64,000 nt of DNA from Streptomyces sp. ISL-1 (GTDB lineage Bacteria; Actinomycetota; Actinomycetes; Streptomycetales; Streptomycetaceae). Positions within the stretch are counted from its first letter, which is position 1; every line of letters begins with the position of its first letter. The notes under the pieces are model-generated. The model was not told where the DNA came from. It ran no database searches and saw only the letters and a program-made list of their open reading frames with translations. Shown here in pieces: positions 1-64,000 of this stretch. Location: the NCBI RefSeq assembly GCF_018614585.1, contig NZ_JAGGOI010000024.1, positions 62,001 to 126,000 of the forward strand, written 5' to 3'. A program made the translations under genes and the position numbers.

Positions 1-1
1 G

Positions 2-310
2 GTGGTGGTCGCTGGATTCCTGGAGACGGGCTTCGCCGTCTGCCTCAAGCTCTCGCACGGTTTCACCCGGCTCTGGCCGACGATCGCGTTCGCCGCCTTC
101 GCACTGGGCAGCTTCGGTCTGCTGACGCTCGCGCTGAGGAAGCTCGATGTGGGGCCCGCGTACGCGGTGTGGACGGGCATCGGCGCCGCGGGCACCGCGA
201 TCTACGGAATGGTTTTCCTGGGCGACCTGGTCTCCACCCTGAAGATCGTCTCGATCACACTGGTGATTGTAGGCGTCGTCGGTCTGCAGCTGTCGGGCTC
301 GTCGCACTGA
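2..310 (+). CDS. SMR-family small multidrug efflux protein, 5' end outside window
   Basis: A four-helix small multidrug resistance protein (EmrE/SugE type), which as a family exports cationic drugs or guanidinium-like compounds using the proton gradient. The visible part has the family's first-helix glutamate (GFLETGFAVCLK), the diagnostic segment AYAVWTGIGAAGTAIYG, and a last hydrophobic helix ending GVVGLQLSG. SMR proteins usually begin about five residues earlier (MAWxxLVVAG), so the true start lies before base 1 and only a few residues are missing. The gene converges with the TetR gene and overlaps its 3' end by 56 bp. SMR genes often occur as pairs, so a partner could lie just outside the window. 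The exact substrate cannot be read from sequence. Confidence 0.82.
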   Translation: MVVAGFLETGFAVCLKLSHGFTRLWPTIAFAAFALGSFGLLTLALRKLDVGPAYAVWTGIGAAGTAIYGMVFLGDLVSTLKIVSITLVIVGVVGLQLSGSSH

Positions 311-941
311 CGGTCGCGCTGACAGTCGTACCGACAGCTCCGCCGACGGCCGTACGCACCAGCGGCCCGACCCCTTCGCCGACAGGCGCGATCACATACG
401 AGAGCGCGAGCCGCACCGCCTGCTCGCTGCGGTGGGCGAGCTCGGCCGACTCCTCCTTCGTACGGCTCGGGCGAGACCCCTTCTCCAGCGCGGCCAGCGA
501 GCGGTCGCGTACGGCTGCGACCAGATCGGCAGGGGACGGCAGCCCCGCGTCGGCGCGGCGCTGGGCGGGCGCTTTGGACAGCACGGCGCCCCGGCGGGCG
601 GGCCTCGGCACGGGCAGCCGCTCGCTCCAGCAGCCGGTGAGCAGGGCCCGCAGCAGCGGCTTCGCCCGTGCCTCTCCGACCGTCCACTCGGCGATCGCCA
701 CCAGTCGGTCCGCCGCTCCGGTCCGCTCGGCGAGCAGCCGGTCGACACCGTGGAGATACGTATCTGCCTCGCGCCGTGCCAGCCCGCGGGCGAGGCCGTC
801 CTTGCTGCCGAACTCGTTGTAGAGGGTCTGCCGCGAGACCCCGGCGGCAGACGCGACATCGACCATCCGTACCCCTGACCAGGGCAGCTGGGCGAGCGCC
901 ATGAGAGCGGCGTTCAGCAAGGACTCTCGCGCTGTAGGCAT
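255..941 (-). CDS. TetR/AcrR-family transcriptional regulator
   Basis: 228-residue regulator. The N-terminal helix-turn-helix is clear: ARESLLNAALMAL, then VRMVDVASAAGVSRQTLYN followed by EFGSKDGLARGLARRE, the standard TetR DNA-binding pattern ending in the YxxFxxK-type segment. The C-terminal ligand-binding half is alanine-rich and not recognisable beyond the family. The open frame extends upstream, but the ATG at 941 is preceded by GGGAGGCGACG and starts right before the HTH, so it is the best start. It is convergent with the SMR pump and divergent from hisN. Control of the adjacent pump is a reasonable guess, not shown by the sequence. Confidence 0.85.
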   Translation of the reverse strand: MPTARESLLNAALMALAQLPWSGVRMVDVASAAGVSRQTLYNEFGSKDGLARGLARREADTYLHGVDRLLAERTGAADRLVAIAEWTVGEARAKPLLRALLTGCWSERLPVPRPARRGAVLSKAPAQRRADAGLPSPADLVAAVRDRSLAALEKGSRPSRTKEESAELAHRSEQAVRLALSYVIAPVGEGVGPLVRTAVGGAVGTTVSATVSATSPTAADRRRLQSPV

Positions 942-1116
942 CGTCGCCTCCCGGGCCATGCGGCTCTCCGGCCATGCGGCCATCCGGCTCTGCAGCCGTG
1001 CGCCTCCCAGGCCGTGCGGCGCTGCGCTCAGGGTTGACGGGCCGCCATCCACTGTCAATAGCCATGGCGGACAGGGCCCCGGGATGAGCCCCGTGAGCCC
1101 CGATAGAGTGACGACC

Positions 1117-1917
1117 ATGCCCGACTACCACGACGATCTGCGTCTCGCCCATGTCCTCGCGGACGCCGCCGACGCCGCCACGATGGACCGGTTCAAGGCG
1201 ATGGACCTGAAGGTCGAGACCAAGCCGGACATGACGCCGGTGAGCGAGGCCGACAAGTCGGCGGAGGAGCTGATCCGCGGACAGCTGCAACGGGCCAGGC
1301 CACGCGACGCGATCCTCGGCGAGGAGTACGGCATCGAGGGCACGGGCCCGCGCCGCTGGGTCATCGACCCGATCGACGGTACGAAGAACTATGTGCGCGG
1401 CGTGCCGGTCTGGGCGACGCTGATCTCCTTGATGGTGCAGGGCGAGGGCGGCTACCAGCCCGTCGTGGGCGTGGTGTCGGCCCCGGCGCTGGGCCGCCGC
1501 TGGTGGGCCGCACAGGGCGGCGGCGCGTACACCGGGCGCAGCCTGACATCCGCGACCCGGCTACGGGTCTCCAAGGTCGGCCGGATCCAGGACGCGTCGT
1601 TCGCGTACTCCTCGCTGAGCGGCTGGGAGGAGCAGGGGCGGCTCGACGGATTCCTGGACCTGTCCCGGGCCTGCTGGCGCACCCGCGGCTATGGCGACTT
1701 CTGGCCGTACATGATGGTCGCCGAGGGTTCGGTGGACATCTGCGCGGAGCCGGAGCTCTCGCTGTGGGACATGGCGGCGACCGCGATCGTCGTACAGGAA
1801 GCGGGCGGATCCTTCACCGGCCTGGACGGACGCCGGGGCCCGCACAGCGGAAACGCGGCCGCGTCCAACGGTTTGCTCCACGAGGAGCTGCTGGGATACC
1901 TGAATCAGCGCTACTGA
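1117..1917 (+). CDS. hisN: histidinol-phosphatase, inositol-monophosphatase fold
   Basis: 266-residue member of the inositol monophosphatase superfamily, the type that dephosphorylates histidinol phosphate to histidinol in actinobacterial histidine biosynthesis. The metal and phosphate site is complete: GEEYG, WVIDPIDGTKNYVRG, and the C-terminal LSLWDMAATAIVVQEAGG. The length matches actinobacterial HisN, and from memory S. coelicolor has hisN at this position. The open frame begins at 901, but that overlaps the TetR gene; the ATG at 1117 gives MPDYHDDLRLAH, the usual family start. It is cytoplasmic, Mg-dependent, and not in a his operon here. Fructose-1,6- or inositol phosphatase activity cannot be excluded from sequence alone. 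Confidence 0.88.
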   Translation: MPDYHDDLRLAHVLADAADAATMDRFKAMDLKVETKPDMTPVSEADKSAEELIRGQLQRARPRDAILGEEYGIEGTGPRRWVIDPIDGTKNYVRGVPVWATLISLMVQGEGGYQPVVGVVSAPALGRRWWAAQGGGAYTGRSLTSATRLRVSKVGRIQDASFAYSSLSGWEEQGRLDGFLDLSRACWRTRGYGDFWPYMMVAEGSVDICAEPELSLWDMAATAIVVQEAGGSFTGLDGRRGPHSGNAAASNGLLHEELLGYLNQRY

Positions 1918-2069
1918 CGGGCGTATTTGACGGGCACCTACACCCTTCCAACCGGCTGTGCCTGCCCTCTTGCTGCCACCCCGTGGGACTGAGACTCTGA
2001 AGGTCCCCACACTTGTGAACTTGTGAATCGGTTCTCGAACGACCGAACACCAAGGAGGTGGCTCCATCC

Positions 2070-2471
2070 ATGCTCGTCCGTGACGCCATGAGCACGGTGG
2101 TCCTCACCATCGGACCCGCACACACACTCCGCCAGGCAGCGTGCCTGATGGCCTCGCGCCGTATCGGCGCCGCCGTCGTACTCGACACCGACGCCGGCGG
2201 GCTCGGCATTCTGACCGAGCGCGACGTTCTGAACTCGGTGGGCGCGGGGCAGGACCCCGACCTCGAGAACGCCGGCGCCCACACCACCACCGACGTCGTC
2301 TTCGCCGCGCCGTCCTGGACCCTGGAGGAGGCCGCGGAGGCCATGACGCACGGAGGGTTCCGGCATCTGATCGTGCTCGACGGCGACGGGCCTGTCGGCA
2401 TCGTCTCCGTACGCGACATCATCCGGTGCTGGGCCCCGGCGAGGCGGCACCCGGCGAGGCTCGTCGGCTAG
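2070..2471 (+). CDS. tandem CBS-domain protein
   Basis: 133-residue protein made of two CBS motifs, a Bateman module that normally binds adenine nucleotides and acts as an energy or redox sensor. The first CBS begins MLVRDAMSTVVLTIGPAHTL and ends GGLGILTERDVLNS. The second contains EEAAEAMTHGGFRHLIVLDG and ends GIVSVRDIIR. There is no effector domain, so it would act in trans or as a homodimer. AAGGAGGT (2052-2059) precedes the ATG at 2070; the GTG at 2058 overlaps that ribosome site and is rejected. A terminator hairpin separates it from the convergent catalase gene. The ligand and partner are unknown. Confidence 0.88.
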   Translation: MLVRDAMSTVVLTIGPAHTLRQAACLMASRRIGAAVVLDTDAGGLGILTERDVLNSVGAGQDPDLENAGAHTTTDVVFAAPSWTLEEAAEAMTHGGFRHLIVLDGDGPVGIVSVRDIIRCWAPARRHPARLVG

Positions 2472-2593
2472 CACGCGCACCAGCCGGTCAGCGCGCCCAA
2501 CCGTCGGCGCACACAAGCGGGCGGCCGGGCAACACCGACCGGACACACGCCGACCGGACAAACGCCGAGTGGACTCACGCGACTGGGCACACA

Positions 2594-2630
2594 AGAGGGC
2601 CGGACCCCCTGGACAGGGATCCGGCCCTCT
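2594..2630. terminator. bidirectional terminator between CBS gene and catalase
   Basis: Inverted repeat AGAGGGCCGGA (2594-2604) and TCCGGCCCTCT (2620-2630), an 11-bp perfect stem that can extend inside through CCCC/GGG. It lies between two convergent genes, which fits a shared intrinsic terminator. Confidence 0.7.
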
Positions 2631-2649
2631 GTTCTACGGCAAGCGCCCG

Positions 2650-4101
2650 TCAGCCACGCAGGGCCTGGACCGCGGCCTCCAGCCGCTTGCCGAGGTCGCC
2701 GTCGGCCTGACGGAAGTTGTTGACCGCGCGCTCGGCGATGTCGTCGCGCGACACCTTCGAGATGAACCCGGCGAGGTTCTCGATGAGGCGGCCCTTCTCG
2801 TCTTCCGACATCAGCCGGTAGAGGTTGCCCGCCTGCACGAAGTCGTTGTCCTCGGCGTGCGCGGGAGCCTCGTGGTTGCCGGTGTCACCGGTGACGGGGG
2901 TCGACACCCACAGCGGCCTGTCCGTCTGGAAAGGGCCGCCGAAGCTGTTCGGCTCGTAGTTCTTGGTTCCCTTGTGGCGACCGTCGTACAGGTAGCCGTC
3001 ACGGCTGTTGGTGCGCGCCTCGGTGGCGTGCGGGCGGTTCACCGGCAGGTGGTCGGCGTTGATGCCGACGCGGTAGCGGTGGGCGTCGCCGTACGCGAAG
3101 AGCCGGCCCTGCAGCATCTTGTCGGGCGACGGGCCGATGCCCGGCACGAAGTGCGCGGGGCTGAAGATCGACTGCTCGACCTCCGCGAAGATGTTCTCCG
3201 GGTTGCGGTTGAGCTCCAGCTTGCCGATCTCGATCGGCGGGTAGTCCTCGTGCGGCCAGACCTTCGTCAGGTCGAACGGGTTGAAGCGGTACGTGGCCGC
3301 CTCGGCCGCCGGCATGATCTGCACCTGCACGGTCCAGGACGGGAAGTCACCGCGCTCGATGGCCTCACGCAGGTCGCGCTGGTGCGAGTCCGGGTCCACG
3401 CCGGAGAGGCGGTTGGCCTCGTCGGTGGTGAGGTTCTTGATGCCCTGGTCGGTCTTGAAGTGGTACTTGACCCAGAAGACCTCGCCGGCCTCGTTGTTCC
3501 ACTGGTACGTGTGGGAGCCGTAGCCGTTCATGTGGCGCAGCGTCGCCGGGATGCCACGGTCGCCGAAGAGCCAGGTCACCTGGTGGGTCGATTCCGGGCT
3601 GAGGCCCCAGAAGTCCCACACATTGTCGGCTTCCTGCGAACCCGTGTAGGGGTCGCGCTTCTGCGTGTGGATGAAGTCCGGGAACTTGATGGCGTCCTTG
3701 ATGAAGAACACCGGGGTGTTGTTGCCGACGAGGTCGTAGTTGCCCTCTTCGGTGTAGAACTTCAGCGCGAAGCCGCGGGGGTCGCGCACGGCGTCGGCGG
3801 AGCCGAGGTTGCCGGCGACGGTGGAGAACCGGAGGAAGGTCTCCGTCTGCTTGCCCACCTCTGAGAGGAACTTCGCACGCGTCCACTGCGATACGTCGCG
3901 GGTCAGCGTGAAGGTGCCGTACGCGCCGGCGCCGCGCGCGTGCACGATGCGCTCCGGGATCCGCTCACGGTTGAAGTGCGCGAGCTTCTCGAGAAGAGCC
4001 TGGTCCTGGACGAGAACCGGACCGCCGACGCCCGCGGTCTCGCTGTTCTGATTGTCGCCGACCGGCGCGCCGGCCTCCGTAGTGAGCGGTCCCTGCGTCA
4101 C
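2650..4101 (-). CDS. katA: monofunctional haem catalase
   Basis: Small-subunit catalase of about 483 residues converting H2O2 to water and oxygen. The distal haem site is the [10 protein letters not shown] segment with the essential His, then [48 protein letters not shown] and [12 protein letters not shown]. The C-terminal proximal segment [14 protein letters not shown] carries the haem-ligand Tyr region (RxxxY). Start choice: the frame also has an ATG at 4119, but the GTG at 4101 is preceded by CAGGAGGCGCAT at ideal spacing and yields [11 protein letters not shown], typical of Streptomyces catalases. It is divergent from a Fur-family repressor gene, matching the known catA-catR arrangement for peroxide-inducible catalase. 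The major vegetative catalase is the likely role. Confidence 0.93.
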
Positions 4102-4157
4102 ATGCGCCTCCTGCGTCATAACTGCGAGTCCTGTTCCTTGGCGTTTGCCTGGTCTCG

Positions 4158-4185
4158 ATCCTACAATGGACTTTGTCTAAGTCAA
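4158..4185 (-). promoter_or_regulatory. catalase promoter, -35 TTGACT and -10 TAGGAT
   Basis: Reading the minus strand, TTGACT (4180-4185) and TAGGAT (4158-4163) are separated by 16 bp. This is close to the Streptomyces HrdB consensus and points into the catalase gene about 40-60 bp away. An inverted repeat sits between the two boxes. Confidence 0.68.
4169..4183. promoter_or_regulatory. putative Fur/CatR-type operator inside the catalase promoter
   Basis: Perfect inverted repeat GACTT-TGTCT-AAGTC (5-5-5) overlapping the catalase -35 and filling the spacer. A second, looser pair ACTTTG/CAAAGT (4170-4175 and 4194-4199) overlaps it. A bound repressor would block RNA polymerase. Assigning it to the adjacent Fur-family protein is an inference from position. 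Confidence 0.5.
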
Positions 4186-4246
4186 GGGAACATCCAAAGT
4201 CACACACGTTCGGGACCTGGGTCCCACCACTGTTAGGCTGGTCCTT

Positions 4247-4663
4247 ATGAGTGACCTGTTGGAACGACTTCGCGAACGCGGCTGGCGCCTGACCGCCCAG
4301 CGGCGTGTCGTGGCAGAGGTCCTCGACGGCGACCACGTCCACCTGACGGCCGACGAGGTGCACGCGCGCGCCGTGCAGAGGCTCCCCGAGATCTCCCGGG
4401 CGACGGTGTACAACACGCTGGGCGAGCTGGTCAGCCTTGGCGAAGTCCTGGAAGTCTCAACGGACCGCCGCGCCAAGCGCTACGACCCGAACGCCCACCA
4501 GCCGCACCAGCACCTGGTCTGCGCCCAGTGCGGCGCCATCCGGGACGTCCACCCCTCGGGCAACCCGCTGGCGGACCTTCCGGACACGGAGCGCTTCGGC
4601 TTCACGGTCTCCGACGTGGAGGTCACCTACCGCGGCACGTGCCCGAACTGCGCGTCGGCCTGA
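4247..4663 (+). CDS. catR: Fur/PerR-family regulator, CatR-like repressor
   Basis: 138-residue ferric-uptake-regulator family protein. N-terminal winged helix: ERLRERGWRLTAQRRVVAEVL, then LTADEVHARAVQRLPEISRATVYNTLGELVSLGEVLEV. The C-terminal dimer domain has the histidine-rich HQPHQHLVCAQCG segment and a second pair CPNC, giving the two CxxC motifs of a structural zinc site, as in PerR. It is divergent from the catalase gene with an inverted repeat in the intervening 145 bp. In S. coelicolor the CatR repressor controls the neighbouring catA in response to peroxide, and this arrangement matches. The ATG at 4247 has no strong ribosome site, so leaderless translation is possible. A zinc- or iron-sensing paralogue is the alternative. 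Confidence 0.85.
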   Translation: MSDLLERLRERGWRLTAQRRVVAEVLDGDHVHLTADEVHARAVQRLPEISRATVYNTLGELVSLGEVLEVSTDRRAKRYDPNAHQPHQHLVCAQCGAIRDVHPSGNPLADLPDTERFGFTVSDVEVTYRGTCPNCASA

Positions 4664-4688
4664 GGCCGGCCTGAGACTTACGCATCCG

Positions 4689-4721
4689 AAGGGCCCGGCA
4701 CCGATGAGGTGCCGGGCCCTT
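4689..4721 (+). terminator. terminator downstream of the Fur-family gene
   Basis: A 14-bp perfect stem, AAGGGCCCGGCACC (4689-4702) and GGTGCCGGGCCCTT (4708-4721), with loop GATGA. It lies 26 bp after the stop codon. Confidence 0.75.
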
Positions 4722-4858
4722 CACGTTTGCGCGGCGTAGGGCCCCTGGCAACAGCACGCGTCCTTCGCGGATCCGCGGCGTACGGCACGCAATGTGCCGC
4801 TCGGCTCGACGATCACGCATGGCCCTCGCGGACCCGCGGTGCAGGCACCCGGACATAC

Positions 4859-4897
4859 GACGAAGGCCCGGATCCTGTATGGATCCGGGCCTTCGTC
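4859..4897 (-). terminator. hairpin terminator after tRNA-fMet copy 1
   Basis: A 17-bp perfect stem, GACGAAGGCCCGGATCC (4859-4875) and GGATCCGGGCCTTCGTC (4881-4897), seven bases beyond the mature 3' end of the tRNA. Its core GGCCCGGATCC is shared with the hairpin behind the second tRNA copy. Confidence 0.7.
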
Positions 4898-4903
4898 TGT
4901 CAG

Positions 4904-4977
4904 TAGCGGGGACAGGATTTGAACCTGCGACCTCTGGGTTATGAGCCCAGCGAGCTACCGAGCTGCTCCACCCCGCG
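4904..4977 (-). tRNA. initiator tRNA-fMet(CAT), copy 1
   Basis: 74-nt tRNA on the minus strand, anticodon CAT in GGGCTCATAACCC. Initiator hallmarks are present: three G:C pairs at the base of the anticodon stem, and an unpaired C1 opposite A in the acceptor stem (5' CGCGGGG, 3' CCCCGCTA). The T-loop is GGTTCAAATCC. The terminal CCA is not encoded. The same 74 bases occur at 7484-7557. Confidence 0.95.
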
Positions 4978-5042
4978 TCGGTAAACACGACCTTACGGCA
5001 CCCCGTCGACCAGCGCAAATCGATATGCACCGCTACACCGCG

Positions 5043-7280
5043 CTACGCCGTGAGCTCCTGGTGCAGCGCCTCGCGCAGCCGCGCGGCCCGCTCCGCCACC
5101 TCGGCGGGGCCCAGCTCGACGGCACGCGCGCACCACCGCTGGCCCTCGGTCAGCTCACCCCTGCGGGCGGCGAGCAGCGCCAGGCGCAGCGCGGCCCTGC
5201 CGTGCCCCGCGCGGGCGGCGCGGGACCACCACAGGGCAGCCTCACGCTCGCTGCCCTCGCGGGCGAGGAGCAGCCCGAGGTTGAACGCGCCGTTGCGGCT
5301 GCCCGCCTCGGCCGCCTCCCGGTACCAGCGGGCGGCCTCGGCCATGTCGCCGCGGGCGGCTGCGAGCATCCCGACACGTACCTGGGCACGACGGTGCCCC
5401 ATCTCGGCGGCGCGCTCGTACCACTCCTCGCACTCGCTCTTCTCGGCCACCGGCTCGCCGAGCGCGGGCGGCCCGGGCGGCGGCTGGCGCGAGTCGAGCA
5501 CGGTGGCGAGCCGGAAGGCGGCCTCGGCGCTGCCGCCGCCCGCCGCGCAGCGCAGATGACGCTCGGCGGCCTGCTCGTCGCCGTCCCTGAGCAGCGCGAT
5601 GCCGACCTGGAGGGCGGCCTCGGTGTGGCCGGCCGCCGCTGCCCGCTCGTACCAGGTCAGGGCCGTACGGTCGTCGTCGCGACCGACGTGGAGGATGCCC
5701 AGGTTGAAGGCGGCGTCGACGCTCCCGGCCTCGGCCGCCTTGGAGAACCAGGGCTCGGCGCCGGTCGCGTCGCCCGCCTGCAGGAGCAGTACGGCGAGCG
5801 CGTTGGCGGCTTCGCGGTGCCCGGCGTAGGCGGCGCGGCGGTACCACTGCTCGGCCTGCGGCGTACGGTCCTGGGCAGCGCAGAGCAGCCCCAGGTTGTA
5901 CGCGCCGTTGACGTCGCCCGCGTCCATGGCGGCGCGGTACCAGCGCTCGGCGGTCTGCTGCTCGCCTCGGGCGGCATGCAGCGCGCCCAGGGCGTTGGCG
6001 GCATTGCCGTCGCCGTCCTGGGCAGCACGCAGCCACCAGACGGCGGCGCTCTCCTCGTCGCCGGCATCCCGCAGCAGAAACCCGAGCGCGCAGGCGGCAC
6101 GGGCCTCGCCGTCCTTTGCGGCGGTGAGGTACCAGCGGCCGGCCTCCTTGAGCTCGCCGCGCTGCTCGAGGATCGCGCCGAGGTGCAGCGCGGCCCGCCG
6201 ATGCCCACGGGCGGCGGCCTGCTGGTACCACTGCGCCGCCTCGTCGAGTACGGACAGCTCAGCCCGATCGCCGAGCTCGCCGCTCGCGCCGTCCTCGCCG
6301 ACAGGCCCAGTGGCGACGTCCCCGGCACCGGAACCGCTCCGCTGCGCGAGTCCGGCGCGCGAGCCTGCCGCGGCCGTCGCGCCACGGTCCTGGCGCGCGG
6401 AAGCACTGCCCGCCGAATCCACCCGGGCCGTGGCGGCCGAGCCGCTCACGGGGGCGCCGCCCCCGGCACCGCGCCCGGCACCGCGCCCGGAAACGACGGC
6501 GCCGGAACCCGAGATCACGGCGTCGGAAGCGGAGAGCGCCCTCCTGCAGGCGCCCTCGGCGTCGCGCGCCGCGGGCCCCGAGCGTCCCATCACCAGGGCC
6601 ACGGCCCCGCCCGCTCGGGCCTCCTGTGCCGCCCGGCGCTCCAGCGCGCGGGCGAGCCGGTAGGCGGCCTCGCGGTGCCCCTGCTCCGCCGCCGCGCGCA
6701 GCCAGCGCTCCGCGCCCGCATCGCCGCGGTGCTCCAGCAGATCGGCGAGAGCGTATGCGCCCAACGCGTGCCCCTGCTCGGCGGACTGGCGCAGCCAGTA
6801 CTCCGCGGCGGGCTCGTCGCCGCGCTCGCGGAAGTGCCGTCCCAGCGCGTGCGCCGCAGCAGCGGAACCGGCGACGGCGGCGATACGCCACCACCCGGCC
6901 GCCTCGTCGGCGTATCCCCTCTGATGGAGCAGAACACCCAGATTGTTCGCGGCGGCACGGTCGCCCTCGGCGGTCGCGGCACGCAGATAGGCCTCGGCGC
7001 CGTCGAGATCGCCTCGCCGCAGCAGAAGCGCGCCGAGCACACTCATCGACGCGGTGTCGCCGCCTTCGGCCGCGCGCCGGTGGCGTGCCTCGGCCCCAGC
7101 GGTCTCCACCGGGTCGACGCCCGCATCGCTGCCCGCACCGTCAGTGTTGTGAGTGTTGTCAACGTTGTCAGTGTTGACAACGGCGTTGGCAGGACTGGTC
7201 GCGTCCGCCACCTTTCCGGCATGCCGGTGCACAAACCGCCCTGTCTCCAACAGAGTTGCCCTGTCCCCCATAAATTCCAT
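5043..7280 (-). CDS. Sel1/TPR-repeat protein
   Basis: 745-residue protein built almost wholly of Sel1-like (SLR) repeats, about 36 residues each, with the pattern AAxxLGxLLxxRGDxxxAExWYRRAAxxGH. One block lies at roughly residues 60-215 and another at 345-730. Between them, about residues 215-340, is an alanine/glycine/serine-rich linker of low complexity. There is no signal peptide or catalytic motif, so it is probably a cytoplasmic scaffold for protein-protein contact. Two possible starts lie close together (ATG 7280 and ATG 7271) and neither has a strong ribosome site. It sits between two initiator tRNA genes, all on the same strand. No specific function can be assigned. Confidence 0.87.
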   Translation of the reverse strand: MEFMGDRATLLETGRFVHRHAGKVADATSPANAVVNTDNVDNTHNTDGAGSDAGVDPVETAGAEARHRRAAEGGDTASMSVLGALLLRRGDLDGAEAYLRAATAEGDRAAANNLGVLLHQRGYADEAAGWWRIAAVAGSAAAAHALGRHFRERGDEPAAEYWLRQSAEQGHALGAYALADLLEHRGDAGAERWLRAAAEQGHREAAYRLARALERRAAQEARAGGAVALVMGRSGPAARDAEGACRRALSASDAVISGSGAVVSGRGAGRGAGGGAPVSGSAATARVDSAGSASARQDRGATAAAGSRAGLAQRSGSGAGDVATGPVGEDGASGELGDRAELSVLDEAAQWYQQAAARGHRRAALHLGAILEQRGELKEAGRWYLTAAKDGEARAACALGFLLRDAGDEESAAVWWLRAAQDGDGNAANALGALHAARGEQQTAERWYRAAMDAGDVNGAYNLGLLCAAQDRTPQAEQWYRRAAYAGHREAANALAVLLLQAGDATGAEPWFSKAAEAGSVDAAFNLGILHVGRDDDRTALTWYERAAAAGHTEAALQVGIALLRDGDEQAAERHLRCAAGGGSAEAAFRLATVLDSRQPPPGPPALGEPVAEKSECEEWYERAAEMGHRRAQVRVGMLAAARGDMAEAARWYREAAEAGSRNGAFNLGLLLAREGSEREAALWWSRAARAGHGRAALRLALLAARRGELTEGQRWCARAVELGPAEVAERAARLREALHQELTA

Positions 7281-7437
7281 CGTCGCACCACCTGCAACCC
7301 GCGTACACCTGGTATACCGCAGCCAGTGAGGTCACTTCAGCGTTTTGTCGACTTGCCCACAGAGAGATAAGTCAAACACGCTCGACCCCAACTCCCCCCA
7401 CGCGGCACACAGTTCTCACCAGCAGCACATACGCACG

Positions 7438-7474
7438 AAGAGGGCCCGGATCCTCAAAGGATCCGGGCCCTCTT
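7438..7474 (-). terminator. hairpin terminator after tRNA-fMet copy 2
   Basis: A 17-bp perfect stem, AAGAGGGCCCGGATCCT (7438-7454) and AGGATCCGGGCCCTCTT (7458-7474), loop CAA, about ten bases past the tRNA 3' end. It resembles the hairpin after copy 1, so the duplicated unit appears to include the terminator. Confidence 0.7.
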
Positions 7475-7483
7475 TCTTTTCAG

Positions 7484-7557
7484 TAGCGGGGACAGGATTT
7501 GAACCTGCGACCTCTGGGTTATGAGCCCAGCGAGCTACCGAGCTGCTCCACCCCGCG
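7484..7557 (-). tRNA. initiator tRNA-fMet(CAT), copy 2
   Basis: Identical in its 74 bases to the copy at 4904-4977, with the same C1:A mismatch, G:C-rich anticodon stem and CAT anticodon. CCA is not encoded. Confidence 0.95.
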
Positions 7558-7608
7558 TCGTTGTGTTGCAACCGTACCACGACGCGGGATGGTGCCTGCT
7601 CAGCGGCC

Positions 7609-10530
7609 CTATGGGGTGGTCTTCGGTGCGGGACTGGCCTGCGCCGCCGCGGCTCGCGCCAGCGCATCCTGCAGGGCAGCCTGCGCCTTGCCGTACGCCT
7701 CCCAGTCCGTCGGCTTCTTCTCCAGCGCCGCCTCGGCGTCGTCGTATGCCTTCTGGGCGTCCGCGATCGCAGCCTTCAGCGCCGCGTCACCGGTCGCCGG
7801 CGGCGGCTTGGTGGTGTCGCCCGGCGGTGGTGTCGTCGTCGGTGGCTGCTCCGCGCCCTCCTGCAGGAAGACGGCGTTGAGCGCCTCCGTGAGGCTGTCC
7901 TTGAAGACCGGCTTGCCTCCGCCGTACGCGACGGCGACCTTCTTCAGCAGCGGATAGTTGGCGCTTCCGCCTCGTGCGTACACCGGCTCGATGTAGAGGA
8001 ACCCGCCATCGAGCGGCACCGTCAGCAGGTTGCCGTACTCGATGTCCGAGTCGGTGCCCCTGAGGTCCCGGACGAAGGTCGCCACCTCGGGCACACCGTT
8101 GAGTTCACTCTGCACCTGTTGTGGCCCTTGGACGGTCTCGGTGACTCTCAACAGCCTTATCGCGCCGTAGTTCTTGCTGGTGGCGTCGGCGTCGACGGCC
8201 ATGAACGCACCCAAGTTGGGCCGTCCGGCCGGTGTGAACGTCGTCGTCAGCGAGAACTTCTGGCTCTTCTCCCCGGGCATCTTCAGGCTCAGGTAGTACG
8301 GCGGGACGGCACTGGTGTCCTTGTTCGTCGGGTCGTCCGGCACCTGCCAGGCATCACTGCCGCTGTAGAACTGCTCGGCCTCGGTGACGTGGTACCTGGT
8401 GAGCAGCTCACGCTGCACCTTGAACATGTCCTGCGGGTACCGCAGATGGGCCTTGAGCGCCGGCGCGATGTCGCTCTTGGACTTCACCGTGCCGGGGAAT
8501 GCCTTCATCCAGGTCTTGAGCACCGGGTCTTCGGTGTCCCACTGGTACAGGTTGATTGTGCCGTCGTACGCGTCGACGGTGGCCTTCACCGAGTTGCGGA
8601 TGTAGTTGACCTGGTTCTGCTGGGCGACGACCGCGCGCTGATTGGTGGTCAGCGAATCGGCCGTGGTGTCCCCCAGCGTCGTACGCGAGGCGTAGGGGTA
8701 GCCGTTGGTCGTGGTGTACGCGTCGACGATCCACTGGATGCGGCCGTTGACGACCGCCGGGTAGGCGTCGCCGTCGATGGTCAGCCAGGGGGCGACCGCC
8801 TCGACGCGCTCCTTGGGCGTGCGGTTGTAGAGAATCCGCGAACCGTCGCCGACAGCTCCCGAGTAGAGAATCTGCGGCTCGCTGAAGGCGACGGCGTACG
8901 CGGCGCGGTTCAGCGGGCTGGAGAGGTTGACCCCGCTCTTGCCCTTGTAGCTGGTGGTCTCCTCGCCGTTCTTCTCGTAGTCGAGCTCCTTTTGCGGGCC
9001 GCCGACGATGGAGTACTGCTCGGTCTTCTCGCCGTAGTAGATCCGCTGCTCGTACTTGCCGAGCTGCCCGGTGGTGGGCAGCCCGGACTCGGTGAAGTCC
9101 GGCGAACCGACGGTGCCCTGGTCGGGGTCCGTGATGGTGTTCGTGCCCTTGGCCGCGATCGCGCCATAGCCATGGGTGTACGTGAAGTGGTCATTGATCC
9201 AGTTGCGCTTCTGGATGCCCGTGATGTTGAGCTCACGCAGACCGATGACCGTGTCCTGCGGCCTGCCGTCGGTGCCGGTGTACCGGTCGACGTCCAGAGT
9301 CGCGGGGAACTGGTAGTACTTGCGCTCCTGCTGGAGCTGCTGGAAGGCGGGCGAGACGACGTTGGAGTCGACCAGGCGGTAGCTGGCCGCCGTGGTGGCG
9401 TCGGTGCGCTGCTGGGCCTTCCGCTTGGGGTCGCCCTTACCGGAGTAGTCCTCGGGCTTGGCCTTGTCGATGCCGTACGCGTGCCGCGTGGCCTCGATGT
9501 TCTTCTTGATGTACGGACTTTCCTTGGCCTGCTCGTTCGGCTGGACCTGGAACTTCTGCACGATCGCCGGGTAGAGGCCGCCGATGAGGATCGCCGACAG
9601 GACCATCAGACCGAAGCCGATCACCGGCAGCTGCCAGGTGCGGCGCCAGAGCGTCGCGAAGAAGAGCACGGCGCAGATGACGGCGATGCAGAAGAGGATC
9701 GTCTTCGCCGGGAGGTAGGCGTTGGCGTCGACGTACCGCAGGCCCGTCCAGTTGCCGGCCGCCTTGAAGTCGCTGGACTTCACCGCGAGGCCGTACCGGT
9801 CGAGCCAGTACGCCACGGCCTTGAGCGAGACGAAGACGCCGAGCAGCACCGAGAGATGGCCGGTGGCCGCGCCCGTCGCCCGGGCGCCGGGGCTGGTGAT
9901 GCGCAGTCCGCCGTACAGATAGTGCGTGAGGGCGGCGGCGATGAGCGAGAGCACGGCGGCCGCGAAGCCGAAGCCGAGCAGGAACCGGTACCAGGGCAGG
10001 TCGAACGCGTAGAACGACACGTCCATCTGGAACTGCGGGTCCTTCTGGCCGAAGGAGACGCCGTTGACCCACATCAGCCAGGTCCGCCACTGACCGGTGG
10101 CGGACGCTCCGGCGATCAGCCCGACAAGAGCGGTGATCCCGAGGAGCACCCACTTCTTGTACGGGGCGATGCTCATCCGGTACCGGTCAAGGCTCTGCTG
10201 CTCGAGCGACATCGCGCTCAGCGGCGGGCGCAGCCGGTGCGCGAGCCAGATGTTCAGGCCGACAGCCGCGGCCATCAGCAGGCCGAAGACCGCGAACAGT
10301 CCGACCTTGGTCCACAGGGTGGTGGTGAAGACGGACGAGTAGTGAACCGATCGGTACCAGAGCCAGTCGGTCCAGAACCCGGCGAACATGACGAACACCA
10401 TGGCCAGCACGGCCAGGACGCCCAATGTCATGAGCAGGGTACGGATACGCCGGGACGGCCGGCCCACTCTGATCCGTGGCCCGGTCGGGCCTCCGCCGCG
10501 GTCCGGCATCTGGAAAGCCAACGTGCGCAC
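7609..10530 (-). CDS. UPF0182-family large integral membrane protein
   Basis: 973 residues. The N-terminal third holds about seven transmembrane helices, the first being [20 protein letters not shown] followed by [17 protein letters not shown], a hallmark of UPF0182. Further helices include [20 protein letters not shown] and [20 protein letters not shown] large extracytoplasmic region of about 600 residues follows, with [24 protein letters not shown]. The tail after about residue 915 is proline/threonine-rich and low complexity ([16 protein letters not shown], then Ala-rich helix). GTG at 10530 and an ATG seven codons in (MPDRGGG) are both possible. The family is conserved in actinobacteria and cyanobacteria, but its function is unknown. 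Confidence 0.93.
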
Positions 10531-10645
10531 CTCGAAGTTCGCGGTCGTGTGAAACGGGCCCCGCGATCGTAGAGCCCACTACTGCAACTTACTGAGGCTT
10601 TACCTAGTTCCCGTCTCGGGGTCGAAAGGAGGCAGGATATTAGCC

Positions 10646-11236
10646 ATGTCCAACGATTCCCCCTCCAGTTCCAGCCCATCCGACCAGCCGACTCCGGCCT
10701 CGGGCCCGATCGCCGCGACCCCGCTGACCCGCGCAGTGCTCGAAATCGACGAATACGCATCCGGGCTCGGCTGGGACCAGCCGGCCCGGCTCTTCGCGCT
10801 CGTCGACACCGCGCAACTGCGTTCCCAGGAGCCGGGCCTCGCGGCCCAGCTCGGCCTCGACAGCGAGGAGGCGGCCGCGCCGCTGACCCCGATCGAGCAG
10901 GACGAGATCCCGGCCGGCACACCGCTCGACGAGTTCTTGGCCACCATCGCCTGGCCGGACGCGGTGGCCGGCTGCGCGCTCACCGTGGAACGCCAGATGC
11001 TCCCGCCGTCGGCGGAGGCCTCCGTCCCGGACGGCCTCGATGACGACGCCCTCACCAAGTGGGTCGCGGCCCATCCGGACCGCCAGGAGGTCCGGATGAC
11101 GGTGGCGGTCCTCCGCGACGGCGCCCGTGAATCGGCGCTGCGCCTGCGCGAGAAGGACTCCGCAAAGGAGGTCCTGACGGGCTCGGCCCTGGTCCCGGGC
11201 CTCGCGGCGGCGCTTGAGACGACGTTCGAGGCGTAA
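10646..11236 (+). CDS. PPA1309-family conserved protein
   Basis: 196 residues, divergent from the UPF0182 gene. After a serine/proline-rich start comes the conserved core TPLTRAVLEIDEYASGLGWDQPARLFALVDT, then IAWPDAVAGCALTVERQMLPP and HPDRQEVRMTVAVLRDG, matching the actinobacterial PPA1309 family of unknown function. AAAGGAGG (10625-10632) precedes the ATG at a slightly long spacing. It is followed by a hairpin. No enzyme motif is visible. It is probably cytoplasmic. Confidence 0.85.
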   Translation: MSNDSPSSSSPSDQPTPASGPIAATPLTRAVLEIDEYASGLGWDQPARLFALVDTAQLRSQEPGLAAQLGLDSEEAAAPLTPIEQDEIPAGTPLDEFLATIAWPDAVAGCALTVERQMLPPSAEASVPDGLDDDALTKWVAAHPDRQEVRMTVAVLRDGARESALRLREKDSAKEVLTGSALVPGLAAALETTFEA

Positions 11237-11265
11237 CAGGACGAACTGACACCACGAAGGAAGCT

Positions 11266-11296
11266 GCCGTACCGGGTCGGCAGGACCGGGTACGGC
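11266..11296 (+). terminator. probable terminator after the PPA1309-family gene
   Basis: Inverted repeat GCCGTACCGGGTC (11266-11278) and GACCGGGTACGGC (11284-11296) with one internal mismatch and loop GGCAG, 30 bp after the stop codon. Confidence 0.55.
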
Positions 11297-11692
11297 GGTT
11301 CGCCATGGTCGGCCCGGCATGCCTTCGGACGCCGAGCCCGGCGCCGCGGCAGGGCGCGCGGGGCGGGACAGTGGCCAAGCCGCGGGCAGCGGCGCGGGCG
11401 ACGGCCCGGCAGGCGAAGGAGCGCTCTGAGCCGACCCGCGAAAGCGGCGCGGACGCGGTGAGCGGGGAGGACCCGGCCGGACCACGGGGCCGCTGCAGCG
11501 GAGCTCAGCGCGGGGCGGGCTTGCGGCGGCTCGAAGCAGCCGCCGCGGCAGCGGCTCGGAACGGCAAGCGGCCGGCCGCGGGCGACTGCCCGAGCAGGCG
11601 CGCGGGGCGCGCTTAGGTCGAGGCCGGCGGCGCGAGGGGCACCGCCGGGGCGGCGCCGGCGCTGACGCAGGAGGCCCGCCAAGACCCCGGCG
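11297..11692. other. intergenic stretch without a convincing gene
   Basis: About 400 bp of very GC-rich sequence between convergent genes. A plus-strand open frame (11305-11616) encodes only Arg/Ala/Gly-rich residues with no ribosome site and no recognisable pattern. I see nothing else that can be supported. Confidence 0.5.
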
Positions 11693-12781
11693 TCAGCTTG
11701 CCGAGCAGCCCACGAGGCCCGCCGTGTCCCCCGACTTGATCTTCTCCAGCGACTTCGCCGCGTCGTCGATCGTGTTCACCTTCACCAGCGTCAGCCCGTC
11801 CGGAATGTCCGACGCCGCCGTCGCGCAGTTCTCACCCGGCGTCAGGAAATACTCCGCGCCCGCATTGCGCGCCCCTACAAGCTTCATCTCGATCCCGCCG
11901 ATCGGACCGACCTTCCCCTGGTCGTCGATCGTGCCGGTACCTGCCACGAACTTCCCGCCCGTGAGGTCCCCCGGCGTCAGCTTGTCGACGATCCCGAGCG
12001 CGAACATCAGACCTGCGCTGGGACCCCCCACATCCGCCAGATTGATGTTGATGGCCAACGGGAAGGTGTGGTCGGTCCCGGCATGGATGCCGACGATCGC
12101 CCGGTCGCCCTTGTCCGCCTTCACCGTGGTGATCGTGACCTTTTCGGTCCCCTCGGGCTCCTTGCCCGCCTTCTCCGCCGCGGCCGCCTCCTTCGCGGGG
12201 ACGATCGTGAAGACCACGTCCTCGCCGGGCTTGTGCTTCACGACGAGCTTGGCCACGTCGCCGGGCTCCTTCACCGACGTACCGTCAACGGCGCGAATGA
12301 CATCGCCCGCGTGCAGCCGGTTCTCCGAAGGCGTGTCCTTGAGGACCGTGGAGACCACGACCCGCGACTTCACCGGGACCTTCAGCTGCTTCAGCGCGGC
12401 CACCTTGGCGCTCTCCTGCGACTGGGTGAACTCCTCGGCGTTCTCCTGAGTCGACTGCTCCTCGGTCTTCCCGTCCGGGTAGAGCGTGTCGTGGGGCACG
12501 ACCACGTTGTCGTGGGCCAGCCAGCCGTACACCGCCTCGACGAGGTTCATCTTGTAGTCCGCACCGGTGACCCGGACCGTCGTCATATTGAGATGGCCGG
12601 TCGCCGGGTACGTCTTGCGGCCGGAGATCTGCAGGACCGGCTCGCCACCAGCCTCGCCGAGAGTGTTGACCGTCGGTCCGGGCGACATCTCCGAATACGG
12701 CACAGTGATGAACACCCCTGCGCAGAGCAGCGCGATGAAAGTCAGGGTGGAGGCGAGCATCGTCGCGGTGCGGCGTGGCAT
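11693..12781 (-). CDS. secreted PDZ-domain, Lon-like serine protease (YlbL family)
   Basis: 362 residues. A membrane anchor or signal occupies residues 8-30 (MLASTLTFIALLCAGVFITV). A PDZ domain follows in the middle (VVVSTVLKDTPSENRLHAGDVIRAVDG). The C-terminal S16 Lon-type protease domain has the catalytic Ser in DVGGPSAGLMFALG and the Lys about 43 residues later in GGIEMKLVGARNAG. The Ser-Lys dyad is therefore complete, with GTGTIDDQGKVGPIGG between. The family acts on the outer membrane face in quality control or signalling; the substrate here is unknown. Minus-strand neighbours are a small membrane protein and moaE. Confidence 0.9.
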   Translation of the reverse strand: MPRRTATMLASTLTFIALLCAGVFITVPYSEMSPGPTVNTLGEAGGEPVLQISGRKTYPATGHLNMTTVRVTGADYKMNLVEAVYGWLAHDNVVVPHDTLYPDGKTEEQSTQENAEEFTQSQESAKVAALKQLKVPVKSRVVVSTVLKDTPSENRLHAGDVIRAVDGTSVKEPGDVAKLVVKHKPGEDVVFTIVPAKEAAAAEKAGKEPEGTEKVTITTVKADKGDRAIVGIHAGTDHTFPLAININLADVGGPSAGLMFALGIVDKLTPGDLTGGKFVAGTGTIDDQGKVGPIGGIEMKLVGARNAGAEYFLTPGENCATAASDIPDGLTLVKVNTIDDAAKSLEKIKSGDTAGLVGCSAS

Positions 12782-12877
12782 GGAACGACAGTACGGGACA
12801 GGTCTGTCAGACCGCTGTCGGGGCCGCTACGTACGGGCACTTGGCAATCGCGTACGGTCCGCGGCGGGTCACCTGAG

Positions 12878-13048
12878 TCAAGCAGCGTCAGTACCGGAGT
12901 CTGTTTTCTCCATCGCGTCGCGGAACCGCGCATAACCGGCAAGCTCGGCGACATCCCCGGTCGTCCGGTTCCGGGAAGCCCAGCTTCCCCATATCGCAGC
13001 GCCGACGGCAGCGAAAAGCGGAATCAGCAACCAGGCAAGTGCTGCCAT
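12878..13048 (-). CDS. 56-residue conserved-looking membrane protein
   Basis: A short gene. The product starts MAALAWLLIPLFAAVGAAIW, a single N-terminal transmembrane helix, followed by GSWASRNRTTGDVAELAGY and a polar, acidic end (MEKTDSGTDAA). The ATG is preceded by GGGAGGTCGCG at correct spacing, and composition and third-position GC look coding. It lies between moaE and the PDZ protease on the same strand, 96 bp upstream of the latter. It could be a membrane partner of that protease, but this rests on position only. Confidence 0.75.
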   Translation of the reverse strand: MAALAWLLIPLFAAVGAAIWGSWASRNRTTGDVAELAGYARFRDAMEKTDSGTDAA

Positions 13049-13198
13049 CGCGACCTCCCTACCCCATGAGCAAACGCACCTGAATGATCAGCAGACTAGT
13101 CATCCGCAGATTCAACGCTCAGGCCAGGGGTGCGGTTACGCAAATCGGGGCGCATGGGAGCCGACCGGGTTTCAGCAGGCCTCGACCCGCTCACCGCC

Positions 13199-13660
13199 TC
13201 AGCAGGCGCCGACCCACTCCTCCGTGCCGTCGGAGAATTTCTGGTGCTTCCAGATGGGCACCTCGTGCTTGAGGTCGTCGATCAGCTTTCGGCAGGCCTC
13301 GAAGGCCTCCCCGCGGTGCGGGCACGACACGGCGACGACGACGGCCAGATCACCGACTGCCAAGTCACCCACACGGTGGACGGCGGCAAGCGCCCGAACG
13401 GGGAATTCCGCCGTGACCTTCTCGGCGACACGACGCATCTCCGCCTCGGCCGTGGGGTGGCAGGAGTACCCCAGCGTGTCGACATCGGCTCCGCCGTCGT
13501 GATTGCGCACGGTGCCGACGAAGAGCGCGGTGCCGCCCGCCGCGTCGTCGCCGACGGCTGCGAAGACCTCGTCGACGGAGAGCGGGGTGTCGCGGATCGC
13601 GAGCAGGCGGATGGGGTCGTTCGCCGCCTGCTCGCCGGGGTGGTCGTACCTGCTTGCCAT
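13199..13660 (-). CDS. moaE: molybdopterin synthase catalytic subunit MoaE
   Basis: 153 residues. MoaE with MoaD transfers sulfur to precursor Z to form molybdopterin. Family signatures are present: GGTALFVGTVRNHDGG, LGYSCHPTAEAEMRRVAEKV, HRVGDLAVGDLAVVVAVSCPHRGEAFEACR, and the active-site end LKHEVPIWKHQKFSDGTEEW with the conserved lysines. The ATG at 13660 gives a family-length protein; longer in-frame starts at 13669 and 13690 have no better ribosome site. MoeZ at 60 kb could act in the same cofactor pathway by activating the sulfur carrier. Confidence 0.93.
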   Translation of the reverse strand: MASRYDHPGEQAANDPIRLLAIRDTPLSVDEVFAAVGDDAAGGTALFVGTVRNHDGGADVDTLGYSCHPTAEAEMRRVAEKVTAEFPVRALAAVHRVGDLAVGDLAVVVAVSCPHRGEAFEACRKLIDDLKHEVPIWKHQKFSDGTEEWVGAC

Positions 13661-13739
13661 GCCGTCCATCGTGCCGTACGCCACTGACATCGCGGAACAG
13701 CACCTTCGACCGGCCGCGAACACGCCTGCTCGGAGCCTC

Positions 13740-14867
13740 CTACAGGCGGCGCCGCGCCTTGCGCGCACGCCGCACCAGCGCGGCCGTGCCGAGCAGCGCG
13801 ACCGTCGCACCCGCGGCGCCCGCAGCTGTCGCGTCCTTGCGGCCCAGGCGGCGGCCGGCGACCGTGTGGCGCCCCTCCACCTCCTCCAGCAGCGCGGCGA
13901 GGACCTCCTCGTTCGTCCACTGGGGCCGCCAGCCGGCGTCGTGGAGGCGGCTCACGCTGACCACCCAGGGGTGCATGGTGTACGCCAGGTCCCCGGCCGG
14001 GGACGGGGTGAGCCCGATCCGGTGCAGTCGGGCCGCCGCGCCCAGGGCGACCGCCGAGGGCAGCTCCATCCGGCGGATGCCGCTGAGCTCCTCGACCTCC
14101 TCCTGCTCCAGCCAGCCGTCGCAGCCGACCGCCAGCTCGCCGTCCACCTTCTCCAGCGCGGCGTACTCCAGCGCGCTCACCAGGTCCTCGACATGACAGA
14201 ACTGCCAGGTGGGACGGGATCCGGCGACCACAAGGAGCCGTGGCGACTCGAAGTAGCGGGTCAGCGCGGTGTCAGTACCGCCCACCAGGACGGCGGGCCT
14301 TACCACCGTGACGTTGAGCCCGGGGTGGGCGCGCGGCGCGCGGCGGCTCAGACGTTCGATCTCCAGTAGGTCGCCGACGCCCGTGGCCTCGGCGGTGGCA
14401 CGCAGTTCCGCGTCCTCCGACAGGGGGATGTCGTTGTCCGGCAGCGCGCCGTAAACCATCGCCGACGTGCACAGGACGACCCGGTGGACACCGGCCGCCG
14501 CAGCGGCGGTCAGTACGGTCTGTGTACCGCGCACGTTGTACGCCGTACGGGCGGCGGAGTCGGTCTCCAGGTCGAGGTCGAGCGCCAGGTGCACGACCAC
14601 GTCCGCGCCGCGCAGTTTCTCGGCGATGGCCGGATCCCGCACGTCGAGAATGTGCCACTGCGCCTCGAAAACCTCGCCCCGGCGCTCGTCGATCGCGATG
14701 ACCTGCTTGATCTCCTCGGACGCGGCGAGACGCCGGGTGAGCAGTTCGCCGACCCCGGAGGCGGCGCCGGTGACCGCGACGACGGGGCCACGGCCGGCCG
14801 ACCCGCGGCCTGAGGTCGGGGTTGAGGGGTTTCGCGCTGCGCGAACCTGCGGATCTGGGGAACTCAC
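13740..14867 (-). CDS. NAD-dependent epimerase/dehydratase (extended SDR)
   Basis: 375 residues. The Rossmann start is VVAVTGAASGVGELLTRRL (GxxGxxG), followed by DVRDPAIAEKLRGADVVVHLA, the catalytic-region Ser/Tyr in VVLCTSAMVYGALPDN, and VVRPAVLVGG. The C-terminus has a hydrophobic patch (AGAAGATVALLGTAALV) ending RRARKARRRL, suggesting a membrane-anchored tail with positive-inside residues. GTG 14867 is chosen because GGAGACGCCTG precedes it; the open frame extends to 15014 without a better site. The substrate is probably a nucleotide sugar or similar but is not determined. It is divergent from the metalloprotease-like gene. Confidence 0.85.
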   Translation of the reverse strand: MSSPDPQVRAARNPSTPTSGRGSAGRGPVVAVTGAASGVGELLTRRLAASEEIKQVIAIDERRGEVFEAQWHILDVRDPAIAEKLRGADVVVHLALDLDLETDSAARTAYNVRGTQTVLTAAAAAGVHRVVLCTSAMVYGALPDNDIPLSEDAELRATAEATGVGDLLEIERLSRRAPRAHPGLNVTVVRPAVLVGGTDTALTRYFESPRLLVVAGSRPTWQFCHVEDLVSALEYAALEKVDGELAVGCDGWLEQEEVEELSGIRRMELPSAVALGAAARLHRIGLTPSPAGDLAYTMHPWVVSVSRLHDAGWRPQWTNEEVLAALLEEVEGRHTVAGRRLGRKDATAAGAAGATVALLGTAALVRRARKARRRL

Positions 14868-15059
14868 CAGGCGTCTCCAGCGGTTGTCTTCAGTACGAAC
14901 GCGAATGACGCGTGCGCACCAGGTGGCGTCCATCCTGCCGCAGGCCAAGAGTCGGCGGAGCACCCGAGCCCATATGGGGCCCGGATGTCTACGCTGGGTG
15001 GTGTTGTCGGGCATTCGCCGTCGGCAGGAAGCCGGCGGCCCTACGAGCCGAGGAACCCC

Positions 15060-16514
15060 GTGAGTGACACCCCATTCGGATTCGGCCTTCCGCCGGAGGA
15101 GCCGGAGAACGGCGACGAGGGCAAGAAGAAGGATCCCGCCGGAGGTGGCCAGGGCTCCGGCGGGCCGTCACCGACAAACCCTTTCGGTTTCGGGGAAGGC
15201 GCGGACAATCCGTTCGCCGCGATGTTCGGCTCCCTGAACCCCAATGACCTGGGCGCGGCGTTCCAGCAGCTCGGCCAGATGCTGAGCTACGAGGGCGGTC
15301 CCGTGAACTGGGACATGGCCAAGCAGATCGCGCGCCAGTCGGTCTCCCAGGGCACACAGGACGGCACCAAGGACAGGAGCGTGGGCCCGGCCGAGCGGAC
15401 CGCGGTCGAGGAGGCCGTGCGCCTCGCCGATCTGTGGCTGGACAACGTGACGTCCCTGCCCTCCGGCGCGAGCACCGCCGTGGCGTGGAGCCGCGCGGAG
15501 TGGGTCGAGGCGACGCTGCCCGCGTGGCAGCAGCTTGTCGATCCGGTCGCCGAGCGCGTCGGCCTGGCCATGGGCGATGTGCTGCCGGAGGAGATGCAGG
15601 CCATGGCGGGCCCGCTGATCGGCATGATGCGCTCCATGGGCGGCGCGATGTTCGGCCAGCAGATCGGGCAGGCCGTGGGCGTGCTGGCGGGCGAGGTGGT
15701 CGGCTCGACCGACATCGGCCTGCCGCTCGGCCCGGCCGGCAAGGCCGCGCTGCTGCCGCTGAACATCGAGACGTTCGGCAAGGACCTCGGTGTGCCGAAG
15801 GAGGAGGTGCGGCTGTATCTGGCCCTGCGCGAGGCCGCCCACCAGCGTCTCTTCGCCCATGTGCCCTGGCTGCGGTCGCATCTGTTCGGTGCGGTAGAGG
15901 CGTACGCCCGCGGGATCAAGGTCGACACGAGCAAGCTGGAGGACGTGGTCGGCCAGTTCGACCCCTCGCACCCCGAGCAGCTGCAGGATGCCCTCCAGCA
16001 GGGCATGTTCCAGCCCGAGGACACCGCGGAGCAGAAGGCGTCGCTGGCCCGTCTGGAGACCGCGCTCGCGCTGGTCGAGGGTTGGGTGGACGCGGTGGTG
16101 CACGAGGCCGCGTCCAGGCGGCTGACCTCGGCGGACGCCCTGCGCGAGACGCTGCGCAGGCGGCGCGCCTCCGGCGGTCCCGCCGAGCAGACCTTCGCGA
16201 CCCTCATCGGCCTTCAGCTGCGTCCGCGCCGGCTGCGGGACGCCTCGCGGCTGTGGGCCTCGCTCACGGACGCGCGGGGTGTGGACGGGCGCGACAGCCT
16301 GTGGGAGCACCCGGACATGCTGCCGACGGCCACGGATCTGGACGACCCGGACGGCTTTGTGCACCGTGAGCAGCTCGACTTCTCGGAGCTGGACAAGATG
16401 CTCGGCGAGGCGGCGGGCGGCGGAAAGCCGAACCTCGACAAGGACAAGGGCTCCGGCAAGGACGACCAGGGCGCCGAGGGTGACAAGGACGACGAGGGCG
16501 ACAAGGACCAGTGA
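15060..16514 (+). CDS. zincin-like putative metalloprotease (DUF2342 type)
   Basis: 484 residues. The N-terminus is Gly/Pro-rich with repeated NPFGFGEG motifs. The conserved core includes PEEMQAMAGPLIGMMRSMGG, GQQIGQAVGVLAGEVVGSTD, and the segment YLALREAAHQRLFAHVPWLR. Here EAAHQ stands where a zincin HExxH-like helix is expected; NCBI names such proteins zinc-dependent metalloprotease, though the canonical HExxH is not seen. The tail is charged low-complexity DKDKGSGKDDQGAEGDKDDE. GTG 15060 follows CGAGGAACCCC. The stop overlaps the start of the Nudix gene (GTGA), so the two are translationally coupled. Activity is unproven. Confidence 0.78.
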   Translation: MSDTPFGFGLPPEEPENGDEGKKKDPAGGGQGSGGPSPTNPFGFGEGADNPFAAMFGSLNPNDLGAAFQQLGQMLSYEGGPVNWDMAKQIARQSVSQGTQDGTKDRSVGPAERTAVEEAVRLADLWLDNVTSLPSGASTAVAWSRAEWVEATLPAWQQLVDPVAERVGLAMGDVLPEEMQAMAGPLIGMMRSMGGAMFGQQIGQAVGVLAGEVVGSTDIGLPLGPAGKAALLPLNIETFGKDLGVPKEEVRLYLALREAAHQRLFAHVPWLRSHLFGAVEAYARGIKVDTSKLEDVVGQFDPSHPEQLQDALQQGMFQPEDTAEQKASLARLETALALVEGWVDAVVHEAASRRLTSADALRETLRRRRASGGPAEQTFATLIGLQLRPRRLRDASRLWASLTDARGVDGRDSLWEHPDMLPTATDLDDPDGFVHREQLDFSELDKMLGEAAGGGKPNLDKDKGSGKDDQGAEGDKDDEGDKDQ

Positions 16515-17032
16515 GCCTGCATGACGACGCCGCTTTCGTACTGAAGAGCTACGAGCATCAGGAGGAGCTGCGACAGCTCTATCTCGACCATCTGGCAGCG
16601 CACCCGGACGGGATGTGGAAGGCCTGCGAGGCCGGGCATGTCACGGCGAGCGCGCTGGTCGTCGAATCGGAGCGCGGGCGGGTGCTGCTGACGCTGCACA
16701 AAAAGCTCGGCATGTGGCTGCAGATGGGCGGCCACTGCGAGCCGGATGACGCGACCCTGGCGGACGCCGCTCTGCGCGAGGCCACGGAGGAGTCCGGGAT
16801 CCGAGGGCTGACGCTGCTGCCCGGCGGTCCCGTGCGGCTGGACCGGCATGCGATTCCGGCGCCCTGCCACTGGCATCTCGATGTGCAGTACGCGGCGTTG
16901 GCGCCGGCCGGGGCGGTCGAGGAGATCAGTGATGAGTCACTGGATCTGCGCTGGTTCGCTTACGACGAGGTGGCGGACGTTGCCGACGAGTCGGTCGTGC
17001 GACTGCTGGAGCGTACCCGCGCGGCACTGTGA
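16511..17032 (+). CDS. Nudix hydrolase
   Basis: 173 residues. The Nudix box is complete: GGHCEPDDATLADAALREAT continuing EESGI (GX5EX7REUXEEXGU). After it, HWHLDVQYAALAP and DLRWFAYDEVADVADESV are typical of pyrophosphohydrolases acting on nucleoside diphosphate derivatives. The substrate cannot be told. The GTG start overlaps the preceding stop by 4 bp. A strong terminator follows 4 bp after its stop. Confidence 0.88.
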   Translation: MSLHDDAAFVLKSYEHQEELRQLYLDHLAAHPDGMWKACEAGHVTASALVVESERGRVLLTLHKKLGMWLQMGGHCEPDDATLADAALREATEESGIRGLTLLPGGPVRLDRHAIPAPCHWHLDVQYAALAPAGAVEEISDESLDLRWFAYDEVADVADESVVRLLERTRAAL

Positions 17033-17036
17033 CTGA

Positions 17037-17082
17037 GCACGGGTAAGGGGCGGTCTCCACGGAGACCGCCCCTTACCCGTGC
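17037..17082. terminator. strong bidirectional terminator
   Basis: A 22-bp perfect inverted repeat, 17037-17058 against 17061-17082 with a two-base loop, core GGGTAAGGGGCGGTCTCC. It lies between the Nudix gene and the convergent AIM24 gene. Confidence 0.8.
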
Positions 17083-17105
17083 TCTCACCCGTGTGTCCTT
17101 GCTCG

Positions 17106-17861
17106 TCAGCTCCAGGCGTTGTTCTGGTTCTGGGCGTGGGCGCCCTGCTGACCCATGCCGTACTGCGCGCGCAGGCCCTGTCCGATCTCCGCGGCCTGTG
17201 GCGGCATGACCTCGCTGGGCTGCACAAGCGCGAAGCCCTGGCCGAGGAAGCTCAACTCCCAGCCCTCGCCGGTGTTGCCGCGCCTTCGGCGCACGCCGGA
17301 CGAGTGCGTCTGCGCCTGCATCTGGACCCGAAGTGCGGAGGACCAGGCGACGATCGCGTCGGCGTCGACACTGACGTACTTGTCCGGCGTGACCTGCATC
17401 ATCAGCGGCTGGCCCGAGGTCATCAGCGCGACCTTGCCGCGGCCGGAGATATTGAGCTGGTACTTACCGGAGCCAGAGATTCCGTACTGGCTGTCCACCG
17501 CTATGACCTCGGTGTGCAGCGTGGAGTCGAGCGCCAGGACGTAGGCGCTGTCGACCGTCATGCCCTCCTGGTCGACGTCCACGACATGGACGTACTGCGC
17601 GAGGTTGGCGAAGTAGACAGTGCCCTGCCCGGAGCAGCGCATCAGGTCCAGGCCCTCACCGGTGTTGGCGCGGGCCCGCCGCTGATTGTTCGTCTGGTAC
17701 TCGCCGTCGAAGTCGACAAGCCCCTGGTACGCGACCATGGCGCCCTTGCGGGCGAGGATGTCGTCATGACCGGTCAGCGCAACCCGCAGCAGTTGCGGGT
17801 TCTGCACGACGTACCGGTCCTGGGACTGCTGTTCCGTGTGGCTGAAAAGCGGACTCTGCAT
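17106..17861 (-). CDS. AIM24-family protein, third of three
   Basis: 251 residues with the AIM24/TIGR00266 beta-barrel fold: ILARKGAMVAYQGLVDF, GTVYFANLAQYVHVVDVDQEGMTV, VLALDSTLHTEV, then SGSGKYQLNISGRGKVALM and VSVDADAIVAWSSAL. The Gln/Asn-rich tail (QYGMGQQGAHAQNQNNAW) is low complexity. It is the last gene of a TerD-AIM24/AIM24/AIM24 cluster on one strand, with 20 bp to the previous gene. AIM24 proteins are of uncertain function and are often linked to tellurite-type stress genes or membrane organisation. Confidence 0.85.
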   Translation of the reverse strand: MQSPLFSHTEQQSQDRYVVQNPQLLRVALTGHDDILARKGAMVAYQGLVDFDGEYQTNNQRRARANTGEGLDLMRCSGQGTVYFANLAQYVHVVDVDQEGMTVDSAYVLALDSTLHTEVIAVDSQYGISGSGKYQLNISGRGKVALMTSGQPLMMQVTPDKYVSVDADAIVAWSSALRVQMQAQTHSSGVRRRRGNTGEGWELSFLGQGFALVQPSEVMPPQAAEIGQGLRAQYGMGQQGAHAQNQNNAWS

Positions 17862-17881
17862 GATGTGTTCTCGCTCCCCCT

Positions 17882-18562
17882 TCAGTGCCGGATCCGCAGG
17901 CGGTCGGTACTGTCCTCGCTCGGCTGTACGACGACGATGCCCTGGCCCGAGAAGGCCATCTGGTACGCCTCACCGCTGCCCCGCCCGACGAGCGAGGAGG
18001 CCTTGAAGCTGCGCTTCCCCTTCACCTTGAGGTTCGGGGACCAGGCGACAAGGGCGTCCGGGTCGACGTATGTCTCGTCCTCGCCACGACCGCAGTCGAC
18101 GACGATCGGGGTGCCGCGAGAGGTGAGGGCCACCCATCCGGTGCCCGAGATCTCCACGTTCCACAGGCCCTGGCCGGCGAACTTCGCCATGCCCTTGACC
18201 TTCTCAACGCCCCACTGGAGGTGCGCGTCGAAGGCCAGCAGATTGGTGCCGTTGACCGAAAGCGAATCGTTGTTGAGGTTGATGACGACGACGTCCGCGC
18301 CGTAGTCGGCGAGGTACAGCAGTCCGTCGCCGGAGCACTTCATGATGGGCGTGCCTTCACCGGTCACCCACTGGGAGGCGATCTGGCGGACGGCGGGCGG
18401 GTTCGGCTCGTACTGCACGAAGCCTTCATAGGCGACCATCGAGCCGGTGCGTGCGAACAGGTCCTGGCCACTGGCCATGGCGACCTTGAGCATGGTGCGG
18501 CCGTGGTTCTCCATCCTGGCCGCGGTCGGGGTCGGGGCGAAGCCCGCGAGTTGCTGGTTCAT
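17882..18562 (-). CDS. AIM24-family protein, second of three
   Basis: 226 residues, homologous to both neighbours. It has LFARTGSMVAYEGFVQYEP, GDGLLYLADYGADVVVINLN, LLAFDAHLQWGVEKVKGM, then GLWNVEISGTGWVALTSRG and YVDPDALVAWSPNL. GGGAG before the ATG, and only 14 bp after the TerD-AIM24 stop, so it is in one operon. It lacks the Gln/Asn tail of the third copy. It presumably forms homo- or hetero-oligomers with its neighbours; that is inference. Confidence 0.85.
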   Translation of the reverse strand: MNQQLAGFAPTPTAARMENHGRTMLKVAMASGQDLFARTGSMVAYEGFVQYEPNPPAVRQIASQWVTGEGTPIMKCSGDGLLYLADYGADVVVINLNNDSLSVNGTNLLAFDAHLQWGVEKVKGMAKFAGQGLWNVEISGTGWVALTSRGTPIVVDCGRGEDETYVDPDALVAWSPNLKVKGKRSFKASSLVGRGSGEAYQMAFSGQGIVVVQPSEDSTDRLRIRH

Positions 18563-18576
18563 TTCTTCGGGCTCCC

Positions 18577-20187
18577 TCAGACCTCGTACGGCTGGACGAC
18601 GATGAAGTTGCCGGGGGCGCCCCGGAACTGGAGGTTGACGGTCTCTCCGCTGTGCCCCGGGTACGCGTTGCGCCGCAGCCGGACCTGACTGGAGAGGATC
18701 ACCTGGGACGCCGACGACCAGGCGACGACGGCATTGCAGTCGGCGAAGGTGGTCGGTGTGACCGGGAGGACCACGGGGATACCGTGGGTCTTCACGATGA
18801 CCGTGCCGGTGCCCTGGAACTGCATGGTGAACAGGGCGCCGCCGGGAATGCCGTGGCCTTCGATCCTGCGGACCTCGTGCTGCAAGGACTCGTCGAACGC
18901 GAGGACGTTCTCCGCGGACACGCAGATGCCGTCACCCTGCAGCTCGATGGAGTGCAGATGCGCGCCGTCCTCGGCGAGGAAGACCTGGCCGCGGCCGGAG
19001 CAGCGCATCAGCTGCATCTCCTGGCCGGTCGCATTGCCGACGATACGCCCGGCGAAACCGGCGCCCTTGTAGCTGAAGTCGACCTTGCCCTGGTACATCA
19101 CCATGCTGCCCTGGCGAGCGAGGACGGGCGTGCCGCCCATGGTCAGATCGACCCGCATGAGCTGCTGGTTCTGCGGGGTCCAGCGCTGGCCGGTGGGAGT
19201 TTCGCGGTAGGGCTGCAGGGCGGCCTGCAGACCGGCGCCGGTCGGTGGGGCTCCCTGGGGAATGCCCTGCGGGACGCCCGGAAGCTGCTGTCCGTACGGG
19301 GATGGTGCCTGCTGTCCGTACGGCGAAGGCGCACCCGGCGGGGCCTGCCCCGGCATCTGGCCGGGGACTTGGCCCGGCACCTGGCCGTACTGAGGCGGCT
19401 GGGGCGGCTGTCCGTACGGCGTCATGGGAGCAGCGATGGTGGGCGCGGCGTGCATCTGCGGGTTGGGCTGCGCAGGGGCGGGGGCCGGCGCCGGGGCCTG
19501 GGCGGCCGGCGCTCCGAAGGAGGGCGCGGGCTGCGGCACTTGGGGCATTTGAGGCGCAGGTGGTGCGGCCGGTGCGCCGAACGCCGGGGGCGCGGTGGCC
19601 TGCGCGGGCGGTCCGAAGGACGGCGCGGCGCCCTGTGGCTGCTGCGCGGCCGGCTGCTCTTCGGCGACCTCGCCGCCGAAGTTCTTGAGCAGCGCGTCGA
19701 GTCCACCGTCGAAGCCCTGGCCGATGGCGGCGAAGCGCCACACGTCCTTCAGGTAGAAGTCGCCGAGCATCACGGCTCGCTCGGTGGTGAACTCCGAGCC
19801 GCTGAAGGCGTACCGTACGACCTCTTCGCCACCCGCGACGATGCGGATGTAGCCGGGGCCGACGTTCGACATCTGCCCCGCGCCGTCGATCGTCGCGGTG
19901 AAGGAGAGCCGGTGGATGTTCGCCGGAATGCGGTCGAGAGTGACGCGGAAGGACTGGGTGTCACCGGCCTGCGCGCCGAGCAGCTGGATGGACTCCTCGG
20001 GCGACTTCGGCTGGTTGAAGAAGATGAAGTACCGGTCGTCCGAGAGCTGCTCGTTGGCGTCGAGTCCGAAACAGCTGATGTCGAAGGTCAGCCCAGGAGC
20101 GGCGATCTGCACACCTACGTACAGATCCGTTCCGGGCGTGAGGTCACTGATCTTGGCCTTGTGGCCGCGTTGGAATTCCCTGGCCAT
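18577..20187 (-). CDS. TerD-AIM24 fusion protein
   Basis: 536 residues in three parts. Residues 1-185 are a TerD domain (KISDLTPGTDLYVGVQIAAP, GLTFDISCFGLDANEQLSDDRYFIFFNQPKSPEESI, ERAVMLGDFYLKDVWRFAAIGQGFDGGLDALLKNFGG), a calcium-binding family of tellurite and phage-stress resistance. Residues 190-335 are a Pro/Gln/Ala-rich flexible linker. Residues 335-536 are an AIM24 domain (PVLARQGSMVMYQGKVDFS, GQVFLAEDGAHLHSIEL, VLAFDESLQHEV, VPVTPTTFADCNAVVAWSSA). It is the first gene of the AIM24 cluster. The fusion argues that TerD and AIM24 work together, probably at the membrane or in stress signalling. The ligand is unknown. Confidence 0.9.
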   Translation of the reverse strand: MAREFQRGHKAKISDLTPGTDLYVGVQIAAPGLTFDISCFGLDANEQLSDDRYFIFFNQPKSPEESIQLLGAQAGDTQSFRVTLDRIPANIHRLSFTATIDGAGQMSNVGPGYIRIVAGGEEVVRYAFSGSEFTTERAVMLGDFYLKDVWRFAAIGQGFDGGLDALLKNFGGEVAEEQPAAQQPQGAAPSFGPPAQATAPPAFGAPAAPPAPQMPQVPQPAPSFGAPAAQAPAPAPAPAQPNPQMHAAPTIAAPMTPYGQPPQPPQYGQVPGQVPGQMPGQAPPGAPSPYGQQAPSPYGQQLPGVPQGIPQGAPPTGAGLQAALQPYRETPTGQRWTPQNQQLMRVDLTMGGTPVLARQGSMVMYQGKVDFSYKGAGFAGRIVGNATGQEMQLMRCSGRGQVFLAEDGAHLHSIELQGDGICVSAENVLAFDESLQHEVRRIEGHGIPGGALFTMQFQGTGTVIVKTHGIPVVLPVTPTTFADCNAVVAWSSASQVILSSQVRLRRNAYPGHSGETVNLQFRGAPGNFIVVQPYEV

Positions 20188-20295
20188 GCGTAACGACCGT
20201 CCCCCATCCCGAAATGTGAATGCGTCGCGTCAGGCTAACGGCTGCGTACGACATTGAGCCAAGCCGGTACACATTCGGTACAGGACCGTCGACAG

Positions 20296-20946
20296 TTACT
20301 CTCCGCGCGATGCGGGCAAGTGCGGCAGCCGGTCGGCGGCGACGACGCCCTCTAGATAGCCCCGCGCCCGCTCGGTGCGGGGATACGCCTCGAGGAGCCG
20401 CCAGAACCGCGGCCCGTGCCCCGGCACGAGGAGATGGGCGAGCTCATGGACGAGCACATAGTCAACGACGTACTCGGGCATCCCCTGCAGGCGGTGCGAG
20501 AGTCGGATGCTGCCCTCGGCCGGGGTGCAGGAACCCCAGCGGGTGTTCTGATTCGTCACCCATCTCACGGATGTCGGTCTTGCGCGTCCGTCGAAGTACT
20601 GAGCGGACAATCGCTCCGCGCGCTCGGTCAGTTCGGCGTCACCAAGGACGCGCTTGCTCTCCTGGGCGGCGAGTTTGTCGAGCATCACGCTGACCCAGCG
20701 CTGCTCCTCCGCCTCCGACATGCGGGCGGGGATGAGCACGATGGTCCGGTCGCCCTCCCGGTAGGCCGAGACCGTTCTGCTGCGCCGGGCGCTCCTGCGG
20801 ACCTCGACCGCGCTCGTCCCCGATCCGCGGGGCGGTCGGTTTGTCGCGCTGCGCTGTTGGCTTCCGGCGCTGTGCGGTGGGCCCTCGCCGACAAGGCCAG
20901 GGGGTGGGGTCTCCCCAGCGAAGCGAGTGGACGGATCGACGGACAC
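20296..20946 (-). CDS. YgjP-like/M48-type zinc metallopeptidase
   Basis: 216 residues. The zinc motif is in VVDYVLVHELAHLLVPGHGP (HExxH, with a further His in GHGPRFW), preceded by WVTNQNTRWGSCTPAEGSIRLSHRL, the WGSC segment of the YgjP/DUF45 family. The first 45 residues are Pro/Gly/Arg-rich and unconserved, so the GTG at 20946 may not be the real start. It is a cytoplasmic peptidase; the substrate is unknown. It lies upstream of the TerD gene on the same strand with about 110 bp between. Confidence 0.85.
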   Translation of the reverse strand: MSVDPSTRFAGETPPPGLVGEGPPHSAGSQQRSATNRPPRGSGTSAVEVRRSARRSRTVSAYREGDRTIVLIPARMSEAEEQRWVSVMLDKLAAQESKRVLGDAELTERAERLSAQYFDGRARPTSVRWVTNQNTRWGSCTPAEGSIRLSHRLQGMPEYVVDYVLVHELAHLLVPGHGPRFWRLLEAYPRTERARGYLEGVVAADRLPHLPASRGE

Positions 20947-21157
20947 GCCCCGACGTTACCCGCTGTGAGTGGGGGAAGTCCCGCCTCCGGGACGGGTCGA
21001 TCTTGATCCACTCCATGGCTTGCACCATTTGAACGACTAATACCCGGTGCCTGTGGATAACTTTTCACACACGTCGACGAGACCGTGCATTCTGACAACA
21101 GATCAAGCGGAGATATCCGGCACCGCTCAACGGTGGAAGTGGACGGGGGAAGTGGAT

Positions 21158-22306
21158 ATGCATCCGATGGTGAAACCTGCCCTCAGGCGGGCATGGCGGG
21201 AGCGGCAGACCGTGCAGTTCGGGGTGACTCCCGCGCATGCGGTGATGGTCGGCCCGGTGGACACGGCGACAGGCGCCCTGCTCGAGCTGCTGGACGGGAC
21301 TCGAGGGCTGCCGCTGCTGCGGGAGGAGGCGCGGGCGATAGGACTGCCGGACGGACAAGCGGACGCCCTGGTGAAGCGGTTGACGTCGGCAGGCCTGCTC
21401 GACGATCCGACGGCGGGCGGTCCGGCGGCCGATGCGTTACGGGCTCGGACCGGCGCTCTCGACCGGCTGCGCCCCGATATGGCATCGCTCTCCGTTGTCC
21501 ACCCGGAACCGGGCGGCGCTGCGGCGCGCATGGCGGCCCGGCGGGCGATGCGCGTCCAGGTCCGGGGCGCGGGCCGGGTGGGCGCGACGATCGCCGCGGT
21601 GTTGTCCGCCTCCGGGGTGGGCGGGGTCGAGGTGCTGGACGGCGGGTGTACGGAGCCGTGGGACGTGGCGCCCGGCGGGCTGCCGCCGGAGGCGGTCGGT
21701 GAGCGGCGCGACACGGCGGCCCGGCAACTGGTGCGGCGGCGGGCGCCCGACCGCCCGCCACGAGCGGCCGAGTCGGCGGCGGGTTCGGGCACGGGCGAGC
21801 CCGGCCTCTCACTGGTCGTGGCGGCGCCACGGGACGGGCTGGAGGCCTACGCGCCCGACCCGGCAGCGGCCGAGGACTGGATCGCCACCGGGACACCCCA
21901 TCTGTACGCGGGAGTTGTGGAAGCGACCGGACTGGTGGGGCCGCTGGTGCTGCCCGGCGGCACGCCCTGCGCCGGCTGTCTGGAACTGGGCCGGGCGGAC
22001 CGCGACCCGGGCAGGGCGAGGCTGCTCGCGCAGTGGCGCTCGGGCCGCCGGCGCAACGCTGTGCCGGCCTGCGATGTCGCCCTGGCCACGGCTGTGGCGG
22101 GATTGACCGCGGCGCACGCGCTCTCGTTCCTCGACGGAGAGCTGCCCGCGAGTACGGGAGCGCGGTGGGAGGCGTCACTGCCGCTGCTGGAGTGGCGTTC
22201 GGAGAGCGTCACGCCCCACCTCGACTGTGTCTGCAGCGCGTCGGGGAAGAGTGAGAGGGAGCACACCTCAGGATTCCACCCGCTGCACGAGACAATGGCC
22301 GGGTAA
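21158..22306 (+). CDS. ThiF/E1-like protein of unknown role
   Basis: 382 residues. A Rossmann start lies in the middle (VQVRGAGRVGATIAAVLSASGVGGVEVLDGG), as in ThiF/MoeB or the E1-like partner proteins of RiPP cyclodehydratases. The N-terminal 110 residues look like a winged-helix docking domain (ALLELLDGTRGLPLLREEAR, LVKRLTSAGLLDD). Cysteines occur as GTPCAGCLELG and, at the end, DCVCSAS, possibly a zinc site. The Arg finger and full ATP-binding residues of MoeB are not evident, so adenylating activity is doubtful. GGGGGAAGTGGAT precedes the ATG. No peptide precursor or cyclodehydratase is seen nearby. Confidence 0.75.
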   Translation: MHPMVKPALRRAWRERQTVQFGVTPAHAVMVGPVDTATGALLELLDGTRGLPLLREEARAIGLPDGQADALVKRLTSAGLLDDPTAGGPAADALRARTGALDRLRPDMASLSVVHPEPGGAAARMAARRAMRVQVRGAGRVGATIAAVLSASGVGGVEVLDGGCTEPWDVAPGGLPPEAVGERRDTAARQLVRRRAPDRPPRAAESAAGSGTGEPGLSLVVAAPRDGLEAYAPDPAAAEDWIATGTPHLYAGVVEATGLVGPLVLPGGTPCAGCLELGRADRDPGRARLLAQWRSGRRRNAVPACDVALATAVAGLTAAHALSFLDGELPASTGARWEASLPLLEWRSESVTPHLDCVCSASGKSEREHTSGFHPLHETMAG

Positions 22307-22371
22307 CCGCCGTCAAAGAAGTAACGCCGTCAGGCACACGCGGCACGGCTGTCTGGGATTTGGAGGGGCTC

Positions 22372-23736
22372 ATGTCTGATCTTCCCCGGAAGGCGGTCAC
22401 CCGGACCGCCAAGTTGGCCGCGCTGCCACTGGGCTTCGCCGGGCGTGCCACTTGGGGTCTGGGCAAGCGGATCGGCGGGAAGTCCGCGGAGATCGTGGCC
22501 AGGGAACTGCAACAACGCACGGCGGACCAGCTGTTCAAGGTGCTCGGCGAGCTCAAAGGGGGTGCGATGAAGTTCGGGCAGGCCATGTCCGTCTTCGAGT
22601 CGGCGCTTCCCGAGGAAATCGCCGGCCCCTACCGCGCGGCCCTCACCAAGCTCCAGGACGCGGCACCGCCGATGCCGACGCGTACGGTCCACGCGGTCCT
22701 GGCCGAGCGGCTGGGCGAGGAGTGGCGCGAACTGTTCCTCAGCTTCGAGGACAAGCCGTCGGCCGCCGCCTCCATCGGCCAGGTGCACCGGGCGGTGTGG
22801 CACGACGGGCGCGAGGTCGCGGTGAAAGTGCAGTACCCGGGCGCGGGGGAGGCATTGCTGTCCGATCTGACGCAGCTCAGCCGCTTTGCCCGGCTGCTGG
22901 GTCCGCTTATCCCCGGCATGGACATCAAGCCGCTGATCGCCGAGCTCCGTGACCGGGTGTCGGAGGAGCTGGACTATGAGCTGGAGGGACAGGCGCAGCG
23001 GGAGCATGCGGCGGAGTTCGCGGACGATCCGGATGTGCTGGTGCCGGATGTGGTGCACCAGTGCGACCAGGTGCTGGTGACCGAGTGGATCGACGGGATC
23101 CCGCTTGCCGAGGTGATCGCCGACGGCACGGACGAGCAGCGGGACCGGGCGGGCCAGTTGCTGGCCCGCTTCCTCTTCTCGGGCCCGGCCCGCACGGGGC
23201 TGCTGCACGCGGATCCGCACCCGGGAAACTTCCGGCTGCTCCCGGAGGACGACGGCGAGGGCTGGCGGCTCGGGGTGCTGGACTTCGGCACGGTGGACCG
23301 ACTGCCCGGCGGACTGCCGTCGACCATCGGCGAGTGTCTGCGGATGACGCTGGCGGGTGAGGCCGAAGGGGTCTACGAGCTGCTGTGCCTCGAAGGCTTC
23401 GTCAAGGAGGCCATAGAGCTCGACCCGGAGGCGGTGCTCGAGTATCTGGTGCCGATCATAGAGCCGGCGGAGTTGGAGGAGTTCACCTTCACCCGGAGCT
23501 GGATGCGCACACAGGCAGCCCGGATCGCGGATATCCGGTCTCCCGCACATCAGTTGGGAAAGCAGCTCAATCTGCCGCCCTCCTACCTGCTGATCCACCG
23601 GGTGACGCTGAGCACGATCGGGGTGCTGTGCCAGCTGAACGCGACGGTGCGGCTGCGGGACGAACTGGAGTCGTGGCTGCCCGGTTTCCTGCTGGAGGAC
23701 GAGGAGGACGTCACGGCGATCGAGGCGCAGGCCTGA
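22372..23736 (+). CDS. ABC1/UbiB-family atypical kinase
   Basis: 454 residues. The UbiB hallmarks are present: KGGAMKFGQAMSVFES (KxGQ motif), SAAASIGQVHRAVWHDGREVAVKVQYPG (Ala-rich loop and catalytic Lys), LLHADPHPGNFRLL (catalytic loop) and LGVLDFGTVDRL (DFG). The family binds ATP and supports lipid or quinone metabolism at the membrane. The ATG at 22372 follows GGAGGGGCTC; a TTG four codons upstream would overlap that ribosome site. It lies 65 bp downstream of the ThiF-like gene, perhaps in one transcript. Confidence 0.9.
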   Translation: MSDLPRKAVTRTAKLAALPLGFAGRATWGLGKRIGGKSAEIVARELQQRTADQLFKVLGELKGGAMKFGQAMSVFESALPEEIAGPYRAALTKLQDAAPPMPTRTVHAVLAERLGEEWRELFLSFEDKPSAAASIGQVHRAVWHDGREVAVKVQYPGAGEALLSDLTQLSRFARLLGPLIPGMDIKPLIAELRDRVSEELDYELEGQAQREHAAEFADDPDVLVPDVVHQCDQVLVTEWIDGIPLAEVIADGTDEQRDRAGQLLARFLFSGPARTGLLHADPHPGNFRLLPEDDGEGWRLGVLDFGTVDRLPGGLPSTIGECLRMTLAGEAEGVYELLCLEGFVKEAIELDPEAVLEYLVPIIEPAELEEFTFTRSWMRTQAARIADIRSPAHQLGKQLNLPPSYLLIHRVTLSTIGVLCQLNATVRLRDELESWLPGFLLEDEEDVTAIEAQA

Positions 23737-23792
23737 GGGGCCGGCGCCGAGGACCGGGAGCGCGACAACAGCCGGCGGTCAGCGGGAGGCGG

Positions 23793-23993
23793 TCACCACC
23801 AGGCCGAGTCGAGCCTGCCCTCGATCGCCCTGATGTTGGCGCGCGCGCAGTCGTCGCAGAAGAAGTGACGGGTGCCGTTCTCCACGGAGCAGGTCCAGGT
23901 GGGCGGTGGTCCCTCGGCGACGGCGCCGCAGTGGGAACACACGATGCTCTCGGGACCCGGCTGCACAGGGTGAGGAGTCTGCTGCTGATCCAC
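23793..23993 (-). CDS. 66-residue zinc-ribbon-like protein
   Basis: A small protein with two Cys pairs, VCSHCGAVA and FCDDCARANI, plus a WTC in between, suggesting a zinc ribbon. It ends GRLDSAWW. The start is a GTG at 23993 with no strong ribosome site, but the Cys spacing and family-like composition indicate a real gene. Function unknown; a small regulatory or adaptor protein is possible. Confidence 0.65.
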   Translation of the reverse strand: MDQQQTPHPVQPGPESIVCSHCGAVAEGPPPTWTCSVENGTRHFFCDDCARANIRAIEGRLDSAWW

Positions 23994-24042
23994 GTCGTGA
24001 CGATAGCCCCGTCGGGCACGGGTCGCGGGGACAACGCACCGC

Positions 24043-24070
24043 GGGGGCCGGTCCGTTCGGACCGGCCCCC
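24043..24070. terminator. terminator hairpin at the end of the wblC operon
   Basis: A 12-bp perfect stem, GGGGGCCGGTCC (24043-24054) and GGACCGGCCCCC (24059-24070), loop GTTC, 35 bp beyond the stop of the gene coupled to wblC. Confidence 0.7.
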
Positions 24071-24104
24071 GGGTCAGTGTGTGCTGTCAGTGCCTTGACC
24101 GCGG

Positions 24105-24461
24105 TCAGTTCATGACGGCCATGGCCAGTGCGCGGCGGGCACGCATCGACGCGCGCTCGGCACGGCGCTGCATCCTCCGGGCGGCGATCAGGCGCACGGC
24201 CTGGCGTTCCGCTTCGGCTTCCCGCAGGCGATCGTGCATATGCGCACGCGCCATGGCTTCTGGGATGAGTTGCATCTCACGGGTCCTGTTCTGGCGCGAG
24301 GCGTTCGCGCCGCTGGTGGTGACGTCCGGGGTGGCGGAGCCAGACGGCTCGCTGGTGGAAGAGGTCATTGGGGCCAGCTTCTGGGGATCGTGCGTGATGG
24401 GTCGGTCGATCGTTCCGGTGCGCAGCGGGGGTTTGGCCGTCCCCCAGGAAATGACACTCAT
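24105..24461 (-). CDS. hypothetical protein coupled to wblC
   Basis: 118 residues. The start ATG overlaps the wblC stop (ATGA), so translation is coupled. The N-terminal half is Ser/Thr/Pro-rich and probably disordered. The C-terminal half is a charged helix rich in Arg and Ala (MARAHMHDRLREAEAERQAV followed by RLIAARRMQRRAERASMRAR). No known domain is recognised. Sharing WblC's transcript means it should be induced by the same translation stress, so a role in ribosome or antibiotic response is a guess worth testing. Confidence 0.72.
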   Translation of the reverse strand: MSVISWGTAKPPLRTGTIDRPITHDPQKLAPMTSSTSEPSGSATPDVTTSGANASRQNRTREMQLIPEAMARAHMHDRLREAEAERQAVRLIAARRMQRRAERASMRARRALAMAVMN

Positions 24462-24826
24462 GCCATGACCGGGTTCTTGCGCGGGCGACCACGCGGCCGC
24501 TTGCGGGCGACGACCACACCCTGGACGAAGAGCTCTCCGCCCCAGACGCCCCACGGCTCACGCCGCTCCTTGGCGCCCGCAAGGCAGGCCTCCATCAGCG
24601 GGCAGGTACGGCAGAGGGACTTGGCGTACTCGACATCAGCCGGCGACTCGGCGAAGAAGACCTCCGGGTCATACGAACGGCAGGGGACGGGTACGCCCAG
24701 GTTCTCGATGGCGTCGTCGAGCGCGGTGAGCGTAGTGAGCGGAGTCAAGGTGGAGTCCTCCGTGAGGGCGGGCGGGGGGAACGTCTCGGAAGGCGGTACG
24801 GACGGGGCGTGCGCTTCGAGTTGCAC
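24458..24826 (-). CDS. wblC: WblC/WhiB7 antibiotic-responsive transcription factor
   Basis: 122 residues. It has the four iron-sulfur cysteines (VPCRSY, then LCRTCPLMEAC), the GVWGGE turn that contacts the sigma factor, and a C-terminal AT-hook RPRGRPRKNP, which together define WhiB7/WblC. Family knowledge: it binds SigA/HrdB region 4 and AT-rich DNA just upstream of -35, and activates intrinsic resistance genes when ribosomes are inhibited. The GTG at 24826 is preceded by GAGGAACGACACCACC. Upstream lie a leader ORF, an attenuator and a WblC-type promoter, so expression is set by attenuation plus autoactivation. The downstream gene is coupled. Confidence 0.95.
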   Translation of the reverse strand: MQLEAHAPSVPPSETFPPPALTEDSTLTPLTTLTALDDAIENLGVPVPCRSYDPEVFFAESPADVEYAKSLCRTCPLMEACLAGAKERREPWGVWGGELFVQGVVVARKRPRGRPRKNPVMA

Positions 24827-24931
24827 GGTGGTGTCGTTCCTCGTCTGGTCGGTCCGGCCTGTTGGCCGGGTGTCGGCTTGGTACCGGGTGCTTCATGTCC
24901 CGAGGCCCCTTCGCTCCGTCCGCCCCGTTCG

Positions 24932-24977
24932 GGGAAAACAGAAGGGCCGCGGATCCCGGGTGGGGTTCCGCGGCCCT
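24932..24977 (-). terminator. attenuator hairpin in the wblC leader
   Basis: On the minus-strand RNA, AGGGCCGCGGA (24967-24977) pairs with TCCGCGGCCCT (24943-24953), an 11-bp stem, followed by TTCTGTTTTCC (down to 24932), a U-rich run. It lies 22 bp after the leader ORF stop and 117 bp before wblC, the position of a ribosome-controlled transcription attenuator. Confidence 0.75.
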
Positions 24978-24999
24978 GAAGGCGCCGGCCTGATCTGGA

Positions 25000-25326
25000 T
25001 CAGGCTGGATCACTCCAGGGTTCGAGCCCACGGAAGGCCCACATCGTGTGGTGCTGCGTCTGCTGCTTCTTGGTGCCGGCACTGGCTGCCGCAAAGGCAT
25101 AGGCGCGAGCCTTTGCCGCTGCTACTGCTGCTTCCAGTGCCTTGGTCGGTCGCTCATTGCGCTCCCGGACGGGGAGTCCACCCAGACCGGAGACCGGAAG
25201 CACGGCAGAGATGCCGGACACACCGGTGCCGTTGAACGCCGCGGAGAAGCCGAGCGAGCAGGCGGAGACGACCGAGCGATCGGTCATTTTGGCGGTGCTG
25301 ATGAAGCTGGTCTTGATGCTGATCAC
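25000..25326 (-). CDS. wblC leader ORF (108 residues)
   Basis: A GTG start at 25326 with AGGAGG eight bases upstream. The product is MISIKTSFISTAKMTDRSVV..., with an Ala/Lys-rich middle (TKALEAAVAAAKARAYAFAA) and an end containing TKKQQTQHHTMWAFRGLEPW then SDPA. It lies between the predicted wblC promoter and the attenuator hairpin. WhiB7-type leaders carry an upstream ORF whose translation state decides read-through. This ORF is longer than the mycobacterial leader peptides, so it may also make a functional small protein. The last 30 residues are the most distinctive and are where a stalled ribosome would affect the hairpin. Confidence 0.72.
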   Translation of the reverse strand: MISIKTSFISTAKMTDRSVVSACSLGFSAAFNGTGVSGISAVLPVSGLGGLPVRERNERPTKALEAAVAAAKARAYAFAAASAGTKKQQTQHHTMWAFRGLEPWSDPA

Positions 25327-25438
25327 TGGAATCGCCTCCTCTCGGCGTCTAGAGGACCGGCCGGGGCCAGTCACGCGTATTCGGATAAGTACAGCACGAG
25401 GACAGGGCTTCAGAGAAGTCGCTGTTCCCGTGGTTAAG

Positions 25439-25478
25439 AACCTATGGGGCTTGCTGGGGCAGGCGCAAACTATTTTTT
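25439..25478 (-). promoter_or_regulatory. wblC promoter with AT-rich WblC box
   Basis: On the minus strand, AAAAAATA (25471-25478) lies two bases upstream of -35 TTGCGC (25463-25468), then an 18-bp spacer and -10 TAGGTT (25439-25444). An AT-rich block directly above -35 is the hallmark of WhiB7/WblC-activated promoters, including its own. The promoter sits immediately beyond the uvrD2 stop. Confidence 0.7.
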
Positions 25479-25491
25479 CGACGAGTTTGTA

Positions 25492-27666
25492 TCAGTCCTC
25501 TTCGTCGGCCCCCTCGACCTCCTGACCTGCACAAATGGTCAGGACATCGGCTCCGAAACGCTCAAGTTTGCGTCCACCGACACCGGCGATCTGAGCCAAC
25601 TCCCCATCGCTGCCCGGCACCGTCTCGGCGATCGCCATCAGAGTCTTGTCGGTGAAGACGCAGTACGCGGGCTGGCCCAGCTCCTTCGCCTGGTCCGAGC
25701 GCCACTCGCGAAGGCGCTCGTACAGCGCCTCGTCCATGTCGGAGGGACAGTCCTCACAGCGTGTCAGTTTCATCTCGCCCGCGTCGGTGAGCGTCTTGCC
25801 GCAGACCCGGCAGAGCACAGGGCCTCGGCGTTTGCGGCGGCCGGCGCTGCCTCGCTCGATGCCGCCGGCACCGCCCGCGGCGCCTGCGCCGGGTGACACG
25901 GAGCCCGGCCGCATCCCGTTCAGGAAGCGGGTGGGACGGCGGGAGGCGCGGCCGCCGGGTGAGCGGGACAGCGCCCAGGAGAGGGTGAGATGGAGCCGGG
26001 CGCGGGTGACGCCGACATAGAGCAGTCGGCGCTCCTCCTCGACCTGCTCGTCGGTCTTGGCATAGGTGATCGGCATCATGCCCTCGGTGAGGCCGACAAG
26101 GAACACGGCGTCCCACTCCAGGCCCTTCGCCGAGTGGAGCGAGGCGAGAGTGACGCCCTGGACGGTGGGGGCGTGCTGGGCCGCGGCGCGCTCGTCCAGC
26201 TCGGCCACGAGATCGCCGAGGCTCGCGTCCGGCTTGACCCGTACATAGTCCTCGGCGAGGCGGACGAGCGCGGCAAGGGACTCCCAGCGGTCGCGCACCG
26301 CTCCCGATCCGGCGGGCGGCTCGGTGGTCCAGCCCTTGGTGGAGAGCACCGCCCGGACCTGGGAGGGGAGGTCCCCGGCGTCGTCGAGCAGGGAGTCGTT
26401 GCCACCTGCGCGGGCCGCGCCGCGCAGGGCGACACCCGCCTCCCGCACCTCCTGGCGTTCGAAGAAGCGCTCGGCGCCGCGCAGTTGGTAGGGGACTCCG
26501 GCGTCCGCGAGCGCCTGCTCGTAGACCTCCGACTGGGCGTTGATCCGGTAGAGCACGGCGATCTCACCGGCCGGGACCCCTGCGGCGATCAGGTCGCGGA
26601 TACGGCGGGCGGTGCCCTCGGCCTCGGCCGGTTCGTCCGCGTACTCGGTGTAGGCGGGGTCGGGGCCGGCTGCGCGCTGTGAGATCAGTTCGAGGCGGTG
26701 CTCGGCGGCGCGACCGTGGGCCTGGCTCAGCAGGCCGTTGGCGAGATGGACCACCTGGGGGGTGGAACGGTAGTCACGGACCAGCTTGACGACGGTCGCA
26801 CCCGGGTGGCGGGTACGGAAGTTCAGCAAGTGGTCGGGGGTGGCGCCGGTGAAGGAGTAGATCGTCTGGCTGGCGTCGCCGACGACACAGAGGCTGTCGC
26901 GGTCGCCGAGCCACAGGTCGAGCATCCGCTGCTGGAGCGGGCTGACGTCCTGGTACTCGTCCACCACGAAGTGGTGGTACTGACGGCGGATCTGGTCGGC
27001 GATGTCATGCCGGTCCTGGAGGATGCCGACCGTCAGGAGCAGGACATCCTCGAAGTCGATCACCGAGCGATCGCGCTTGAGCTGTTCGTACATCCCGTAG
27101 ATCTGGCTGATCTCGGCCGGATCACGCGGGGCGTCGCGGTTCGATTTGGCGACCGCTGCCGGATAGTCGGCGGGCACGGTCTGAGTGACCTTGGCCCACT
27201 CGATCTCGCTCGTGACGTCCCGCAGCTCATTTCGGTCGAGGCGGATGCGGCAGCGGGCGGAGGCCTCGGCGACCAGCTGGACCTTGCGCTCGAGGAGGCG
27301 GGGCAGATCGCCGCCGACCGCCTTCGGCCAGAAGTACTGGAGCTGGCGCAGCGCGGCTGAGTGGAACGTACGCGCCTGGACGCCGCCCGCGCCGAGCTGG
27401 CGCAGTCGGCCGCGCATCTCACCCGCGGCTCGGTTGGTGAAGGTGACGGCCAGCACAGTGGCGGGCTGGAGTATGCCCGCGCGCACTCCGTACGCGATGC
27501 GGTGGGTGATCGCGCGCGTCTTGCCCGTGCCGGCGCCTGCCAGCACGCAGACCGGACCGTGCAGGGCCGTCGCCACTTCGCGCTGCTCGGGGTCGAGCCC
27601 GTCGAGCACCGCGTCCGCCGACTCAGGGACCTGCGGGAAAAGGGAGGAGTGCGTTGCTGCTGTCAC
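25492..27666 (-). CDS. uvrD2: UvrD2-type SF1 helicase with HRDC domain
   Basis: 724 residues. Helicase motifs in order: Walker A VLAGAGTGKTRAI (~40), TFTNRAAGEMRGR, Walker B HHFVVDEYQDVSPLQQ (~235), GDASQTIYSFTGA, LVRDYRSTPQVV, SLHSAKGLEWDAVFLVG and LLYVGVTRARLHL. After a Gly-rich linker comes a four-Cys zinc element (LCRVCGKTL, RCEDCPS), then an HRDC domain with LREWRSDQAKELGQPAYCVF. This layout is that of actinobacterial UvrD2, an essential 3'-5' DNA helicase in mycobacteria. GTG 27666. It is divergent from the mycoredoxin gene. Confidence 0.94.
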   Translation of the reverse strand: MTAATHSSLFPQVPESADAVLDGLDPEQREVATALHGPVCVLAGAGTGKTRAITHRIAYGVRAGILQPATVLAVTFTNRAAGEMRGRLRQLGAGGVQARTFHSAALRQLQYFWPKAVGGDLPRLLERKVQLVAEASARCRIRLDRNELRDVTSEIEWAKVTQTVPADYPAAVAKSNRDAPRDPAEISQIYGMYEQLKRDRSVIDFEDVLLLTVGILQDRHDIADQIRRQYHHFVVDEYQDVSPLQQRMLDLWLGDRDSLCVVGDASQTIYSFTGATPDHLLNFRTRHPGATVVKLVRDYRSTPQVVHLANGLLSQAHGRAAEHRLELISQRAAGPDPAYTEYADEPAEAEGTARRIRDLIAAGVPAGEIAVLYRINAQSEVYEQALADAGVPYQLRGAERFFERQEVREAGVALRGAARAGGNDSLLDDAGDLPSQVRAVLSTKGWTTEPPAGSGAVRDRWESLAALVRLAEDYVRVKPDASLGDLVAELDERAAAQHAPTVQGVTLASLHSAKGLEWDAVFLVGLTEGMMPITYAKTDEQVEEERRLLYVGVTRARLHLTLSWALSRSPGGRASRRPTRFLNGMRPGSVSPGAGAAGGAGGIERGSAGRRKRRGPVLCRVCGKTLTDAGEMKLTRCEDCPSDMDEALYERLREWRSDQAKELGQPAYCVFTDKTLMAIAETVPGSDGELAQIAGVGGRKLERFGADVLTICAGQEVEGADEED

Positions 27667-27866
27667 ACCGCCATGCTGCCAGGTCGGCAGAGATGGCTGT
27701 GACGGTTGTCCACAGGGGGCCGGGTCCGGTCGTACTAATGCGGGAATGGCGGCCGGATCACGTACGTTCTACGCCGTGCGAACACGCACCGAGCGAACTC
27801 GCACGGAGCACGCATCGGGCGAATTCACACGACCGAGACGAACGAGACATAGGAGCGCGGGAAACC

Positions 27867-28109
27867 ATGCAGGGGACTGTGACGATGTACAGCACCACGT
27901 GGTGCGGCTACTGCCGTCGGCTGAAGAGCCAGATGGAGCGCGAAGGCATCGCGTACAACGAGATCAACATCGAGCAGGACCCGGATTCCGCGGCCTTCGT
28001 CGAGAAGGCCAACGGGGGCAACCAGACCGTCCCGACCGTGCTCTTCGCGGACGGTTCGACGCTGACCAACCCCTCGCTGGCCCAGGTCAAGCAGAAGATC
28101 GGCGTCTGA
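27867..28109 (+). CDS. mrx1: mycoredoxin (glutaredoxin-like)
   Basis: 80-residue thioredoxin-fold protein MQGTVTMYSTTWCGYCRRLK, with the CxxC active site WCGYC and cis-proline region NQTVPTVLFADG. In actinobacteria mycoredoxin-1 reduces mycothiol-protein mixed disulfides. The ATG at 27867 follows GGAGCGCGGGAAACC. It is convergent with nudC (11 bp between stops) and divergent from uvrD2. Length and motif fit the family exactly. Confidence 0.92.
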   Translation: MQGTVTMYSTTWCGYCRRLKSQMEREGIAYNEINIEQDPDSAAFVEKANGGNQTVPTVLFADGSTLTNPSLAQVKQKIGV

Positions 28110-28120
28110 GCAGGGACCGC

Positions 28121-29086
28121 TCAGACCACATCTCCGGGCTTCGGCAACGGCTTGCCGTACCAGAGCTCGATAAGGCGGGCCGCAATCGAGATCCCATAGG
28201 GAGGCAGCACCTCCCCGGACTCGAATGCGGCCCGCAGGTCGTCCCGGGAGAACCAGCGCGCCTCGTGGATCTCTTCGCCGTCGACGTTGATCTCGGAGGA
28301 CGTGGCCCGCGCCATGAAGCCGAGCATCAGGCTGGACGGGAAGGGCCAGGGCTGGCTGGCGATGTACTCGACGTCGCCGACTGTGACGCCCGCTTCCTCG
28401 AAGACTTCGCGGCGCACCGACTGCTCGATCGACTCGCCCGGCTCGACGAAGCCGGCCAGCGTGGAGAAGCGCCCCTCCGGCCAGTGCACCTGGCGGCCCA
28501 GCAGCGCGCGGTCCTCCTCGTCGGTGACGAGCATGATCACGGCGGGATCGGTACGGGGGTAGTGCTCGGCCCCGCATGCCTGGCAGCGGCGGATATGGCC
28601 GGCGGCCGCGATGACCGTGCGCTCGCCGCAGCGTGAGCAGAAGCGGTGCAGCCGCTGCCAGTTCTCCAGCGCGACGGCGTGCACCAGAAGTCCCGCGTCG
28701 CGCGGGGAGAGCAGCAGTCCGGCCTCGCGCAGGCCCGCGGCGCGGGCCGACTGGTCAATGCGGCCGGGCAGGGCGTCCTTCTGCAGCGCGAAGTAGCGCA
28801 CACCGTCCTCGTCGGTGCCGAGGAAGTAGCGGTGGGTCTCGGTCACGGGAGCCTCGAAGGCCGGGGTCATGACCAGTTCGGTGCGGCCGTCGGGGGTGTC
28901 GTCGACCAGCGCCTGGCCGCCCGAGACCACGAACACCCGGGTCGTGGGGTGGCTCCACGCCGCCGCCAGCCAGGCCTCGTCGAGTCGGTGGTGCGCCTCG
29001 CGGTCGATGCCGCTCGGAGCGGTGAGACCGATCGGCGCGTCGAGATCGATCGGACGGTGTGTGATGTCGTTGCTGGTGGTGCTCAC
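28121..29086 (-). CDS. nudC: NAD(H) diphosphatase NudC / mRNA decapping enzyme
   Basis: 321 residues. It has the zinc ribbon FCSRCGERT and RCQACGAEHYPRTDP, the Nudix box GFVEPGESIEQSVRREVFEE with AGV, and the NudC-specific SQPWPFPSSLMLGF about 17 residues later. It hydrolyses NAD(H) to NMN(H) and AMP, and in E. coli it removes NAD caps from RNA. The GTG at 29086 is preceded by TTGGAAG and yields MSTTSNDITHRP. The open frame upstream to 29155 overlaps the M20 gene and is not preferred. It is in line with the M20 gene, 38 bp downstream of it. Confidence 0.92.
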   Translation of the reverse strand: MSTTSNDITHRPIDLDAPIGLTAPSGIDREAHHRLDEAWLAAAWSHPTTRVFVVSGGQALVDDTPDGRTELVMTPAFEAPVTETHRYFLGTDEDGVRYFALQKDALPGRIDQSARAAGLREAGLLLSPRDAGLLVHAVALENWQRLHRFCSRCGERTVIAAAGHIRRCQACGAEHYPRTDPAVIMLVTDEEDRALLGRQVHWPEGRFSTLAGFVEPGESIEQSVRREVFEEAGVTVGDVEYIASQPWPFPSSLMLGFMARATSSEINVDGEEIHEARWFSRDDLRAAFESGEVLPPYGISIAARLIELWYGKPLPKPGDVV

Positions 29087-29124
29087 AGGTACTTCCAACT
29101 CCCCCGGGTGGATTGGATGGCAGT

Positions 29125-30522
29125 TCAGCGGAGGGCGCCGGCGAGGTCGCCCCACAGGTGCGCGGTGGTCTCCACACCCTTGATGAGCAGGTCCAGTTCG
29201 ACCTTCTCGTTGGGCGCGTGCCAGCCGTCGGACGGAACGGAGATCCCCAGGAAGAGCACGGGGGCCGCCAGCACGTCCTGAAGATCCGCAGCGGGACCCG
29301 ATCCGCCCTCGCGGGTGAAGCGGATCTTCTGCCCGTCGAAGGCGCGGCTCATCGCCCGTACGACCGCCTGCAGGGCCGGGTGGTCCAGCGGCGTCAGACA
29401 GGGACGGGTCGAGGCGCGGAAGGTGATCTTGTGGCGGACACCGGCCGGCACCCGGGCCGCGACCCAGTCGCCGACCGCCTGCTCGATCTTCTCCGGGTCC
29501 TGGCCCGCGACAAGACGGAACGTGAGCTTCAGCTGGGCGGACGCCGGGATGATCGTCTTGCCGCCGGGACCCTGGTAGCCGCCGCCGATGCCGTTGAGCT
29601 CGGCCGTCGGGCGGGCCCAGATGCGCTCCAGCGTGGAGTAGCCGGCCTCGCCGAGCGTGCCGTGCGACTTGGCCGTGCTCAGCCAGGAGGCCTCATCGAA
29701 GGGGAGCTCGGCGAACAGCTCGCGCTCGGCGTCCGTGAGCGGTGCGACGCCGTCGTAGAAGCCGGGGATGGTGACGCGCTCGTCGGCGTCGTGCAGCGCC
29801 GCGACGAGACGGGCGGCGACGGTGGCCGGGTTGGGTACCGCCCCGCCGAACGAACCGGAGTGGATGTCCTGGTCAGGGCCGTACAGCTCGATCTCGCAAT
29901 CGGCGAGGCCCCGCATACCGGTGCAGACGGTGGGGGTCGTCTCGGACCACATGCCGGTGTCGGACACGATCACGGTGTCGGCGGCGAGGCGTGCGGAGTT
30001 GGCCTCGACCAGAACCCGGAAGTTCGGCGAACCCGACTCCTCCTCGCCCTCGATCAGCAGCTTGAGATTGACCGCGGGGGTGGTGCGTCCGGTGGCGGCG
30101 AGGTGCGCCCGTACGCCCAGGGTGTGGAAGAAGACCTGCCCCTTGTCGTCCGCCGCGCCGCGCCCGTACATCCGGCCGTCGAGGATCCGCGGCTCGAAGG
30201 GGTTCGTGTGCCAGCCGTCCTCACGAGCGGCGGGCTGGACGTCGTGATGGCCGTAGACCAGGACGGTGGGCGCATCCGGGTCGCCGGAAGGCCACTCGGC
30301 GAAAACCGCGGGGGCGCCGGGGGTGGACCAGACCTCGGTGACCGGGAAGCCGGTCTCCTTGAGCTTGGCCGCGAGCCAGTCGGCACTGCGCCGGACGTCC
30401 GCGGCGTGGTCGGGCTGGGCCGACACGGACGGGATGCGCAGCCAGTCGGCGAGGTCGTCGAGGAAGGCGGAGCGGTGCTGCTCGATGTACGTACGGACGG
30501 CGCTGTCCGGGGTGTCGCTCAT
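29125..30522 (-). CDS. M20-family metallopeptidase / dipeptidase
   Basis: 465 residues. Zinc ligands and catalytic groups: VLVYGHHDVQPA (His, Asp), GRMYGRGAADDKGQ (Asp), LLIEGEEESGSPNF (catalytic Glu-Glu), and the C-terminal WHAPNEKVELDLLIKG (His). A lid/dimer domain lies between. The family hydrolyses dipeptides or N-acyl amino acids; the ArgE/DapE-like substrate is not specified. The ATG at 30522 is family-typical (MSDTPDSAVRTYIEQ). It starts 10 bp after the adnB stop and is probably in the same transcript. Confidence 0.9.
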   Translation of the reverse strand: MSDTPDSAVRTYIEQHRSAFLDDLADWLRIPSVSAQPDHAADVRRSADWLAAKLKETGFPVTEVWSTPGAPAVFAEWPSGDPDAPTVLVYGHHDVQPAAREDGWHTNPFEPRILDGRMYGRGAADDKGQVFFHTLGVRAHLAATGRTTPAVNLKLLIEGEEESGSPNFRVLVEANSARLAADTVIVSDTGMWSETTPTVCTGMRGLADCEIELYGPDQDIHSGSFGGAVPNPATVAARLVAALHDADERVTIPGFYDGVAPLTDAERELFAELPFDEASWLSTAKSHGTLGEAGYSTLERIWARPTAELNGIGGGYQGPGGKTIIPASAQLKLTFRLVAGQDPEKIEQAVGDWVAARVPAGVRHKITFRASTRPCLTPLDHPALQAVVRAMSRAFDGQKIRFTREGGSGPAADLQDVLAAPVLFLGISVPSDGWHAPNEKVELDLLIKGVETTAHLWGDLAGALR

Positions 30523-30532
30523 GCACCCGAGC

Positions 30533-33500
30533 CTAACGGGCACGGATGACCGTCTCGTCGGCCGTCTCGCCCAGCAGGATGCGCTCCAGCTCGGCGCGGG
30601 TGGGGAGAGGGCCGGGACGGACGATCTCCCCGGTGCGTACGTATACGAACGCGGCGTTGACGGCTTCGAGGGGGAGGTCGTGCTCCTCGGCCCAGGCGAG
30701 CCGGTAGATGGCGAGCTGGAGGGGGTCGGCGGTGTTCGTGCGGCTGGTCTTCCAGTCGACGATTTCGTACGCCCCTGTCGTCTCCTCTGCCGATTCGTCT
30801 GCCGTTCCGTCCGCTGTTCCGTCCGCTGCTTCGTTGCGGTAGACGGCGTCGATACGGCCGCGGATCACGCGGCCCGCGAGGGTGAGCTGGAACGGGGACT
30901 CCACGCGGTAAGGGGTACGGCGCGCGTACGGGGTGCGCTCGAACGCCTCCTTCAGCGCGGCCAGGTCACGCTCGTCCGCGATCTCGGGATCGTCGGCGTC
31001 ACCGCCGGGGAGCTCGTCCGGGCCGAGCATCGGGAGCGGCAGCTCCTCGAACCGCGACTCCACCCAGGCGTGGAAGCGGGTGCCTCGGCGGGCCGCGGGG
31101 TGCGGGCGGCGCGGCATGGGGCGGGCCAGCTCCTGGGCGAAGCCGTCGGGGCCGGCGGCGAGGCGTATGAGCTGGGAGGCGGAGAGGGCGGAGGGCAGGA
31201 GGACGTCACGGACGGTCGCGCGACTACGGCGCAGCTCGCCGGCGAGAGCGTCGAGGTCGCGGTCCCAGGAGGCGATGGTGCGGGCGTCCTCGGGGGTGGT
31301 GGCCGCCGCCTCCAGAGGGTCGGCTTCGCGGCGCGGGTGCGGCAGGCCGGCCGCCGTGTCCTCCGGGAGGCCCGGCTCGTCCCAGGGGTCGTCCCAGTCC
31401 GGCTGATCCGGCTGATCCGCCTCGAACAGGAGACCCTCCTCCGGCTCGGACGGGAGATCCTCCAGCTCCTCCAGCTCTTCCGGCTCTTCCGGCTCGAACG
31501 CGAGACCCTCCTCCGGCTCGGACAGGATCTCCTCCGATCCGAATGGGACCGGTTCGGGCCGGAACTCCTCCGGCCCGTCCAGATACGCCAGCACCGTATC
31601 CGCCGCGGCACGGCGGCGCGTCAGTGAAGTCGCATCCAGTGGCAGCGGCCAAGCCCGGTCCGCGGTCGTTTCATGCAGGCTCGGGTTCTCCGCGTCCTCC
31701 TCCGGTTCGTCCGCCCAGACCTCGATCTCGCCGAAGCCCTCCACGCAGTGGTCGTACAGCGCCCGCAGGAACGGCGAGGGACCGCGGCGGCGCTTCTGGG
31801 TCGGGCCCCACCAGTGGGCCGATCCCAGGAGCAGCGAGCGGGGGCGGGTGAAGGTGACGTAGCCGAGGCGCAGTTCTTCCGTGTGCTGGTGGTCCTTCAT
31901 CGCGTCCTTGAAGGACTTGAGGCCCTTGGCGTCCCAGGACTCGACGGAGGGAAGGGTGGCCGCGTCGCCCCGCAGCGCGTGCGGCAGAACCTTGGACTGG
32001 GAGGTCCAGGCCTCGCGCGCCTGGTCGCTGGGGAAGTGCTTGGCGACCAGGCCCGGGACCGCGACCACGTCCCACTCCAGGCCCTTTGACTTGTGGGCCG
32101 TCAGGACCTTGACGGTGTTCTCGCCACCCGGAAGGGCGTTGTCCAGGCCCTTCTCGTACTGCGCGGCCGTACGCAGGAAGGCGAGGAAGGCCAGCAGCGT
32201 GGCCTCCCCGTCCAGCGCCGCGAACCCGGCCGCCGTGTCAAGGAAGTTGGCGAGGGTCTCGCGGCGGCGGGCGGCCAGGGCGTGCGGTGATGCGGAGAGT
32301 TCGACCTCGAGGCCGGTGGTGGACAGAACGCGGTGCAGGACGTCCATCAGCGGGTCGGCCAGGGAGCGGCGCAGGTCGCGCAGTTCGGCGGCGAGGCGGG
32401 CGAAACGGACCCGGGCCTCCGCGGAGAAGGGGAGGCCGTCGTCCTGGCGGTCCGCCGACTCCAGGAACGTGTCCAGCCCGTCCGCGAGCGAGATGACCTC
32501 GGCCGGGTCGGTGCCTTCGACGGCCGCTGCCAGCCGCTCGTCCGGATCCGTCCCCTCCGACGAGGCGCGGTGGACCAGCAGCCGGGCCCGTCGGCCCAGC
32601 AGGGCCAGGTCGCGCGGTCCGATCCGCCAGCGCGGGCCGGTGAGCAGACGTACGAGAGAGGCGTTGGCCCCCGGGTCCTGCAGGACCTCGCACATCGCGA
32701 CCAGGTCGGCGACCTCGGGCAGGTGGAGCAGGCCGGACAGGCCGACGACCTCGACCGGGACGTCCCTGGCGACCAGCGCGCCCTGGATCTCGGGGAAATC
32801 GCCCGCCGTGCGGCACAGGACCGCGATCTCGCCCGGCTCCTTGCCCGTTCGCACCAGGTGGGCGATCGAGTCGGCGAGCCACTCGATCTCCTCGGCGTGG
32901 GTGGGGAGGAGAGCGATGCGGACGGACCCGTCCCGCTCGGCGCCGGGGGCGGGCCGCAGCGCCTCGACGCCCTCGTGCATGGCGCGCAGCGGGGCCGCCA
33001 GGCCGTTGGCGAGGCGCAGCAGCCGACCGCCGCTGCGGCGGTTCTCGCTGAGGGAGAAGCGGGTTGCGGGGCGGCCGTCGGCGTACGCGAAGTGCGCCGG
33101 GAAGTCGTCGAGGTTGGCGACGGAGGCCCCGCGCCAGCCATAGATGGCCTGGCAGGGGTCGCCGACCGCGGTCACGGCATGGCCGGTTCCCTGGCCGAAC
33201 AGGCCGGACAGAAGCAGCCGTTGGGCCACCGACGTGTCCTGGTACTCGTCGAGCAGCACGACCCGGAACTCGTTCCGCAGGATGGCCCCGACCTCGGGCC
33301 GGGTGAGCGCGAGTTCCGCGGAGAGCGCGATCTGGTCGCCGAAGTCGAGGAGTTCGCGGGCGCGCTTGGCCTCGCGGTATCGGATGGTCAGATCGAGCAG
33401 CTCAAGGCGGGCCTCGGCCGCTTCGGGCACCTTGCGCAGTTCGGCGTTGCTCAGCCGGGCGTCCTGCAGGGTGCGCAGCAGTTCGGAGTCGTACGTGCCG

Positions 33501-34060
33501 AGCTGCTCGGGACGTACGAGATGCTCCGCGAGCTCGGCGTCGAGCGCCAGCAGATCGCTGACCAGGGACGGAAAGGATCTGGTCAGCGAGGGATACGGGC
33601 CCGGCGCCTCGCGCAGCACACGCGCGGCGAGTTGGTAGCGGGTGGCGTCCGCAAGCAGCCGCGCGGTCGGCTCCAGGCCTATCCGCAGCCCGTGGTCGGT
33701 GAGGAGCTGCCCGGCGAAGGCGTGGTACGTGGAGATGCGCGGCTCGCCAGGGGGGCTGTCCGGATCGATGACGTCGGGGTCCGTCACCCCCGCCCGCACG
33801 AGCGCCTTACGGACGCGCTCGGCGAGCTCCCCCGCCGCCTTGTTGGTGAAGGTGAGGCCGAGGACCTGCTCGGGGGCGACCCGGCCGGTCCCCACGAGCC
33901 ACACCACCCGCGCGGCCATCACCGTCGTCTTCCCCGAGCCGGCTCCGGCCACGATCACCTGCGGGGCGGGCGGCGCGGTGATGCAGGCCGTCTGCTCCGG
34001 GGTGAAGGGGATGCCGAGGAGCTCGTTGAGCTGCTCGGGGTCGGTGATGCGTGCGGTCAC
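30533..34060 (-). CDS. adnB: AdnB-type helicase-nuclease subunit
   Basis: About 1175 residues. N-terminal UvrD-like motor: Walker A VIVAGAGSGKTTVMAAR, LGLTFTNKAAGELAER, Walker B VVLLDEYQDTSVAQRLLL, GDPCQAIYGWRGAS, and VLTAHKSKGLEWDVVAVPG. An acidic linker (PEEPEELEELEDLPSEPEE) occupies about residues 830-880. The C-terminal RecB-like nuclease has the His motif GTRFHAWVESRF, GRIDAVYRNE and YEIVDWKTSRT (catalytic Asp and Lys). AdnAB resects DNA double-strand breaks in actinobacteria. GTG 34060 (MTARITDPEQ) avoids overlap with the lipoprotein; GTG 34084 is the alternative. Confidence 0.92.
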   Translation of the reverse strand: MTARITDPEQLNELLGIPFTPEQTACITAPPAPQVIVAGAGSGKTTVMAARVVWLVGTGRVAPEQVLGLTFTNKAAGELAERVRKALVRAGVTDPDVIDPDSPPGEPRISTYHAFAGQLLTDHGLRIGLEPTARLLADATRYQLAARVLREAPGPYPSLTRSFPSLVSDLLALDAELAEHLVRPEQLGTYDSELLRTLQDARLSNAELRKVPEAAEARLELLDLTIRYREAKRARELLDFGDQIALSAELALTRPEVGAILRNEFRVVLLDEYQDTSVAQRLLLSGLFGQGTGHAVTAVGDPCQAIYGWRGASVANLDDFPAHFAYADGRPATRFSLSENRRSGGRLLRLANGLAAPLRAMHEGVEALRPAPGAERDGSVRIALLPTHAEEIEWLADSIAHLVRTGKEPGEIAVLCRTAGDFPEIQGALVARDVPVEVVGLSGLLHLPEVADLVAMCEVLQDPGANASLVRLLTGPRWRIGPRDLALLGRRARLLVHRASSEGTDPDERLAAAVEGTDPAEVISLADGLDTFLESADRQDDGLPFSAEARVRFARLAAELRDLRRSLADPLMDVLHRVLSTTGLEVELSASPHALAARRRETLANFLDTAAGFAALDGEATLLAFLAFLRTAAQYEKGLDNALPGGENTVKVLTAHKSKGLEWDVVAVPGLVAKHFPSDQAREAWTSQSKVLPHALRGDAATLPSVESWDAKGLKSFKDAMKDHQHTEELRLGYVTFTRPRSLLLGSAHWWGPTQKRRRGPSPFLRALYDHCVEGFGEIEVWADEPEEDAENPSLHETTADRAWPLPLDATSLTRRRAAADTVLAYLDGPEEFRPEPVPFGSEEILSEPEEGLAFEPEEPEELEELEDLPSEPEEGLLFEADQPDQPDWDDPWDEPGLPEDTAAGLPHPRREADPLEAAATTPEDARTIASWDRDLDALAGELRRSRATVRDVLLPSALSASQLIRLAAGPDGFAQELARPMPRRPHPAARRGTRFHAWVESRFEELPLPMLGPDELPGGDADDPEIADERDLAALKEAFERTPYARRTPYRVESPFQLTLAGRVIRGRIDAVYRNEAADGTADGTADESAEETTGAYEIVDWKTSRTNTADPLQLAIYRLAWAEEHDLPLEAVNAAFVYVRTGEIVRPGPLPTRAELERILLGETADETVIRAR

Positions 34061-34070
34061 CTCAGAGAGG

Positions 34071-35051
34071 CTAATGGGGACCACTGACAGCGGTGGCCCC
34101 CGTCGGCCTCAACCGCCCCGGTCGGGCGTCGGGCGCGGCCTCGACCGGCGTCAGTCTCCGGAGCCCGAACCCGAACCCCGAGCCCGAGCTGGAGCCGGCC
34201 CCGGAGTCGGACCCCGGGCCCGCGCTCAAACCGGTGTCCAGCTTCTCCAGGTCGACGACCTGGTCGGCCGGCGGTGCTACGACCTTGACCGGTTTGTCGA
34301 AGTCGGAGAAGGTCATCGTGCCGGGCGCGTCACCGCCGGTCTTGACGACCCTGACGAGGTACGGCCTGCCCTTCTTGGCGACGTACAGGGTGATCGTTTC
34401 GCCGCCGGCCTTCTTCTTCACAAGGGTCGTCGTGGGCAGACCGTTGACCTCGGCGTCGGGCCCCTTGGCCATCCCCTGCCGGTCGGACTTGTTCATGTCC
34501 CTGTCCTCGAGCATGGCCTTGAGGTCGCAGACGCCGCCCATGTCCCTCGCGCTGCTCGCCGGCATCTTGATCCAGCGGTCTTTCACCAGCTCGACGAAGC
34601 GTTCGCGGCCCGGGTCGGACGAGCTGCCCTCGTTGAGCGAGGCGCGCCAGAATTTCTCGTCGCCCTTCATGTAGAGGATCTTGTTGACCTGGCGCAGCTC
34701 GGCTGTGCCGACGAGGCCCAGCTTGCCCGTGCACGCGCCCTTGTTGTCCATTGCGAGGTCGACGGTCGTTCGCTCGCCTTCGCTGCTGACATGACCGGCC
34801 ATTCTCAGGGACCGTGCTGCCCGTGTGGTCGCGACAGCCTTGTCCGCGATCTGATCGGCGGTCAGTCCTCTGAGGTCGACCGGTGCCGTGCCGCTGACGG
34901 CCGCCGGTTCCTGCTTCTGCTGCTCCTTCTTCTCCTCGGAGGCGCTCTTGGCCTTGATGTCGCCGCCGTTGGAGCAGCCCGCCAGTGCGGCGATCGCCGT
35001 CGCGGCCGAGAAGACCACCGCCGTAACCAAGGACTTCCGTTTGGCCGCCAT
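34071..35051 (-). CDS. lipoprotein, LppX/LprG-like
   Basis: 326 residues. Signal peptide MAAKRKSLVTAVVFSAATAI with lipobox ALAGC, then a Lys/Glu/Gln-rich spacer. The body contains ADQIADKAVATTRAARSLRM, DLAMDNKGACTGKLGL, ILYMKGDEKFWRASL, MPASSARDMGGVCDL and ETITLYVAKKGRPYLVRVV, the pattern of actinobacterial lipid-binding lipoproteins. It ends in a Gly/Ser-rich tail (GPGSDSGAGSSSGSGFGFG). AGGGGAGACAC precedes the ATG at 35051. It is inserted between adnA and adnB, with 10 bp to adnB, so it is co-transcribed with repair genes without an obvious link to repair. Confidence 0.85.
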   Translation of the reverse strand: MAAKRKSLVTAVVFSAATAIAALAGCSNGGDIKAKSASEEKKEQQKQEPAAVSGTAPVDLRGLTADQIADKAVATTRAARSLRMAGHVSSEGERTTVDLAMDNKGACTGKLGLVGTAELRQVNKILYMKGDEKFWRASLNEGSSSDPGRERFVELVKDRWIKMPASSARDMGGVCDLKAMLEDRDMNKSDRQGMAKGPDAEVNGLPTTTLVKKKAGGETITLYVAKKGRPYLVRVVKTGGDAPGTMTFSDFDKPVKVVAPPADQVVDLEKLDTGLSAGPGSDSGAGSSSGSGFGFGLRRLTPVEAAPDARPGRLRPTGATAVSGPH

Positions 35052-35135
35052 GTGTCTCCCCTTGCAGGTCCGCTTGTCGCCTTGTCGCCATTCATTGGAT
35101 GCAAGCAAATACGACAATGCTCGACAAAACACCGC

Positions 35136-38100
35136 TCATTCCACTATTTGGCGGCCTTCCGGCTGGGCGCTGCACGAGGAACGGAACGCGCAGTGGGTGC
35201 AGTGCTGCCCCGCGCTCGGGGTGAAACGCTCGTCGAGTACCCGGCCCGCGGCGGTGGCCAGCAGCTCGCCGACCCACTCCCCCGCGAGGGGCTCCTGCGC
35301 CTGGATCCTGGGGAGGGCGTCGCCACCCTCCTTCGTGGCCGCGGCCTGGCGCAGCTGTACGAGCTCGGCGCCGCCGGGCTCGGGGCGGCGGCCGTCGAAG
35401 ACCTCGTCCACGGCGCCTTCGCGCACGGCGAGCTGGTAGACGGCGAGTTGAGGGTGCCGGGCGACCTCGTCCCGGGTCGGCGTCTGCTTGCCGGTCTTGA
35501 AGTCGACGACGTACGCGCGTCCTTCGGCGTCCTGCTCCACGCGATCCATGGAGCCCCGGATGCGTACCTCGTACTCGCCGGCCTCCAGGGTCACGTCGAA
35601 GCCGTGCTCGGTGGCGGCGGGCGCCCGGCCTCCGCGATCCATGACGTGCCAGCGCAGGAAGCGTTCGAGCGCCACGCGCGCGTGCTCCTTCTCCTGCTGC
35701 GACTTCCATGGCGCGTCGAATACGAGCGCGCTCCAGACGGAGTCGAGGCGCTCCATGAGAACGGCCAGGTCGGCGGGGGTCTGTCCGGAGGCGACCTCGT
35801 CCGCGAGTACGTGAACGACGTTGCCGAACCCCTGGGCGGCCGTTGACGGGGCGTCCGCCTTCACCTCGCGGCCCAGGAACCACTGGAGCGCGCAGGTGTT
35901 GGCCAGCTGGTCCAGTGCGCTGCCGGAGAGGGTGACGGGCTGGTTCCGGTCCCGCAGTGGGAGCCGGCTGTGGGTCGGCTCGTACAGGCCCCACCAGCGG
36001 TAGGGATGCGCGGCGGGCACGAGCGGCTGGCCCTCGTCGTCAGCGAGCGCCGCGAGGCGCGCGAGGCGGCGGGCGGCGGCGTCGCGCAACGCGGGTGTCG
36101 CCTGTGGGTCCACGGTGGTGGCGCGCAGCTCGGCGACGAGCGCGGCGACGGCAAGGGGGCGGCGGGGGCGGCCGGTGATGTCCTTGGGTTCGACGCCGAG
36201 TTCGGTGAGGAAGCGAGATGGCTGGTCGCCGTCGTCGGCGGGTGCCTTGACGGCGGTGACGACGAGGCGGTCGCGGGCGCGGGTGGCTGCGACGTAGAAG
36301 AGCCGGCGTTCCTCGGCGAGGAGGGCGCCGGGGGTGAGGGGCTCGGCGAGCCCGTCGCGCCCGATCCTGTCCGCCTCCAGGAGCGAGCCCCGCCGTCGCA
36401 GATCGGGCCAGAGGCCTTCCTGTACGCCGGCGACGACGACGAGGCTCCATTCCAGGCCCTTGGAGCGGTGGGCGGTCATGAGACGTACGGCGTCGGGGCG
36501 GGCGCTTCTCCCGGCGAGGGTGTCGGCGGCGATGTCCTGGGCCTCGATCTCCTCGAGGAAGTTGAGGGCGCCTCGGCCGCCGATGCGCTCTTCGGCACGG
36601 GCGGCGGTCTCGAACAGGGCGCAGACGGCGTCGAGATCGCGGTCGGCGTTGCGTCCGGCCGCGCCGCCGCGGAGAGCAGCGCGTTCGAGGCGCTGCGGCC
36701 ACGGGGTGCCGGCCCACAGCTCCCACAGCGCCTCTTCTGCGGTGCCGCCGCCCTCGAGGAGCGCGCGTGCCTTGCGCAGGAGCGCGCCGAGCCGCTGGGC
36801 GCCGCGGGCGTACGCGGGGTCGTGCGCGACGAGGCGCTCGGGCGCGGCGAGGGCGCGGGCGAGGAGCTGGTCGGAGGGCGGGGGCACGCGATTTCCGCCG
36901 GCGCGCTCCTCCTCTCGCAGGGCGCGGCCGAGACGACGGAGATCGGCGGCGTCCATCCCGCCGAGGGGGGAGGTGAGGAGGGTGAGGGCGGTATCTGTGC
37001 TGAGCCAGGGGGTGGTGGGGTCGTCCTTCGCCTTCGCCTGCGCCGCGGTGTCGGCCGGGCCGGCCGTACCGTCCACGACCGCGTCGACCGGGTTCGCGCC
37101 ATCCCCTGCCGCGTCGGCCGGGTTCGCGCCATCCCCTGCGTCGTCCGCCGGGCTGTCCGTGGCCTCCCTCGCCGCGTCCGCCGGCCTGTGCGCGCCCTCC
37201 ACCGCCGCGTCCGCCGGGCTGTCCGTGGCCTCCACCGCCGCGTTCGCGGGTTGCGCCCCCCGCGGCTGCGTCGCCGCCCTGGCCACCGCGCGCAGTGCCG
37301 TCAGCAGCGGAGACACCGCCGGTTCGTGGCGCAGAGGGACGTCGTCGCCGTCGATTTCCAGGGGGACGCCCGCCGACGTCAGAGCGCGGCGGACCGCGGG
37401 GATCGTGCGGCCGCCCGCGCGGACCAGGACCGCCATGTCATGCCAGGGGACGCCGTCCTCCAGGTGGGCCCGGCGCAGGATGTCCGCGACGTTGTCCAGT
37501 TCCGTGGAGGTCGTCGGGTAGGTGTACGTCTCGACCCGGCCGCCCTCCCGGGCCGCGCCCAGTTCCCGGTGCGCCCGGGCCTTCTCCGACGGCAGGCGGG
37601 GCAGCGGCATCCGGCGGGTCAGCAGCCGGGTCGCCGCCAGCAGGTGCTCGCCGCTGCGGCGGGACGTCGTCAGGACCGCCACGTCCGCCGGACTGCCGTC
37701 CGCGTGCCGGAAGGCATCGGGGAAGTCGAGGATGCCGTTCACGTCGGCGCCGCGGAACGCGTAGATCGACTGGTCCGGATCGCCGAACGCGACCAGCGTG
37801 CGCCCCTGCCCGGCCAGTGCCTGGAGCAGCCGTACCTGGGCCGGGTCGGTGTCCTGGTACTCGTCCACGAACACCGCGTCGTAGGGGAAGCCGGAAGGCG
37901 AGGCGACCCGCTGGGCCAGCAGCACCGCCCGGTGCACCAGCTCCGCGTAGTCGAGCACCCCCTGCAGGTCCAGGACGTCCAGATACTCGGCGAGGAAGGA
38001 CGCGGCCGCCCCCCAGTCGGGGCGGCCGGTGCGGGCCGCGAAGCGGGCCAGAGAGTCGGGGCCCAGGCCCAGCTCACGGCTCCGGGCGAGCACCGCCCGC

Positions 38101-38693
38101 ACCTCGTCGGCGAAGCCACGCGTCGTCAGGCATGCCCGCAGCTCGTCCGGCCAGTGATTGCGTGCCAGCCCTTCCGTCTCCAGATCGAGCTGGCCCGCCA
38201 GCAGTTCCCGTACGGCGACGTCCTGCTCGGGACCCGACAGCAGCCGCAGCGGCTCGGAGAAAAGATCGGCGTCCTGGTGCGCGCGGACCAGGGCGTAGCA
38301 GAAAGAGTGGAAGGTCGTCGCCTGCGGCCCCCGCGCGCCGCCGAGCCGCAGCGCCATCCGGTCGCGCAGTTCCACCGCCGCCCTGCGGCTGAAGGTGAGC
38401 ACCAGAATCCGGGCCGGATCCGTCCCCTTGGCCACCCGCGCGGCGACCGACTCCACCAGCGTGGTGGTCTTGCCGGTCCCAGGACCTGCCAGAACGAGCA
38501 GCGGGCCATGATCGTGGTCAACCACCGAACGCTGATTCGCGTCCAGGAGAGGGGGATCCACGGTGTCCGGCGGGGTACGCACCAGTCGGTACGCGCCCGG
38601 GGTCCTCCCTCTACGCCCCTGCGGGCGTGGGGGGACCCCCTGCCGTACCTGTTGCTGGTACGGCGTACGTCCGGTGGTGGAGGAGGAGCTCAC
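35136..38693 (-). CDS. adnA: AdnA-type helicase-nuclease subunit with Fe-S cysteines
   Basis: 1185 residues. Motor motifs: Walker A LLVLAGPGTGKTTTLVES, LVLTFSRRAAVELRDRM, Walker B DAVFVDEYQDTDPAQVRLLQ, GDPDQSIYAFRGADV, LMTAHRSKGLEWSLVVVAG. C-terminal nuclease: NVVHVLADE, GSMDRVEQD, YVVDFKTGKQTP. Four Cys for a [4Fe-4S] cluster: one in NTCALQWFLG and three in QHCTHCAFRSSC, as in AddB-like nucleases. An Ala/Asp-rich repeat (DSPADAAVEG, NPADAAGDG) occupies roughly residues 470-550. It works with AdnB as a heterodimeric end-resection motor. GTG 38693 is used; the first 35 residues are not conserved. Confidence 0.92.
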   Translation of the reverse strand: MSSSSTTGRTPYQQQVRQGVPPRPQGRRGRTPGAYRLVRTPPDTVDPPLLDANQRSVVDHDHGPLLVLAGPGTGKTTTLVESVAARVAKGTDPARILVLTFSRRAAVELRDRMALRLGGARGPQATTFHSFCYALVRAHQDADLFSEPLRLLSGPEQDVAVRELLAGQLDLETEGLARNHWPDELRACLTTRGFADEVRAVLARSRELGLGPDSLARFAARTGRPDWGAAASFLAEYLDVLDLQGVLDYAELVHRAVLLAQRVASPSGFPYDAVFVDEYQDTDPAQVRLLQALAGQGRTLVAFGDPDQSIYAFRGADVNGILDFPDAFRHADGSPADVAVLTTSRRSGEHLLAATRLLTRRMPLPRLPSEKARAHRELGAAREGGRVETYTYPTTSTELDNVADILRRAHLEDGVPWHDMAVLVRAGGRTIPAVRRALTSAGVPLEIDGDDVPLRHEPAVSPLLTALRAVARAATQPRGAQPANAAVEATDSPADAAVEGAHRPADAAREATDSPADDAGDGANPADAAGDGANPVDAVVDGTAGPADTAAQAKAKDDPTTPWLSTDTALTLLTSPLGGMDAADLRRLGRALREEERAGGNRVPPPSDQLLARALAAPERLVAHDPAYARGAQRLGALLRKARALLEGGGTAEEALWELWAGTPWPQRLERAALRGGAAGRNADRDLDAVCALFETAARAEERIGGRGALNFLEEIEAQDIAADTLAGRSARPDAVRLMTAHRSKGLEWSLVVVAGVQEGLWPDLRRRGSLLEADRIGRDGLAEPLTPGALLAEERRLFYVAATRARDRLVVTAVKAPADDGDQPSRFLTELGVEPKDITGRPRRPLAVAALVAELRATTVDPQATPALRDAAARRLARLAALADDEGQPLVPAAHPYRWWGLYEPTHSRLPLRDRNQPVTLSGSALDQLANTCALQWFLGREVKADAPSTAAQGFGNVVHVLADEVASGQTPADLAVLMERLDSVWSALVFDAPWKSQQEKEHARVALERFLRWHVMDRGGRAPAATEHGFDVTLEAGEYEVRIRGSMDRVEQDAEGRAYVVDFKTGKQTPTRDEVARHPQLAVYQLAVREGAVDEVFDGRRPEPGGAELVQLRQAAATKEGGDALPRIQAQEPLAGEWVGELLATAAGRVLDERFTPSAGQHCTHCAFRSSCSAQPEGRQIVE

Positions 38694-38851
38694 GTGGATC
38701 GCCGGTCCTGGTGGGTGTGCTGGTGGTGATGGAGCGGTTCGTGCCGCGGGCTGACGACGCTACGCGAGCGCGCTGCCGCGACGCAGCGAGTCCGGCGCGC
38801 GCTCCATACGGTGGTCGGAGCGCCCGTACGACCGCCGAATGGCGGAAGCTG

Positions 38852-39202
38852 TCATATATGAGCGCTGTCTCCGGCACCACCACCGCCGTCCCATCGTGCG
38901 CGCTTCATGTCGAGGCGCGGCACGTGGCCCTCGGCGCTGCGCGCTGCCTCGCGCAGGGGCGTCCCCTCGGTGCGGTAGTGCTCCATGGCACGCAGCTCAT
39001 GGCCGGGCAGCAGCGCGCCGTCCGCGCGCACGACACGCCACCAGGGCACGCCGCCGCCGTAGAGGGACATCGCCCGTCCGACCTGGCGCGGCCCGCCCTC
39101 GCCGAGCCACTCGGCGACGTCGCCGTACGTCATCACCCGGCCCGGCGGAATCAGCTCGGCGACCTCGAGCACCCGCTCCGCGTACTCCGGCAGCTCTTCC
39201 AT
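38852..39202 (-). CDS. alkyltransferase-like protein (ATL), PWWR active site
   Basis: About 116 residues of the O6-methylguanine-DNA methyltransferase fold: VLEVAELIPPGRVMTYGDVAEWLGEGGPRQVGRAM, then GGVPWWRVVRADGALLPG. Methyltransferases have PCHR here; PWWR lacks the acceptor Cys, which is the ATL signature. ATLs bind O6-alkylguanine and hand it to nucleotide excision repair. ATG 39202 (MEELPEYAERV) has an AGGA spaced eight bases upstream; ATG 39211 has its purine tract abutting. It lies upstream of adnA in the same direction, fitting the repair neighbourhood. Confidence 0.87.
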   Translation of the reverse strand: MEELPEYAERVLEVAELIPPGRVMTYGDVAEWLGEGGPRQVGRAMSLYGGGVPWWRVVRADGALLPGHELRAMEHYRTEGTPLREAARSAEGHVPRLDMKRARWDGGGGAGDSAHI

Positions 39203-39354
39203 CCGGCCCATCCTGCCGCACGCCACCGACAACGCAGCGGACAGCCCGACCCCAGGGGCAAAGGGGCGTATCCTGCCCGCCTCACGCCCTCGCAATGCAC
39301 CCTGATGCCCCCCTCTGCCATCGGGCCGTGCCACCATCATGCGGGCGGTGACTG

Positions 39355-42267
39355 GTGATACGAGATCAAGAAGAGACCGAGACGGCGAAGGAGCAGGGCG
39401 TGCAGCCTCCTCAGGCGGCTGACACCCCTGAGTCCGAGTCGTACCCGGACGCGCCCGTTCCGCAGGCCGGTGCCGCCGCCCCCGAGGGGAAGAAAGAAGC
39501 CGCGGACAACGCCATCGGCAAGGCCTCGGACACAGCTGCAGACAAAGCTGCAGACACAGCCGCAGGCAAGGCTCCGGACAAGGCGTCGGACGAAGCCGCC
39601 GACCCGGCCGCGGACAAATCCGCCGGCCCGGCTGCGGCCAAAGCGGCAGCGAAGGCGGCAGACGCCTCGGGCGACACCGGCGTCGACCGGGTCTCGGGTG
39701 ACGAGCCGTTGCTCGCCGCCCGCGTCCACCGCCCCGCCGACCTGCTGCGCCTGCTCATCGGCATCCTCGCGATCGCCGTCGTACTCGCCATCGCCGCCTT
39801 CGCCCACGGCACCACATCCGGCCTCGAGCAGGACATCAACAAGGGCACCGGACAGGCCCCCGACCTCTTCGTCAAGATCGCCGGGCTGGTCTCCAGCATC
39901 GCCGTGCTGCTCGTCCCGGTCGCCTTCGCGATCGAGCGGCTGATCAAGCGGGACGGACTGCGGATCGCGGACGGCGTACTCGCCGCGGTACTCGCACACG
40001 GCGCCACCCTCGCCACCGACCTCTGGGTCTCCAGGGCCGCGCCCGGCCCCCTCCAGGAGGCCCTGACCCAGGCGCAGACGGGCGGCGGCCTGACCGACCC
40101 CGTCCACGGCTATCTCGCGCCCGTCATCGCGTACATGACGGCCGTCGGCATGTCCCGCAGACCCCGCTGGCGTGCGGTCCTGTGGGTGGTCCTGTTGCTC
40201 GACGCCTTCGCGATGCTGGTCGCCGGCTACACCACCCCGTTCTCGATCATCCTCACCGTGCTGCTGGGCTGGACCGTCGCCTACGGCACGCTGTACGCCG
40301 TCGGCTCACCGAACGTACGGCCCACCGGCCGGACCCTGCTGGCCGGTCTGCGCCACGTCGGCTTCCGCCCGGTCACCGCCATGCGCGCCGAGGAAGTCCC
40401 CGACTCCGCCGAGCCTGGCGACCGCGGCCGCCGCTACCAGGTCACGCTGGAGGAGGGCGCGCCGCTCGATGTCACCGTCGTCGACCGCGAGCAGCAGGCA
40501 CAGGGCTTCTTCTACCGGGTGTGGCGCCGGCTGACACTGCGTTCCATCACCACGCGCCGCTCGATCCCGTCGCTGCGCCAGGCCCTGGAGCAGGAGGCGC
40601 TGCTCGCGTACGCCGCGATCGCCGCCGGTGCCAACGCGCCCAAGCTGATCGCGACGTCGGAGCTCGGTCCGGACGCCGTGATGCTGGTCTACGAGCACCT
40701 GGGCGGCCGTTCCCTCGACTCCATGGCGGACGAGGAGGTCACCGACGACGTGCTGCGCGGTGCCTGGCGGCAGGTGAAGGCGCTCCAGTCGAGGCGTATC
40801 GCGCACCGGCGGCTGACCGGCGACGCGATTTTGGTGGATCGTTCCGGCAAGGTGATCCTGACCGATCTGCGCGGCGGCGAGATCGCCGCGGGCGATGTGG
40901 TGCTGCGCATGGACATCGCGCAGCTGCTCACCACGACCGGGCTGCGGGTCGGCGCCGAGCGTGCGGTGGCCACCGCCGTCGAGGAGCTCGGCCCCGACAA
41001 GGTCGCCGACTGTCTGCCGCTGCTCCAGCCGATCGCGCTGAGCCGCTCGACCCGGGCGACGCTGCGCAGACTCGCCCGCGAGCGCTCGCAACGCGAGCGG
41101 GAGGCGGTGCTGGAGGCATCCGCGGCCGCCAGGCGGGCCCGTACGGCGGAGACGGAAGAGGCGGCGGTCGACGACCGCAAGGCCGTCCGCAAGACCGAAC
41201 GGGCGGAGAAGCAGGCCGACAAGAAGGCCATGGACGAGGCCATGGACGAGGTGCGCGAGGAGGATCTGCTCTCCCAGATCCGCCGGCAGATGCTCCTGAT
41301 CAGGCCGCAGGCGCCGGTCGAGCCGGTCCGCCTGGAGCGCATCAGGCCGCGTACGCTCGTCAGCTTCATCGCCGGCGCGGTCGCCGCGTACTTCCTGCTC
41401 TCGCAGCTCGCCGGCATCGACTTCGGCACGGTCTTCGCCCGCGCCCACTGGGGCTGGGTGGCGGCCGCGGTCGCCTTCTCCGTACTCAGCTACTTCGCGG
41501 CGGCGATGAGCCTGCTCGGCTTCGTGCCCGAGCGGGTGTCGTTCCTGCGGACCGTCGTCGCGCAGGTCGCCGGGTCCTTCGTCAAGATCGTCGCCCCGGC
41601 GGCGGTCGGCGGCGTGGCGCTGAACACCCGCTTCCTGCAGCGTTCGGGAGTACGCCCCGGCCTGGCGGTGGCCAGCGTCGGCGCCTCCCAGCTCTTCGGG
41701 CTCGGCGCGCACATCCTGCTGCTGCTGCTCTTCGGCTATCTGACCGGTACAGAGCGGACGGCGTCGTTCACCCCGTCCAGGACGGTGATCGCGGGGCTGC
41801 TCACGGTCGCTGTGCTGGTGCTGGTGGTGACCGCGATCCCGTTCCTGCGCAAGTTCGTCTCGACGCGGCTGCGCTCGCTGTTCGCCGGAGTGGTGCCGCG
41901 CATGCTCGACGTACTGCAGCGGCCGATGAAACTGCTCACAGGCATCGGCGGGATGCTGCTGCTGACCGGCGTGTTCGTGATGTGCCTGGACGCGTCGATC
42001 CGGGCCTTCGACAACGGCAACCAACCGCTGAGCTACGCCAGCATCGCCGTGGTCTTCCTGGCGGGCAACGCACTGGGCTCGGCCGCGCCGACACCGGGCG
42101 GCGTGGGCGCGGTCGAGGGTGCGCTGACCTTCGGTCTGATCGTGGCCGGGGTGCCGAAGGAGGTCGCTGCGCCGGCGGTGCTGCTGTACCGCATGATGAC
42201 GCTGTGGCTGCCGGTGCTGCCGGGGTGGTTCGCCTTCAACCACCTGACCCGCAAGGGCGCGCTGTAG
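39355..42267 (+). CDS. LPG-synthase-type membrane protein with central pseudokinase-like segment
   Basis: 970 residues. N-terminal about 110 residues are Ala/Asp/Lys repeats (DKAADTAAGKAPDKASDEAA). A first group of helices follows (LLRLLIGILAIAVVLAIAAF, LVSSIAVLLVPVAFAI). About residues 340-560 form a soluble kinase-like region (APLDVTVVDREQQAQGFFYR, QEALLAYAAIAAGANAPKLI, IAHRRLTGDAILVDRSGKVI, then LTDLRGG) in which the catalytic HxD and DFG are degraded. C-terminal 8 or so helices belong to the lysylphosphatidylglycerol synthase/flippase family (ALGSAAPTPGGVGAVEGALT). Probably involved in envelope lipid transport. GTG 39355. Confidence 0.84.
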   Translation: MIRDQEETETAKEQGVQPPQAADTPESESYPDAPVPQAGAAAPEGKKEAADNAIGKASDTAADKAADTAAGKAPDKASDEAADPAADKSAGPAAAKAAAKAADASGDTGVDRVSGDEPLLAARVHRPADLLRLLIGILAIAVVLAIAAFAHGTTSGLEQDINKGTGQAPDLFVKIAGLVSSIAVLLVPVAFAIERLIKRDGLRIADGVLAAVLAHGATLATDLWVSRAAPGPLQEALTQAQTGGGLTDPVHGYLAPVIAYMTAVGMSRRPRWRAVLWVVLLLDAFAMLVAGYTTPFSIILTVLLGWTVAYGTLYAVGSPNVRPTGRTLLAGLRHVGFRPVTAMRAEEVPDSAEPGDRGRRYQVTLEEGAPLDVTVVDREQQAQGFFYRVWRRLTLRSITTRRSIPSLRQALEQEALLAYAAIAAGANAPKLIATSELGPDAVMLVYEHLGGRSLDSMADEEVTDDVLRGAWRQVKALQSRRIAHRRLTGDAILVDRSGKVILTDLRGGEIAAGDVVLRMDIAQLLTTTGLRVGAERAVATAVEELGPDKVADCLPLLQPIALSRSTRATLRRLARERSQREREAVLEASAAARRARTAETEEAAVDDRKAVRKTERAEKQADKKAMDEAMDEVREEDLLSQIRRQMLLIRPQAPVEPVRLERIRPRTLVSFIAGAVAAYFLLSQLAGIDFGTVFARAHWGWVAAAVAFSVLSYFAAAMSLLGFVPERVSFLRTVVAQVAGSFVKIVAPAAVGGVALNTRFLQRSGVRPGLAVASVGASQLFGLGAHILLLLLFGYLTGTERTASFTPSRTVIAGLLTVAVLVLVVTAIPFLRKFVSTRLRSLFAGVVPRMLDVLQRPMKLLTGIGGMLLLTGVFVMCLDASIRAFDNGNQPLSYASIAVVFLAGNALGSAAPTPGGVGAVEGALTFGLIVAGVPKEVAAPAVLLYRMMTLWLPVLPGWFAFNHLTRKGAL

Positions 42268-42300
42268 CGCCGGGGTCGCACGGCGGCCGTCCTCGCTCCC

Positions 42301-42317
42301 CCCGGACTTCGTCCGGG
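42301..42317 (+). terminator. possible terminator after the LPG-synthase-like gene
   Basis: Stem CCCGGAC-TTC-GTCCGGG, 34 bp after the stop codon. It is short; the moderate score reflects position and the common Streptomyces form. Confidence 0.4.
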
Positions 42318-42426
42318 CCCCCACGGGCTTGAAATCAGGCCCGTCCCGCGATTGAGGACCAATCCCGCGCCACCCGCATGGACCGCCGCCCGCGCGCCGA
42401 AAGCCCCGGCGGCGCACCATGGCGTC

Positions 42427-44007
42427 ATGCCGACCTCTTCCGCGGCCGTGCGCACCACCGCCTTGCGTACCGTCGCACTCGCCGCCTCCGTCGCCGTGCT
42501 GCTCACGGCCGCCGGCTGTTCCGGCAGCGACGAGGGCGCGGGCGGGGAGCGGGGGGCGCAGGATCTCGCCTCGCAGACACTGGACTGGCAGAAGTGCCCG
42601 CCGCCCTCGGAGGCGGAGGGCGGCGGACCCGCGCCCTCGCCGCTGCCCGGCGGCATCGCCTGGGAGTGCGCCTTCATGGACGCCCCACTCGACTACGCCA
42701 AGCCGGACGGCGAAACCATCGAGCTGGCTCTCATCCGGGCGAAGGCCCGCGACCCCGGCCGGCGGATCGGCTCCCTGATCTTCAACTTCGGCGGCCCCGG
42801 CGGCTCCGGGATCGCCACCCTGCCCGCCGCCGCCGCGGATTACGCCACCCTGCACACCCGCTACGACCTGGTCAGCTTCGACCCACGCGGGGTCGGCCGC
42901 AGTGCGGCGGTGGAGTGCGAGGACGACAAGCAGCTCGACGCGTACTTCGCCCAGGACTTCACGCCCGACGACGCAGCCGAGGAGAAGACGTACACGGAAA
43001 ACCTGGAGAACTTCGCCGAGGCCTGTGAGAAGAACTCCGGCGAGCAACTGCCGTACGTCGGCACCATCAACGCCGCCCGCGACATGGACCTGATGCGCCA
43101 GGTACTCGGCGACGACAAGCTCTACTACTTCGGCATCTCGTACGGCACCGAACTCGGCGGCGTCTACGCCCACTTGTTCCCGAAAAAGGTCGGCCGGGCC
43201 GTCTTCGACGCCGTCGTCGACCCGACCAAGAACTCCGAACAGAGCTCGCTGGGCCAGGCGCAGGGCTTCCAGCTGGCGCTCACCAACTTCGCCCAGGACT
43301 GCGTGGACCGCGGCGATCAGTGCCTGCTGCCCGGCTCCACGGCCCAGGAGATCCAGAACTGGATCATCGCGATGATCAACGAGCTCGACAAGAAGCCGAT
43401 CGCCGGCATCGGCGACCGGAAACTGACCCAGAGCCAGGCCACCAACGGAATCGCTCAGGCTCTGTACTCCAAGGAGTACTGGGAGTTGCTGGAACAGGGT
43501 CTCGACGAGGCCGACGGCGGCAAGGGCGCGCTGCTGCTCGCGCTCTCCGACGCGATGAACGGGCGCAGCGAGAACGGCCACTACAGCAACCTCGCGGCGG
43601 CGAACACGGCCATCAACTGCGTGGACTCCAAGGACCGCTGGTCCCTGCCGCAGACGGAGGCGAGACTGCCTGAGTTCCGCAAGGTGTCGCCCGTCTTCGG
43701 CGACTACCTCGGCTGGGGCCTGATGGGCTGCAGCGAATGGCCGGTGCCCGGCACCTGGAACACACCCGCCGTCACGGCGCCCGGCGCGCCGCCCATCGTC
43801 GTCATCGGCACCACCGGCGACCCGGCAACCCCGTACGAAGGCGCGAGGGCGATGGCCGACGCCCTCGGCAAGGGCGTCGGCGTGGAGGTCACGTTCCGGG
43901 GCGAGGGCCATGGCGCGTACAACGGCGGCAACAAGTGCGTGCAGCAGACCGTGAACGCCTACCTCCTCGAAGGCAAGACGCCTGCCGCCGGGACGGTCTG
44001 TCAGTAG
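42427..44007 (+). CDS. secreted alpha/beta-hydrolase lipoprotein (TAP-like), copy 1
   Basis: 526 residues. Signal and lipobox: VALAASVAVLLTAAGC. Fold motifs: SLIFNFGGPGGSGIATLP (oxyanion region), YDLVSFDPRGVGRS, catalytic Ser in YFGISYGTELGGVYA, Asp in IGTTGDPATPYEGA and His in FRGEGHGAYNGG, all conserved as in the tripeptidyl aminopeptidase-like (TAP) family. Six or so cysteines (CPPPSEAEG..., CVDRGDQC) suggest disulfides after export. ATG 42427 begins the signal peptide. A close paralogue follows 47 bp downstream. It probably cleaves small peptides outside the cell. Confidence 0.88.
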   Translation: MPTSSAAVRTTALRTVALAASVAVLLTAAGCSGSDEGAGGERGAQDLASQTLDWQKCPPPSEAEGGGPAPSPLPGGIAWECAFMDAPLDYAKPDGETIELALIRAKARDPGRRIGSLIFNFGGPGGSGIATLPAAAADYATLHTRYDLVSFDPRGVGRSAAVECEDDKQLDAYFAQDFTPDDAAEEKTYTENLENFAEACEKNSGEQLPYVGTINAARDMDLMRQVLGDDKLYYFGISYGTELGGVYAHLFPKKVGRAVFDAVVDPTKNSEQSSLGQAQGFQLALTNFAQDCVDRGDQCLLPGSTAQEIQNWIIAMINELDKKPIAGIGDRKLTQSQATNGIAQALYSKEYWELLEQGLDEADGGKGALLLALSDAMNGRSENGHYSNLAAANTAINCVDSKDRWSLPQTEARLPEFRKVSPVFGDYLGWGLMGCSEWPVPGTWNTPAVTAPGAPPIVVIGTTGDPATPYEGARAMADALGKGVGVEVTFRGEGHGAYNGGNKCVQQTVNAYLLEGKTPAAGTVCQ

Positions 44008-44054
44008 GCCCGCATAGGATTCAGAAAGAATCTTCGGAGCCATGGGGGCACGGG

Positions 44055-45641
44055 ATGACGATGCGGGTACGGGCGGGGGCCCTGGCCGCGGCCGCGCTGC
44101 TGCTGGCCGGGGCGGTCGCCGGCTGTGACAGTGGTACGGACAAGGCGGATGCCGACGGCAAGAACACCGCCCGGCCCTCGGCGCCCGGGGCCGCCCCGGG
44201 CAAGGCCGCGCCGGGCGAGCCGACCCTGCCCGCCGCGCTCACCGGCCAGCAGTTGGACTTCAAGCGCTGCAAGCCCCCCGTGAAGGCCCGGGGCAGCTAC
44301 GCACAGGCGCCGGGCGGGCAATGGCAGTGCGCCCTGCTCAAGGCCCCACTCGACTACCGCAAGCCGACGGGCGAGACGATCGGGATCGCCCTGATCCGCG
44401 CCAAGGCACTCGACGGGGACAGGCGGATCGGCTCGCTGCTCTTCAACTTCGGCGGCCCCGGCGGCTCGGGGGTCGCCGGACTGCCCGGCTCGGCAGACGG
44501 CTTCAAGAAGCTGCACAGCCGTTACGACCTGGTCAGCTTCGACCCGCGCGGGGTCGCGGAGAGCTCCGCGGTGGTCTGCCGGGACAGCAAGCGGACGGCG
44601 GCCTCGTTCCGGCTGGACTCCACCCCGGACACACCCGAGGAGGAGAAGGCGTACCTCGATGACTCCACTGCCTTCGGCGCCGGCTGCGCCAAGAAGTCGG
44701 GCAAGGTGCTGGCACACGTCGGCACCGCGAACGCCGCCCGCGACATGGACCTGATACGCCAGGTCCTCGGCGACGACAAGCTGCACTACCTGGGCTTCTC
44801 GTACGGCACCGAACTGGGCGGCGTCTACGCTCACTTGTTCCCGGCGCGGGCCGGACGCCTCGTCCTGGACGCCGTGGTCGACCCCTCCGCCGACTACCCG
44901 GGGCACTCGCGCAACCAGGCCCTCGGCTTCCAGCGCGCCCTGGACAACTACTTCAAGAGCCGCGGCATCGGCGCGAAGGACGGCACCGCGCGCGTGGTGA
45001 AGCTGCTCGACAGGCTCGACCGCAAGCCGCTGCCGACCACGCAGGGCCGCACGCTCACCCAGAGCCTCGCGCTGACCGGCATCATCACGCCGCTGTACGC
45101 AAAGGACCAGTGGCCGTATCTGACCAAGGCTCTGGATGAGGCCGACAACGGCGACGGGAGCCGGTTGCTGATGTCGGCCGAGTCGTACAACGGCCGGGAC
45201 GAGGACGGCAGTTATGGCACGCGGGACCACTCGCAGCGCGCCATATCGTGCGCGGACACGACGGGACGGGTGACGGCCGCCGAGGTCAGGTCCCGCCATC
45301 TGGCCGAGTTCACGAAGGTGTCGCCGGTCTTCGGCCCGTATCTGGCCTGGGACCTGGCGGGCTGGTGCGCGAACTGGCCGGTGCCCGGCGAGTCCGAGAC
45401 TCCCGAGGTCGCCGCGCCGGGCGCTGCCCCGATCCTGGTCGTCGGCACCACGGGCGACCCGGCGACCCCGTACGAGGGCGCGAAGAAAATGGCGGACGAG
45501 CTCGGCGCGGGCGTCGGTGTGCTGCTCACCAACAAGGGTGAGGGCCACGGCGCGTACGGGAACGGGGCGTGCGTGACCGGGACGGTGGACGCGTATCTGC
45601 TCGACGGCAAGGTCCCGGCGAACGGCAAGACCTGCGGATAG
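44055..45641 (+). CDS. secreted alpha/beta-hydrolase lipoprotein (TAP-like), copy 2
   Basis: 528 residues, plainly paralogous to copy 1 along its whole length. Signal with lipobox ALLLAGAVAGC, then SLLFNFGGPGGSGVAGLP, YDLVSFDPRGVAESS, Ser in LGFSYGTELGGVYAHLF, Asp in VGTTGDPATPYEGAKKM, His in NKGEGHGAYGNG. It differs in the middle, lacking the CVDRGDQC disulfide loop of copy 1. ATG 44055 with GGGGGCACGGG upstream. The pair is a tandem duplication that has diverged, so they may have different peptide preferences. Confidence 0.88.
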   Translation: MTMRVRAGALAAAALLLAGAVAGCDSGTDKADADGKNTARPSAPGAAPGKAAPGEPTLPAALTGQQLDFKRCKPPVKARGSYAQAPGGQWQCALLKAPLDYRKPTGETIGIALIRAKALDGDRRIGSLLFNFGGPGGSGVAGLPGSADGFKKLHSRYDLVSFDPRGVAESSAVVCRDSKRTAASFRLDSTPDTPEEEKAYLDDSTAFGAGCAKKSGKVLAHVGTANAARDMDLIRQVLGDDKLHYLGFSYGTELGGVYAHLFPARAGRLVLDAVVDPSADYPGHSRNQALGFQRALDNYFKSRGIGAKDGTARVVKLLDRLDRKPLPTTQGRTLTQSLALTGIITPLYAKDQWPYLTKALDEADNGDGSRLLMSAESYNGRDEDGSYGTRDHSQRAISCADTTGRVTAAEVRSRHLAEFTKVSPVFGPYLAWDLAGWCANWPVPGESETPEVAAPGAAPILVVGTTGDPATPYEGAKKMADELGAGVGVLLTNKGEGHGAYGNGACVTGTVDAYLLDGKVPANGKTCG

Positions 45642-45746
45642 CTGTCCGCGACAGCGCGAAGGGCCCCGGACTCGCCCGCACCCCGGACTCGCCCGCCACC
45701 GAACTCGCCCGCCACCCCCGGGCCGGCCTGCGGCAGCGAACGCGAA

Positions 45747-45778
45747 GGGCCCCGGACCGGCGTTCCGGTCCGGGGCCC
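45747..45778. terminator. original moeZ terminator, now separated from moeZ
   Basis: A 14-bp perfect stem, GGGCCCCGGACCGG (45747-45760) and CCGGTCCGGGGCCC (45765-45778), loop CGTT. It follows the left-hand att copy, which still carries the last codons of moeZ, and also serves the convergent hydrolase gene. Confidence 0.7.
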
Positions 45779-45798
45779 AGCGCACACACACTCGCGTC

Positions 45799-45809
45799 AG
45801 TAGATCGGC
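45799..45809. repeat. left attachment repeat (attL), displaced end of moeZ
   Basis: On the minus strand GAC-TTG-CCG-ATC-TAC-TGA reads Asp-Leu-Pro-Ile-Tyr-stop, matching the current MoeZ end Asp-Lys-Pro-Ile-Tyr. The 11-bp core is identical to 60071-60081. Confidence 0.75.
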
Positions 45810-45811
45810 AA

Positions 45812-45833
45812 GTCAGGCCATGTACTGCCTGAC
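45812..45833. repeat. inverted repeat next to the attachment core
   Basis: GTCAGGC-CATGTACT-GCCTGAC, perfect 7-bp arms, two bases from the att core and 20 bp from the integrase stop. It could be an integrase arm/core site or the int terminator. Confidence 0.5.
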
Positions 45834-45852
45834 CTGCGTGTTTCCGGCATCC

Positions 45853-47088
45853 TCACTCCCCCTGGGCCGTCGTGGGGCCGTCATCGGTGTCCGGGCCGTC
45901 CCCGAAGGCACGGTTCACTGCCTCCCGGGTCCGCTTCTCGCTGCTGGGCATCAGATGCGTGTACGTCCGCAGGGTGAAGCCCGGGTCGTGGTGCCCCAGG
46001 TACTGGGACACAGCCTTGATGCTCTCCCCCGCGTCCAGCAGAACGGACGCGTAGAAGTGCCTCAGCGCGTGCATGCCGCTCGTCCGGCCGGGAGAAATGC
46101 CCGACGCATTCAGGGCCGGGCGCCAGGCCCAGCGGTTGAAGTCGTTGCGGTTGACCGGGCGACCGTGATCCCTATGGAAGAGCAAGGATGCCGTTACCGG
46201 CGAGCCGTCGACCGCCCGCCACGGCAGCGTCACAGCGGCGGGCGGGTGCTGGCTGATGTGCTCCTCGATCGACCGGGCAACACTCTCGGGCAGCGGGACC
46301 GTTCGCGCCTTGGCTCCCTTGGGCGGCGCGAACACCGGACGGTTACGGATGAGTTTGACCTGACGTACCACGTGAACCACTCCCTCGATGAAGTCCACGT
46401 CTTCGACCGCCAGGCCGAGGACCTCGCCCTGACGCAAGCCGCATCCGCCAGCCAAATCCACCATGGCCCCGTACTGCTCCGGCAATGCCGAGCGAACCGC
46501 AAGTACACACTCACACGGCCAAGGAACGATCCGGCGAGGGTCGAGCTTCGGCGCACGCACGGACGACGAACGACAAGGGTTCTCGGGGATCAGGCGGTCA
46601 TCCACTGCCGCCGTCAGCATGGTGGAGAGATTCGCGAAGATCACTCGCTGATAGGCGGGCGCGACTCCCCCGTCCTGCAGCTTCCGCAGCCACTCACGAA
46701 TGTGCGTCGGGCGGAGCGAGCCCAGTGTGCGACTGCCCAGGTACGGCAGGACGTGCAGGCGGATTCGCTGCTCGGTCCCCACGAACGTGCCCGGGTCCAT
46801 GTTGAGCGACGCCAGCCAACGTTCGGCGTGCTGGCGAACCGTGAGGCGACCGGCTTGCGGGTCGATGTACTGCCCGCGCGACATGTCCGCCTCGATCTGC
46901 GCGAGCCACTGCTCAGCGAGCCGCTTCTGACGGTCGGGGAAGCTCTTGGACTTCTCGGTGCCGTCGGGACCGATATAGCGGGCGCGGTAGCGCAGGCCGA
47001 GGCCGTGGCGCTCTGTTTTCACCTTGCGAGTCTTGCCGTCCGGGCCGGTCTCGGTGCGATACCAGCGGTCTTGGACGTGTCCAGCCAT
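45853..47088 (-). CDS. int: tyrosine recombinase (site-specific integrase)
   Basis: 411 residues. N-terminal AP2-like/SAM-like DNA-binding part (RYRARYIGPDGTEKSKSFPD; VRQHAERWLASLNMD). The catalytic residues of the tyrosine recombinase family are present: Arg in GGCGLRQGEVLGL, the HxxR segment in MHALRHFYASVLLDAGE, His in YLGHHDPGFTLRTYTHL and the nucleophilic Tyr in the same stretch (TYTHL). ATG 47088 follows GGGAGGCTGCCTG and overlaps the xis stop by one base (TGATG). As the gene nearest the att site, it integrates and, with Xis, excises the element. Confidence 0.94.
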   Translation of the reverse strand: MAGHVQDRWYRTETGPDGKTRKVKTERHGLGLRYRARYIGPDGTEKSKSFPDRQKRLAEQWLAQIEADMSRGQYIDPQAGRLTVRQHAERWLASLNMDPGTFVGTEQRIRLHVLPYLGSRTLGSLRPTHIREWLRKLQDGGVAPAYQRVIFANLSTMLTAAVDDRLIPENPCRSSSVRAPKLDPRRIVPWPCECVLAVRSALPEQYGAMVDLAGGCGLRQGEVLGLAVEDVDFIEGVVHVVRQVKLIRNRPVFAPPKGAKARTVPLPESVARSIEEHISQHPPAAVTLPWRAVDGSPVTASLLFHRDHGRPVNRNDFNRWAWRPALNASGISPGRTSGMHALRHFYASVLLDAGESIKAVSQYLGHHDPGFTLRTYTHLMPSSEKRTREAVNRAFGDGPDTDDGPTTAQGE

Positions 47089-47285
47089 CAGGCAGCCTCC
47101 CCAAGCTGGGAGTTCACCCAGGCGCGTACGTCGTTGGGATCGAAGCGGAGGTGCCGGCCGACCCGGAAGCCGCGGGGACCGGTGTGCTTGCGGCGCCACT
47201 GGTAGACAGTCTCGACGCTGGGGAGTTCGAACATCTCGACCAGGTCCTCAGGGGTCAGGAACCGGTTCGGCAGCTCTGAGGCCAT
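47088..47285 (-). CDS. xis: excisionase / helix-turn-helix protein
   Basis: 65 residues, MerR-like HTH_17 domain: NRFLTPEDLVEMFELPSVET, VYQWRRKHTGPRGFRVGRHL, RFDPNDVRAWVNSQ. AAAGGGAGTGCTGACC precedes the ATG. It lies directly upstream of int and overlaps it by one base, the pSAM2 xis-int arrangement. Its role is recombination directionality. Confidence 0.88.
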   Translation of the reverse strand: MASELPNRFLTPEDLVEMFELPSVETVYQWRRKHTGPRGFRVGRHLRFDPNDVRAWVNSQLGEAA

Positions 47286-47287
47286 GG

Positions 47288-48655
47288 TCAGCACTCCCTT
47301 TCGTCGGTGAGCTGGTCGCACAGGGCTTCGCGGGCGGTTTCTCGGTTGATGCGGATGTCTTCGGCGATGGATGCGGCGAGAGCGGATTCGCCGGGTGTGT
47401 GGCCGTGGCCGGCGTATCGCCAGTCGGCGAGGACGAGTGTGGTGTCGGGCTCGGGCAGGCCGAGGGTTCGGCGTTGCTCGGCTGCGCGGTAGTCGGCACG
47501 GACCTGACGCCGTTCGGCGAAGGTGGAGGAGTAGCGGCGGGACTTGGTGAGGAAGTGGCCGCGGAAACCGAGCATGTGCGCCCAGGCCCACAGCTTCCGT
47601 TCGGGGTAGAGCGGGTCGAGGTCCCAGCACGCGCGGATGAGACGGCGTGCGTGGTCGGGCACGTGGTGTTGGTCGAGTTCGGCGAGTTCGCCGACGCGGC
47701 GATCGAGTGCGCCGGTGGTCTCGGCTGCCTTGGTGGCGTACTTGGCTACGTAGGCGGCGACCTTCTGTTCGCTGATGTCGTCACCGTCGTCGAAGGCCTG
47801 TATGGGCTGGACGTCGAGCTTCTTGCCCCAGCACAAGGTGCGGGCGGGCTGCCCGTCGACAGCGGGCACCGTCACCGTGGTGTACGGATGCTTTCTGGCT
47901 GCGCGGATCGCGTCGGTGAGCAGGTCGAGCGTGGCCCAAACCGGGGGCGTGCTGTCGGGTCCGCTCGGTCCGTCGATGCGGATGACCGCGTGGAAGTGGA
48001 TCGCACCGCGCTTTTGGAACTCCGCGACCTTGTTGAACGACAGCCGTACTGTCTCCTTGAACGCCTTCTGCGTGAGTCCTGCGGCGGCGGCGAGCTCGCG
48101 GCGGAGCCGGTTGATGAACCGGTGCCACAACTCGCCTGCGTGGTTGTTGAACAGCACCGCGCCCGCGTAGTCGTACGTTGCCGGGTCGAGCGCCGTGCCG
48201 AGGGCGGGATCGTCCTCACGGTGGCGAGCACCGCAGCGGCAGCGGCCGGTGTCGGGGATGTTGTGCACACGGCCGAAGGACGGGGCGGTCAGCGTGGTGA
48301 AGACACGGGGCCGCTCGCGTACCGCGGTGGGGATGTTCATGGTGTCGTCGCCGGTGAGGCCCGCGCGGACGAGGCGGTAGGCGTCGCCGGCGTAGAGGTA
48401 GGCGCAGGGCTGGCAGCGGGAGGCGCGGCGGTTGCCGCAGGCGATGCGCAGCCGGCCGCCGGGCTCGTCCTGCGTGGAGTAGGTGTGCAGGACCTGACCC
48501 GAGGTTTTGTCGCGGGTCAGGCTCCAGCCGGTGAGGTGGATGGGTTGGGCGCATCCGCCGGTCCTCTTGATCTGGTCTTGCCAGCGGTCGAAGTCGGGGG
48601 CCGAAGCCACCCTGAGCAGGTCGCCCAGGGTGGTCGGGTCCAGCGTGTCAGGCAC
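47288..48655 (-). CDS. repSA: RepSA-type rolling-circle replication initiator
   Basis: 455 residues. N-terminal cysteine cluster (CGNRRASRCQPCAYLYAGDA; CRCGARH). The HUH metal motif is GAIHFHAVIRIDG and the catalytic Tyr segment KVAAYVAKYATKAAE, as in the RepSA family that nicks the element's origin. The start is GTG 48655, with GGAGG six bases upstream inside the end of the ASCH gene (8-bp overlap); the frame extends to 49006 but the upstream part is the shadow of other genes. Its replication allows copy of the excised element during transfer. Confidence 0.9.
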   Translation of the reverse strand: MPDTLDPTTLGDLLRVASAPDFDRWQDQIKRTGGCAQPIHLTGWSLTRDKTSGQVLHTYSTQDEPGGRLRIACGNRRASRCQPCAYLYAGDAYRLVRAGLTGDDTMNIPTAVRERPRVFTTLTAPSFGRVHNIPDTGRCRCGARHREDDPALGTALDPATYDYAGAVLFNNHAGELWHRFINRLRRELAAAAGLTQKAFKETVRLSFNKVAEFQKRGAIHFHAVIRIDGPSGPDSTPPVWATLDLLTDAIRAARKHPYTTVTVPAVDGQPARTLCWGKKLDVQPIQAFDDGDDISEQKVAAYVAKYATKAAETTGALDRRVGELAELDQHHVPDHARRLIRACWDLDPLYPERKLWAWAHMLGFRGHFLTKSRRYSSTFAERRQVRADYRAAEQRRTLGLPEPDTTLVLADWRYAGHGHTPGESALAASIAEDIRINRETAREALCDQLTDEREC

Positions 48656-49091
48656 GGGCCGCCTCCAGCGCGTCTGCGAGGAGCGGGGAGGCGAGCAGCC
48701 CCGGGGGTGGGCTCCACAGGCCACGTGCGCCGGGCCACGGCAGCGGCTCGGCGAGCGGGACGACAGTGGACAGTCGCCAATGCCAAGGGCTACGGCCGGA
48801 CCAAAGGGTGCAGTAGCCGTCATCTTCGTGGCAGCCCTCCAGGCGGGCGACCGCGACGATCGCGCCCTTGGGGAAGGGGCGGCGCAGGAACGGGCGGGCC
48901 AGCGGTGCGTCTTTCGCGTTCGGGTCAGTGGTGCGCCCGGCGTGGATGAGGACCAGACCCCGGTGGTCGGTGGGCCAGCTGCGGTTCTCGATCCGCTTCG
49001 TGGCATAGGCGATGGCGCTTGCCCAGGGCTGCCGCACGGTGAGCGCCAGGACGGGGGCGGTGTCCAGTTCGCGAGCGTGGGGCTGGGGCAT
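48648..49091 (-). CDS. ASCH (PUA-like) domain protein
   Basis: 147 residues. The domain starts LALTVRQPWASAIAYATKRI, continuing ENRSWPTDHRGLVLIHAGR, a clear ASCH pattern; later GAIVAVARLEGCHEDDGY. ASCH domains bind RNA or modified nucleotides. The GGAGGTGCTCTG ribosome site precedes the ATG, which overlaps the methyltransferase stop (TGATG). The stop lies within rep. Placed between a DNA methyltransferase and the replication initiator, it may read a modified base or act on nucleic acids; that is inference. Confidence 0.85.
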   Translation of the reverse strand: MPQPHARELDTAPVLALTVRQPWASAIAYATKRIENRSWPTDHRGLVLIHAGRTTDPNAKDAPLARPFLRRPFPKGAIVAVARLEGCHEDDGYCTLWSGRSPWHWRLSTVVPLAEPLPWPGARGLWSPPPGLLASPLLADALEAARA

Positions 49092-50599
49092 CAGAGCACC
49101 TCCAGCAGAGCGGAGGCGATCCATTGGGCGACGTTGGCGGGCACGGCGTTTCCGGCCTGCTTGGTCTGCTCTCCCCCGTGGCCCAGGACGGTGTAGTCGT
49201 CGGTGAAGCGCTGGGCGCGCAGGTGCTCACGGGCGGACAGCATGCGGAAGTAGCAGTCCTCCGGATCGATCTGCTCTGGCGGGCTGTCGGCTCCGAGCAC
49301 CACGCCCGCTGACTCCCGGGTGGCGATGGTGTGCAGCGGTGTCCGGGTCGTGGTCGGGCCGCCCCTGCGGTAGGGGATGACCAGGCCGTGGTGGTTGCCT
49401 CCGGCGGTGATCGCGGCCAGCGGGTCGCCGATGGCCCGGGTGGTGGAGCCGCCGCCGCGGTGCTCGGTGATGAACGGGCCGGGCAGCAGCAGGGCTTCGC
49501 TTTCGCGGGTGGTGCGGGTGCGCATGGGCACGGTGACCGCGGCCGCATCGGTGTTCCAGCTGCCGCCGACGGGGACCAGCAGCGGCGGGATGGCGATGCC
49601 GTCGCCGATCCGCACGGTGCGGGTGGGCAGCGGCGCCGCCAGTGCGGGGAAGGCGCGGCCGTCGCCCTGGTCGCTGTGGTTGACCGTGACCACGGAGGGC
49701 ACCCGGTGCTTGTCCAGTCCGAGGCGGATCTTGCGCAGGGTGGATAAGGCGAGGGGCTTCATGCCCTTGGTGTGCCGGTCACCGATACGGATACCGGGGT
49801 CTGACCAGTTGATCGCACCGGCTGCGGGCCGTACGTACGGTTCGACGATCTGATGACGGCAGGCGGGGTTGGGGCAGCGGAAGTCGTACTGCTGCCGGTA
49901 CTTGCCGATCTTCCGGCCGTTGCGCCAGGACTGGACGGCCGATACGTCCTGTTCGCAGCCGGAGCACCAGGCGGGCGGGCGGACATCGAGGTTCGGCGCC
50001 CGCAATTCCCGTCGGGTGAAGACGATGAAGATGCGGTCCCGCCACTGCGGGGCGTGCGGGTTGTCGTCCGCGCCGATGTGAGCAGCGGTGACGGACACGA
50101 TCTGGTGGCGGAAGCCGAGGATTTCCCAGGCGTGCAGCCACCAGGAGAACAGCGGCCAGGCGGTGGCGAAGCGGGGGACGTTCTCGCAGACGACGGCGTC
50201 GAAGTTGTGGACCTCGGCGGCGCGCAGGATGTCGTAGGCGGTGGCCCGGGTGCGCTCCCACGCGGCGTCCTGGATCGGTCCCTCTTCCAACAGATCCAGT
50301 TGGCCGGGGGTGGGCGGGGGCTTGGGGCGGCTGATGCCGTCGGCGGGGCTGCCCTCGGTGCAGATCGGGGAACCGACCAGGACCCGGGCCTTGGGCAGAC
50401 GCCGCATGTCGTAGTGGTCCAGATCCACGCAGAGGTGCTCGGCCTCGGGAAAGTTGGCCGCATGGGTCTCGACAGCCCGTGGCCAGTGGTTGGCGCCCAG
50501 CACCACGTCGAAGCCGGCGCGGCGGAACCCGTCGGAGTCCCCACCGGCACCGCAGAACAGATGGATGGACGTCGGCCGGGAGGTAGCGGATCGGCGCAT
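49091..50599 (-). CDS. C5-cytosine DNA methyltransferase with altered motif IV
   Basis: 502 residues. Motif I IHLFCGAGGDSDGFRRAGFD, motif IV VGSPICTEGSPADG, motif VI AVVCENVPRF, motif VIII QWRDRIFIVF, a zinc-finger pair CSGCEQD and CPNPACRH, and motif X KQAGNAVPANVAQWIASALL. The order is that of Dcm/HhaI-type enzymes. Motif IV is PICT instead of the usual PPCQ; the nucleophilic Cys is kept. The long variable region (about residues 215-440) would define the target. ATG 50599 follows GGAGG. It may protect the element from host restriction on transfer. No cognate endonuclease is visible. Confidence 0.88.
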   Translation of the reverse strand: MRRSATSRPTSIHLFCGAGGDSDGFRRAGFDVVLGANHWPRAVETHAANFPEAEHLCVDLDHYDMRRLPKARVLVGSPICTEGSPADGISRPKPPPTPGQLDLLEEGPIQDAAWERTRATAYDILRAAEVHNFDAVVCENVPRFATAWPLFSWWLHAWEILGFRHQIVSVTAAHIGADDNPHAPQWRDRIFIVFTRRELRAPNLDVRPPAWCSGCEQDVSAVQSWRNGRKIGKYRQQYDFRCPNPACRHQIVEPYVRPAAGAINWSDPGIRIGDRHTKGMKPLALSTLRKIRLGLDKHRVPSVVTVNHSDQGDGRAFPALAAPLPTRTVRIGDGIAIPPLLVPVGGSWNTDAAAVTVPMRTRTTRESEALLLPGPFITEHRGGGSTTRAIGDPLAAITAGGNHHGLVIPYRRGGPTTTRTPLHTIATRESAGVVLGADSPPEQIDPEDCYFRMLSAREHLRAQRFTDDYTVLGHGGEQTKQAGNAVPANVAQWIASALLEVL

Positions 50600-50817
50600 C
50601 ACCGGACTGCCTCCTGCCCGGACGAGGCAGCGGCGGGGCGGCGGGTGGTGACGAGCCAGAGGGGCGCTGTGCCGGTGCCGTGGCAGGCCGGGCAGACGAC
50701 GGTCAGGGTGGTGCGGGTGCCGTCCTGGTCGCGGGTGCCGGTGGTGATGGCGACAACGGGGAAGCCGTCGCAGTCCGGGCAGATCCGGGCAGCACGATCC
50801 GTGCGGTCGGGCATCAT
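50599..50817 (-). CDS. small zinc-ribbon protein, DnaJ-type Cys pairs
   Basis: 72 residues with ICPDCDGFPVV and VVCPACHGTGTAP, a CxxC pair duo typical of actinobacterial element proteins. GGAAGGA precedes the ATG; the stop overlaps the methyltransferase start by one base. The function is unknown; nucleic-acid or protein binding is likely. Confidence 0.75.
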   Translation of the reverse strand: MMPDRTDRAARICPDCDGFPVVAITTGTRDQDGTRTTLTVVCPACHGTGTAPLWLVTTRRPAAASSGQEAVR

Positions 50818-50906
50818 GGAGATTCCTTCCGGTTGATGAAGTCGGGTAGGGGCTTGGGCCGTCCGGGCGGCGGATACTTGGCGGTAGAGGCCGCCCGGAG
50901 GGCCGG

Positions 50907-51248
50907 TCAGCGCTGGCGCGGGTTGTTGAGCATGGAGCGCAGGACCACGGCACAGACCGCGACGGACGCGGCGGTGATGGCGACCGCGAGCAGGAGCGAG
51001 ACGAGCACCGCGCCGACCACCAGGACGACAGCGGCGCCGCCACCCACGGCCACGAGAAGGCCGGCCGGTGTGAGCCGGACAGCAGGTGCGGCAGCGGGTG
51101 CCGAGGGCATCGCAGCGGGAGCCGGGGCGGGGTGCTGGCAGGAGCACACCGGAGCGTGCTGGTGCTGCTCGAGCGGAGCCGCCGGGTGGACGAGCGGGGC
51201 AACGATGCCGGTGGGTGTGGGCATGGTCGGGATGCGCGGGCGGAGCAT
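50907..51248 (-). CDS. spdD: SpdD-like membrane protein
   Basis: 113 residues. The N-terminal half is Pro/His-rich (IPTMPTPTGIVAPLV; APLEQHQHAPVCSCQHP), then two adjacent hydrophobic helices GLLVAVGGGAAVVLVVGAVL and VSLLLAVAITAASVAVCAVV, then an Arg-rich end. This matches SpdD-type spread proteins that move plasmid DNA between hyphal compartments. AAGGGAGATCCACC precedes the ATG. Confidence 0.78.
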   Translation of the reverse strand: MLRPRIPTMPTPTGIVAPLVHPAAPLEQHQHAPVCSCQHPAPAPAAMPSAPAAAPAVRLTPAGLLVAVGGGAAVVLVVGAVLVSLLLAVAITAASVAVCAVVLRSMLNNPRQR

Positions 51249-51271
51249 GGTGGATCTCCCTTCTGGGCTGG

Positions 51272-51466
51272 TTACTTGGTGGTGCCGTTGACGACGTCGA
51301 CACCGGTCCTGGTGCTGGATTCGATGGCCGGGGCGAGGAAGGTGTCGGCGAGGAGGAAGCCGCCGAGGAGGAGCACGACGATCAGCCAGGTCGGCGGGCG
51401 CAGCATCTTGATCCCGAAGTAGCCGAAGATGGCGACCACGAGGATCAGGGGCAGTTCGACGTTCAC
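51272..51466 (-). CDS. small membrane protein of the spread operon
   Basis: 64 residues with two helices, LPLILVVAIFGYFGIKML and PTWLIVVLLLGGFLLADTFL, then a short polar tail. The GTG start overlaps the SpdB-like stop by 4 bp (GTGA). It is probably part of the Spd complex in the membrane. Family assignment beyond this is uncertain. Confidence 0.72.
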   Translation of the reverse strand: MNVELPLILVVAIFGYFGIKMLRPPTWLIVVLLLGGFLLADTFLAPAIESSTRTGVDVVNGTTK

Positions 51467-52143
51467 GAGGGTTCAGTCCCTTCAGTGATCTGGTGGGCGA
51501 TGGCGTCGGCGAGCTGCGGGGCGACGCCGAGGCGGGTGCGCAGCGTTGCGGTGTCGATCGGGTGGCCGGTGGTGGTGCGGTGCGCGTCTGCGACCTTGCG
51601 GGCGTGTGCCAGGAGCGCGGGAGGCACCGCGATGGCGGGCGGCAGAGCCGGAACCGGAGCAGCCTCGGGAGGCGGTACTGGGGCGGGTGCTTCGCGGCTC
51701 ACGGCGATGTCCGGGGCCGGTTCGGCAGCCGGAGCCGTCTTCGGCGTCTCGGTGCGCAGCTGCGTTGGGGTGTGGACGAGGAGGGTGCCGCCGAGGAAGG
51801 CGAGGGCGGGCCAGCCGGCCACCAGGATGCGCAGCCAGGCGGGCACGTCGGTCAGATCGAGCAGGCCCGCAGTCGCCACGTTGGCCCCCAGGGATGCGGC
51901 CAGGGCGACGGCGAACCAGGTCCACGCGGCACGAGTCGGGCCCCCGGAGGAGCGGAGGATGCGCAGGCGACGCCAGGCGGCGACCAGCAGAAGGTCGACG
52001 CTGATGGGGTAGGCCCAGGCTTTCCAGCCGTCTTGTCCGGCAGCGGCGGCGATGTCGTGCAGGTGGGCGAAGGACAGCGCACCGGCGATCACGGCCTGAA
52101 CGAGTACGGCATCGGGCCGGACCGAGCGGGTCGAGTGGGTCAC
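51463..52143 (-). CDS. SpdB-like (DUF2637) membrane spread protein
   Basis: 226 residues. Four hydrophobic segments: VLVQAVIAGALSFAHLHDIA, WAYPISVDLLLVAAWR, WTWFAVALAASLGANVATAG, LRILVAGWPALAFLGGTLLV. After it, a Pro/Ala-rich linker and a C-terminal HTH-like segment (ALLAHARKVADAHRTTTGHP; LRTRLGVAPQLADAIAHQI). Such TM-plus-DNA-binding proteins occur in AICE spread loci. The ribosome site AAGGAGGTGA is excellent; GTG 52143. Confidence 0.82.
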   Translation of the reverse strand: MTHSTRSVRPDAVLVQAVIAGALSFAHLHDIAAAAGQDGWKAWAYPISVDLLLVAAWRRLRILRSSGGPTRAAWTWFAVALAASLGANVATAGLLDLTDVPAWLRILVAGWPALAFLGGTLLVHTPTQLRTETPKTAPAAEPAPDIAVSREAPAPVPPPEAAPVPALPPAIAVPPALLAHARKVADAHRTTTGHPIDTATLRTRLGVAPQLADAIAHQITEGTEPS

Positions 52144-52225
52144 GGGTCTTCACCTCCTTCACAAGGGGGTTGGGGGCGGGGCCGGGCGGGGCTCACGGGT
52201 CCTGCCGCCCGGCACCCGGCGGGGA

Positions 52226-52411
52226 TCAGTCGGTCGGGGCTTGGCCGGTGCCGAAGCAGGTGAGACAGAGGGCTTCCTGCCGGTCGCTGCTCTCGCGCTT
52301 GCTGCGGGTGCCGACCTTGAAGGACTCGGAGACCTGGCCGGTGGTGCAGTCCGGGCACGGTGTGGGCTTGGGCTTGGCTGTTCGGCGGGCGGAACGCTTG
52401 GCTGCGGTCAC
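52226..52411 (-). CDS. small zinc-ribbon protein
   Basis: 61 residues. Basic N-terminus (TAAKRSARRTAKPKPT) followed by CPDCTTGQVSES and CLTCFGTGQAP, another CxxC pair duo as in the gene at 50.6 kb. GAAAGGAGAAGCCC precedes the GTG. It is short but clearly coding; function unknown. Confidence 0.7.
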   Translation of the reverse strand: MTAAKRSARRTAKPKPTPCPDCTTGQVSESFKVGTRSKRESSDRQEALCLTCFGTGQAPTD

Positions 52412-52486
52412 GGGCTTCTCCTTTCAGGCATGGGAGGGGTAGGGACGTGGCGCGAAGGCGGTCATGCCGACCGGGGGAAGGGGGTG

Positions 52487-53857
52487 TTACCAGGACTCGG
52501 GGACCGTCACCGTTGCGGCGGGCGGCGCCGGGACTTCGGCGGGGATGCTGGCCTCGGGGCGGAACGGCTCCAGTGCCGGAACGTTCGGGGTGAGGTGCGC
52601 GAACTCGCGGCACACGGCGGCGACTTCACCCAGCGATGTCCTCGGGGTGCGGATGCGGGACCAGCCACCGGAGGAGTCCCCGGCGATCGCGGTACCGGCG
52701 CGTTCGGCAGCGATGGCGGTCGCGGCGACGACGGCGAGTTCGTTGATGTCGCCCAGGCCCATGTCGGCGGTCTGCTTGTCGTTGCAGCGGTGCACCACTC
52801 GGCCGGTGAGCTGTGCCCGCAGGGCGGTTGCGCCCTTGCCGAGTTCGGAGCCGAAGCGCTGCCCGCACACCTCCAGATAGATCCCCACCGCACGGGCCAG
52901 CTGCGCGAGGCGGACCAGTTGCGTGACCATGCGGTCCCGGCGGGCGGTGTCCGTCTTGGAGGGGATCAGGAACAGTTCGGCGATCTCATCGATCAGGACC
53001 ACGATCGGGGTCGGGCGGAGCTGCTTGGGCAGGCCCCAGATGTCCGAGGTGATGTCTTCCAGTGGGGTGGCGGGGCCGATGCCCTGGTGCAGGCACAGCA
53101 GGTCGAACCGCGCTTCCATCTCTACGATCAGCGCGTCCAGCAGCCCTTCGGCCTGATCCGGAGTGATGGCGAGCGCCGACAGACGCGTGGCGAACGGGCT
53201 CTGTTCCACGCCGCGTTTGCAGTCGATGCCCACGATGGCGACATCCAGCGGCGCGAGCCCTTTGATCAGGCAGCGTTGATACATCGACTTGCCCGACTTG
53301 TTCGCGCCCAGGGTGAGGCCGTGCGGGATGTCCTGGTAGTTGCGGACGAACGGCAGGCCGTCTTCCCGCAGAGCGACACTGACGGAGAGCGGGCCAACTG
53401 CCAGCCGGCGGGGCATCCGCACATGACCGAGGACGTCGAAGCCGGTTAGCCGCAGGTCGACCACACCGGGCTTGATCTCGGCGACGTGGACGGAGTAGAC
53501 GCCCCAAGCGTGCCGCAGTCGTTCGGCCGACTTGACCACGTCTTCCGGAGCCAGTCCCGCGGCGAGCCGCAGACGGAGCCGGAGTCCGGTGGTGGTGGGG
53601 CGTATCCCGCGCACCTTCGGGATGCCGGGTCGGGACACGGTGTCGCCGGCGGACAGCTTGTGGGCGAAGACCCGCCACCACGGAGGGGTGACGGTCAGCT
53701 CACAGGCTTCCATGGTCCGGCGGTAGGAGGAGAAGACCCGGTACAGCGCGGCCGGGAGACCGACCAGGGTCCAGTACACGGCCGGGGCCTTGACACGGGC
53801 CACCAGGAGCAGGGCGGTACCTATCACCGCCAGCGCTAAGAGCGTTCCTCCGCTCAT
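52487..53857 (-). CDS. traB: TraB/FtsK-like DNA translocase
   Basis: 456 residues. One or two N-terminal transmembrane helices (TLLALAVIGTALLLVAR; AVYWTLVGLPAALYRVF). Walker A GANKSGKSMYQ at about residue 185, Walker B IVVLIDEIAELFLIP about 110 residues later, and the FtsK/SpoIIIE-type region RMVTQLVRLAQLARAVGIYL with EVCGQRFGSELGKGATALRA. Such proteins move double-stranded plasmid DNA between mycelia and are sufficient for AICE transfer. It starts 5 bp after the SCO3933-like stop. ATG 53857 has only a weak AAGG upstream, so coupling is likely. Confidence 0.9.
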   Translation of the reverse strand: MSGGTLLALAVIGTALLLVARVKAPAVYWTLVGLPAALYRVFSSYRRTMEACELTVTPPWWRVFAHKLSAGDTVSRPGIPKVRGIRPTTTGLRLRLRLAAGLAPEDVVKSAERLRHAWGVYSVHVAEIKPGVVDLRLTGFDVLGHVRMPRRLAVGPLSVSVALREDGLPFVRNYQDIPHGLTLGANKSGKSMYQRCLIKGLAPLDVAIVGIDCKRGVEQSPFATRLSALAITPDQAEGLLDALIVEMEARFDLLCLHQGIGPATPLEDITSDIWGLPKQLRPTPIVVLIDEIAELFLIPSKTDTARRDRMVTQLVRLAQLARAVGIYLEVCGQRFGSELGKGATALRAQLTGRVVHRCNDKQTADMGLGDINELAVVAATAIAAERAGTAIAGDSSGGWSRIRTPRTSLGEVAAVCREFAHLTPNVPALEPFRPEASIPAEVPAPPAATVTVPESW

Positions 53858-53862
53858 GGCGA

Positions 53863-54207
53863 TCAGGCCTTGCCGTTGGAGGCGGCCGGTACCTGCGCAG
53901 CCATCACCGCGGTTGCCTTGAAGCTGATGCCGTGCCCGAACTCGTTCTCCCACGGGGTGGCGTACAGACCGGGCAGAGCCACCGGCATACCGGGTACCAG
54001 GTCCGGCTGAATGCCGTCCTCGGTGACCACGACGGTCACGGCATCCGGCCGACCGTCCACGATCACGGCCACGTTCACGTTGTACTGAACCTGGCCAGAC
54101 TGCTTGTCGACCGCGATCTCGCCGGTCTTCTGGTTCTTGACCTTCTTCTCCGGAGCCTGGATGAGCATCAGCGTCATGGCTTCGGTTTTCAGAGGCATCC
54201 TGCGCAT
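53863..54207 (-). CDS. SCO3933-family regulatory protein
   Basis: 114 residues. It begins RRMPLKTEAMTLMLIQAPEK, and has KNQKTGEIAVDKQSGQVQYN and VNVAVIVDGRPDAVTVVV, ending FGHGISFKATAVMAAQVPAA. This pattern is found at the head of transfer operons in Streptomyces elements, directly before tra. AAGGAG precedes the ATG at 54207. It is the first gene of the minus-strand operon, next to the operator array. I believe it matches the SCO3933 family; the exact function is not known. Confidence 0.78.
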   Translation of the reverse strand: MRRMPLKTEAMTLMLIQAPEKKVKNQKTGEIAVDKQSGQVQYNVNVAVIVDGRPDAVTVVVTEDGIQPDLVPGMPVALPGLYATPWENEFGHGISFKATAVMAAQVPAASNGKA

Positions 54208-54238
54208 GAGTCTTACTCCTTGCTGGGAGGGTTGATCC

Positions 54239-54360
54239 AACTGGCAAGTGGCGCACGCCAGTTGAACTGGCTTGCACCAGTAGAACTGGCTCAAGCCAGT
54301 TGCGTCAACCCCCTGCATGGAACTGGCGCAAGCCAGGACGTAAACTGGCGCCAGCCACTA
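54239..54360. promoter_or_regulatory. operator array of AACTGGC repeats (KorSA-like)
   Basis: Five sites related to AACTGGCTCAAGCCAGTT, a perfect palindrome at 54284-54301. Others: AACTGGC...GCCAGTT (54239-54263, spacing 11), AACTGGCTTGCACCAGTA (54265-54282), AACTGGCGCAAGCCAGGA (54321-54338) and AACTGGCGCCAGCCACTA (54343-54360). They fill the gap between the divergent transfer operon and the GntR gene, whose promoters must lie within. A GntR repressor bound here would shut both. Confidence 0.82.
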
Positions 54361-54372
54361 GGAGAGGTAGTG

Positions 54373-55146
54373 ATGACCGACCAGGCCGAAGATCGAAGGC
54401 CGCTGAGTCGACGGATCGCGGATCAACTCCGCAAAGAGATCGAAAGCGGGCAGCATGCGCCCGGCGCGAAGCTCCCGTCCCAGCGCAAGCTTGCGGAGCG
54501 GTTCGGGGCCGTCCGCAACACAGTCGACGAAGCCCTGAAGATCCTCGCCCAAGAAGGGCTGGTGGTCGCTGAGCATGGTCGGGGCGTGTTCGTTCGCGTG
54601 AAGCAGCCCCTTATTCGCCTGGGCAGCGATAGATACTCACCGAAGTACCGCGAATCAGGACTGTCGCCGTTCCTTGTGGAATGCGCGAAGCAGGGCAAGG
54701 TCGGAAGGTTCGAAGTCCTTGGCATCGAGCGCATCAAGCCGGACAACGCCCTAGCGGACCAGCTCAAGGTCTCCGACAAGACCAAGTCCGTAGTGCGTCG
54801 AGAGAATGTGTTCTACGCGGATACAGACCCCGTCTATCGCGTGACGACATGGATCCCATGGCGCATCGCGCAGGGAACGGGCCTCCTTCAAGCGGAGGTC
54901 CCTCACCAGTACGGAATTCACGGAGTCTTCGAAGACAAGGGCCACGCGATGGCCCGTATCAGCGATGAGATCACGGCACGCATGCCCACACCGGACGAAG
55001 TCGGATACCTGAACCTGTCTCCCGGCGTGCCCGTCATCGAGGTGATGCACACCAGCATCGACCAGGACGGCGAACCCTACGAGGTGACCAGGTTCGTGAT
55101 GCGTGCCGACATGAACGGACTCAGTTACAACGTCCCCGTCGAATGA
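54373..55146 (+). CDS. GntR-family (HutC/UTRA) repressor, KorSA-like
   Basis: 257 residues. N-terminal GntR winged helix: PLSRRIADQLRKEIESGQHA, PGAKLPSQRKLAERFGAVRN, TVDEALKILAQEGLVV and HGRGVFVR. The C-terminal UTRA domain includes VVRRENVFYADTDPVYRVTT and EITARMPTPDEVGYLNLSPG. In pSAM2 the GntR protein KorSA represses transfer and replication genes. It overlooks the AACTGGC array and diverges from the transfer operon. AGGAGAGGTAGTG precedes the ATG. The UTRA ligand is unknown. Confidence 0.9.
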   Translation: MTDQAEDRRPLSRRIADQLRKEIESGQHAPGAKLPSQRKLAERFGAVRNTVDEALKILAQEGLVVAEHGRGVFVRVKQPLIRLGSDRYSPKYRESGLSPFLVECAKQGKVGRFEVLGIERIKPDNALADQLKVSDKTKSVVRRENVFYADTDPVYRVTTWIPWRIAQGTGLLQAEVPHQYGIHGVFEDKGHAMARISDEITARMPTPDEVGYLNLSPGVPVIEVMHTSIDQDGEPYEVTRFVMRADMNGLSYNVPVE

Positions 55147-55170
55147 GAAGTCAAAGCTCAGGAGTTCTCC

Positions 55171-55704
55171 GTGAATGCTGACGCAACAACCGAGCCAAAC
55201 GTGATCATCCGGACTCGCACTGACGAGGATCTCCCCGACACTGCCGCCGGGCTCGTGACAGTTCACACCACCGACGGCTATCCCGTGGAAGGCGTGGACG
55301 ACCCTCAGGGATGGCTGAGCCCGCCGGGACTGCTCGAAGCGTGGGTGGCCGAGATAGCAGGGCAAGTCGTGGGCCATGTCGCGGTCAGCCGGCCACAGGG
55401 CGAAGAAGCTGTTTCGCTCTACCTCAAGCAAGCGCAGGCATCAGAGGACCAAGTCGGCGTTCTTGCAAGGCTCTTCGTGCTGCCACAGGCGAGAGGGAAA
55501 GCTGTAGGTGAAAGCCTCGTCCGGGAAGCCGCCTCGTACGCCCGAAGGCAGAACCTCGCCCTCGTTGGCGATGTCATGACTAAGGATGCTGCTGCGATCC
55601 GTCTCTATGAGCGGCTCGGCTGCCAGATCATCGGAAGCACCACTCACACCTACGGCGAAGGGCAGCAGACGTCCGCTCTTTGCTTTGTCGCACCAACCGA
55701 CTGA
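55171..55704 (+). CDS. GNAT-family N-acetyltransferase
   Basis: 177 residues with the GNAT core: VIIRTRTDEDLPDTAAGLV, AWVAEIAGQVVGHVAVSRP, then motif A LARLFVLPQARGKAVGESLV (R/Q-x-x-G-x-G/A variant) and DAAAIRLYERLGCQIIGST. AGGAGTTCTCC precedes the GTG, 24 bp after the GntR stop, so it is probably in one transcript with the repressor. The substrate may be a protein, an antibiotic or a small amine; not determinable. Confidence 0.88.
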   Translation: MNADATTEPNVIIRTRTDEDLPDTAAGLVTVHTTDGYPVEGVDDPQGWLSPPGLLEAWVAEIAGQVVGHVAVSRPQGEEAVSLYLKQAQASEDQVGVLARLFVLPQARGKAVGESLVREAASYARRQNLALVGDVMTKDAAAIRLYERLGCQIIGSTTHTYGEGQQTSALCFVAPTD

Positions 55705-56598
55705 CCAGCGGCGCGAGCGATAAGCGGCAGCGCGGACAGAGTTTCCCTACATCATCAAGGCTCGCTGCGCTCGCTGACCGACCCAGGCTCCCACCGCAGC
55801 CAAGCCCCATGTCACCAGCACCGTCCCATGCCTGCCGTGGACCCGAGTGGCCCCAGGAGACAGCAAGGACATCAGACGTCAGGCCCGGGGGATGAGGCGG
55901 ACGCTCGGGAGAACACCACAGTTGACGCATCGAGCGTCTGCTTTCCCGGCCTCCTGAACTGCGTAGCAGTCTGATCAGAGATCCGAGGTGCCGCACGGAG
56001 TGCGGCGGCGCCGGCCGGACGCCGCCGCGCTTGCCCCTCCATGTCTACGCCACCGGGGCCGCACGTCGTCGCCCGCCCGCGCCCACAAGGGGGCGAAAAG
56101 AACCAGGCCGGGGGTGGGGACGGTCGGCTCCACGGCTTTACCCACACTCCCCGATTCGGGTCCCGCGTCGAGCAAGACCAGGGGGCCACTCGGACACATT
56201 GCGGGCAGAGGTGAAGCCTGCCCGAGTAGCCGGCAAGCGTACGGCCCCCTGATCATGCACGACCCCAAACCGGGCAGGACACCGGCCAAACCCGCTCCAC
56301 CGACCTCTGTCTGTCGCGACGAAGTCGGCCGGGTCGTACTGCTTTGACCTGAACTGGCTTGATTGAGTGAGATGGCGAGGCGGCCGCCAATCTCGTGCCC
56401 CTTACGTACGTCCGCCAGACGGGCGAATGTGCCATCCGGTTGGGGGGGGGCTCGTACCGGACCGGTTGCCGCGCTCCGTATTTCGCTGATCACTGAGAGT
56501 GTCAGCATGAAACGGGTTGCACCGCCCTGGCCACGCCGTTGCTCGACAACGTGGGGAACAGGCAGTCAGGGCGGGCGCGCGACGCCCCTGGAGAGACC
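55705..56598. other. 894 bp without a convincing gene
   Basis: Both strands have open frames (for example 55628-55996 and 55975-56508 minus) but with Pro/Arg/Gly-rich products and no ribosome sites. One stretch at about 56360-56500 on the minus strand (FARLADVRKGHEIGGRLAIS) looks mildly coding and may be a gene remnant. A single AACTGGCTTG at 56352-56361 resembles the operator half-site. A run of nine G lies at 56442-56450. Confidence 0.5.
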
Positions 56599-57576
56599 AT
56601 GAGCTATCAGCAGGACCTTACTATCTGCCGCGAGCTCGGCGAACGCCACGGCGAAGGCCGGGCGCTGAACAGTCTCGGCACTGCGCTGCAGCAGGTGCGG
56701 CAGTTCGACGAGGCCATAGCGACCCACCAGCAGGACCTCCTTATCTGCCGCGAGCTCGGCGAACGCCACGGCGAAGGCCAGGCCCTGAACAACCTCGGCA
56801 CCGCGCTGCAGCAGGTGCGGCGATTCGACGAGGCCATCGACGCCCACCAACATGCCGCCACCCGATTCACCGAACTCGGCGACCACCACCGCGAAGCCCA
56901 GGCCCTCAACAACCTCGGCACCGCGCTGCAGCAGGTGCGGCAGTTCGACGAGGCCATCGACGCCCACCAGCATGCCGCCACCCGATTCACCGAACTCGGC
57001 GACCACCACCGCGAAGGCCAGGCCCTCAACAACCTCGGCAGCGCCCTGCAGCAGATGCGGCGATTCGACCAGGCCATCGACGCCCACCAACAGGCCGCCG
57101 CCCGATTCACCGAACTCGGCGACCACCACCGCGAAGCCCAGGCCCTCAACAACCTCGGCAGCGCCCTGCAGCAGGTGCGGCGGTTCCACGAGGCCATCGA
57201 CGCCCACCAACAGGCCGCCGCCCATTTCACCGAACTCGGCGACCACGATGGCGAAGGCCAGGCCCTGAACAACCTCGGCAGCGCCCTGCAGCAGGTGCGG
57301 CGGTTCGACGAGGCCATCGACGCCCACCAACATGCCGCCGCCCGTTTCATCGAATTCGGCGACCACGATGGCGAAGGCCGGGCCCTGAACAATCTCGACA
57401 CCGCCGTGCAGCAGCGGGGCCTATGGCGGGTGCTCACCGGCAGGGGTCGTGGCGATCGGGTACAGCCGTCTGCTGCAGATGCCCCTCTGCCTGCGGAACT
57501 CGCTCCAACGCCGCACGTCCCTGCGCTCCCATCCGCGGCCCAGGTGCCGCCGGCATACATGGACATCGACGATTGA
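56599..57576 (+). CDS. TPR protein built of near-identical repeats
   Basis: 325 residues. Six complete 40-residue units of the form GQALNNLGTALQQVRRFDEA-IDAHQHAATRFTELGDHHRE, that is one TPR each, plus partial units. It ends in a Pro/Ala-rich tail (DAPLPAELAPTPHVPALP). The ATG at 56599 follows GGAGAGACC; an upstream GTG (56539) would add 20 residues. Similar repeats form the C-terminal half of large actinobacterial NB-ARC-TPR proteins, so this may be a truncated relic or a stand-alone scaffold. The repeats are so alike that recent expansion is likely. Confidence 0.75.
   Translation: MSYQQDLTICRELGERHGEGRALNSLGTALQQVRQFDEAIATHQQDLLICRELGERHGEGQALNNLGTALQQVRRFDEAIDAHQHAATRFTELGDHHREAQALNNLGTALQQVRQFDEAIDAHQHAATRFTELGDHHREGQALNNLGSALQQMRRFDQAIDAHQQAAARFTELGDHHREAQALNNLGSALQQVRRFHEAIDAHQQAAAHFTELGDHDGEGQALNNLGSALQQVRRFDEAIDAHQHAAARFIEFGDHDGEGRALNNLDTAVQQRGLWRVLTGRGRGDRVQPSAADAPLPAELAPTPHVPALPSAAQVPPAYMDIDD
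56641..57360 (+). repeat. 120-bp tandem repeat, six copies
   Basis: Units begin at 56641, 56761, 56881, 57001, 57121 and 57241, in perfect 120-bp register, with partial units on both sides (from about 56605 and to about 57415). The middle units are near identical. They code for TPRs. Confidence 0.9.
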
Positions 57577-58154
57577 CACCAACAGCGGCACACACCGCCG
57601 GAAGATCATGGACTCCACGTGGTCAAATGACCTGCAGTGCGGCAGTCGGGGCTGATCGCAGCCCTCCCTCGATCCAGCCAGCGGTGGAAACTCTCGACTC
57701 GGTAGACAGACCACGCTCATGCCTGCCCAGGTCAGAAGCCGCAGGCGTCGAGCGACCGCAGGTGGCACACTCAAAACCAGGGCAGGAAGTAGGCCAACGC
57801 CCCTACGATCTGCTGCCAGAGACCCCGTGCCCTTTGCGTGCCCGATCCGGCGGGAAGCGATGGGGACTCACAGGGAACGACGGCCAGAGCAGCGGTCAAG
57901 CCCAGGTCAGACGATTCCCAGCCCAGGCCGCACCCGCATCACTCGTCTTCCAAACAAGTGCACCAGGACCCGGCGCCGGCGCTTGACTGCGCCATTGAGA
58001 CTCCACCTACCCAATAGTGCCCGTTAGGTCTGCCGACTTGGCTGGTGGGGCGCGGTGGAGGGATGGGGCTTGGGGAGACGGAGCGCCTCCAGGGCGACTG
58101 GGCCTGCCATTGCCTGGCTGTGCGCGTCGGGCAGGGCAGGTGTAGAGAGGAGGT
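57577..58154. other. 578-bp gap without a supported gene
   Basis: Between the TPR gene and the phosphatase gene. Open frames on either strand are Arg/Pro-rich, lack ribosome sites and match nothing I know. No hairpin or repeat of note was seen. Confidence 0.5.
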
Positions 58155-59270
58155 GTGTCGCAGCACCTCGTCGGTCTTCGCCGGTCGGTGCGAGCGGGTC
58201 ATGCGATGGCGGCCGTCCCGATCGCGCTGATAGTGGCGCTTGTCGTGATCGACGTTCTTGCGCCGGCCGATATTCACCTGGGTCCTTTGCTGGTCGCAGC
58301 CCCGGCGATCACCGCGTCGTTCGCCGGCCCCTGGCTGACGGGCCTGGTCGCCGTCCTCGCGGTGGTGGCTCAGGTGTTCATCGCGGTGCTGCGCGATCGG
58401 GACGAGTTGTTCTCGGCGAACCACCAGGCACAGATCGGCGCCCTGGTCCTGGTCGGATCGAGCCTCGTGATCTTCTGCGTGCTGCGGGAGCGCCACGCCA
58501 GAGAGCTGACGCAAGTGCGGTACGTGTCCGAGACCGCCCAGCGAGTGGTCCTGCGGCCGCTGCCCAAGCAGATCGGACCGCTGCGAGTCGCCTCCCTGTA
58601 TCTTGCCGCGGAGGCCGAGGCCCAGATCGGCGGCGACCTGTATGCGGCCGTACGCACGAGCTCCAGCACCCGGCTGATCGTCGGCGATGTGCGGGGCAAA
58701 GGCATGAGCTCCGTCGGTGACGCCGCCCTGCTGCTCGGCGCGTTCTGGGCCGCCGCCCATCGGCAGGCGACTCTGGTCGAACTGGTGGACTATCTCGATG
58801 GAAGCGTGTGCTGGAACCTGGCCGAACCCGGCGAGACGGACTGGGCCGGAGAGACCTTCATCACCGCCGCCATTCTGGACATCCCCGACCAGGACAGCAT
58901 GGTCGACATGATCGACTGCGGGCATCCACCGCCGATTGTGCTGCGAAACGGCCGCGCCACGACGATCGATGCCTACCAGCCCGCGCCTCCGCTGGGCCTC
59001 GGCGAACTGGCGTCCACTCGCTACCACGTCGACGCATTCACGTTCGAGGTAGGAGACCTCCTGCTGCTCTACACGGACGGGGTCATCGAGGCCCGCGACT
59101 CCACCGGCGCCTTCTATCCACTCACCGAGCGAATCACAGGCTGGACCCAGAGCAACCCCGACGCATTCCTGCATCGCCTCCGGCGTGATCTGCTCGACCA
59201 CGTCGGCGGACGGCTGGGCGACGACGCCGCCATGATCGCGATCAAGCGCCAACCCACACCTCAGGCGTGA
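58155..59270 (+). CDS. membrane-anchored PP2C (SpoIIE-type) phosphatase
   Basis: 371 residues. Three N-terminal transmembrane helices (AAVPIALIVALVVIDVLA; LTGLVAVLAVVAQVFIAVL; IGALVLVGSSLVIFCVL). PPM/PP2C metal motifs: AQIGGDLYAAV, LIVGDVRGKGMSS, DMIDCGHPPPIVLRNG, LLLLYTDGVIEARD and RLGDDAAMIAIKR, all with the needed Asp/Gly. SpoIIE-type phosphatases act on anti-anti-sigma factors. The GTG at 58155 has AGGAGG almost abutting; ATG 58206 is the alternative. No kinase or anti-sigma gene is next to it. Cargo of the element. Confidence 0.88.
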   Translation: MSQHLVGLRRSVRAGHAMAAVPIALIVALVVIDVLAPADIHLGPLLVAAPAITASFAGPWLTGLVAVLAVVAQVFIAVLRDRDELFSANHQAQIGALVLVGSSLVIFCVLRERHARELTQVRYVSETAQRVVLRPLPKQIGPLRVASLYLAAEAEAQIGGDLYAAVRTSSSTRLIVGDVRGKGMSSVGDAALLLGAFWAAAHRQATLVELVDYLDGSVCWNLAEPGETDWAGETFITAAILDIPDQDSMVDMIDCGHPPPIVLRNGRATTIDAYQPAPPLGLGELASTRYHVDAFTFEVGDLLLLYTDGVIEARDSTGAFYPLTERITGWTQSNPDAFLHRLRRDLLDHVGGRLGDDAAMIAIKRQPTPQA

Positions 59271-59544
59271 TTACTCAAGCATCGCGAGCCAAGTAGCTGG
59301 CCGGCAGAACGTGTACGCGGGCACCGAGCTCAGAGTTTTGGCTGCTCCCAAGACGGACGCAAGGGGCCTCGCGAGCCGTTGCAGTACAGCAGCGAAGTAC
59401 AGCAACCACCGCGACCGCAGCTGACCGCTACCAGCCCCAGGCAACCGGCTGACCAGCCCGGCAAACCTCAGCGACCGTCCCGCCGGTAGTTCGGGACGAA
59501 GAGGTCGTGGCGGATTCGAGCAGCGGCGGAGCTGAGGCAGTGCG

Positions 59545-59901
59545 ATGTCAGAGCCCGATGAGAGTGTGTCCGGCATGGAGACACCCATGGCCCCTGACAT
59601 CGGGTATGAGGAACACGCCGTCATCGCCCACTTCCTGCTTGCTGCTGGCGGTTTTGGCGACGCCGACCAGCGAGAGCGGGTCTACGAGGCTGAGGAGGTG
59701 ATGGCGGCGGCGGCCGAGGAGGCCGGTGTCGGCGAGGTCGACGGCAACGAGTTCGGAGGGGGCAAGGCTGTGGTCTACGCCTACGGGCCTGATGCAGATG
59801 CTCTCTTCAAGGTCTTGGAGCCGACTCTGCGCAGTCTGCCCTTCCGCCCGGCACACGTCGTTTTCAGGCGGGGGGACATCGAGTCCCGTGTTGACCTGTA
59901 G
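59545..59901 (+). CDS. hypothetical protein, 118 residues
   Basis: A small acidic protein: YEEHAVIAHFLLAAGGFGDA, AEEVMAAAAEEAGVGEVDGN, VVYAYGPDADALFKVLEPTL, PFRPAHVVFRRG. An alpha/beta fold with the look of a stand-alone sensor or immunity-like protein, but no family is recognised. GGAG precedes the ATG at longer spacing. It is the last element gene before the right att site; a terminator follows. A further start may lie at codon 11 or 15. Confidence 0.62.
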   Translation: MSEPDESVSGMETPMAPDIGYEEHAVIAHFLLAAGGFGDADQRERVYEAEEVMAAAAEEAGVGEVDGNEFGGGKAVVYAYGPDADALFKVLEPTLRSLPFRPAHVVFRRGDIESRVDL

Positions 59902-59997
59902 GGCTGCCCAGGCACTGAGGAAACTGACGACGGCCCTGCGCGAAGTCCGGGCCGTCTCTGGGCCGTGCGAGGGCGCCCGACGCCGACCGACAACGAC

Positions 59998-60039
59998 AGA
60001 AGCCCACGGCATCTGAACTGGTCAGAGCCGTGGGCTTCT
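59998..60039. terminator. bidirectional terminator at the right end of the element
   Basis: A 13-bp perfect stem, AGAAGCCCACGGC (59998-60010) and GCCGTGGGCTTCT (60027-60039). It is convergent to the 118-residue gene and moeZ, and supplies moeZ with a terminator in place of the one left at 45.75 kb. Confidence 0.72.
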
Positions 60040-60068
60040 TCTGTCCCGCTGGTCAGCGGAAGGGCTGA

Positions 60069-61247
60069 TTAGTAGATCGGCTTGTCCGGCTCGATCTGGT
60101 TGACCCACCCGATCACGCCGCCGCCGACGTGCACCGCGTCCGCGAAGCCCGCGGACTTGAGCACCGCGAGGACTTCCGCACTGCGGACACCCGTCTTGCA
60201 GTGCAGGACGATCTTCTTGTCCTGCGGCAGCGTCGCCAGCGCGGTGCCCATCAGGAACTCGTTCTTCGGGATCAGCCTGGCGCCGGGGATCGAGACGATC
60301 TCGTACTCGTTGACCTCACGGACGTCGATGATCTCGATGCTCTCGCCGTCGTCGATCCACTCCTTGAGCTGCTTGGGAGTGATCGTCGAACCGGCCGCCG
60401 CCTCCTGGGCCTCCTCGGACACGACGCCGCAGAAGGCCTCGTAGTCGATGAGCTCGGTGACGGTGGGGTTCTCGCCGCAGACCGCGCACTCCGGGTCCTT
60501 GCGGACCTTGACCTGGCGGTACTGCATCTCCAGGGCGTCGTAGATCATCAGCCGGCCTACCAGCGGCTCGCCGATGCCCGCGAGCAGCTTGATGGCCTCG
60601 TTGACCTGGATGGAGCCGATGGACGCGCAGAGCACGCCGAGCACGCCGCCCTCGGCGCAGCTCGGGACCATGCCGGGCGGCGGGGGCTCGGGGTAGAGGC
60701 AGCGGTAGCAGGGACCGTGCTCCGACCAGAACACGCTGGCCTGGCCGTCGAAGCGGTAGATGGAGCCCCAGACGTACGGCTTGTTCAGCAGCACGCACGC
60801 GTCGTTGACCAGGTAGCGGGTCGCGAAGTTGTCCGTGCCGTCGACGATCAGGTCGTACTGGCTGAAGATGTCCATCACGTTCTCGGCCTCGAGCCGCTCT
60901 TCGTGCAGGACGACGTTCACGTACGGGTTGATGCCGAGCACCGAGTCCCTCGCGGACTGGGCCTTGGAGCGGCCGATGTCGGCCTGGCTGTGGATGATCT
61001 GGCGCTGCAGGTTCGACTCGTCGACCTCGTCGAACTCCACGATGCCGAGCGTGCCGACGCCCGCCGCGGCGAGGTACATCAGAGCCGGCGAACCCAGGCC
61101 GCCGGCGCCCACACACAGCACACGGGCGTTCTTCAGCCGCTTCTGCCCGTCCATCCCGACATCCGGGATGATCAGGTGGCGGGAGTACCTGCGGACCTCG
61201 TCGACGGTGAGCTCAGCAGCTGGCTCGACCAGGGGTGGCAGCGACAC
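60069..61247 (-). CDS. moeZ: MoeZ: MoeB-like adenylyltransferase with rhodanese domain
   Basis: 392 residues. N-terminal E1-like domain: RYSRHLIIPDVGMDGQKRLK, VLCVGAGGLGSPALMYLA (ATP-binding), DEVDESNLQRQIIHSQADIG, and zinc-type Cys pairs GPCYRCLYP and ECAVCGENP. C-terminal rhodanese with catalytic Cys in IVLHCKTGVRSAEVLAVL. In actinobacteria MoeZ activates and sulfurates several sulfur-carrier proteins (MoaD, CysO, ThiS). The GTG at 61247 follows GGAGTCCCC. Its last codons form the attR core, yet the protein is full length, so the insertion does not break it. Confidence 0.93.
   Translation of the reverse strand: MSLPPLVEPAAELTVDEVRRYSRHLIIPDVGMDGQKRLKNARVLCVGAGGLGSPALMYLAAAGVGTLGIVEFDEVDESNLQRQIIHSQADIGRSKAQSARDSVLGINPYVNVVLHEERLEAENVMDIFSQYDLIVDGTDNFATRYLVNDACVLLNKPYVWGSIYRFDGQASVFWSEHGPCYRCLYPEPPPPGMVPSCAEGGVLGVLCASIGSIQVNEAIKLLAGIGEPLVGRLMIYDALEMQYRQVKVRKDPECAVCGENPTVTELIDYEAFCGVVSEEAQEAAAGSTITPKQLKEWIDDGESIEIIDVREVNEYEIVSIPGARLIPKNEFLMGTALATLPQDKKIVLHCKTGVRSAEVLAVLKSAGFADAVHVGGGVIGWVNQIEPDKPIY
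60071..60081. repeat. right attachment repeat (attR) at the moeZ end
   Basis: The AGTAGATCGGC core spans the last codons of moeZ (Pro-Ile-Tyr) and the T of its TAA stop. The AA of the stop lies in element DNA. Adjacent is an inverted repeat CCGCTG-GT-CAGCGG (60046-60059). Confidence 0.75.
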
Positions 61248-61310
61248 GGGGACTCCGTTGGTCGGTATGTCAGTACGGTGGTTCTTTCCGTAACACTGCC
61301 ACGGCCCTCC

Positions 61311-62072
61311 TCATTCCGAGACACCCGGTCCGATCTGCGAGACGATTTCGTCCCAGTAGCCGGGCAGTGCCTCGAATGCGGTGCTATGTCCTCTGTGGTC
61401 GGAGCGCGCGGTCCGGTCGGTGAAGAAGATCGTCCCCGCGCCCTGCCAGCGCGCGATGCGGGTGGCCTCCTCCAGATGGGTGCGCGGCACCCCGTGGACG
61501 AAGTGCGCGAACCGCTCCGGCGGATAGTCCGCGGTCCACTCCGCCACCTGCGACCAGCGATAATCGGTCCATGGCCCGGAGAAGGTGACCAGCTGGTCGG
61601 CGACCTCCGCATAACCGGGGTAGGGGTGCGAGCCGTGGCCGAGGACCAGATGCCCGCCGTCGAGGACCGCCTCCAGCGTCGCCGTCGTACGCCGCACCTC
61701 GTGCAGATCGGCCCGGTCCGTAGGACAGCGATCCAGCAGGAAGCCGTCCACGCGGTACCACTCGAGGTAGTGCTGCGCATCGGAGACGACATCCCCGAAG
61801 GGGCGCGATCCGTGCGCCATGTCGATGTGCCCGAGCACCTGCACGCCCGCGTTGCGCACCTTGCCCGTGGCTTCCAGGCAGTGCGGGTCGGGGCGGTCGC
61901 CGGGGCCGTCGTCGACATTGAGGACGACCCAGTGCAAAGGCGTGCCGGGACGGGTCAGTTCGGCCCATTCGACGGGGGCGAGCAGCGGGTGGGCGTAGCC
62001 GGGGACACCGAAGCCGAGCCTCTCCGCGCTGGTCGCGGAGAGCTGGGTGCCGGTCGTGGTCAGATGCGGCAT
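61311..62072 (-). CDS. spherulation-specific family 4 protein
   Basis: 253 residues. The family pattern is GFGVPGYAHPLLAPVEWAEL, VVLNVDDGPGDRPDPHCLEA, GVQVLGHIDMAHGSRPFGDV, YRVDGFLLDRCPTDRADLH and GAGTIFFTDRTARSDHRGH, i.e. a TIM-barrel-like fold related to glycoside hydrolases. No signal peptide is seen. Its start overlaps the end of the epimerase by 13 bp, so the two are coupled. The activity is unknown, with a sugar-related role suggested by the neighbour. Confidence 0.85.
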   Translation of the reverse strand: MPHLTTTGTQLSATSAERLGFGVPGYAHPLLAPVEWAELTRPGTPLHWVVLNVDDGPGDRPDPHCLEATGKVRNAGVQVLGHIDMAHGSRPFGDVVSDAQHYLEWYRVDGFLLDRCPTDRADLHEVRRTTATLEAVLDGGHLVLGHGSHPYPGYAEVADQLVTFSGPWTDYRWSQVAEWTADYPPERFAHFVHGVPRTHLEEATRIARWQGAGTIFFTDRTARSDHRGHSTAFEALPGYWDEIVSQIGPGVSE

Positions 62073-63019
62073 GCTGCCTCCATCCAGATGTCGGCCAGGG
62101 ATTCTTCGAGGTTGATACGGGGACGCCAGCCGAGCCGGTCGCGGGCCGTGCGGACATCCGCCTGCTGCCAGCTGCCGCAGCCGTCGGGGTACGGCGCGGG
62201 GGTGGCGGACAGCTGCTCCAGTACGGATTCGGAGCGCGGCGCGCCGATGGACGGGCGGCCGGAGGGCCCGTCGAGCTCGTGCAGCGCGCCCGCGTAGCCC
62301 GCGACCCGGGCCAGCACGGCGGCCGCGTCGCGCAGCCGTACGGCACGTCCCGTGCCGATGTTGACGACGCCCTGCGCGGCGGACAGGGAGGCGGCGTGCA
62401 CGGCGCGCGCCACATCCCGTACGTCGACGAAGTCACGCTGCACTCCGAGGCCGCTGAGCTTCAGTTCGCCGTCGCCCGACTGCATGGCCCGGCGCATCGC
62501 CTCGGCGAGGCGGCCGAGCGGGGAGCCGGCCGGGGTGCCGGGGCCGACGGGCGAGAAGACCCGCAGTACGACGGCGTCCAGGCCGGAGCCGAGCACCAGC
62601 TCGGTGGCGGCGAGCTTGCTGACGCCGTACGGCCCGCCGGGGCGCGGAATCGCGTCCTCCGCGGTGGACGAGCCCTGCTGGGAGGGCCCGTACTCGGAGG
62701 CGCAGCCCAGCTGAACGAGCCGGGCGCCGCAGCCGCTGCGGCGCAGAGCCTCGCAGACGGTGGCGACGGCGACGGTGTTGTGCCTGGTCAGATCGCGGGC
62801 GCCGCCGCGGGTGGCGCCGGCGCAGTTGATGACGACGCCGGGGTGGACGGCGCCCAGGAAGCGGGTGAGCGCGCCCGGGCTGCCGCCGGCGAGGTCGAAG
62901 CGTACGTCGGCGTCGTCGCCGCGCCCGAGGGCGGTGAGGTGCACGGCCGGGTCGGCGAGCAGCCGGTCGGCGACGAAGCGGCCGAGGAATCCATTGGCAC
63001 CGAGCAGCAGCACCCTCAT
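62060..63019 (-). CDS. NAD-dependent epimerase/dehydratase
   Basis: 319 residues. Rossmann start MRVLLLGANGFLGRFVADRL, catalytic Ser/Tyr/Lys in LGCASEYGPSQQG and RPGGPYGVSKLAATELVL (YxxxK), VVLRVFSPVGPG, and DFVDVRDVARAVHAASL. An extended SDR acting on nucleotide sugars is likely. ATG 63019 is coupled to a 17-codon ORF by an ATGA overlap and is also preceded by GAGGGG. With the membrane protein upstream and the family 4 protein downstream it may serve surface polysaccharide synthesis. Confidence 0.88.
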   Translation of the reverse strand: MRVLLLGANGFLGRFVADRLLADPAVHLTALGRGDDADVRFDLAGGSPGALTRFLGAVHPGVVINCAGATRGGARDLTRHNTVAVATVCEALRRSGCGARLVQLGCASEYGPSQQGSSTAEDAIPRPGGPYGVSKLAATELVLGSGLDAVVLRVFSPVGPGTPAGSPLGRLAEAMRRAMQSGDGELKLSGLGVQRDFVDVRDVARAVHAASLSAAQGVVNIGTGRAVRLRDAAAVLARVAGYAGALHELDGPSGRPSIGAPRSESVLEQLSATPAPYPDGCGSWQQADVRTARDRLGWRPRINLEESLADIWMEAACRI

Positions 63020-63069
63020 CGCGCGGCCCCTCGGTGCCGACGGGCCGAAGTTGGGGGTTCGGGGGTCAT
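63016..63069 (-). CDS. 17-residue coupled leader ORF
   Basis: AAGGAGAAAGCGAC precedes an ATG at 63069 encoding MTPEPPTSARRHRGAAR and a TGA that overlaps the epimerase ATG. The ribosome site is better than that of the epimerase itself, so this ORF may set its translation, or may be a vestige of a longer epimerase N-terminus. Confidence 0.5.
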   Translation of the reverse strand: MTPEPPTSARRHRGAAR

Positions 63070-63081
63070 GTCGCTTTCTCC

Positions 63082-64000
63082 TTAAGGGTGTTGCTGTCGA
63101 TGCGGCTGCTGGTGCTGCCGGGGTTCGTCCGCCGTGTCGGCTCCGCGGACGGTCTGGACGGTGTGCGCCGAGGCCCGGGACAAGGCCGCGGTGGCGTGGG
63201 TCAGCAGGCCGAGGGCGGCGGCACCGCAGGCGATTGCCGGCAGGGATCCGGCGCCCCAGGAGCCGACCGCCGCCTCGATGGGGCTCGCCAGGAAGCCGCA
63301 GCGGGGCAGCCGTCCGGCCAGCAGCAGCACGGGGGCCGCGACTTCGGCGGCGCAGGCGGCGGCGAGTCCCGCGGCCGCGGCCGCGGCGAAGCCGTGGACG
63401 ATGAGCAGCCGGGCCAGGAAGAGCAGGGCGCCGAGGGCGACTGCGGGGGTGAGGGCCTTGTGCGGGAGGACGAGCCCGGCCAGCGCGAGGAGCGCGGTGA
63501 GGGCGCAGACGAAGAGCAGTGCGACTCCGAGCAGCAGGGGGCGTGCGCCGGACGCGAACTCCTCCAGACCACGGCTGCCGTCCAGCTTGCGCCGGGCGTG
63601 TACGGAGAACAGGCGGGCGCACCAGGCTGCCGGGGCGACGGCGAGGGCGAGGGCGACTAGCGGGGCGGCGGTCAGCGGCAGAGGTCCTTGGGGTCCCCCG
63701 CCGGCGATCTGCTCCAGCATGCCTTCGCCGTACGCCGCGTACGCCAGCAGCCAGAGAGTCCACAGGCGCAGCGCGGGGACGGTACGCCCCGCCGCGCGCA
63801 GCGGCCCGCGCCGCAGGCAGAGGGCGAGCGCGACGACGGTACCGACCGCGCCCGCGGCCCCCGCCACGAGCCGGGCCGCGCCGTCGGTCGCCTCCAGGCC
63901 GACGACGGCGAGGGCGCATACGGCGCCCGGCAACAGCGTGAGGAGCGCGCGCCCGGCGCGCCCGGCCTGTCCGGATCGCGATTCGTCGACGCGCGCCCCC
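63082..64000 (-). CDS. polytopic membrane protein, start beyond the window
   Basis: About 305 residues visible, open to the window edge. At least seven hydrophobic segments, including ALLTLLPGAVCALAVVGLEA, APLVALALAVAPAAWCARLF, LLLGVALLFVCALTALLALA, LGALLFLARLLIVHGFAAAA and GLAAACAAEVAAPVLLLAG; it ends QHQQPHRQQHP, a Gln/His tail. There is no catalytic motif. It could be a transporter or flippase for an envelope polymer, as suggested by the epimerase next to it. Its stop lies 13 bp before the leader ORF start. Confidence 0.7.
   Translation of the reverse strand, partial: GARVDESRSGQAGRAGRALLTLLPGAVCALAVVGLEATDGAARLVAGAAGAVGTVVALALCLRRGPLRAAGRTVPALRLWTLWLLAYAAYGEGMLEQIAGGGPQGPLPLTAAPLVALALAVAPAAWCARLFSVHARRKLDGSRGLEEFASGARPLLLGVALLFVCALTALLALAGLVLPHKALTPAVALGALLFLARLLIVHGFAAAAAAGLAAACAAEVAAPVLLLAGRLPRCGFLASPIEAAVGSWGAGSLPAIACGAAALGLLTHATAALSRASAHTVQTVRGADTADEPRQHQQPHRQQHP

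Follow-up and report, generated by a model that had tools for sequence, protein, structure and literature searches.

A probable upstream-ORF attenuator before wblC in Streptomyces and its conserved CGA-CCG/hairpin element, a candidate ribosome pause site

The wblC control region and its conservation

The window, a stretch of 64,000 nucleotides, carries on its minus strand a WblC-type promoter followed by a leader ORF, a terminator with a U-run, and wblC. We compared this locus across genomes, the genus being taken as Streptomyces and the family as Streptomycetaceae. Promoter, leader ORF and regulator gene are placed as follows, with the basis of each assignment in brackets.

25471–25478, minus strand: AT-rich WblC box, AAAAAATA (sequence and genus loci)
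25439–25468, minus strand: -35 element TTGCGC (25468–25463), 18-bp spacer and -10 element TAGGTT (25444–25439) (sequence and genus loci)
25335–25340, minus strand: Shine-Dalgarno sequence AGGAGG of the leader ORF (sequence and genus alignment)
25000–25326, minus strand: leader ORF (uORF) of 108 codons, with GTG at 25326 and TGA at 25002–25000 (ORF list and conservation)
24458–24826, minus strand: wblC, encoding a WhiB-like regulator of 122 amino acids (first GTG as start; Pfam Whib)

The original prediction proposed a self-activated promoter, AAAAAATA-TTGCGC-18 bp-TAGGTT, serving a leader-ORF attenuator. The promoter is found where it was predicted, and the reading as a whole fits the sequence and the published work on wblC. 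The box/-35/-10 pattern recurs in 114 of the 120 genus loci, with a spacer of 18 bp in 113 of these, and AAAATAGTTTGCG is present in 104 of the 120. The WblC motif described for S. coelicolor is GAAAWY, located 3 nt upstream of the -35, with a spacer of 16–19 bp (PMC7157823). In the window, the hexamer AAAAAT ends 3 nt before the -35 and agrees with five of the six letters of this motif; at the same place AAAAAT was found in 95 and GAAAAT in 21 of the 116 matched loci among the 120.

A match to the leader (E ≤ 0.01) was obtained in 120 of the 121 genus genomes, G116 being the one without, and wblC lies downstream of the leader at all 120 loci read, a count that is conditional because these loci were picked by their leader match. 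The recurrence of the leader in nearly every genome, together with wblC at each of the 120 loci, places its conservation far beyond chance. The product of wblC matches the Pfam Whib family (E = 9.2e-15), as a WhiB7-type gene should, and the WblC core was found in 169 of 197 class genomes (E ≤ 1e-12).

The surroundings of the region deserve a few observations. A gene for a UvrD-like helicase with an HRDC domain (25492–27666, minus strand) adjoins the wblC leader directly upstream. A similar C-terminus, reading VFTDATL or VFTDNTL, was seen upstream of several class wblC loci, so that this gene order looks old. On the other side, a 118-codon ORF (24108–24461, minus strand) begins at the wblC stop codon and has no Pfam or NCBIfam match at E ≤ 0.01. 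Minus-strand tRNA matches with equal model scores lie at about 4904–4977 and 7484–7557 (G000:C17:66904, 69484), and an Rfam scan of 22000–28000 returned no match at E ≤ 1.

The 108-codon ORF with its own AGGAGG is present as originally described. Its frame is open further upstream (the mechanical ORF begins at 25374), and the start was picked by Shine-Dalgarno sequence and conservation; throughout the genus it was taken as the last start codon with a strong Shine-Dalgarno sequence. Defined in this way, GTG serves as the start codon at 107 and ATG at 13 of the 120 genus loci, 106 have GGAGG 8 nt before the start, the stop is TGA at all 120, and leader length ranges from 88 to 124 codons. Both the ORF and its Shine-Dalgarno sequence are conserved in the genus, and translation of the uORF is predicted from the sequence.

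Leaders in other genera of the family are 98–181 codons long (30 loci from 30 genomes and 16 genera, the first 30 non-genus genomes listed, picked via wblC). Their stop codon lies 21–25 nt from a terminator of the same type in all 30 cases. A leader profile recognises 24 of the 30 at E < 1, the remaining six being placed by position only, and a plain protein search with the leader gave matches, some of them weak, in 71 of 101 family genomes. The original prediction had staked itself on conservation of the ORF in relatives, and this holds both within the genus and at the 30 other-genus loci.

For the class, we read 54 loci (14 from the wblC search output and 40 hand-picked for spread) out of 153 non-genus genomes with a wblC match. 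An ORF with a Shine-Dalgarno sequence ends 15–31 nt before the terminator in 50 of them, in a search that allowed a stop-to-terminator distance of -25 to 90 nt and gave no leader at the other four; in most cases the terminator arm resembles AGGCCGCGGAACCCG. Under a rule allowing only 12–32 nt to the terminator, 44 loci gave a leader and 10 gave none. These 44 leaders span 23–202 codons, and 37 of them fall within 58–125. The claim that the leader is far longer than those of mycobacteria is borne out against the two mycobacterial-looking leaders L181 and L187 (68 and 65 codons), but long uORFs are the rule in the class.

A covariance model of the family element matched 103 of 148 class genomes at E ≤ 0.01. 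Among the 100 matches listed, which exclude opposite-strand shadows of identical hairpins, 95 precede wblC by 22–286 nt on its strand, and five have no listed wblC place (G220, G244, G225, G121 and G156). The match in G121 adjoins a WhiB7-like ORF. An attenuator before other genes was considered and, on the four of these five matches that were judged, rejected: those in G220 (judged from its sequence) and in G244 and G225 (judged from ORF positions) look like plain terminators beside other genes. The attenuator element travels with wblC across much of the class, matching reports that whiB7/wblC is under uORF attenuation with an antiterminator and is induced by antibiotics or by starvation for amino acids (PMC11550727, PMC12421871, PMC9618640).

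Other conserved stretches accompany the leader. Blocks in the 5'UTR lie within 25432–25384 and 25349–25333 (minus strand), namely GTGCTGTACTTATC at 25397–25384 and GACGCCGAGAGGAGGCG around the Shine-Dalgarno sequence. A 5'UTR helix, 25432–25427 with 25400–25395, shows six compensatory versus five disruptive double changes. At 25290–25281 (minus strand), the Lys13 codon is AAA, and AAA[AC]TGACCG occurs in 97 of the 120 genus and 11 of the 30 other-genus leaders.

Terminator, antiterminator and the conserved tail of the leader

The end of the leader and the stretch before wblC hold the following RNA elements.

24943–24977, minus strand: intrinsic terminator, 24977–24967 paired with 24953–24943, U-run to 24936 (helix scan)
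25028–25035, minus strand: antiterminator outer 5' arm TTCCGTGG, codons 98–100, pairing with 24973–24966 (helix scan, folding)
25013–25020, minus strand: antiterminator inner 5' arm CCCTGGAG, codons 103–105, pairing with 24981–24974 (helix scan, folding)
24966–24981, minus strand: 3' arm of the antiterminator, CTTCAGGGCCGCGGAA, which overlaps with the terminator 5' arm (helix scan, folding)
24988–25005, minus strand: stop-codon hairpin, GCCTGA (25005–25000) paired with TCAGGC (24993–24988) (covariation)

The 11-bp hairpin with a U-run that had been noticed before wblC is conserved, with 99.7% of its cells paired over the 120 loci, and is followed by TTCTGTTTT. A helix scan over the aligned leaders gave two mutually compatible helices, TTCCGTGG with CCGCGGAA (24973–24966) and CCCTGGAG with CTTCAGGG (24981–24974), which make up an antiterminator of 16 bp with a 7-nt bulge on its 5' side; over the 120 loci, 97.5% of the outer and 99.3% of the inner cells are paired. 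Because the antiterminator 3' arm contains the terminator 5' arm, the two structures are mutually exclusive, an arrangement that emerges from sequence and folding with little antiterminator covariation. Compensatory double changes number one in the outer helix and none in the inner, with 11 and 5 disruptive single changes, respectively, and the antiterminator is supported by invariance more than by covariation. The stop-codon hairpin shows eight compensatory and no disruptive double changes, along with two disruptive single changes, and may explain why the stop is always TGA in the genus.

Paired cells reach 99.0% for terminator and stop hairpin and 96.4% for antiterminator and stop hairpin, both above any of 500 shuffles that ignore relatedness (72 rows, from 42 of the 120 genus loci and the 30 other-genus loci). 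No pair reached significance in a tree-based covariation scan over the whole leader, which is dominated by clade signal (best E 4.2). In a duplex-versus-shuffle test, which is weak in GC-rich RNA, no more than 5 of 100 shuffles were as good as the native duplex in 23 of 30 other-genus, 16 of 50 class and 3 of the 6 genus leaders tested. The inner arm is the one recognisable part of the antiterminator in an other-genus clade comprising L214–L217, L219 and L220. Three further candidate pairings came up: codons 75–77 with 95–97 (97.4% paired, no compensation, 15 disruptive single changes), the Shine-Dalgarno sequence with 24984–24978 (nearly invariant and hence uninformative) and 25083–25076 with 24988–24981 (no compensation, 23 disruptive changes).

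A nascent piece of 99 nt, stopping short of the 3' terminator arm, gave antiterminator probabilities of 0.95 (outer) and 0.99 (inner) on folding, and masking a ribosome near codon 88 changed these to 0.91 and 0.98; for the whole untranslated nascent leader, they drop to 0.59 and 0.76. With the ribosome masked on the stop codon, the inner arm is lost and the outer helix persists in the nascent RNA (P = 0.86), where we argue that the ribosome on the stop would block it sterically. The terminator is favoured in all folding states tried once its 3' arm exists, so these models imply that the switch must be kinetic, like classic attenuators.

The antiterminator 5' arm bears directly on the distinctive C-terminus that the original prediction singled out. 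This tail is indeed conserved, and pairing with the terminator 5' arm accounts for it: to judge from the aligned leaders, it is the antiterminator 5' arm, an RNA element, read as protein, with codons 98–105 as its core. The comparison of body and tail that had been suggested was run on 59 disjoint close pairs within the genus, giving dN/dS of 0.80 for the body (codons 2–94, CI 0.73–0.88), 0.39 for the tail (0.26–0.55) and 0.08 for the WblC core. Synonymous change is lower in the tail than in the body (pS 0.054 versus 0.166), and codon 107 is CCA in 118 of the 120 genus leaders, a codon that makes up 0.6% of Pro codons in wblC genes. Low synonymous change and fixed rare codons argue for constraint on the tail at the RNA level. 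Amino-acid variation in the tail is found mainly at its edges and in the bulge, where L alternates with P at 101 and E with D at 102, and a peptide-level constraint on the tail is possible. As for the body, its ratio is mildly below 1, which does not amount to strong purifying selection on the protein; given this shortfall, and given that synonymous sites are under constraint too, weak protein constraint is possible. The body looks like a codon track, whose openness and length matter more than the protein.

These data bear on two readings of the leader as a peptide. The original prediction allowed it a dual role, as ribosome-stall sensor and as small protein; the former is supported, and it is very improbable that the ORF additionally encodes a small protein with a function of its own. 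Although the frame is open at all 120 genus and all 30 other-genus loci, the tail ratio is 0.39 and five residues in addition to the start are identical in all 120 leaders (A83, A97, R99, P103 and W104), these residues lie within or beside RNA-paired stretches, and one other-genus clade changes the tail peptide and keeps the inner RNA arm. The leader protein profile misses six of the 30 other-genus leaders, the product has no Pfam or NCBIfam match at E ≤ 0.01, and the body carries many in-frame indels and evolves fast relative to the WblC core, which leaves a separate small protein unsupported.

The second reading takes the C-terminus FRGLEPW as an arrest peptide, whose nascent chain would stall the drug-bound ribosome in the manner of ErmC-type leaders. 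The strong conservation of the tail would suit it, as would the reported breadth of inducers among ribosome-targeting antibiotics (PMC12421871). However, a ribosome arrested at the tail would be expected to sit on the very arm that the antiterminator needs and to promote termination, conservation down to individual codons, rare ones included, speaks for RNA, and the tail differs in some other genera (e.g. HGYPSWR) while CCTGGAG stays. We therefore regard an arrest peptide as improbable.

A CGA-CCG dicodon and hairpin within the leader ORF

A second conserved element lies in the middle of the leader ORF.

25147–25155, minus strand: GAGCGACCG, codons 58–60, with CGA-CCG at 25152–25147, the proposed pause site (CGA in P, CCG in A) (leader counts)
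25134–25141, minus strand: body hairpin 5' arm GGCACTGG, 5 nt past the dicodon (covariation, offset tests)
25078–25085, minus strand: body hairpin 3' arm CCAGTGCC (covariation, offset tests)

GAGCGACCG is present in 112 of the 120 genus and 24 of the 30 other-genus leaders, and the whole pattern GAGCGACCG-N5-GGCA in 104 and 18, respectively. A single in-frame CGA-CCG is present in 116 of the 120 and 27 of the 30. CGA makes up 1.2% of Arg codons in wblC genes; the leaders contain 173 CGA codons, of which 143 are followed by CCG. The dicodon lies 39–101 codons from the start and 39–72 codons from the stop, and, as both distances vary, it is tied to neither end of the ORF. The spacer is fixed at five bases and free in sequence, and the bases that follow it form the foot of a body hairpin spanning an Ala-rich segment.

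Among 116 genus leaders, 89 have the full 8-bp stem at the exact offset, against a mean of 3% and a maximum of 23% at other offsets; among other-genus leaders it is 7 of 27, against a mean of 1% and a maximum of 11%. When the 3' arm was placed by a pairing-blind rule, all 8 bp formed in 88 of 130 leaders versus at most 75 in 1000 shuffles that ignore relatedness, and 7 or 8 of the 8 bp in 110 of the 130. These 130 are the leaders with a placeable 3' arm among 150; seven lack the dicodon and 13 fail the simple 3'-arm rule, the window's own leader being one of the 13 (AGT instead of GGT). On the tree, the 6-bp core of the hairpin shows two compensatory and no disruptive double changes, with 13 tolerated and eight disruptive single changes. 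Compared with synonymous shuffles, the hairpin region in the genus folds only modestly better (median z -0.84; z below -1.5 in 27 of 116), and a control stretch lying upstream of the dicodon comes close to it (median z -0.60; 21 of 116); in the other genera, the hairpin region stands at -0.88 versus 0.09 for the upstream control.

The CGA-CCG/hairpin element is nearly confined to this family. CGA-CCG was found in one of 44 class leaders outside the family and is absent from the other 43, so the switch can work without it, and the GGCA arm is missing in the family clade formed by L214–L217, L219 and L220.

Two candidate roles were set aside. A long-range pairing of codons 18–20 with codons 58–61 is 91.5% paired, but with 40 disruptive single changes and no compensations; 38 of the 120 genus leaders have no GGTCG within their first 120 nt, and the pairing energy beats codon shuffles (p ≤ 0.05) in just 17 of 116 and 3 of 27 leaders. 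For a programmed frameshift through the terminator, the shifted frames end before the normal stop in 107 (+1) and 103 (-1) of 116 leaders, and no frameshift product is therefore evident.

What the element does is best approached from its register. CGA, CCG and five nucleotides place the stem 11 nt from the first P-site nucleotide. The dnaX and HIV stem-loops are reported to inhibit A-site tRNA binding on bacterial ribosomes at 11–12 nt, with relief at 13 (PMC7282821); the wblC leader shares the 11-nt distance, and differs in lacking an evident frameshift product and in that its pause is predicted. In yeast, CGA-CCG is described as a strong stalling pair, at which an mRNA structure forms in the A site (PMC7829197, PMC6379720). 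The codon pair is identical here; the ribosome is bacterial, and the stalling evidence cited in the available parts of those papers is from yeast, with none for bacteria. The Arg tRNA anticodons found in the genome are ACG, CCG, CCT and TCT, with no TCG, in a scan of 63 matches, all covered by the stretches scanned, on an assembly about 91% complete. In yeast, inosine decodes CGA, and, as no TCG anticodon was found, CGA is presumably read through inosine here too.

By analogy, a programmed ribosome pause at CGA-CCG may set the sensitivity of the switch. Two independent brakes would then share a register, one being CGA, decoded by inosine, in the P site with CCG in the A site, and the other a hairpin at the entry channel 11 nt away; the pause would serve as a timer. 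We favour this reading because the codon-pair brake and the stem brake point at one codon, and we hold it tentatively, at somewhat less than an even chance. It includes, at the same strength, the proposals that, owing to the pause, the leading ribosome trails RNA polymerase by a small margin, such that any slowing of elongation, by antibiotic or starvation, tips the balance to the antiterminator, and that bacteria use here the CGA-CCG pair known from yeast. The literature matches listed for wblC/whiB7 leaders and SCO5190 (titles and abstract openings, with Lee, Lee and Roe, 2022 outside them) mention no leader pause site.

There is close to an even chance that GAGCGACCG-N5-hairpin is instead an RNA structural or protein-binding element and no pause signal. 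Nucleotide and codon identity are inseparable in homologous frames, GAG is conserved too, and in the genus the hairpin region folds only modestly better than its shuffles, with the upstream control close behind. A purely structural element sits less easily with a five-base spacing that is kept while its bases vary (23 variants among 122 full matches) and with a full stem at the exact offset; moreover, pairing of the element with the N-terminal region is seldom better than in codon shuffles, and the motif is not enriched elsewhere (106 matches including the leader sites versus 160 for the reversed control, in 61 genomes).

The proposed switch and its meaning

The locus is, with high probability, a WblC/WhiB7 uORF attenuator. 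Its parts, their conservation and their capacity to pair are seen directly in the genomes compared, and by homology with published work they would operate as a switch in this strain. A WblC-activated promoter would start transcription. A ribosome that reaches the TGA would cover the stop hairpin and the inner antiterminator arm, letting the terminator form and keeping wblC off. Where translation is stalled upstream of about codon 92, or never begun, codons 98–105 would be free as RNA polymerase passes; the limit of about codon 92 follows from the ribosome footprint. The free codons would pair with the terminator 5' arm and pre-empt the terminator, wblC would be transcribed, and its product would then activate its own promoter. 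The leader body would serve as a codon-counting track and not as a functional protein.

In this family, CGA-CCG and the entry-channel hairpin may slow the ribosome mid-track, such that small losses in elongation would then make it miss the polymerase. A ribosome held at CGA-CCG would leave the antiterminator free, and the length of the hold relative to polymerase transit would set read-through.

The class of mechanism is already known. The uORF-mediated attenuation of whiB7/wblC described by Lee, Lee and Roe (2022, Mol Microbiol 117:179), as cited elsewhere, concerns the same gene and likewise involves a uORF, a Rho-independent terminator, an antiterminator and induction by translation stress; compared through citing papers, the two show no difference in logic. 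The mycobacterial whiB7 leader is reported to have a uORF with a Shine-Dalgarno sequence, a 3' terminator and high 5'UTR-to-CDS transcription (Dinan et al., 2014, PMC4128351). The mycobacterial-looking leaders L181 and L187 differ in their shorter, Ala-rich ORF, in having no CGA codon and in failing the antiterminator test, with 86 and 83 of 100 shuffles as good. Beyond the original prediction, our analysis adds the RNA nature of the tail, the fast-evolving body and the mid-ORF element.

WblC/WhiB7 sets intrinsic resistance to many ribosome-targeting drugs in actinobacteria, and its control poses a question of design, namely how a single leader can respond to drugs that are chemically unrelated. 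A threshold set by a built-in pause would make the leader a sensor of elongation speed and not of drug identity. The pause reading also bears on whether CGA-CCG, a stalling pair in yeast, may slow bacterial ribosomes.
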